IMG/VR virus record: IMGVR_UViG_3300042898_000574
Location: 1-25,759 of that record
Reading direction: 5' to 3' (one strand)
Length of the DNA: 25,759 bases
Origin: a virus
Numbering within the stretch: the stretch's first letter is position 1; each line of letters starts with the position of its first letter. Position numbers and translations under genes: made by a program. The notes beneath the pieces are model-generated. The model had not been told where the DNA came from and did not search any database. It saw only the letters and a list, made by a program, of their open reading frames with translations. This document shows positions 1 to 25,759 of this stretch, one piece after another.

Positions 1-968
1 CAAAAGCACTACGTTATATTGGTCGAAAGTTTGCTACAGCATTTCCCTGGTTGGCAGTAGGAGGTGTTGGTACAGGATTAGCTGCCTCTGGATTACTTGC
101 ACCATTGGTAGCCTCAATGGGAGGTAAAACTACTGCACTATCAACAATAGGTTCTGAAATGGCATTTACAGCCGGTATAGCGGGAACTTACGCGGCTCCT
201 AGTATTATACAAGTTGTTAAAGATTTGTTTGCCGCTGATGAAACTAGTATTCAAGCAGGCATTAAACGTTGGGTTGAAAAACACGTAGGAGATGACAACG
301 ATGTACAAGAATTTATGTTAGTACATTCTAAGGCTGCACATGAAGGTAAATCTGGTTTCCGCTGGAGAGCCAAAGAGTGGCCTGTTAAAATGAGTAAAGA
401 ACAAGCGGAAGCATATTTAGAAAAGAATGACAAGTTTTGGCTTGACTCTGAAAAACAAAAAGCAATCGATGCAGAAAAAAATAAAGAAGTAACATCTATG
501 AATGAAAGTTCACAAAGAGTTGACTCACTTGTTACTGACGCACTAAGAATAATGAAGGGCTCAGAAGTAAGTGATGCTGTATCAGCATTAAAGACTGTGC
601 TGGGTGACAGAGAGTATAATAGTCGCCGTGGTCATTACAATTTCTATGTTAAACAGATTATTGATATGTACAGTCAACAAGGTGTAGCAGAAGTTGCTCC
701 TCCTGGAGCTAAAGCTGAACGCATGGTAAAACACATTAAAGCTGGTTATGCTAAAGACGGTAAGATAACTCCTAAAGAAAAATCAATTGCTTATGCTACT
801 GCATGGAAAGCACACAATGCCGGTAAAGTAGAAGAAGAAGGCAAGGGTCTTTGGGCTAACATACACGCTAAACGTGAGCGTATTAAACATGGTAGTGGCG
901 AAAAGATGCGTCAGCCGGGTAGTAAAGGTGCACCAACTGCATCAGCATTAAGAAAGTCAGCAAAATGA
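1..968 (+). CDS. Hypothetical phage protein, 5' partial, with DUF5872-like C-terminus
   Basis: The frame is open from base 3, so the gene almost certainly begins before the window; a TTG at 51 is possible but not needed. About the first 70 residues are Gly/Ala-rich and hydrophobic and could be a membrane-interacting segment. The middle is charged and helical. The C-terminal part, from about residue 225, is Lys-rich and carries GLWANIHAKRERIKHGSGEK followed by MRQPGSKGAP, which I recognise as the DUF5872 type common in aquatic phages. No enzymatic motif is visible. The stop overlaps the next ATG (ATGA). It lies directly before two genes whose N-termini look like capsid-targeting sequences, so a virion-internal role is possible, but its own N-terminus is outside the window. 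Confidence 0.75.
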   Translation, partial: KALRYIGRKFATAFPWLAVGGVGTGLAASGLLAPLVASMGGKTTALSTIGSEMAFTAGIAGTYAAPSIIQVVKDLFAADETSIQAGIKRWVEKHVGDDNDVQEFMLVHSKAAHEGKSGFRWRAKEWPVKMSKEQAEAYLEKNDKFWLDSEKQKAIDAEKNKEVTSMNESSQRVDSLVTDALRIMKGSEVSDAVSALKTVLGDREYNSRRGHYNFYVKQIIDMYSQQGVAEVAPPGAKAERMVKHIKAGYAKDGKITPKEKSIAYATAWKAHNAGKVEEEGKGLWANIHAKRERIKHGSGEKMRQPGSKGAPTASALRKSAK

Positions 969-1648
969 AAATAAATGAAATTATCACTGAATCTACAAAA
1001 CAACGTCTTGATCCTAGTTGCTGGAAGGGCTATAAAAAGCAAGGCACAAAGATGAAGGGCGGCACTAGAGTTAATAACTGTGTACCTGCTGAATCTATTG
1101 AAGAAGCAGAAGAAAAGACTATGAGTCGTGCCGCTAAAGGTCATGAGAAGTATGGCAAAGAAGGCATGCAAGCATTATCTAAAGCAGGGCGTGAAGGTGC
1201 TAGTGAAAAGAAACTAGACACTATTAGAAACAAATATGACAAGTACGACATTGACGAAGCCGCTAACCCAGCACAACAAGCCGCTATTGCCATTAGTAAG
1301 AAAAAAGAGCAAGACTTAGATGAAGATTGGCAAAAGGCTAATAAAAAAGATAAGACTTCTGGTATGAGTCAAAAGGCTGTGAATGCTTATCGTAGAGAAA
1401 ATCCCGGTAGCAAGTTAAAAACTGCTGTAACAACTAAGCCAAGTAAATTAAAGAAAGGTAGCAAAGCTGCCAACCGTCGTAAAAGTTTCTGTGCTCGTAT
1501 GGGCGGTAACAAAGGTCCTATGAAGACACCTACTGGTAAGCCTACTCCTAAAGCATTGGCACTACGCAGATGGAATTGTGAGAGTATAGAGCAAATGGAA
1601 CAGTTGGTAATGATTGCCGAACAGAAAATTAGGAATCTTAAAAAATGA
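965..1648 (+). CDS. Lys-rich hypothetical protein, DUF6321-like, with capsid-targeting-like N-terminus
   Basis: This 227-aa, strongly basic protein starts in an ATGA overlap with the upstream gene. Its N-terminus MKINEIITES resembles the T4 internal-protein capsid-targeting peptide, which is cleaved by the prohead protease after (I/L)-x-E; the predicted cut is I7-T8-E9|S10. The N-terminal third contains a Cys-containing SCWKGYKKQGTKMKGG segment. The C-terminal half has a YRRENPGSKLKTAV segment, then KAANRRKSFCARM and PTPKALALRRWNC, a pattern I recognise as DUF6321, found in aquatic phage proteins of unknown function. High lysine content fits DNA binding inside a capsid, but that is inference. 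No catalytic motif is seen. Confidence 0.78.
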   Translation: MKINEIITESTKQRLDPSCWKGYKKQGTKMKGGTRVNNCVPAESIEEAEEKTMSRAAKGHEKYGKEGMQALSKAGREGASEKKLDTIRNKYDKYDIDEAANPAQQAAIAISKKKEQDLDEDWQKANKKDKTSGMSQKAVNAYRRENPGSKLKTAVTTKPSKLKKGSKAANRRKSFCARMGGNKGPMKTPTGKPTPKALALRRWNCESIEQMEQLVMIAEQKIRNLKK

Positions 1649-2910
1649 AAATCACAGAATTATATGAAGGCGCAGAGCCAAGATTGCCGGGAGCAGTAAG
1701 TGGCATCAAAATAATGACACCTCAGCAGTTTGCCGGAGTTCAAGGTGATGAAGAAGTCGATGAAGCAACTGCATTACCAGCAAGTAGTCGTGAATTAGGC
1801 GGAGATGAATTCCAAGACTACATGACACGTATCAAGGGTACAGATGACCTTGATAAAGAAGGTAATGTCAAAGTAGATAAGAAAGGTATTGCTAAGTATA
1901 CTACTGGCAAAACTAAGACTGACAAATATAAAATGCCTTATATCCATCGTAGTAGTGCCATTGAATACTATGATGAAGGTGGCAAACGTTTCAAAGAAGA
2001 AGCAGTTATTGAAGCATTGAAACAGCGTCCTAAGAAGTTGTTGAAGCAAAACGAAAAGATGAAGCATAGTAACGGGGAGTTTGAACAGTTCTTTAACGTA
2101 GGTTTTGCCGCATTGACAGGTGTTGCTGTAGACGAATCTACAAACAAACTAATTATTGTTAACACATGTCCAGGTGCTGGTTCGTGTAAAGTTGATTGTT
2201 TCGCTATGAAGGGTGGTAAAGTTCAATTCAAAGCCGCTTGGTTAAGTGACGGAAGAATATTAACATATCTATTGAATGACCCAAGTGGGTTCTTTAATCA
2301 ACTAAGCAGTGAAATTGCTAGTGAAGAAGCTGCCGCTACTAAAGGCGATAAGAAATTCCCAAATGGTTGGCAAGTAACAGTTCGTTGGCATGATGCTGGT
2401 GACTTCTTTAGTCCCGAGTATTTAGAATTAGCATTGAACATGGCTGCAAAGCATCCTAACGTTAAGTTCTATGCCTACACTAAGATGGCTGGTGCCGCAC
2501 TAGCCAAGAAGCCAGACAACTTCATTATCAACTGGAGTGAAGGTGCTAACACAACACAAGAGAAACAAGTTAAACAACAAGACCCTAACTTAGATACAAC
2601 TAAGAACAGTCGTATTGTGCCTGAGAAGTTATTCTATGACTTATTAGCTAAAGATGAGAAAGGTAACTTGAAGAAGACAGCAGACGGTGCATGGCAACCT
2701 GCTAGCTCAGAAGCATTAGTACAAATGAAGCAACGTATTGCAAAAGAATACGGCATCAGCCCATCTAGTATTCTAAGTTACACAGAATATATGAGTAAGC
2801 GAAATTCAATTCCTGCTGGAATGAAGTACAATGTTATTGTTGCTCCGGGTGAAGGTGACGTAAGTGCAAATGACCCCGGCGTACTTAGTACTTTGTTACT
2901 AAGACACTAA
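1645..2910 (+). CDS. Gp88-like phage protein with capsid-targeting-like N-terminus
   Basis: The 421-aa protein starts in an ATGA overlap. Its first residues, MKITELYEGAE, fit the capsid-targeting pattern with a predicted cut at L6-Y7-E8|G9. Residues 1-130 are charged and probably flexible. The core from about 140 has a cysteine cluster CPGAGSCKVDC (C175, C181, C185), then VRWHDAGDFFSPEYL around H249 and KFYAYTKM. This order matches the phage 'gene product 88' family as I remember it: Cys-rich loop, R-x-H-x-(A/S)-GDF-x-S-x-EY, and (A/T)YT(K/R). The family's biochemical role is not established to my knowledge. The cysteines could bind a metal or Fe-S cluster, but this is not a canonical radical SAM motif. 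The family call is moderate; the coding call is strong. Confidence 0.72.
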   Translation: MKITELYEGAEPRLPGAVSGIKIMTPQQFAGVQGDEEVDEATALPASSRELGGDEFQDYMTRIKGTDDLDKEGNVKVDKKGIAKYTTGKTKTDKYKMPYIHRSSAIEYYDEGGKRFKEEAVIEALKQRPKKLLKQNEKMKHSNGEFEQFFNVGFAALTGVAVDESTNKLIIVNTCPGAGSCKVDCFAMKGGKVQFKAAWLSDGRILTYLLNDPSGFFNQLSSEIASEEAAATKGDKKFPNGWQVTVRWHDAGDFFSPEYLELALNMAAKHPNVKFYAYTKMAGAALAKKPDNFIINWSEGANTTQEKQVKQQDPNLDTTKNSRIVPEKLFYDLLAKDEKGNLKKTADGAWQPASSEALVQMKQRIAKEYGISPSSILSYTEYMSKRNSIPAGMKYNVIVAPGEGDVSANDPGVLSTLLLRH

Positions 2911-2943
2911 AGCACTACGAGAAATTTTATTTAGGGATTTAAA

Positions 2944-2951
2944 TATAAATG
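2944..2951 (+). promoter_or_regulatory. Possible T4-type late promoter (TATAAATG)
   Basis: TATAAATG lies in the 112-nt gap before the Dps-like gene and differs by one base from the T4 late promoter octamer TATAAATA. A start about 6 nt downstream would give a leader of roughly 65 nt. The region is AT-rich, so a chance match is quite possible. No good sigma70 pair was found in the same gap. Confidence 0.28.
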
Positions 2952-3022
2952 GATAGGAATATTTTTGACTTCTATATTAGATTCAAAGGCTTCCCACCAA
3001 CTAAATAAAAAAAGGATTTATC

Positions 3023-3463
3023 ATGTTAGTAGACAATTTAAAAACATTATTAGCTTCAACAGAAACATTTTCATTGAAGTCTCGCAACTTTCACTGGAAT
3101 ATTGAAGGTAGCGATTTCCCACAATACCACGAGTTCTTTGGTTGCTTGTATAGTGAAACATATGAGACTGTAGATAAGATTGCTGAATATATCAGAGTAT
3201 TAGACAGTTATGCTCCTGGCAGTTTAACTCGCTATGCTGAGTTAACTATCATTCAAGACCAAACAAAGATTCCACGTGCTGGATTAATGTTTGTAGAATC
3301 ATTAGAAGATTGTATAAAAATGAGTGAACTTGCAGTTAGTATATTTGATGTTGCTACGGCAGAACGTCAACAAGGTATCGCTAATTATATGGCTGAACTA
3401 CAAGATTTGTATGGTAAGAAAACCTGGATGATTCGTAGCATTCTTAAAAAAGAACGTGAGTAA
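3023..3463 (+). CDS. Dps-like ferritin-family protein
   Basis: This 146-aa, all-helical protein is preceded by an AAAGGA ribosome binding site. Dps proteins form 12-subunit shells that oxidise iron with peroxide and can bind DNA. Seen here is the Dps signature around residues 21-55: NFHWN with H24, H36 in QYHEFF, then D51 and E55 in VDKIAEYIR. The spacing of H24, H36, D51 and E55 matches the dinuclear ferroxidase ligands of the family (H31, H43, D58, E62 in Listeria Dps). The position equivalent to Listeria D47 is G40, so one iron ligand appears replaced. Length is close to normal for Dps. It may protect the infected cell or phage DNA from oxidation. The next gene starts immediately after the stop. 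Confidence 0.85.
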   Translation: MLVDNLKTLLASTETFSLKSRNFHWNIEGSDFPQYHEFFGCLYSETYETVDKIAEYIRVLDSYAPGSLTRYAELTIIQDQTKIPRAGLMFVESLEDCIKMSELAVSIFDVATAERQQGIANYMAELQDLYGKKTWMIRSILKKERE

Positions 3464-3811
3464 ATGAGAGCAAACGAATTCATTACTGAAGAATCCAAAG
3501 CCGTTAAGTACAACGGTTTGGTTTTAAAATATGCATTTAATGATAGTGCATTAATAATGAAGGCGTTTGATCCTGCTACTAAAAGCCCATTGTCTTATGT
3601 AAAGTTTGTCAAAGAAGACAAAGAATTATATCCACAGGATCTCTGGGTGAATGACGAATATCGTAACAGGGGCATTGCCAAGTCAATGTATAACTGTTTA
3701 AAAGATGAAGGATATATCATCAACAGAAGCCACGACCAAACTAAAGCTGGATCTAAGTTTTGGGATAAACATCGTGGTGAAGATGCTTACGTATGGGAAG
3801 AAAAAAAATGA
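3464..3811 (+). CDS. GNAT-like acetyltransferase with capsid-targeting-like N-terminus
   Basis: The 115-aa protein starts at the base after the upstream stop. Its N-terminus MRANEFITEES closely resembles the T4 capsid-targeting peptide, with a predicted prohead-protease cut after I7-T8-E9. The rest is a short GNAT-like domain: a beta-rich first half, then LWVNDEYRNRGIAKSMY, where R67-x-R-G-I-A is the acetyl-CoA pyrophosphate-binding loop (R/Q-x-x-G-x-G/A). The domain is short for GNAT, so the substrate-binding part is minimal. If the signal is real, the enzyme would be packaged in the capsid and delivered to the host cell. The substrate cannot be read from the sequence. Confidence 0.72.
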   Translation: MRANEFITEESKAVKYNGLVLKYAFNDSALIMKAFDPATKSPLSYVKFVKEDKELYPQDLWVNDEYRNRGIAKSMYNCLKDEGYIINRSHDQTKAGSKFWDKHRGEDAYVWEEKK

Positions 3812-3891
3812 GTGAACGAAATAACGAATACCCGGTATACCCGGAGGACGATGGATATGATAGATTTCGTAATCCATACAGCCCAGTATGA
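3808..3891 (+). CDS. 27-aa micro-ORF bridging two genes
   Basis: ATG at 3808 overlaps the upstream stop (ATGA), and its own TGA (3889-3891) overlaps the start of the desaturase at 3888 (again ATGA). The product is 27 residues, MSERNNEYPVYPEDDGYDRF followed by RNPYSPV. It is rich in Tyr, Asp and Pro with no membrane segment. Double ATGA coupling exactly filling the gap, plus GGAG at 3842-3845, argue it is translated, if only to couple the desaturase to the upstream gene. No function is recognisable. Confidence 0.55.
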   Translation: MSERNNEYPVYPEDDGYDRFRNPYSPV

Positions 3892-4610
3892 TAGAACTAC
3901 TATATGTTTTAGTGATGACACATATCACTATTGTATGTGTAACAGTTTACCTACATAGAGGGCAAGCACATAGGGGTTTGATATTTAATCCTATACTTAG
4001 TCATTTTATGCGCTTTTGGTTGTGGATAACAACTGGTATGGTGACTAAACAATGGGTCGCTATACACCGCAAACATCACAAAGAATGTGACCAAGCTGGA
4101 GATCCACACAGTCCATTGATTTATGGAATTAAACGTGTATTGTTTGGTGGTGCTTTCTTGTACCATGAAGCTAGTAAAGATACAAAAATGATTGATAACT
4201 TTGGTGTAGGTACACCGGATGATTGGATAGAACATAATGTATATACCAAACACAGCCGAGTTGGAATTCTAATCATGTTGTTAATTAATATACTACTATT
4301 TGGTATATGGGGAGTGTTAATATGGGGTATTCAAATGATATGGATTCCATTCTGGGCCGCTGGTGTAATCAATGGAATTGGACATTGGTGGGGGTATCGT
4401 AATGGTGAAACTAAAGATAACAGTAGAAACATTGTTCCTTGGGATATTATTGTTGGTGGCGAATGCCTTCATAATAACCATCATTTGGATCCTGCTAACC
4501 CTAAACTAAGCCGTCGATGGTTTGAATTTGATATTGGTTGGTTTTATATTCAGTTATTCAGAGCAACTAGATTAATGAAATTAAAGAACACCCTTAGGAC
4601 CGTAACTTAG
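3888..4610 (+). CDS. Fatty acid (acyl-CoA/acyl-lipid) desaturase
   Basis: The 240-aa membrane protein belongs to the di-iron desaturase family that introduces double bonds in fatty acyl chains. All three histidine boxes are present: HRGQAH (23-28), HRKHH (60-64) and HNNHH (195-199), together with GHWWGYRN at 165-172. Hydrophobic segments lie at 1-20, around 40-55 and 125-160. It is shorter than bacterial relatives (commonly about 300 aa), mainly at the N-terminus, but the catalytic ligands are intact, so it looks functional. Such genes act as auxiliary metabolic genes in aquatic phages, presumably altering host membrane fluidity. The start overlaps the micro-ORF stop (ATGA). A perfect inverted repeat spans its stop codon. 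Confidence 0.9.
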   Translation: MIELLYVLVMTHITIVCVTVYLHRGQAHRGLIFNPILSHFMRFWLWITTGMVTKQWVAIHRKHHKECDQAGDPHSPLIYGIKRVLFGGAFLYHEASKDTKMIDNFGVGTPDDWIEHNVYTKHSRVGILIMLLINILLFGIWGVLIWGIQMIWIPFWAAGVINGIGHWWGYRNGETKDNSRNIVPWDIIVGGECLHNNHHLDPANPKLSRRWFEFDIGWFYIQLFRATRLMKLKNTLRTVT

Positions 4611-4659
4611 TTACGAGGTGTGCCCGGCTGCTGGGCAGAGCAATATGGAAGTCGTGCTC
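4601..4659 (+). other. Three consecutive hairpins downstream of the desaturase
   Basis: Three inverted repeats follow one another. CGTAAC (4601-4606) pairs with GTTACG (4610-4615) around TTA and spans the desaturase stop. TGCCC (4621-4625) pairs with GGGCA (4633-4637). GAGCA (4638-4642) pairs with TGCTC (4655-4659). No T-run follows, so a classical intrinsic terminator is not supported. The segment could be a 3'-end mRNA-stabilising structure or a small structured RNA. It is more GC-rich than its surroundings. Confidence 0.4.
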
Positions 4660-4702
4660 CGGAATGTTGTTCTAAAGTGAGCATTAATTTGATAAATACT
4701 TA

Positions 4703-5458
4703 ATGCGTTATACTGACTTTATCTTTGAATCTGCGGCTAGTGAACTAGCAGAAAAGTTACCTTCCTTAAAAAAGTACGATTATAATACAATTGACAAATT
4801 AATGAAAAGAATAGGTACTAGACACCATATCGAGGGAAATAAACTTCACGACATGTTTGTCAGTAAATACGGTCATACTCCGGATACTTGGATTAAAAAA
4901 TACAAAAATAAGCTAAAAGAAGAACCCACTGACGAATCTCTTTTAGGTTTTATGACTAAAGAACCTAAGCCTAAAACAAAATTAGATTATAATGCTGTTA
5001 GAAAAATGTCTCAGGGATCTACTCCGTTACCAAACGTTAAGAATTCTAAAGACATAGATAAAAACGCTACAGTATATAAACGTGTAGCAGAATCAGTAGA
5101 CAACTCTCAAAATTTAGACCAAATCAGAAGTTTTGTTCAATGGGGTATTAAAACATTAAACGTTCAAAAACCATACCCAAAGATTAGATTGAGCATGGAT
5201 ACTGAACAAGCACAAAAAGATCACCGCACTGGATTACATACAAGCGATGGAACAATTATAGTATACATTAATAATCGAAATTTAGTAGATATATTCCGCA
5301 CATTATTCCATGAATTGGTACATCACAGGCAAGATCAATTAAACATGATTGGTCCTGACGATAGTTATCCAGGTAGTCCGGTAGAAGCAATGGCTGATAT
5401 GATGGCTGGTAAATACATTAAGATTTACGGTAAAAAGCATCCTGAAATCTTCCAATAA
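4703..5458 (+). CDS. Zinc metallopeptidase-like protein with capsid-targeting-like N-terminus
   Basis: The 251-aa protein begins MRYTDFIFESA, matching the capsid-targeting pattern with a predicted cut after I7-F8-E9. Residues 10-130 are charged and Lys-rich. The C-terminal domain (about 135-251) has the zinc-protease helix FHELVHHRQ, with H203, E204 and H207 forming HExxH. E228 in SPVEAMADMM, 21 residues on, is a plausible third zinc ligand as in gluzincins. An upstream beta segment, GTIIVYINNRNL, is typical before such a helix. The target is unknown. A packaged protease could process virion proteins or be ejected into the host. The peptidase call rests on one motif and its context; the coding call is strong. 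Confidence 0.78.
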   Translation: MRYTDFIFESAASELAEKLPSLKKYDYNTIDKLMKRIGTRHHIEGNKLHDMFVSKYGHTPDTWIKKYKNKLKEEPTDESLLGFMTKEPKPKTKLDYNAVRKMSQGSTPLPNVKNSKDIDKNATVYKRVAESVDNSQNLDQIRSFVQWGIKTLNVQKPYPKIRLSMDTEQAQKDHRTGLHTSDGTIIVYINNRNLVDIFRTLFHELVHHRQDQLNMIGPDDSYPGSPVEAMADMMAGKYIKIYGKKHPEIFQ

Positions 5459-5470
5459 GAAAGAAAATAA

Positions 5471-6751
5471 ATGGCAAACTATCACTCAATAAAAAACGCA
5501 GGTATATTAGCACCAGCCGCTAATACCGACCTAGGTTCTGCTACTAATAGATATGCTAATGTCTTTATGAGTGGAAATATTAACATGAGTGGTACATCAC
5601 TTTCTGTTAACACAATTGTTACTCCTAAAGTTAGTACTATAACATATCCAGGGGATGATACTGCGGCAAACATCGCAGGTGGACAAACTATTACTTTGAA
5701 TGGCACTGGCTTTCAAGTAGGTGCTAGTGTATTAATTGCTGGAACGGTTGTGGGCGTGGTGTCATTTGTGAGCAGTACTCAACTAACATTTACTAGCCCT
5801 GCATTAAGTGCAGGTAGCTATGTATTATATGTGATTAACTCAGATGGTGGCACAGCAATTAGTATTCCTGGTATTCAATACTCAGGAGTTCCTGCATGGA
5901 GTACAAGTGCAGGAAGTTTAGGCTCTGTGGGTACATCATCTAGTATTAGTTACACATTAGCGGCTACCGGTGATGCCCCTGTAACATATAGTGTATTTTC
6001 AGGTAGTTTACCCAGTGGTGTCAGCTTGAATACCACCAGTGGTGTTATTTCAGGAACAACTCCTGCATTAGGTAGCATTACTACATATAATTTTACTATA
6101 CGTGCAACCGATGCACAACAACAAGATACGGATAGAGCTTTTAGTTTAACAGTAGCTCCCGAACCAACCATAGGTCAATCATATGGTGGAGGATATTATG
6201 CTGGAAAAATTAGTACTACGGGTGATGGGGTAGCAACACACTATTTGATTGTTTCTCCTAAAGCGTCAGGACAGGCTGCCCGTTCATATAGTACAGCAGG
6301 TGGATCGGGTGATCCTACAAGTGTCATAGATGGACCAAATAATAGTTCTACAATGAATAATTCAAGTCATCCGGCAGCACAATTCTGTGAGGGATTAACT
6401 ATTAATGGTTACAGTGACTGGTATATGCCTGCCCGTAACGAACTAATGGTAATTTATTATAATCTAAAACCCGATACTACTGCAAGTTATGGAAATAGTA
6501 CTAATCCTTATGCTGTGCCACCGATGGGTGCTTTTAGTACAGGCAATCCATCTCGAACTTCAGTAAGCATCTTTCAAGCAGGTGGGTCAGAAGCACTAGA
6601 TGAAAGTCCCTATTGGTATTATTGGTCAAGTACCCAAAGCCCAAATGGAACAATGGCTACTGCGGTTAATTTCCAAAGCGGGTATGACGATGCTAATAAT
6701 GGCAAAATCAATGGATTTCCAGTCCGTGCAGTTCGCAGAGTAGCAATTTAA
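5471..6751 (+). CDS. Tail-fibre or adhesin-like protein with TIG, Ig-like and Lcl lectin-like domains
   Basis: The 426-aa protein is Ser/Thr/Gly-rich and nearly free of Cys. The first 50 residues contain TDLGSATNRYANVFMSG, a motif usual in phage tail-fibre and structural repeats. Residues about 52-137 look like an IPT/TIG fold (ITLNGTGF; VSSTQLTFTSPAL). Residues about 140-228 look like a putative Ig/cadherin-like domain (SGSLPSGVSLNTTSGVISGT). The C-terminal part, about 235-426, has GYSDWYMPARNELMVIY, YYWSSTQ and a final FPVRAVRRV, the signature of DUF1566/Lcl, a C-type-lectin-like fold. It probably binds host-surface ligands. Similar folds carry diversity-generating variable regions, but no reverse transcriptase or template repeat is visible here. 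The ribosome site is weak (AAGAAAG). Confidence 0.82.
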   Translation: MANYHSIKNAGILAPAANTDLGSATNRYANVFMSGNINMSGTSLSVNTIVTPKVSTITYPGDDTAANIAGGQTITLNGTGFQVGASVLIAGTVVGVVSFVSSTQLTFTSPALSAGSYVLYVINSDGGTAISIPGIQYSGVPAWSTSAGSLGSVGTSSSISYTLAATGDAPVTYSVFSGSLPSGVSLNTTSGVISGTTPALGSITTYNFTIRATDAQQQDTDRAFSLTVAPEPTIGQSYGGGYYAGKISTTGDGVATHYLIVSPKASGQAARSYSTAGGSGDPTSVIDGPNNSSTMNNSSHPAAQFCEGLTINGYSDWYMPARNELMVIYYNLKPDTTASYGNSTNPYAVPPMGAFSTGNPSRTSVSIFQAGGSEALDESPYWYYWSSTQSPNGTMATAVNFQSGYDDANNGKINGFPVRAVRRVAI

Positions 6752-6770
6752 CCTTTTTTACGCAAACTGT

Positions 6771-6798
6771 TTGACTTTTCTGCAAAAGCTGTTATAAT
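6771..6798 (+). promoter_or_regulatory. Sigma70-type promoter of the replication block
   Basis: TTGACT (6771-6776) and a perfect TATAAT (6793-6798) are separated by 16 nt, in the only gap before the DsbA-like gene. The start of transcription would be near 6805, just before the AGGAG ribosome site at 6810-6814. The -35 region, TTTGACTTT, is repeated before the sliding clamp gene. Confidence 0.8.
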
Positions 6799-6821
6799 AA
6801 GTACTTCTCAGGAGATTTATT

Positions 6822-7082
6822 ATGACAGCAAAAATGTTCAGTGGTGACCAAAAGATCAAACTTACACAATTGGTAAACGAAGGTATGGCAGTGATGCACG
6901 AAATCGATACACTCAATGGTGGACTCACCGACACAATCAAAGCAATTGCAGAAGAACTTGAAGTTAAACCAAGTACATTGAAAAAAGCAATTCGCATCGC
7001 CCACAAAGCAAGTTTAGGTCAAACTAACAAAGACCACGAAGAACTCAATACTATCCTCGAAACTGTTGGCAAAACCCTCTAA
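6822..7082 (+). CDS. DsbA-like small dsDNA-binding protein
   Basis: The 86-aa helical protein has a clear AGGAG ribosome site 7 nt upstream. T4 DsbA is a small protein that binds double-stranded DNA near late promoters. Seen here are a middle segment TLNGGLTDTIKAIAEELEVK and a following PSTLKKAIRIAHK, which look like a helix-turn-helix-type DNA-binding unit. Homologues with this pattern are annotated DsbA in T4-like phages, as I recall. It is the first gene after a strong promoter and its stop overlaps the polymerase start (TAATG). The name should be treated as moderate; a generic transcription regulator is the alternative. Confidence 0.72.
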   Translation: MTAKMFSGDQKIKLTQLVNEGMAVMHEIDTLNGGLTDTIKAIAEELEVKPSTLKKAIRIAHKASLGQTNKDHEELNTILETVGKTL

Positions 7083-9799
7083 TGTCGTATGTAGATGCTA
7101 TTCATAGCAGGGACGAAGACCGTATCTATGTCGTAGAGCGTGATGCAAATGGCAAACGCCAATATGTAGAACACCCTGCTAACTATGTTCTTTACTATGC
7201 TGATCCTAAAGGTAAGTTCCGTAGCATATACGGAGATCCAGTAGGTCGATTCACTACCCGCAAACGTGCAGAGTTTGAAAAAGAAAGACGTATCCTTTCG
7301 AATAAGAAATTATTTGAATCTGATGTGCCTGTGGTATTTCGCTGCCTCAGTGAACATTATCTTAAAGCAGACGCACCCAAACTTCACACTTGCTTCTTTG
7401 ACATTGAAGTAGACTTTGATCCTGAAAAAGGTTTCAGTCCTACTAGTGATCCATTCAATCCGGTAACTGCTATCAGTTGTTACTTAGATTGGTTAGATCA
7501 ACTAGTTACTATGGTCATTGCACCTAAGCACATGAGTGAAGAAACGGCACAAGAGATTGTTAGTCAATTTGATAACTGTTTGCTTTTCAAAAACGAGAAG
7601 GAAATGTTTGATGTGTTCTTTCAATTGATTGAAGATGCTGATGTACTGACTGGTTGGAACTCAGAAGGATACGATATTCCCTACATGGTCAATCGTGTTA
7701 CACGTGTGATGAGTAAAGATGACACTCGCAAGTTTTGCTTGTTGGGTCAACTACCTAAGCCTAGAGAGTATGAACGTTTCGGTAAGAAAGAAACAACTTA
7801 CGATTTAGTAGGTCGTATTCACATGGACTATTTACAACTCTACAAGAAGTATAACTATGAATCACGACATTCATATAAGTTAGACGCAATTGGTGAGATG
7901 GAAGTAGGTGAAAATAAAACTCAATATGAAGGCACTCTTGACCAATTGTACAACAAAGACTTTAAAAAGTTTATTGAATACAACAGACAAGATACAATGT
8001 TGGTGTTTAAGATTCACAAGAAACTTAAGTTCCTAGAACTAGCGAATCAACTAGCACATGAAAATACTGTACTGCTTCCAACAGTTATGGGTTCAGTAGC
8101 TATGATTGAAATGGCAATTTTTAACGAAGCACATGAACGTGGCTTAGTAGTACCAGATAAAAAACGAAAGGTTGAAAATGCAGAAGAAGTACAGCCGGCA
8201 GCAGGTGCCTTTGTTGCTACGCCGAAACGAGGAATGCACGAGTGGGTCGGTGCAGTCGATATCAACTCGCTCTACCCCTCGGTTATTCGTGCCCTTAACA
8301 TGGCAGGTGAAACCATCGTTGCTCAAATCAGACAAACAATCACAGACCAGTACATGAAAGATAAGGGCCTTCGTTTAGCAAGTGAAAAGAAACGATATAA
8401 AGAAGGTGATGATGATGTGACTGGTGCTATTCTATGGGAAAACTTGTTTGGTGCGTTAGAGTACACAGCAATTATGAACCAAGAACGTGGAACTATTCTT
8501 ACTGTAGACTATGAAGATGGTCGAAGTGTAGAAATGTCTGCGGCAGAAATCTGGAAACTAATTTTTGATAGCAACAAGCCCTGGATGCTTTCTGCAAATG
8601 GTACAATCTTTACCTATGAGAAAGAGGGTGTTGTCCCTGGTCTATTAACTCGCTGGTACAGTGATCGTAAAGAGATGCAGAAAAAGTTAAAAGAGTCAAC
8701 TACACCAGAAGATAGAGACTATTGGGATAAACGTCAACTAGTTCGTAAGATTTTATTGAACTCTGCTTACGGCGCACTATTGAATGAGCATTGTAGATTC
8801 TATGATAAGCGTATTGGTCAAAGTGTTACGCTATCTGGACGACAAATTGTAAAACACATGATGAGTAACATCAACGAATCCGTTGAAGGTGTGTATTCAC
8901 ATGAAGGCAATGCGATTGTATATGGTGATACTGATAGTTGTTACTTCACTGCTTATCCTACACTCAAACCACAGATTGATAAAGGTGAGTTAGTATGGGA
9001 TAAAGAACTTTGCATTGGACTGTATGATGGTATCGCAGACCAGGCTAATGAAAGTTTCCCATCATTCATGGAGAAAGCATTTCATGCTCCTCGCAAGAAC
9101 GGTGAAATTATCAAAGCCGGTCGTGAACTGATTGGTGATCGTGCTCTCTTTATGGTTAAAAAACGTTATGCTATCAACATCTTTGACAAAGAAGGCAAAC
9201 GCAAAGACAAAGATGGGCAAGGTGGCGATATCAAAGCTATGGGTCTTGACTTGAAACGTGCTGATACGCCCAAGTATGTGCAAGAATTCTTAATGAACAT
9301 ACTACAAATGGTTCTTCAACAGGGTAAAGGTCGTGATGATGTGATTGAAGCTATTAAAGACTTCAAGCGCATACTATCAGCACAAGATAGTTGGACAAAG
9401 GGTTCTCCTAAAGGTGTTAATAAATTGACATACTACGGTGACTTAGAAGCTAACAGTAAAAAAGGTCGTGAGAACATGCCCGGTCACGTTCGTGCGGCAT
9501 TAAACTATAACTATTTGCGCAGGGTTCACGGAGATCAATACAGTCAAAAGATTGTAGATGGTATGAAGATTGTCGTTTGTAAATTGAAACCTAATCCGTT
9601 GAACTTTACAAGCGTTGCTTATCCGGTTGATGAACTACGACTACCGCAATGGTTCACTGAATTACCATTTGACGATGCGGCAATGGAACAAACATTAGTT
9701 GATGAAAAGATTGACAACTTATTGGGCGTTCTTAATTGGGACATTCGTTCCAACACAGATGTCAAATCTACATTTGACGATTTGTTCAGTTTCGGTTAA
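7082..9799 (+). CDS. 43: Family B DNA polymerase, T4 gp43-type
   Basis: The 905-aa replicative polymerase with 3'-5' exonuclease is almost the same length as T4 gp43 (898). The proofreading motifs are present: Exo I FFDIEVDF (D107, E109), Exo II TGWNSEGYDIPY (D198) and Exo III EYNRQDT (D304). Polymerase motif A is DINSLYPSVI (D393), motif B KILLNSAYGALLNE, motif C YGDTDS (D616, D618), and a KKRYAI segment follows. All catalytic acidic residues are in place, so both activities look intact and no intein or split is seen. It starts by a 1-nt overlap with the DsbA-like gene and precedes the sliding clamp, its expected partner. Confidence 0.98.
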   Translation: MSYVDAIHSRDEDRIYVVERDANGKRQYVEHPANYVLYYADPKGKFRSIYGDPVGRFTTRKRAEFEKERRILSNKKLFESDVPVVFRCLSEHYLKADAPKLHTCFFDIEVDFDPEKGFSPTSDPFNPVTAISCYLDWLDQLVTMVIAPKHMSEETAQEIVSQFDNCLLFKNEKEMFDVFFQLIEDADVLTGWNSEGYDIPYMVNRVTRVMSKDDTRKFCLLGQLPKPREYERFGKKETTYDLVGRIHMDYLQLYKKYNYESRHSYKLDAIGEMEVGENKTQYEGTLDQLYNKDFKKFIEYNRQDTMLVFKIHKKLKFLELANQLAHENTVLLPTVMGSVAMIEMAIFNEAHERGLVVPDKKRKVENAEEVQPAAGAFVATPKRGMHEWVGAVDINSLYPSVIRALNMAGETIVAQIRQTITDQYMKDKGLRLASEKKRYKEGDDDVTGAILWENLFGALEYTAIMNQERGTILTVDYEDGRSVEMSAAEIWKLIFDSNKPWMLSANGTIFTYEKEGVVPGLLTRWYSDRKEMQKKLKESTTPEDRDYWDKRQLVRKILLNSAYGALLNEHCRFYDKRIGQSVTLSGRQIVKHMMSNINESVEGVYSHEGNAIVYGDTDSCYFTAYPTLKPQIDKGELVWDKELCIGLYDGIADQANESFPSFMEKAFHAPRKNGEIIKAGRELIGDRALFMVKKRYAINIFDKEGKRKDKDGQGGDIKAMGLDLKRADTPKYVQEFLMNILQMVLQQGKGRDDVIEAIKDFKRILSAQDSWTKGSPKGVNKLTYYGDLEANSKKGRENMPGHVRAALNYNYLRRVHGDQYSQKIVDGMKIVVCKLKPNPLNFTSVAYPVDELRLPQWFTELPFDDAAMEQTLVDEKIDNLLGVLNWDIRSNTDVKSTFDDLFSFG

Positions 9800-9806
9800 A
9801 TTCGAT

Positions 9807-9835
9807 TTGACTTTCGCAATATAAACCACTACAAT
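9807..9835 (+). promoter_or_regulatory. Sigma70-type promoter of the sliding clamp gene
   Basis: TTGACT (9807-9812) and TACAAT (9830-9835) have the ideal 17-nt spacing and lie in the 73-nt gap between polymerase and clamp. The AAAGGA ribosome site is just before the clamp ATG. The TTTGACTTT around the -35 is identical to that of the polymerase promoter, suggesting co-regulation with extra clamp expression. Confidence 0.75.
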
Positions 9836-9872
9836 ACACAATAATTCTTCTTAAATATTCTAAAGGAAAAAC

Positions 9873-10604
9873 ATGAAAGATACACTACAAAATATTATCC
9901 AGTATACTGCTGGTCTAGGTAACATTGATTTGATTAAAATCACTGGTACAGATACAGAAACTCAAATCGCTGCCATCGCAGAAGATAAGAGCGTTGTCAT
10001 TACTGGTACATTGGCTAACCCTCATCCCGAATTCATAGGTGTGTTCGGTATGCCTAACTTAGTTAAACTAAAAACTATTCTGGGCTTTGATGAGTATGAT
10101 GCTACATCAATCATCACACTTACACGCAAAGACCGTGATGGTGTTTCTACCCCAGATACAATTCACTTTGCAACAAAAGCGGGTGACTTTGTGAATGACT
10201 ATCGCTTGATGGCTAAGTCTATCATTGAAGAAAAAGTTAAGAGCTTTGTCTTTAAAGGTGCTGGTTGGAATGTTGAGTTCGAACCCAGCGTTGCTAGCAT
10301 CTTACGTTTGAAAAAACAAAGTCAGGCTAACAGCGAAGAAAACACCTTCGTTACTAAGACAGAGAACGGTGATCTAAAGATTTACTTTGGTGATATCAGC
10401 ACACACAGTGGTAACTTTGTGTTTCATGCAGGTGTTACTGGTGTATTAACAAAGTCATTTCAATGGCCCGTTACAGTAGTATCTAACATTCTTAGCTTAC
10501 CTGGTGATAAGATTTTTAAAATCAGTGACCAAGGTGCCGCTGAGATTGTAGTTAATAGTGGCATGGCAACATATCGTTACTTACTACCTGCACAAACAAA
10601 ATGA
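9873..10604 (+). CDS. 45: DNA polymerase sliding clamp, T4 gp45-type
   Basis: The 243-aa protein is slightly longer than T4 gp45 (228). gp45 forms a trimeric ring that tethers the polymerase and, in T4, also activates late transcription. Recognisable features are EFIGVFGMPNLVKLKTIL near residues 50-70, the alternation of beta strands and short helices, and the ending GMATYRYLLPAQ. Position directly after the polymerase, with its own promoter, supports the call. The stop overlaps the next ATG (ATGA). Clamp-loader genes are not in the window. Confidence 0.9.
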   Translation: MKDTLQNIIQYTAGLGNIDLIKITGTDTETQIAAIAEDKSVVITGTLANPHPEFIGVFGMPNLVKLKTILGFDEYDATSIITLTRKDRDGVSTPDTIHFATKAGDFVNDYRLMAKSIIEEKVKSFVFKGAGWNVEFEPSVASILRLKKQSQANSEENTFVTKTENGDLKIYFGDISTHSGNFVFHAGVTGVLTKSFQWPVTVVSNILSLPGDKIFKISDQGAAEIVVNSGMATYRYLLPAQTK

Positions 10605-10987
10605 TTGAAACTATAGTTGGTGGTGAGTTTATGAACGTGACTAGTTATAAGGGAGCAACCCCTTATATTGGTCAAACTAATATCCCCATGGTAGGCGCGG
10701 TATCATATGATTCATCTAGTCAATATATGAAAGTATATGATGGTTCTGTTTGGCAAAAGGTAGGGGGCGGCAATGCTACTGTCAATCTAACACCAAACGC
10801 TATTGCTATACTCAAGTGGGCTGAGAAGAAGATGTTTGAAGAAACAGAATACGAACAGCTTGCTAAAACCAACCCCACTATCAAAAGTTTGTTAGATGAA
10901 ATGAACAAGTATAAGGATCAAATTGAAATGGTTAAAGTTCTACTAAAAAGTTCTGGAAACGAACCAATAGAAATGATGGGCAGTTAA
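10601..10987 (+). CDS. Hypothetical protein with fibre-like N-terminus and helical C-terminus
   Basis: The 128-aa protein is coupled to the clamp by ATGA and to the next gene by TAATG. Residues about 31-54 (VGAVSYDSSSQYMKVYDGS, then VWQKV) match a beta motif common in phage fibre and structural proteins. The rest, from LTPNAIAILKWAEKKM to the end, is helical and charged and may form a coiled coil. A second possible start is ATG 10631, with GGTGAG at 10622-10627, which would remove ten residues. A structural-like motif inside a replication operon is odd. Function unknown. Confidence 0.72.
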   Translation: MIETIVGGEFMNVTSYKGATPYIGQTNIPMVGAVSYDSSSQYMKVYDGSVWQKVGGGNATVNLTPNAIAILKWAEKKMFEETEYEQLAKTNPTIKSLLDEMNKYKDQIEMVKVLLKSSGNEPIEMMGS

Positions 10988-12531
10988 TGGATCAAGTTAA
11001 TTTATCAGCGACTCATAACCCAGACTGGGCATTGTTCTTACCTGCAGTCAGTAGTTTTTATATCTCTGGCTTAGGTAAACAACGTAAGGGTGAGCCGTAC
11101 TTTGACCAAGCACGTATCCCTGCACAGTTTAACGGTGATGTTGAGAAACTTAACTTTCTTAACAGCAAAGAAGGTCTCTATTATTACAAATGGGGACTGT
11201 ACTCTGCTGGTCATGCTAACTTAGATACAACTGTAAACGATCCTAGTGAAAGTATCATTAGAGAACGTGAAGCTGGTACATTCATGTTGGGTGACAGTGG
11301 TGGATTTCAGATTCTTAAAGGTCAATGGCCTGCTGACTGGAAGGATCCTAACTGTCCTCGTGCAATGGTAAAGCGTAAAACTGTATTGAACTGGATGGAC
11401 ACATACATGGATTATGGTATGTGTTTAGATATCCCTTCACAGTCTTTAACTACTTTTGGTATGAAAGATAAGAATGGTAATAGTCTTCATGGTATCAGTA
11501 CCATTGAAGAAGCAATTACCGCTACTCATATTAACAACGAATACTTTATTAACAATCGTTCGGGTAAATGTAAATTCTTAAATGTATTGCAAGGTCGCAA
11601 TCATGGTCAGTCAGAAGACTGGTATGCTGAGATGAAAAAATATTGTGACCCAAATATCTATCCAGATAATCATTTTAATGGCTGGGCGTTTGGGGGTCAG
11701 AATAAGATTGATGTACACTTGATGTTAACACGCATGGTCGATATCATCCATGATGGGTTACTGGTAGAAGGTAAACATGATTTAATTCACTGTTTGGGTA
11801 CAAGTATCTTAGAGTATGCTGTATTGTTTAGTGATATTCAACGTGCTATCCGCAAATATCATAATCCTAATCTACAAATTACCTTTGACTGTGCAAGTCC
11901 TTTCTTTAGTGCGGCTAAAGGTTTAGCGTATTTCAATACAAGTATTGAGCATAATAAGAAATGGTCATACAGTATGGAAAAGACTGCTGAGAAAAAGTCT
12001 TACTCAACTGACACTCGCAAGTTTAAGGACGCAGTGTTAGCAGAAGGCATCCATAAAGTCTTTACAGATAGTCCAGTAACTGATAAACTAGAGCTTAGGG
12101 ACTTATGTTATCGTGGTGTAGGTTTCTTAGGACAGCATGGTAAAGAAACTAAAACCAGTTGGGATACATTGAGCTATACACTTCTGCAAAGTCATAATGT
12201 GTTTACACATATGTCAGCAGTTCAAGAGGCTAATCGTCAATATGATACAGGAGTTGTTCCTAAAATGTTAATGAATGAACAGTTTGAACGTGTTCTATTC
12301 AAAGACGTTATTGATGAGGTCTTTTCTAAGAAGAACAAGCAAGAAGCTATCGACTTGATTAATCAAAACAGTAGATTATGGATGCAGTTTCAGTCAGGTA
12401 GTCAAGGTATCAGTGGTAAGAGAACGGTAAATGCAATGACTATGTTTGACCAATTGTTTGAAACAGAATCAGAGGTTGACGAAGTTATTGAAGATAGTGA
12501 TGATGAAATTTCAAAAGTATTAGGAGAATGA
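10987..12531 (+). CDS. dpdA: TGT-like guanine transglycosylase, DpdA family candidate
   Basis: The 514-aa protein resembles tRNA-guanine transglycosylase; phage DpdA relatives exchange guanine for a 7-deazaguanine base in DNA. Family landmarks appear in the correct order: LGDSGGFQ with D103 (TGT base-binding D102 region), VLQGRNH with Q202 (TGT VQGG), GWAFGGQ with G236-G237 (TGT GlavGG), and TFDCASPF with D301, the position of the catalytic nucleophile. The Cys/His zinc cluster of bacterial TGT is not evident, and a C-terminal extension of about 150 residues ends in an acidic tail. These differences, and FolE, QueD and QueE within 11 kb, favour a DNA-modifying enzyme over tRNA modification. 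The last codons supply AGGAG for the next gene. Confidence 0.82.
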   Translation: MDQVNLSATHNPDWALFLPAVSSFYISGLGKQRKGEPYFDQARIPAQFNGDVEKLNFLNSKEGLYYYKWGLYSAGHANLDTTVNDPSESIIREREAGTFMLGDSGGFQILKGQWPADWKDPNCPRAMVKRKTVLNWMDTYMDYGMCLDIPSQSLTTFGMKDKNGNSLHGISTIEEAITATHINNEYFINNRSGKCKFLNVLQGRNHGQSEDWYAEMKKYCDPNIYPDNHFNGWAFGGQNKIDVHLMLTRMVDIIHDGLLVEGKHDLIHCLGTSILEYAVLFSDIQRAIRKYHNPNLQITFDCASPFFSAAKGLAYFNTSIEHNKKWSYSMEKTAEKKSYSTDTRKFKDAVLAEGIHKVFTDSPVTDKLELRDLCYRGVGFLGQHGKETKTSWDTLSYTLLQSHNVFTHMSAVQEANRQYDTGVVPKMLMNEQFERVLFKDVIDEVFSKKNKQEAIDLINQNSRLWMQFQSGSQGISGKRTVNAMTMFDQLFETESEVDEVIEDSDDEISKVLGE

Positions 12532-12532
12532 T

Positions 12533-12745
12533 ATGCCATATAGAAGTCGTATTAAGACACTAGAAGAATCAGTACGTATGTTAGATGACCAAATCTTTCA
12601 TTTAGAAAAATCTAAAGAAACTGATGTTGGGAAAATTCGTAAGTTACAGGAAATGAAAGATTTGTACAATAAAGAACTGCGCCTAATGATTAGGGCGCAA
12701 TGGGACAATGACCACAATACGGTCGATTTAGGAGATGATAGATAA
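12533..12745 (+). CDS. Small coiled-coil hypothetical protein
   Basis: The 70-aa, highly charged, helical protein has heptad-like spacing across IKTLEESVRMLDDQIFHLEK. It lies 1 nt after the transglycosylase stop, with AGGAG inside the end of that gene, and overlaps the next start by 1 nt (TAATG). It contains a strong imperfect hairpin near its 3' end (12678-12699). No family was recognised; a partner or adaptor role for the neighbouring enzyme would be speculation. Confidence 0.68.
   Translation: MPYRSRIKTLEESVRMLDDQIFHLEKSKETDVGKIRKLQEMKDLYNKELRLMIRAQWDNDHNTVDLGDDR
12678..12699 (+). other. Hairpin inside the small coiled-coil gene
   Basis: TGCGCCTAA (12678-12686) and TTAGGGCGCA (12690-12699) pair around TGA with one unpaired base. 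The stem is GC-rich for this genome. It lies about 45 nt before the next start codon, so it could affect mRNA processing or translation. Confidence 0.35.
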
Positions 12746-13197
12746 TGGAACAAAGAGAACAAGCACTACTAGAACAACGTGGCCGTATTAAGCAGGCTGC
12801 AATTCGTACAATTTTCGTAACCTTTCGAAAAGAAGGCATTCATTGTTATCCATCTGCAGGTCACGATCCAGCACTAGCAACAGGCGATGAATATGATGTT
12901 AGCTTTTTAGGAACCCCACATCGTCACATTTTTCACTTTGAAGTGGCGATTGAAGTATTTCACAACGATAGGGATATTGAGTTCATTCAATTCAAACGAT
13001 GGTTAGAGAATCAATATTCTCAAGGCATTCTTGAATTGAATTACAAAAGTTGTGAAATGATTAGTGATGATCTTTATGAGATTATCGCAACTCGATATCC
13101 AGATCGTAATATCGCTATCACTGTCGCAGAAGATGGTGAGAACGGTGCTACGATTCATTACAACAAAACTAAACCTTATCAACAACTCGCTATTTAA
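12745..13197 (+). CDS. Conserved hypothetical protein, possible T-fold
   Basis: The 150-aa protein is translationally coupled to the upstream gene. I recall similar proteins in cyanophages without a function. The order of elements resembles the T-fold of the PTPS/QueD enzymes: RHIFHFEVAIEVF (like the metal-binding HGH strand), DIEFIQFKRWLE (like the DFxxLK segment), SCEMISDDLYEII (like PTxENLAxxI) and ITVAEDGENGATIHY (like V-x-E-T strand). A full metal-binding triad cannot be assigned, so it may be a non-enzymatic or divergent member. Location next to the transglycosylase makes a deazapurine-related role worth testing, but this is inference. Confidence 0.7.
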   Translation: MEQREQALLEQRGRIKQAAIRTIFVTFRKEGIHCYPSAGHDPALATGDEYDVSFLGTPHRHIFHFEVAIEVFHNDRDIEFIQFKRWLENQYSQGILELNYKSCEMISDDLYEIIATRYPDRNIAITVAEDGENGATIHYNKTKPYQQLAI

Positions 13198-13209
13198 AGG
13201 ATTATCAAA

Positions 13210-13419
13210 ATGGCAAAAAATAACAACCTTCAACCCAACCCACGTGTTTATCAAATTTTTGAAGACCTTGAGAAATACAAGGAATTCTGCGTAGACTATG
13301 GGTATAAGTTTGACGAGGCAACGTTGTATGACATGCGCAGTTTTGCGTATCGTCAGCATACAAAACAGCTTAGTAATAAGTGGCCTAAAGATTCATGGGA
13401 AGATGCAATTCGCAGATGA
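13210..13419 (+). CDS. Small conserved phage hypothetical protein
   Basis: The 69-aa protein is preceded by AAAGGATT. The pattern NPRVYQIFEDLEKYKEFC, then DYGYKF, then MRSFAYRQHTKQL is one I recall from T4-like cyanophage small proteins, without known function. Its final codons overlap the next gene's ATG (ATGA at 13416). It is basic and predicted mostly helical, with no membrane segment. Confidence 0.75.
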   Translation: MAKNNNLQPNPRVYQIFEDLEKYKEFCVDYGYKFDEATLYDMRSFAYRQHTKQLSNKWPKDSWEDAIRR

Positions 13420-14219
13420 ACGTAGTAATTGGCATAGGGGATAGTTGGACTCAAGGTCAAGGTGGTTACCCTGACCATATATGGTCTCAATATAAAGGCA
13501 ATGTCGATGTTCCTATGGGAAAAGACGAGCATTTATTTACGTATGAATTAGAAAATTCATGGGTTAATGTCCTATGCCGAGATCATATCACTGACCATAC
13601 ACCCGTAAACTTAGGAATGCGTGGATGCGGGAATAGAGGCGCAGTTAGACAACTTTATTTCATTGACAAAAAAATCAGAGATAATATTTCAGGTGGTTAC
13701 CTGATTTTTTTGTTAAGTGGTTGGGATAGATTTGATTTCTTCTCAAAAAACATGTTGCAACAACACTATCCTTATAATACAGTATACCCTTATGATAATG
13801 GTAATAAACTTTGGAAGTTGTATTTTGAAGAAGCGCATAGTCAGGAATCAGTTATAACTGAAACCCTATGTTGTATATTGGAAGCACAAACATTTGCCAA
13901 AGCACATAATTTAAAGTTTATTTTTGCTAATGCGTTTGATCCTCGGGGAATAGAAGAATTCAATATGTTTTCTAATCTTGCGGAACAAATAGATTTTAAC
14001 AATTATTTGAATGGTCACGTAGATTACAAAACCTTTGTTGATAAACTAATGTTATTAGACGGTTATTCTAAGGAACAGTTGAGCAACGCATACACTATCT
14101 GCCGAGAATTAACTAAACCCAATAAACATATGACTAAATGTTTTCATCCTACAGTAGACGGTTACAAAATTATAGCTTATGAGCTATATAGCTTTATTAC
14201 GAGAGTTACGCATGGCTGA
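13416..14219 (+). CDS. SGNH/GDSL hydrolase-like protein
   Basis: Starting at the ATGA overlap (13416) gives 267 aa and places IGIGDSWTQG at the very N-terminus, the expected site of block I with nucleophile S10. FHPTVDGY near the C-terminus provides H244 in the usual H-P-(S/T)-x-x-G block. The acidic residue three positions before this His, usual in SGNH enzymes, is a Lys here, so catalysis is uncertain. The middle has a GMRGCGNRG segment that could give the Gly and Asn oxyanion residues. SGNH enzymes remove acyl groups from glycans or lipids. The gene is followed by a radical SAM enzyme, a nucleotidyltransferase and a glycosyltransferase, suggesting glycan work. An attenuator-like structure lies inside it. 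Confidence 0.7.
   Translation: MNVVIGIGDSWTQGQGGYPDHIWSQYKGNVDVPMGKDEHLFTYELENSWVNVLCRDHITDHTPVNLGMRGCGNRGAVRQLYFIDKKIRDNISGGYLIFLLSGWDRFDFFSKNMLQQHYPYNTVYPYDNGNKLWKLYFEEAHSQESVITETLCCILEAQTFAKAHNLKFIFANAFDPRGIEEFNMFSNLAEQIDFNNYLNGHVDYKTFVDKLMLLDGYSKEQLSNAYTICRELTKPNKHMTKCFHPTVDGYKIIAYELYSFITRVTHG
13666..13713 (+). other. Terminator/antiterminator-like inverted repeats within the SGNH gene
   Basis: TCAGGT (13689-13694), GGTT, ACCTGA (13699-13704) and seven T residues (13705-13711) form an intrinsic-terminator-like hairpin. Its 3' arm plus the T-run (13701-13713) is also the perfect 13-nt reverse complement of 13666-13678, so an alternative longer hairpin excludes the first. It is seen directly, but lies in coding sequence. 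Confidence 0.35.
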
Positions 14220-15303
14220 AATACTTAAAGAATATGTTTGCACTAAACCTTTTAACTACATAGATGCCCAAGATAATACACTGTGGGTTTGTTGTCCTAG
14301 TTGGTGTCCTTCTAATTTAATAGGTGAGGCAAAATCTCATTATAATGTCAATGAACATTGGCACGGGGATATTGCATCTGATATTAGAAAATCAGTGTTT
14401 GATGGTAGCTATAGTCATTGCAACAAAAAAGTGTGCCCAGATTTATCGCAGTTGATTAACACCGGTAAAGTTCCTAGTTCTTTTTTATCTAAAAAAGATT
14501 TCAAAAAAAAATATAACATTTCTTCCATTGAAGATTTAGAAAATTTCGAAGGACTACCTGAAGAAATATTGTTTGGGTTTGATCGTAGTTGTAATTTAAA
14601 ATGTCCTAGCTGCCGCGCTGATATTGTAACCAATGATGATCCCGAATCAGATGCATACAAGAACAAATTACATCTACTCAATTCAATAGAAAAACACTTT
14701 TCCAAGTCACTACGAAGAATGATGATTACTGGTAGTGGTGATCCTTTTTATTCTAAAATTTATCGTGATTACTTGATAAATTTTGATGTAAGTAAATATC
14801 CAAATTTACAAGACATACAAATCATTACTAATGGTATACTACTAACTGAAAAAATGTGGGGTAGTCTGCAAGCTAAACCATTTATAAAAACTATTGAAAT
14901 CAGTGTGGATGCTGGAACCAAAGATACATATGAGAATGTAACTAGACTAAACGGTAATTGGGATAAACTTATTGATAACATAACATTTTTAAGTAAGCAA
15001 TCTAGTATATCAAACATGATTTTTTCAATGGTGGTAAGTCAGTATAACTATAAAGAGATGCACACATTTTATCAGACGATTCGAAATATATTCGAAGGGT
15101 CATCAATTAACGTTGATATTAACTATCGGCAAATTGTACATTGGACTGCATCATCATATACTATCGAAGATATTAGTAATATATCAGTTTTTAATCCAAT
15201 ACATCTAAAATTTAAGAATTTTATTGAAGAATTCAATAAGGTTCGAATTTTACCCAAAGTATCACACAACTTCCATCATTTGAAAGAATTCTATGACAAA
15301 TAA
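14212..15303 (+). CDS. Radical SAM enzyme with N-terminal SPASM-like Cys cluster
   Basis: The chosen start at 14212 overlaps the upstream stop by 8 nt and gives 363 aa; an upstream ATG at 14179 is less likely. The radical SAM motif is CNLKCPSC (C127, C131, C134), followed by MITGSGDPF, the GGE-like strand, and ISVDAGTKDTYENVTR, typical of this fold. Before it, residues 10-75 hold C10, CCPSWC (C27, C28, C32), C70 and C75, resembling a SPASM-type auxiliary Fe-S cluster region. SPASM normally follows the radical SAM domain, so this order is unusual. Such enzymes modify peptides, sugars or cofactors; the substrate is unknown. It is coupled to the nucleotidyltransferase-cupin gene by an 11-nt overlap. 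Confidence 0.86.
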   Translation: MAEILKEYVCTKPFNYIDAQDNTLWVCCPSWCPSNLIGEAKSHYNVNEHWHGDIASDIRKSVFDGSYSHCNKKVCPDLSQLINTGKVPSSFLSKKDFKKKYNISSIEDLENFEGLPEEILFGFDRSCNLKCPSCRADIVTNDDPESDAYKNKLHLLNSIEKHFSKSLRRMMITGSGDPFYSKIYRDYLINFDVSKYPNLQDIQIITNGILLTEKMWGSLQAKPFIKTIEISVDAGTKDTYENVTRLNGNWDKLIDNITFLSKQSSISNMIFSMVVSQYNYKEMHTFYQTIRNIFEGSSINVDINYRQIVHWTASSYTIEDISNISVFNPIHLKFKNFIEEFNKVRILPKVSHNFHHLKEFYDK

Positions 15304-16060
15304 AATTGTATTAGTTACAGGCGGGTTTGATCCTATTCACAGTGGGCACATTGAATATTTCAAGGCCGCTAGACAACTCGGAGATAAGTTAATTGTCGGA
15401 GTGAATAGTGACTCATGGTTGGCCCGTAAAAAAGGTCAACCTTTCATGCCTATTACTGAACGTTTGTCAGTAATTGAAAATTTAAAAATGGTAGATCATT
15501 GCGTTATCTATGATGATAATGACGGATCTAGCATCGAAGCCATTAACAATGTAAAGATGATGTACCCAAATGATACTATTATTTTTGCAAATGGTGGGGA
15601 CAGGACTGCAACCAACATCCCTGAAATGGTAATCAAAGATGTTGAATTTAGATTTGGTGTAGGTGGTGAGAACAAAATGAATAGTAGTTCTTGGATTCTA
15701 CGTGAATGGAAACAACCAAAAACATTGCGCCCGTGGGGTTATTATCGTATACTACATGATGTGCAAGGATGTAAAGTAAAAGAATTAACAGTTGAACCCG
15801 GTCAAAGTTTGAGTATGCAACGACATTTTAAACGTAGTGAGTATTGGGTAGTAAGTGAAGGTATGTGTGATGTGGTGTCGATGATGAACAATGGTTATCA
15901 ATTGCCTAGTAAAACATTAGCTAAACACACATCACATAATATTTCTGTAGGTGACTGGCATCAGCTAAGTAATCCATACAATGAACCTTGTCGTATTGTA
16001 GAAATTCAATACGGTAAAGAATGTATTGAAGAAGATATTGAAAGAAAATTAAATGCGTAA
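15293..16060 (+). CDS. Nucleotidyltransferase fused to mannose-6-P isomerase-type cupin
   Basis: The 255-aa protein has two domains. Residues about 4-140 form a cytidylyltransferase-like domain of the RfaE2/TagD type: GGFDPIHSGH with H16 and H19 (HxGH), then VGVNSDSWLARKKGQPF. Residues about 146-250 form a cupin like the C-terminal part of type II phosphomannose isomerase/ManC: RPWGYYRIL, VKELTVEPGQSLSMQRHFKR, EYWVVSEG and WHQLSNP. In ManC the partner is a guanylyltransferase, so this pairing is different. It probably activates a sugar or alditol phosphate as NDP-derivative for the glycosyltransferase encoded next, which overlaps its end by 8 nt. Confidence 0.86.
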   Translation: MTNKIVLVTGGFDPIHSGHIEYFKAARQLGDKLIVGVNSDSWLARKKGQPFMPITERLSVIENLKMVDHCVIYDDNDGSSIEAINNVKMMYPNDTIIFANGGDRTATNIPEMVIKDVEFRFGVGGENKMNSSSWILREWKQPKTLRPWGYYRILHDVQGCKVKELTVEPGQSLSMQRHFKRSEYWVVSEGMCDVVSMMNNGYQLPSKTLAKHTSHNISVGDWHQLSNPYNEPCRIVEIQYGKECIEEDIERKLNA

Positions 16061-17228
16061 ACTTTATTATATGGGTCTTGAACCCTATAAAGCACGTTAC
16101 ACTTTACAATTGCAAGAGTGGAATGAACGTGTATTTAAACAACGTGGTATTAACTATGTTATCGTTCCTGGTGAAACACTAAGTAATGACCAAGCTATCG
16201 TTACAGGACAAGTGTTAGATGCACATGGTCGCACTTACTTTGGCATGAGTCAGTTAATGAATCTAATTAAGATGATGAAGGCTGGTAATGTCGGTGCAGG
16301 TGATGTAGTTTATTTCGAAGATATGTTTCAACCAGGTATTGAATCATTGCCTTACATTATGAAACAAATCCCAATTACAAGTCGTCCTAAGATTTTTGTC
16401 CGATGTTTAGCACAATCTATTGATCCAGATGACTTTGTTCATGTTTGGGGCATGAGTAATTTTATGGGTCACTATGAAAAGATGGTCGATAGTTTTGTTG
16501 ATGGTGTACTAGCCACAAACGAAGAAATGGTCATGCATATGAAGATTGCAGGATGGAAAGCACCTCTATATAACATTAGCGGCCTTGCATTCGGCAAGAG
16601 TGAAGTGCAAGAACGTGTTGAATCTATTAAACCATTTGGTGAGCGTAAGCATCGTGTCGTATTTTCAGCACGTTGGGATCAGGAAAAACAACCTGACTTT
16701 TATATGGACCTTATTGAGGCATGGAACGAACGTCATCCTATGAGTGGCGTAGAGTTTGCTATCTGTAGTGGTGGAAAACTAAAATCAAACAACGACAGTT
16801 ACATGCAACGTACACGTGACATGCAACAACGTGATGTGTTGAAAATTTATGAGGACCTAGAAAAGAATGACTACTATAATACCGTTAATGATTCTCGTAT
16901 TGTCTTTAATTGTGCTTTACAGGACTGGGTTTCCAACACCGTCAGTGAAGCAGATGCTTTGGGCTGTAATGTACTTTACCCTGCTTATCGCAGTTTCCCT
17001 GAAACCTTTGCAAACGATCATAATCGACTTTATGTCCCTTGGTCTATAGAAGACGCACTAGATAAGTTAGAAAAACTATTGAAGAAGCCGCATGAGAACA
17101 TGGGCAAAATTAGTGATTACAACGATGGTACGATAGACCGTATCATTGATGTGTTAGAGGGTGGCGGAGACAAATACTTGCGAATGTCGTCAGATTATCG
17201 CAAATACACTAGAGAAAGCAAATACTAA
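16053..17228 (+). CDS. GT-B-fold glycosyltransferase
   Basis: The 391-aa protein looks like a GT4-type glycosyltransferase. The first half is an acceptor-binding Rossmann-like domain (GLEPYKARYT; AGDVVYFEDMF). The second half starts with VVFSARWDQEKQPDFYMDLI, the usual entry to the donor domain, and includes NTVSEADALGCNVLYPA with E299 at the donor-binding site, 8 residues after D291 (D/E-x7-E pattern). Donor and acceptor are unknown. Position after the nucleotidyltransferase-cupin gene suggests it uses that product. No signal peptide or membrane segment, so it should act in the cytoplasm, on DNA, a protein or a nucleotide-linked precursor. Confidence 0.82.
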   Translation: MRKLYYMGLEPYKARYTLQLQEWNERVFKQRGINYVIVPGETLSNDQAIVTGQVLDAHGRTYFGMSQLMNLIKMMKAGNVGAGDVVYFEDMFQPGIESLPYIMKQIPITSRPKIFVRCLAQSIDPDDFVHVWGMSNFMGHYEKMVDSFVDGVLATNEEMVMHMKIAGWKAPLYNISGLAFGKSEVQERVESIKPFGERKHRVVFSARWDQEKQPDFYMDLIEAWNERHPMSGVEFAICSGGKLKSNNDSYMQRTRDMQQRDVLKIYEDLEKNDYYNTVNDSRIVFNCALQDWVSNTVSEADALGCNVLYPAYRSFPETFANDHNRLYVPWSIEDALDKLEKLLKKPHENMGKISDYNDGTIDRIIDVLEGGGDKYLRMSSDYRKYTRESKY

Positions 17229-17229
17229 A

Positions 17230-17424
17230 ATGGCAACACGCAAGAAAAAAGAAATTACAGAACCAACAGTAGTCAAAGGAAATCATTTGACCGTAACTAC
17301 TTTCCCTGATGGCAAAACTATGTTAGAATGGGATGACGAAGCATTATTAAAAGAGGTGCGAGAAGCACTCAATTCGGTAGAAGTACCAAAAACAAAACGC
17401 AAATTAACAAAGGAAAAACAATGA
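17230..17424 (+). CDS. Small basic hypothetical protein
   Basis: ATG 17230, one base after the glycosyltransferase stop, gives 64 aa; the longer frame from 17161 would overlap the upstream gene by 68 nt and is less likely. The product has Lys-rich ends (MATRKKKEI and KTKRKLTKEKQ) and a middle with TTFPDGKTMLEWDDEALLKE. No known family is recognised. Its stop overlaps the next start (ATGA). Confidence 0.68.
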   Translation: MATRKKKEITEPTVVKGNHLTVTTFPDGKTMLEWDDEALLKEVREALNSVEVPKTKRKLTKEKQ

Positions 17425-17618
17425 GCGCACAAAATGATATCGAAACTAGTTTGGAAGCATACAATGCTGAGAACGACAAGTTTAACAAGGGCAATGCGGC
17501 CGCTGGTACACGTGCCCGCAAAGCACTTGCAGAACTAGCCAAAGCAGTCAAGTCTCGCCGTAATGAAATTACAGCAGAGAAAGCCGCACGTGCTGAAGAA
17601 AAAGCAAAAGCTAAGTAA
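17421..17618 (+). CDS. Hc1/histone H1-like DNA-binding protein
   Basis: The 65-aa protein is Ala/Lys/Glu-rich. Its core, FNKGNAAAGTRARKALAEL followed by AKAVKSRRNEI, matches the pattern of the bacterial Hc1/histone H1-like family, in which GN-x-AAGTRARKAL is nearly invariant. These small proteins bind and compact DNA. The C-terminus, EKAARAEEKAKAK, is a typical charged tail. It starts in an ATGA overlap and is followed by a strong hairpin. It may condense phage or host DNA; a role inside the virion cannot be judged. Confidence 0.8.
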   Translation: MSAQNDIETSLEAYNAENDKFNKGNAAAGTRARKALAELAKAVKSRRNEITAEKAARAEEKAKAK

Positions 17619-17622
17619 TAGT

Positions 17623-17630
17623 GATAAATA
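17623..17630 (+). promoter_or_regulatory. Possible late-type promoter (GATAAATA)
   Basis: GATAAATA is one base off the T4 late promoter octamer and lies in the 77-nt gap before folE. If used, transcription would start near 17636, just inside the large hairpin. No sigma70 -35 box fits a nearby TATGAT. folE is normally an early gene, which argues against a late promoter. Confidence 0.25.
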
Positions 17631-17633
17631 TGA

Positions 17634-17659
17634 TGTAAGCTACACAACGGTAGCTTACA
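17634..17659 (+). other. Perfect 10-bp hairpin before folE
   Basis: TGTAAGCTAC (17634-17643) and GTAGCTTACA (17650-17659) pair perfectly around ACAACG. There is no T-run after it (CTTCAAAACAAAAAC), so it is not a standard terminator. It could be a 5'-leader or processing structure, or a protein-binding palindrome. Confidence 0.6.
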
Positions 17660-17695
17660 CTTCAAAACAAAAACCATCACAAAGGAAGGTTATCT

Positions 17696-18376
17696 ATGAG
17701 TTATAATAAAACAAAAACAGATCCAGAGTTGGGTCAACAAGTACACGAACATTTAGTTAAGATGGGTGTAGAAACACCTGCATTACCGAACAAGTTGATT
17801 CGCACAGATAAGATTCATATCATTGAAGGTCACTTCAAAGCAATCATGGAAACAATGGGGTTAGATTTATCAGACGATAGTTTGATTGAAACACCAAAGC
17901 GTGTTGCAAAGATGTATATAAATGAAATCTTTTGGGGTCTTGACTATGAAGCATTCCCTAAATGTACAACAGTTGACAACAAGATGCAATACAACGAAAT
18001 GGTTGTGGAGCGTAATGTTAATGTTCAATCTAACTGCGAACATCATTTTGTAGTCATTGACGGATTGGCTACTGTAGCTTATGTCCCTAAACAAAAAGTA
18101 TTAGGGCTTAGTAAGATTAACCGTATCGTAGAATATTTCAGCAAGCGACCTCAGATTCAAGAGAGGTTAACAGAGCAGATTTTTCACACCTTACAGTTCA
18201 TCCTTGAAACAGAAGATGTTGCAGTTATGATTGATGCACAACACTATTGTGTAAAGTCACGTGGTGTAGAAGATACAGGTAGCTCAACTGTTACTTGTCG
18301 CTTAGGTGGAGGCTTTAAATCTGACCCTGCGGCACGACAAGAGTTCTTACAGATTGCTAATAAGGGTTGTAAATGA
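17696..18376 (+). CDS. folE: GTP cyclohydrolase I
   Basis: The 226-aa enzyme converts GTP to 7,8-dihydroneopterin triphosphate, the first step of both folate and 7-deazaguanine synthesis. Hallmarks are SNCEHHFVVIDG with zinc ligands C114 and H117, GLSKINRIVEYFSKRPQIQE, and AQHYCVKSRGVED with zinc ligand C185. Length and motifs are those of an intact type I enzyme. An AAGGAAGG ribosome site lies upstream, after the 10-bp hairpin. Downstream are a small membrane protein and a DfrB-like DHFR; QueD and QueE genes follow within 4 kb, so its product may feed DNA modification, folate, or both. Confidence 0.96.
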   Translation: MSYNKTKTDPELGQQVHEHLVKMGVETPALPNKLIRTDKIHIIEGHFKAIMETMGLDLSDDSLIETPKRVAKMYINEIFWGLDYEAFPKCTTVDNKMQYNEMVVERNVNVQSNCEHHFVVIDGLATVAYVPKQKVLGLSKINRIVEYFSKRPQIQERLTEQIFHTLQFILETEDVAVMIDAQHYCVKSRGVEDTGSSTVTCRLGGGFKSDPAARQEFLQIANKGCK

Positions 18377-18504
18377 TTATTACATTGCTAATTTCGCTGG
18401 CGGTGGTAGTAGGAATTGTTGTATTAATTTCTACTATGCCAAATAATAGTAGTTGCACTGGTGATTGTAATCAGGGTCGTAACTGTACTTGTAAGGAACA
18501 ATAA
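18373..18504 (+). CDS. Small Cys-rich single-pass membrane protein
   Basis: This 43-aa frame starts in an ATGA overlap with folE and ends just before the DfrB-like ATG (TAA then ATG). It has an N-terminal hydrophobic helix of about 20 residues (MIITLLISLAVVVGIVVLI) followed by a short tail with four cysteines, SCTGDCNQGRNCTCKEQ. I recall the same DCNQGRxCxC pattern in small proteins from other phages and prophages; the function is unknown. The Cys cluster might bind metal. Coupling at both ends supports that it is a real gene. Confidence 0.72.
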   Translation: MIITLLISLAVVVGIVVLISTMPNNSSCTGDCNQGRNCTCKEQ

Positions 18505-18687
18505 ATGAAATTTAAATTAGGTGATATGGTTAAAAAAGTGTCTGGTTCACAATGGCACGGTACAGTTGTTGGTACATATTCTACTCAGTTAACTCCTGAA
18601 GGATATGCAGTTGAAAGTTCTACTGAAAAGGGTTCTGTTCAAATTTATCCTGCAAAGGCTTTAGAATTTTGGACTGAAATGGAGTAA
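18505..18687 (+). CDS. R67/DfrB-like type II dihydrofolate reductase
   Basis: The 60-aa protein lines up without gaps with the SH3-like core of plasmid R67 dihydrofolate reductase (78 aa) as I remember it. [19 protein letters not shown] matches its [32 protein letters not shown] matches [13 protein letters not shown], and [12 protein letters not shown] matches GSVQIYPVAALE. The active-site residues K32, Q67, I68 and Y69 of R67 correspond to K11, Q46, I47 and Y48. The unstructured N-terminal tail of R67 is absent, as expected for a minimal version. R67 is a homotetramer with one central active-site pore, reduces dihydrofolate with NADPH and is insensitive to trimethoprim. Placement two genes after folE supports a folate role. 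Activity is inferred. Confidence 0.88.
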
Positions 18688-18690
18688 ATA

Positions 18691-18909
18691 ATGCCACTAG
18701 TATACAAAGAAGTTGAAGTTGAAGTAGACTTGGATGATTTTGATGACGATGAACTAATTGAAGAATTAGAGCGCCGCGGTTCTGGCACAGTAGATTATGG
18801 TAACGGCACAGAAGTATTGTCGGCAATCCACGAGAAGCGTAGATTGGGAAAAGATTATCAACAAGAACTAGACCAATTAATATGGTTAGGGTTAGGGAGA
18901 TTTGTATAA
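18691..18909 (+). CDS. Acidic hypothetical protein
   Basis: The 72-aa protein has an acidic N-terminal half, EVEVEVDLDDFDDDELIEEL, followed by ERRG and a short helical, more neutral C-terminus. The acidic segment resembles short stretches common in phage and bacterial small proteins, without assigned function. It starts 3 nt after the DfrB-like stop, with GGAGTAA upstream, and its stop overlaps the next start (TAATG). Confidence 0.7.
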   Translation: MPLVYKEVEVEVDLDDFDDDELIEELERRGSGTVDYGNGTEVLSAIHEKRRLGKDYQQELDQLIWLGLGRFV

Positions 18910-19145
18910 TGGGATTTCGCAAACCAATGGATTATAATTCAGTAAGTCATCAAATTTATATTGCAGGTGTAGAACTACACAGTCCTTATAATGACGGATT
19001 CACTACCTTTGAAATCAAAAAAGACTTACACAAGTTAAAATGGCTGTTAGATGAAATCATGGCTGACTCACCTACATTTGCAGGTGAAGAAGAATTCTTA
19101 AAAGAACATGACCAAAAGAAAATGTGGAGAACATTGTCAAAATGA
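18909..19145 (+). CDS. Small hypothetical protein
   Basis: ATG 18909 in a TAATG overlap is the best start, giving 78 aa; earlier GTG-type starts overlap the upstream gene more. The product has a beta-like first half (QIYIAGVELHSPYNDGFTTF) and a helical, charged second half. No family is recognised. GGTTAGGGAG upstream serves as ribosome site. Its stop overlaps the next ATG. Confidence 0.7.
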   Translation: MGFRKPMDYNSVSHQIYIAGVELHSPYNDGFTTFEIKKDLHKLKWLLDEIMADSPTFAGEEEFLKEHDQKKMWRTLSK

Positions 19146-19615
19146 TTTTCAATCACGTTAAAGAATTAAAAGCACAAGGTAAAAAGATTGGCATTACTTT
19201 TAGTACATTTGACTTGCTACACGCAGGTCACGTTGCTATGTTAAGTGAAGCAAAGAATCATTGTGATTACTTGATATGCGGATTGCAAACTGACCCAACT
19301 ATTGATAGACCTGATACTAAGAACAAACCTATTCAAAGTATAGTAGAACGACAGATTCAATTATCGGCCTGTCGGTATGTTGATGAAGTAGTTGTTTATC
19401 AAACTGAACAGGACTTAAGGGATTTATTGCTTATTCTTCCAGTAGATGTTCGAATCTTAGGTATAGAATATGCTGGTAGGAACTTTTCAGGACAAGATGA
19501 ATGTGCTGACCGTGAAATAGCAATTGTATTCAACGAACGTGACCATAGCTTTAGTAGCAGTAGTTTACGCAAACGAGTAGCAGATGCTCAAATTATAAAT
19601 ACACTTAATAAATAA
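19142..19615 (+). CDS. Cytidylyltransferase-like nucleotidyltransferase
   Basis: ATG 19142 (ATGA overlap) gives 157 aa and is preferred to a GTG at 19124. The protein has the HxGH signature FSTFDLLHAGHVAML (H27, H30) close to the N-terminus and a C-terminal SSSSLRKRV like the ISTT-x-x-x-R motif of the family. LICGLQTDPTIDRPDTKNKP is the usual second strand-loop region. It resembles glycerol-3-phosphate or heptose-phosphate cytidylyltransferases, which activate a phosphorylated sugar or alcohol with CTP. It probably works with the phage glycosyltransferases. The exact substrate cannot be read. Confidence 0.84.
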   Translation: MIFNHVKELKAQGKKIGITFSTFDLLHAGHVAMLSEAKNHCDYLICGLQTDPTIDRPDTKNKPIQSIVERQIQLSACRYVDEVVVYQTEQDLRDLLLILPVDVRILGIEYAGRNFSGQDECADREIAIVFNERDHSFSSSSLRKRVADAQIINTLNK

Positions 19616-19616
19616 T

Positions 19617-20411
19617 ATGCCAAAAAGAATACTAATCATGGGTCTACCTGGATCAGGTAAAACTTATCTAGCACAATATGTACTAGAACATTTGCAAAAT
19701 GAAAAGAAACGTGTAGGTTGGCTAAATGCCGACGATGTACGTAAAAAATACAATGACTGGGATTTTAGTACAGAAGGTCGTATTCGGCAAAGTCATCGTA
19801 TGCGAGAACTTGCAGACTCAATGACAGAGTATGATTATGTAATCTGTGACTTTGTTGCACCATTAGTTGAGATGCGTAACAACTTTAAAGCAGATTGGAC
19901 TGTTTGGGTTGATACAATTGACAAAGGTAGATTCGAAGATACTAACAAAGCCTTTATTCCACCTGAAGTTTATGATTTTAGAATTACAGAACAGCAAGGT
20001 GAAAAATGGGGCGAGTTCATTGCCGCACATATATATGACAACCGTCGTAGACCAGTGTTTGACTGGCAAAAAGAAACAGTACAGATGCTAGGTCGTTGGC
20101 AACCTTGGCATGTAGGGCATCGTAAGTTGTTTGAACGTGCAGTTGCTAAGACAGGGCAAGTTATTATACAAATCCGTGACTGTCAAGGATGGCAAGGAAG
20201 TAATCCTTTCGCAATTGACCAAGTAAAAAGTTTCATCAAGCGTGACTTAGATATGTTATATCAAGGTCAATATGAGATTCAAATTGTACCAAACATTGTG
20301 AACATTACATATGGCCGTGATGTTGGGTATAAGATTGAACAAGAAACATTTGATGAAGCTACACATAATATTAGTGCTACAAAGATCCGTAAGGAATTAG
20401 GTCTTGAGTGA
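19617..20411 (+). CDS. P-loop kinase fused to NMN adenylyltransferase-like domain
   Basis: The 264-aa protein has two domains. The N-terminal domain (1-150) is a small P-loop kinase like adenylylsulfate kinase: GLPGSGKT (9-16), LNADDVRKKYNDWDFS, VICDFVAPL and WVDTIDKGRFEDTNKAF. The C-terminal domain (about 155-264) is an HxGH nucleotidyltransferase: GRWQPWHVGH (H165, H168) and ISATKIRKEL near the end, as in NMN adenylyltransferases. NadR joins the same two activities in the opposite order. The kinase half looks more like APS kinase than ribosylnicotinamide kinase, so NAD salvage and production of an activated sulfate or sugar are both open. It ends 8 nt inside the DUF2061 gene. Confidence 0.86.
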   Translation: MPKRILIMGLPGSGKTYLAQYVLEHLQNEKKRVGWLNADDVRKKYNDWDFSTEGRIRQSHRMRELADSMTEYDYVICDFVAPLVEMRNNFKADWTVWVDTIDKGRFEDTNKAFIPPEVYDFRITEQQGEKWGEFIAAHIYDNRRRPVFDWQKETVQMLGRWQPWHVGHRKLFERAVAKTGQVIIQIRDCQGWQGSNPFAIDQVKSFIKRDLDMLYQGQYEIQIVPNIVNITYGRDVGYKIEQETFDEATHNISATKIRKELGLE

Positions 20412-20610
20412 TACTAATAAACGTAGTTTAGCAAAGACTATCAGTTGGAGAATAACTGGTAGTTTTAGCACGTTTATGATATCGTATTTTATTTCAGGTA
20501 ATTTTGCTATTGCAGGTTCAATTGCAATAATTCAAATTATTGCCAATACCCTTTTATATTTTATACATGAAAGAATTTGGAATAAAATATCTTGGGAAAC
20601 AAAAGGGTAA
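20404..20610 (+). CDS. DUF2061 small membrane protein
   Basis: The 68-aa protein starts at a TTG (20404) overlapping the upstream stop by 8 nt, with AAGGA at 20391-20395 as ribosome site. LAKTISWRITGSFSTFMIS and the ending LLYFIHERIWNKISW are the signature of DUF2061, a two-helix membrane protein family. Two hydrophobic segments are visible (about 17-30 and 32-55). In bacteria DUF2061 often sits next to sulfate-assimilation kinases such as APS kinase, as I recall, which fits the upstream APS-kinase-like domain. The function is unknown. Confidence 0.86.
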   Translation: MSDTNKRSLAKTISWRITGSFSTFMISYFISGNFAIAGSIAIIQIIANTLLYFIHERIWNKISWETKG

Positions 20611-20643
20611 ATAAGATAACCGGTCTCTTTGGGCTCATCCCGG

Positions 20644-20672
20644 TATACAAACTCTGCGTCCTATGCTATAAT
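20644..20672 (+). promoter_or_regulatory. Extended -10 promoter of the queD-queE operon
   Basis: TATAAT (20667-20672) with an upstream TG (TGCTATAAT) is an extended -10; TATACA (20644-20649) at 17 nt is a weaker -35. An inverted repeat, CCTATG (20660-20665) and CATAGG (20677-20682), flanks the -10 and could be an operator or a leader hairpin next to the AGGAG ribosome site. This is the only gap in the region, so a promoter is expected here. Confidence 0.7.
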
Positions 20673-20690
20673 ATAACATAGGAGAACACA

Positions 20691-21173
20691 ATGGCAAACA
20701 AAAAATTCTTTTCAACAAAAACATACAGACAAATAGGTCCTGTCGCATATCGTCAATGGCGTGCTGACAGTCATTGTAACTTGATTCATGGCTATGCTAT
20801 GAGCTTTCACTTTGAGTTTGAAGCTGATACACTTGATGCCCGTAACTGGGTAACTGACTTCGGTGGACTACGACCACTCAAAGATAAACTAGAAGAATGG
20901 TTCGACCATACATTACTAGTTGCACAAGATGACCCGATGCGTGAACATTTATTAGAACTAGGAAGATTGAAACTAGCAAAGATTACAGAAGTAGAACGTA
21001 CTGGTTGTGAGGGTATTGCAGACTTCTTGTATGAATATGTTAATACAATCTTCTTGCCTAATTGTGGTAGTGAAGAAGCTAAACGTGTTTGGTGCTGTAA
21101 AGTAGAAGTTAGAGAGACTGATAGTAATATGGCAGGACGCGGTGGTCATAGGGAAGACAATGAATTCGCTTGA
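20691..21173 (+). CDS. queD: 6-carboxytetrahydropterin synthase-like (QueD family)
   Basis: The 160-aa protein aligns with QueD/PTPS enzymes, which make 6-carboxytetrahydropterin from dihydroneopterin triphosphate. Conserved: catalytic C29 in CNLIHGY, WVTDFGGLRPLKDKLEEW, DH at 72-73 in WFDHTLL, CEGIADFLYEYV and E142 in VEVRETD. Two of the three zinc histidines of E. coli QueD appear replaced by tyrosine: H16 is Y20 (VAYRQW) and H33 is Y35 (HGY), while H31 is kept as H33. I recall the same HGY pattern in other phage homologues, so it may be a phage lineage. It has its own promoter and AGGAG, and overlaps the next gene by 14 nt. Confidence 0.88.
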   Translation: MANKKFFSTKTYRQIGPVAYRQWRADSHCNLIHGYAMSFHFEFEADTLDARNWVTDFGGLRPLKDKLEEWFDHTLLVAQDDPMREHLLELGRLKLAKITEVERTGCEGIADFLYEYVNTIFLPNCGSEEAKRVWCCKVEVRETDSNMAGRGGHREDNEFA

Positions 21174-21351
21174 AAAAATATGGGCTAGAGCAACCGGTCA
21201 TTTAATGGGTAATACAGATGATGACAGACCTGATGTACCCATTCTTACATTAAGAGAAGCGAAGATTGCATTGTTCCTGAAAACTTTCTGGGTGGTACTA
21301 CATGTGATAACATGTTGTTTTATTATAGCAAACACAATACATAATTGGTAA
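21160..21351 (+). CDS. Small single-pass membrane protein
   Basis: ATG 21160 gives 63 aa and overlaps the queD end by 14 nt; a longer frame from 21142 would overlap by 32 nt. The C-terminal part, IALFLKTFWVVLHVITCCFI, is a clear membrane helix with two adjacent cysteines. The N-terminal half is charged and soluble (RPDVPILTLREAKIA). It lies between queD and queE. Similar small proteins with a TFWVVLH-like helix occur in other phages, as I recall; no function is known. Confidence 0.72.
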   Translation: MNSLEKIWARATGHLMGNTDDDRPDVPILTLREAKIALFLKTFWVVLHVITCCFIIANTIHNW

Positions 21352-21354
21352 CAT

Positions 21355-22203
21355 ATGAGTAAATTAAAAATTTCAGAATTATTTTATAGCATTCAAGGTG
21401 AAGGTAAATATATGGGAGTTCCTTCTATATTCCTTAGAACATACGGATGCAACTTTACATGTGGCGGCTTCGGCATGCCTAAAGGAGAATTGAGTAGTGA
21501 AAGAGATGTTATTGCGATTAAAGCAGAGGGTTATACAGATTATAAATCCTTACCGCTTGTCAGTACAGGATGTGATAGTTACGCATCTTGGGACCCTCGT
21601 TTTAAACATCTTAGTCCTGTTATCGATTCCGATGTTATTGCTAACAGTATTTGTGATTTATTGCCTGGACATCGTTGGCTTGATGAGCACTTGGTTATCA
21701 CGGGCGGTGAACCGCTTCTAGGATGGCAACGTGCATATCCCGACCTGTTATCACATGACAGAATGAAAGCATTACAAGAAATTACATTTGAGACAAATGG
21801 TACTCAATTAATTTCCCTTGAGTTTGGTCAGTACTTACATGACTGGCAAAAGATGAGAGCTAAACATTCAATTACGTTCAGTGTAAGTCCTAAACTTAGT
21901 ATCAGTGGTGAAAAAGAAGAAGAAGCTATACTCCCTGAAGTAATCAATCAGTACCAGCAGTATGGTAATGTATATCTTAAGTTCGTGGTTGCATCTGAAA
22001 CTGACGTAAAAGAAGCTGAGGATGCTGTATTAAAATATAAGCGTAAGGGCTTTAAAGGTCATGTGTATTTGATGCCATGTGGTGGTGTAGAATCATTGTA
22101 TAACATGAATGCTAAGAATGTAGCAATTGCGGCAATGAACCGTGGCTGGCGTTATAGCGATAGATTACAAGTACCGTTGTTTAAAAATGAGTGGGGAACT
22201 TGA
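21355..22203 (+). CDS. queE: 7-carboxy-7-deazaguanine synthase (QueE), radical SAM, with split Cys motif
   Basis: The 282-aa enzyme is longer than B. subtilis QueE (about 240). QueE rearranges 6-carboxytetrahydropterin to 7-carboxy-7-deazaguanine. Landmarks: ISELFYSIQGEGKYMGVPSI, FLRTYGCNFTC, VITGGEPLLGWQ and FETNGTQ, all in place. The cluster motif is unusual: C32-x3-C36 is followed by an insertion, and the third cysteine is C73 in TGCDSYASWD, a segment that matches the normal CDTPYAW-type end of the motif. The spacing is thus CX3CX36C in place of CX3CX2C. I recall the same form in other phage QueE proteins. It ends in a TGATG overlap with the next gene. Confidence 0.93.
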   Translation: MSKLKISELFYSIQGEGKYMGVPSIFLRTYGCNFTCGGFGMPKGELSSERDVIAIKAEGYTDYKSLPLVSTGCDSYASWDPRFKHLSPVIDSDVIANSICDLLPGHRWLDEHLVITGGEPLLGWQRAYPDLLSHDRMKALQEITFETNGTQLISLEFGQYLHDWQKMRAKHSITFSVSPKLSISGEKEEEAILPEVINQYQQYGNVYLKFVVASETDVKEAEDAVLKYKRKGFKGHVYLMPCGGVESLYNMNAKNVAIAAMNRGWRYSDRLQVPLFKNEWGT

Positions 22204-22421
22204 TGCCACAAACACAGGCATACGATCATTTTTATGAAAGAATGATCGGGACCGAATACAAGTTTGCTTGGTTACCACAGAGGTGTGACATATCAGGTAA
22301 ACACATTTGGCTGGAGCGGGCCTATCGTATGACTAGAATCATCACTGGGCCCGGTGAATCTATCTTTGAATATAGATGGCACGATAAGAATGCCCATATT
22401 ATGTGGCTATTGAAAAGGTAA
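22203..22421 (+). CDS. Small hypothetical protein
   Basis: ATG 22203 overlaps the queE stop (TGATG) and gives 72 aa. The product is rich in aromatic residues and arginine (KFAWLPQRCDISGKHIWLER; FEYRWHDKNAHIMWLLKR) and resembles small conserved phage proteins without function. No membrane segment or catalytic motif is seen. It lies directly before the second glycosyltransferase, 7 nt away, with AAAAGG at the end of this gene as possible ribosome site for it. Confidence 0.7.
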   Translation: MPQTQAYDHFYERMIGTEYKFAWLPQRCDISGKHIWLERAYRMTRIITGPGESIFEYRWHDKNAHIMWLLKR

Positions 22422-22428
22422 ATACTAG

Positions 22429-23766
22429 ATGAGAACATATAATAAACGAATAGGCTTTTTAGTAAGCTATCAAACACTAATACCACATGGTGGCATAGGA
22501 CAATTTACAAAAAGTTTTTGTGAATTAATGGATCAACACAACATTAAAGTTGATATAATTACAGACAAAGAGCCCCAGCACACAGAGTTTGTTAAATCTA
22601 TTCCTGCAAATATTATTGCCCCATTAGAGTCATTAAAGTACACCGATCATTCAAGTATCTTTATGTATGGTGATACATTTTGTTATGAACGTATGGCTAA
22701 TTTTCGTACTGCAATAGTTGAAGCATTAGAGCATAATATATACGATGCGTTCATATGCAACACGTATGAAACAGTTCAAGTGGCAAGTACAATGGGCTTA
22801 GAGGATGTGATTCAAGTTATTGCGTACACTCATTTAGAAAGTCAAATCTTTAAGGATACAAAGAATCCATTCTTATATTCTACTAATGAAATGATGCGCA
22901 GACAATTAGAAATGAATGGTATTGTTGTTGGTACACAAAGCAAATTTAATCAACTTAATATAAGTGATACAGTGTTTCATTTACCTATTCCTATCACAGA
23001 ACAAGACTTGCTAACCGAGTACACAGGTGAGCGTGAGGGGATATTGTTTGTTGGTCGCTGGGAAGAAGGTAAGAATCCTGAATTGTTCATTGACTTGATT
23101 GAAAAAACAAAATTGCCTGCTAAAGTTATGACTAGCCCAAATGGGGTCAAGAAGTTTGAAGAACGACTATCAAAATTAGGTGTCAAGTATGATGTTCGTG
23201 CTAGTATCGTTGGGCAAGAGAAAGTAGACTTTATTAAGTCAAGTAGAATCGCATTTAATCCTAGTACTGTTGAAAGTTATGGAATGGCGTTCTATGAGCA
23301 ACATATACAACTACCCACATTAGTATTAGAGAATCAACGTTGGACAAATAACTTCAACAAAGACTTCTTCTATACTTGTACTAAAAAAGATATGGCAAGT
23401 AAAGCAAAAGAGTTGTACGATATATTTGAAAAAGCAGATAGATGGTATAACTTGGGATCACTACAACACGCACGGGAACAAGAAGCCAGTATATTTAATA
23501 AATGGATAGACTGTTTTAGAGACTTTGAGCCTAAACAATCTAACACAAATACAGCAAAAATATGTAATGAAAATACAATTAAACATGTTGACTTCATTAC
23601 TGATTTAGGACGTAGTATTATTTGTATTGACGATGTGCGTAGTGTATTGACTAACAAGCACAAGTTCCGTGTTATCTATACAGACAACGATACTTACTTT
23701 ACCAAAGATCCTAACTTTGAACCATTTGAAGAACTGACGGGTGAAAATCTGTTTGAATTTTTATGA
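22429..23766 (+). CDS. GT4-like glycosyltransferase with C-terminal extension
   Basis: The 445-aa protein has a GT-B fold. The N-terminus has the Gly-rich loop PHGGIGQFTKSF (21-24), typical of GT4/GT5 enzymes. The donor domain begins at ILFVGRWEEGKNPELFIDLI, and NPSTVESYGMAFYEQ carries E282 and E290, an E-x7-E motif of retaining transferases. From about residue 365 an extension with ICIDDVRSVLTNKHKFRVIY, unlike the transferase core, runs to the end and may be a separate small domain. The donor is unknown; the epimerase encoded immediately downstream (ATGA overlap) may supply it. Confidence 0.85.
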   Translation: MRTYNKRIGFLVSYQTLIPHGGIGQFTKSFCELMDQHNIKVDIITDKEPQHTEFVKSIPANIIAPLESLKYTDHSSIFMYGDTFCYERMANFRTAIVEALEHNIYDAFICNTYETVQVASTMGLEDVIQVIAYTHLESQIFKDTKNPFLYSTNEMMRRQLEMNGIVVGTQSKFNQLNISDTVFHLPIPITEQDLLTEYTGEREGILFVGRWEEGKNPELFIDLIEKTKLPAKVMTSPNGVKKFEERLSKLGVKYDVRASIVGQEKVDFIKSSRIAFNPSTVESYGMAFYEQHIQLPTLVLENQRWTNNFNKDFFYTCTKKDMASKAKELYDIFEKADRWYNLGSLQHAREQEASIFNKWIDCFRDFEPKQSNTNTAKICNENTIKHVDFITDLGRSIICIDDVRSVLTNKHKFRVIYTDNDTYFTKDPNFEPFEELTGENLFEFL

Positions 23767-24599
23767 AAAAGATTTTAATTACAGGTAGTTCAGGCTACAT
23801 CGGAAGTCATCTATGCAAGATGCTAATGGATACGTTGAAATACGAAGTTCATGGATTAGATGTTAATGAACCTCAGCACCCAATAGATAGATTTCATAAG
23901 CAAGATATCAATAGACTGTTTACCCTTGACGAAGAATTTGATACTGTTATTCATTTGGCAGCACTGGTTCGAGTAGGTGAAAGCGAAGTAATGCCAATCA
24001 AATATTATATTACTAACTTGAATGGTACTATGAATGTTATTAACAGAATAAAAACAAACAACTTTGTCTTTTCAAGTACAGGTACTGCACAAGATTGTGA
24101 ATCAGCATATGGTATAAGTAAACGTGCGGCAGAAGATGTTGTTAAAGAATTTTGTACAATCCATCGACCAACACCATATACAATCTTTAGATTTTATAAT
24201 GTTATTGGAAGCACCGTCGTGGCTCCCACTAACCCCGATGGGTTAATGTACAATTTAATGAAGGCACGGGATACCGGAGAGTTTACTATTTTTGGTAATG
24301 ACTATGATGTATCACCGGATGGTACGTGTGTGCGTGATTACGTACACGTGAATGAGATATGTGACGGTTTGATGCAAGCAATTGAAAAACCTAGTAACAG
24401 TATAGAATGTTTAGGTCATGGTGTGGGCTATACAGTTAAAGAGATTGTTGATGAGTTTAAAAAAGTCAATAAAGTTAACTTTAATGTAAAATACGGTCCT
24501 AGAAGAAAGGGCGACCTTTCTAGTTCGGTACTAGAAAATGTGTCTTCCTATATGCGTAACCTATACACATTGGATGAGTTACTTAAGGTTGACAATTAA
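23763..24599 (+). CDS. NAD-dependent sugar epimerase, GalE-like
   Basis: The 278-aa protein is an extended short-chain dehydrogenase. Seen are the NAD-binding GSSGYIG (8-14), the strand DTVIHLAALVRVGES, the FSSTGTAQD segment with the Ser/Thr of the triad, Y116-x3-K120 in YGISK, and RDYVHVNEICD near the C-terminus. GalE family members interconvert UDP-glucose and UDP-galactose, or related sugars, and are usually about 330 aa, so this one is shorter, with a compact C-terminal half. It is coupled to the glycosyltransferase by ATGA and its end holds the -35 box of the next promoter. Confidence 0.88.
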   Translation: MKKILITGSSGYIGSHLCKMLMDTLKYEVHGLDVNEPQHPIDRFHKQDINRLFTLDEEFDTVIHLAALVRVGESEVMPIKYYITNLNGTMNVINRIKTNNFVFSSTGTAQDCESAYGISKRAAEDVVKEFCTIHRPTPYTIFRFYNVIGSTVVAPTNPDGLMYNLMKARDTGEFTIFGNDYDVSPDGTCVRDYVHVNEICDGLMQAIEKPSNSIECLGHGVGYTVKEIVDEFKKVNKVNFNVKYGPRRKGDLSSSVLENVSSYMRNLYTLDELLKVDN

Positions 24600-24617
24600 A
24601 CATTTTCGTGTTATGAT
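24589..24617 (+). promoter_or_regulatory. Sigma70-type promoter of the UV endonuclease gene
   Basis: A perfect TTGACA (24589-24594) and TATGAT (24612-24617) are separated by 17 nt. The -35 box overlaps the last codons of the epimerase gene. Transcription would start near 24624, leaving a leader of about 23 nt with GGATAAG before the ATG at 24647. Confidence 0.78.
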
Positions 24618-24646
24618 ACGTTCTACACAATTTTTATGGATAAGTT

Positions 24647-25654
24647 ATGACAGTTAAACGTATTGGTTTTGCTTGTAAATGGGCAGAAATTAACAAAAAA
24701 GGTGAGATTGTATCTGCCGAAGGTCTCAACACCGGCGGCACTACTCAAGCATGGGCAAAGCGCAATTCACGTGCAGTAGTAGAAGAAAAAATCATGGATG
24801 TCGCTAAACGTAACATTATGAATACCCATGCATTAGTTAAGAAAGTTGCTACACTAGACCCCGAACTACGTATGTTACGTCTTACTAGCGACATGCTTAG
24901 TTTTTACACTATGGACGAGTACAAAGACTTTTGGCATAGTACTGATGTACAGAATAGCTTAGAGCGATGGTTCTCACCGATCGGTGAGACTGCACGTGCC
25001 AACAACGTTCGTTTGTCGTTTCACCCCGATCAATTCGTAGTTCTTGCGAGTGACCGTGACGAGGTAGTAAATAAGAGTATTGAAGAATTTGAATATCATT
25101 GTGACATGGTGCGTTGGCTAGGTTATGGCAAATCATTTCAAGACTTCAAGGTAAATGTACACATTAGTGGTCGCCGAGGTCCCCAAGGTATCCGTGATGT
25201 TTACAACCGATTATCGCCGGAAGCGAGAAACACACTAACACTAGAGAATGAAGAATATACACATGGACTACTTGACTGCTTATCATTATCTGACCTCGTA
25301 CCTACGGTCATGGACATTCACCATCACTGGATACGTGAGGGAGAATACATTGAGCCTACTGATGACCGTGTTAAGAGGGTCATTGACAGTTGGCGTGGTG
25401 TACGCCCTACTTTACATTATTCTGTCAGTAGGGAAGATTGTCTTATTGAACACCCCAATAATGAACGTCCCGCCCATGATGCGTTGATTATGGCAGGATA
25501 TAGTAAACAAAAACTTCGGGCACATAGTGACTACTATTGGAACGAAGCAGTTAACGATTGGGCATTGACTTTCCGCGATGAATTTGATATGATGTGCGAA
25601 AGCAAAGCTAAAAACCTTGCTAGTTTTAAACTACATGAGTATGACAGACGATAA
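24647..25654 (+). CDS. UV damage endonuclease UvdE/UvsE-like
   Basis: The 335-aa protein belongs to the UVDE family of TIM-barrel endonucleases, which nick DNA 5' to UV photoproducts with divalent metals. Family landmarks in order: IGFACKW at the start, LRLTSDMLSFYTM, LSFHPDQFVVL with H126, LENEEYTH with E200, VMDIHHHW (D223 to H227), and RAHSDYYWNEAV near the end. These match the metal-binding Glu, His and Asp residues of the family. The length is near normal. It has its own strong promoter and would repair phage DNA damaged by sunlight. A small partial frame overlaps its end. Confidence 0.92.
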   Translation: MTVKRIGFACKWAEINKKGEIVSAEGLNTGGTTQAWAKRNSRAVVEEKIMDVAKRNIMNTHALVKKVATLDPELRMLRLTSDMLSFYTMDEYKDFWHSTDVQNSLERWFSPIGETARANNVRLSFHPDQFVVLASDRDEVVNKSIEEFEYHCDMVRWLGYGKSFQDFKVNVHISGRRGPQGIRDVYNRLSPEARNTLTLENEEYTHGLLDCLSLSDLVPTVMDIHHHWIREGEYIEPTDDRVKRVIDSWRGVRPTLHYSVSREDCLIEHPNNERPAHDALIMAGYSKQKLRAHSDYYWNEAVNDWALTFRDEFDMMCESKAKNLASFKLHEYDRR

Positions 25655-25759
25655 TAATTCTGCCAATGGAGTACACAGTTATGACAGTACTAGCAGTGGG
25701 CAACTAATTCATTTCTTTAACAGGAATGTTAGCGAATATCCCACTGAGGCAGGGGGACC
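25635..25759 (+). CDS. N-terminal fragment of a hypothetical protein
   Basis: A frame starting at ATG 25635 (or 25641) overlaps the UV endonuclease end by 20 or 14 nt and stays open to the window edge. The visible part is MSMTDDNNSANGVHSYDSTS, then an SGQLIHFFNRNV segment and YPTEAGGP. The SEYPTEAGGP ending resembles starts of DUF2452-type phage proteins, but the fragment is too short to be sure. Overlap with the upstream stop fits the style of the region. Confidence 0.5.
   Translation, partial: MSMTDDNNSANGVHSYDSTSSGQLIHFFNRNVSEYPTEAGG

Follow-up and report, generated by a model that had tools for sequence, protein, structure and literature searches.

An open reading frame at positions 19617–20411 of the window, i.e., the whole stretch of viral DNA that was analysed (a virus record of 25,759 bases), probably encodes a compact bifunctional PAPS synthetase. 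This gene lies on the + strand, starts with ATG and encodes 264 amino acids followed by a stop codon, with an APS-kinase-type P-loop domain placed ahead of a minimal HxGH adenylyltransferase domain. An earlier note on this DNA had described such a kinase-then-HxGH order, the reverse of that of NadR, and both the reading frame and the Pfam matches of the two halves bear this out. We read the second domain as most likely an ATP sulfurylase of a compact and so far undescribed kind; in the open-access papers searched, neither this fusion nor such a small ATP sulfurylase turned up. According to this proposal, the N-terminal domain would phosphorylate APS at the 3′-OH, yielding PAPS, the sulfotransferase donor, and in the phage this PAPS would feed a phage or host sulfotransferase, leading to sulfation of a surface glycan or of another target. 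The proposal draws on the family, the fold, the conserved motifs, the gene context and, in one bacterial order, a distribution that excludes CysD; the two reactions, the preference of the second domain for sulfate and the final target are inferred. With a little less assurance, we consider it reasonably likely that the second domain, about 115 residues long, is an ATP sulfurylase of a third class that evolved independently, alongside those of PF01747 and CysDN, that together with an APS kinase, fused or paired, it provides phages, haloarchaea and most SAR11 with an unannotated PAPS pathway, and that phages sulfate surfaces during infection. If PAPS is indeed made, the module would fill a hole in the known sulfur metabolism of SAR11, which is abundant in the ocean, and would give a precise meaning to many “kinase” and “cysC” annotations. 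Sulfation could then be tested as a function of phages, and PAPS regeneration could draw on an ATP sulfurylase of very small size.

Relatives of the fusion protein are encoded in 598 of the 600 pattern-matched stretches among the matches listed from IMG/VR, on contigs reaching 524 kb, and in 571 of the 599 pattern-matched stretches from bacterial and archaeal genome contigs, the 80 loci kept from this latter scan being mostly from SAR11 and SAR86. Relatives were also present in 5 of 50,697 phage records, and in the tree viral and cellular copies swap places at least five times. PHROG 10255 matches the full length of the protein (1.3e-49), but the entry shown says only “kinase” and mentions neither sulfate nor the second domain; PADLOC gave matches to the P-loop only, and weak ones. 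The earlier note had asked whether both halves keep their catalytic residues. In an alignment of 60 rows with identity down to 38%, the catalytic motifs of both are intact and invariant, namely the P-loop, D39, R42, F50, R55, R61, F79 and P82 in the kinase half, and HxGH, G233-R234, V236-G237 and R258 in the second half. Among 390 full-length fused copies, HxGH is found in 390, GRxVG in 389 and the P-loop pattern in 381, counts that are biased upward because part of the set was found with motif-containing patterns.

The kinase half (residues 1–144, positions 19617–20048) is a member of PF01583 by score and has the APS kinase fold, though it fails the apsK equivalog. Indeed, Pfam APS_kinase (PF01583) matches residues 4–92 with 45.2 bits for the whole protein and 47.1 bits (3.5e-12) for the kinase half alone, above the gathering cut-off of 21.1, whereas the apsK equivalog TIGR00455 gives 35.7 bits for a cut-off of 138.7. 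With a whole-protein model built from the 60-row alignment (pLDDT 90.9, pTM 0.75), the best 50 Foldseek matches were all APS kinases or APS-kinase-bearing entries. In the structure comparison, APS kinases reached Z 18.8 (rmsd 2.2, 143 residues aligned) and the next family was gluconate kinase, with Z 15.2. The likeness to APS kinase that had been noticed from the sequence is hence confirmed at the levels of profile and fold. Within this half, the P-loop GLPGSGKT (residues 9–16, positions 19641–19664) has G9, L10, P11, G12, G14 and K15 invariant, and FVAP (residues 79–82, positions 19851–19862), in which F79 and P82 are invariant, corresponds to the FISP motif of APS kinases when aligned with 2yvu and 3cr7. 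Compared with a classical APS kinase, the protein has a shorter lid, and N37 stands where human PAPSS1 has D87.

The adenylyltransferase half (residues 145–264, positions 20049–20408) has a minimal NMNAT/PPAT-type fold according to the model, the structure comparison and the profile. Separate profile searches, as had been suggested, assigned the kinase half to APS_kinase and the second half to CTP_transf_like (9e-5, 23.1 bits for a cut-off of 21) and, weakly, to NMNAT models (2.4e-7), with scores that stay under the NMNAT cut-offs (TIGR01527, 29.4 for 181.2; PRK01153, 30.5 for 127). Modelled alone (pLDDT 91.3), this half gave Z 10–11 to PPAT and NMNAT, and these two families fill the matches listed in structure searches with the second domain, with no ATP sulfurylase among them; PF01747 (ATP sulfurylase) gave no match in the second half at E up to 1. 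The HxGH motif of ATP sulfurylases is present as HVGH (residues 165–168, positions 20109–20120), with H165, G167 and H168 invariant in the 60 rows. The nucleotide site includes ISATKIR (residues 252–258, positions 20370–20390), in which R258 is invariant and I252, S253, A254, T255 and I257 are conserved in at least 90% of the rows, and YGRDVGY (residues 232–238, positions 20310–20330), with G233, R234, V236 and G237 invariant, may form the acceptor-oxyanion site. The family profile aligned to the archaeal NMNAT MJ0541 (1.3e-11) over residues 4–74 and 109–134, and nothing in the profile aligns with MJ0541 residues 75–108, the stretch that contacts NMN. Because this stretch is without counterpart, the acceptor site appears to be reduced, and a small acceptor such as sulfate would therefore fit.

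The second domain of the animal PAPS synthetases PAPSS1/2 is a large PF01747 ATP sulfurylase. These enzymes resemble the fusion in their order, a kinase followed by an HxGH adenylyltransferase, and in their APS kinase fold, but the second domain of the window protein has about 115 residues, is of the NMNAT/PPAT type and is without PF01747 match. Human PAPSS1 needs its HNGH motif to act as an ATP sulfurylase (PMC11697783).

The clearest clue to function is given by haloarchaea. The window protein matches nine haloarchaeal plasmid records, and in all eight of those viewed the relative is closely preceded, on its own strand, by a gene annotated as a sulfotransferase; the two are adjacent or have a single small ORF or about 0.25 kb of sequence between them. 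These relatives are annotated cysC. Their kinase passes the apsK equivalog in the three scanned (147.8, 160.3 and 160.3 bits for the cut-off of 138.7), and their C-terminal part is the same second domain, with its HxGH, GR-V-GY and IS-T-R motifs. This arrangement, in which an APS kinase is joined to an adenylyltransferase and a sulfotransferase gene stands next to them, is that of a PAPS pathway. Besides, a gene of the YqcI/YcgG family follows the cysC fusion in seven of the eight records viewed (L746–L752).

Viral neighbourhoods were compared in 90 distinct records holding the fusion gene (50 plus 50, of which 10 were shared). Sulfotransfer_3 was over its cut-off in 22 of the 90, and the copy nearest to the fusion gene was within 5 kb in 17 of these 22 records and within 10 kb in 19, a weak PF13469 match in G005 that overlaps the fusion gene itself being left out of this distance count. 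Under uniform placement, this closeness corresponds to a combined p of 3e-6, a value that is too small because several viral records are near-copies. When loci were collected with one viral sulfotransferase, the fusion gene being ignored, this gene was found within 300 bases at 78 of 80 loci, mostly near-copies, with a median gap of 3. At the first exception (L580), the sulfotransferase is immediately followed by the fusion gene, whose frame stops after 60 codons; at the second (L610), the contig runs out close behind the sulfotransferase. With a second viral sulfotransferase family, the fusion gene was present at only 22 of 80 loci. After dereplication at 85% into 103 virus clusters, a sulfotransferase-profile match was found within 5 kb in 20 and DUF2061 within 300 bases in 19; 37 clusters had one or the other within 5 kb and 66 had neither. 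No match was obtained in the window with five local sulfotransferase profiles. In Casjensviridae, the order is a Sulfotransfer_4 match, NADAR and the fusion gene, with Sulfotransfer_4 over its cut-off in three of four records (19.6 for 22.8 in the fourth) and NADAR confirmed in the three records scanned. In this family, NADAR overlaps the start of the fusion gene (7565–8008 in L001 and L003, 2565–3008 in L084).

A route to an activated compound had also been proposed, with the DUF2061 neighbour as a hint, and this suggestion proved well founded: DUF2061 tracks sulfate-activation genes. In the window, the DUF2061 gene (positions 20404–20610, + strand; PF09834, 1.8e-21, 76.8 bits for a cut-off of 23.1) overlaps the 3′ end of the fusion gene and encodes a small membrane protein that may be an accessory of the PAPS pathway. 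In a scan started from DUF2061, the fusion gene was within 2 kb at 39 of 40 viral loci. In bacteria, the order sulfotransferase-DUF2061-cysD-cysN is found on a Mesorhizobium nod plasmid and cysD-cysNC-DUF2061 in a SAR11 genome, and DUF2061 is fused to CysN in Microvirga. The exceptions, with no sulfate-activation gene seen nearby, are the viral locus L739, phage MW202753 and a Bradyrhizobium plasmid.

The CysD/CysN-CysC system (NodPQ) and the fusion have DUF2061 and sulfotransferase neighbours in common, and PAPS is the proposed product for both. CysD belongs to the PP-loop enzymes and acts together with a GTPase, CysN, and is not known to be related in sequence to the second domain. In Pelagibacterales, CysD and the fusion module never occur together. 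This was observed in a sample of 148 genomes, in which the family was matched in 126 at a threshold of 1e-6 and strongly (2.1e-25 or better) in 111. CysD was found in 0 of these 111 genomes vs. 9 of the 37 others (Fisher 1.7e-6, the kinship of the genomes being uncorrected), and all 15 genomes with a weak match have a canonical APS kinase match (5.2e-13 or better). Likewise, in a separate group of 50 module-bearing genomes, CysD was found in 0, PF01747 in 5, Sulfotransfer_3 in 30 and AprB in 20. In the literature, SAR11 is described as being without sat and cysDNC (PMC5069961).

Sulfotransferases were present in 82 of the 148 Pelagibacterales genomes and PF01747 in 7, of which 5 also carry the module. 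A simple positive link between module and sulfotransferase failed in this order, with sulfotransferases in 60 of the 111 genomes with a strong match vs. 22 of the 37 without (12 of 15 with a weak match and 10 of 22 with no match); the exclusion of CysD appeared instead. Nine genomes have a sulfotransferase but no match to the module, CysD or PF01747, for which incomplete assemblies perhaps account. As side observations, the SAR11 CysD proteins (L544, L546 and L547) are extended at the N terminus by about 190 residues. At three SAR11 loci (L127, L128 and L139), the kinase and the adenylyltransferase are encoded by separate genes, which lie next to, or on either side of, a variety of other genes; by eye, these are M24 peptidase, Rieske oxygenase, EgtB/EgtD-like and large beta-propeller ORFs.

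On a plasmid of Microvirga lotononidis, the fusion gene is immediately followed by cysD and by the gene for a CysN without kinase domain, with a partial sulfotransferase upstream (25.6 bits for a cut-off of 27). The protein, which groups with the viral copy L263 in the tree, has intact kinase motifs, while its second domain is altered at HxGH, NP, GR-V-G and the final arginine. Judging from this single sequence, the APS-kinase half alone appears to be maintained when CysD/CysN are present, and such a loss of second-domain motifs is expected if the second domain has CysDN activity.

Among the other explanations, the one that survives best, although unlikely, holds that the first domain is a true APS kinase and that the second acts otherwise on APS, for example by removing the APS made by APS reductase. 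The adenylyl group would then pass to pyrophosphate or phosphate, a role for which SAR11 gives some indication. The reaction of ATP sulfurylase is reversible, and at five loci (L090, L092, L093, L116 and L122) aprM or aprMBA follows a short way downstream of the module, the apr genes being identified by AprB (PF12139) and AprA (TIGR02061); at a SAR116 locus (L136), the second domain alone has this position. However, 15 other apr regions have no copy of the module beside apr, and phages and haloarchaea have sulfotransferases, not apr, by the fusion gene. With six loci near aprM/aprMBA but 0 of 15 further apr regions, a function in the apr operon was rejected as the main role. In those of the further regions that were read, pab-like ORFs and a HIT-like ORF, named from reading the sequence, stand before aprM.

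It is improbable that the protein combines a kinase with an adenylyl- or cytidylyltransferase whose product would be some other small hydroxy compound, activated for use in a surface glycan. Sugar-nucleotide and glycosyl genes do surround both the window copy and a SAR11 copy (L095), but the APS kinase fold and motifs, the apsK-grade kinase of haloarchaea and the exclusion with CysD argue against this.

The new NAD-salvage enzyme proposed in the earlier note, in which a kinase would convert nicotinamide riboside to NMN and the second domain would adenylylate NMN to NAD, is very improbable. NadR does join a P-loop kinase and an HxGH adenylyltransferase in a single protein, the best profile matches of the second domain are NMN adenylyltransferases, NADAR adjoins the fusion gene in Casjensviridae (though with the Sulfotransfer_4 match beside it) and jumbo phages are known to carry NAD salvage (PMC7824862 and PMC9503650). 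However, the fusion differs from NadR by its reverse order, by a kinase of another family, with the APS kinase fold, and by the missing NMN-site stretch; the NadR model TIGR01526 gives 15.5 for a cut-off of 341.15, and the haloarchaeal second domain is fused to a full APS kinase. The proposal was dropped on these grounds of profile, fold and NMN site and on the context of sulfotransferase, DUF2061 and CysD/CysN genes, the neighbours and distribution of the fusion pointing to PAPS.

Several other genes of the window were noticed. Two HldE-C-like nucleotidyltransferases are encoded at positions 15293–16060, fused to a mannose-6-phosphate isomerase cupin, and at 19124–19615, ending one base before the fusion gene. 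The fusion gene is surrounded by FolE (17696–18376), QueD-like (20691–21173) and QueE-like (21355–22203) genes, which together make up the early part of a 7-deazaguanine pathway. A 514-amino-acid ORF (10987–12531) without convincing match in Pfam, PHROGs or NCBIfam resembles, by eye, relatives of tRNA-guanine transglycosylase. Finally, this phage fragment also encodes a protein of the fatty acid desaturase family (PF00487) at positions 3888–4610.
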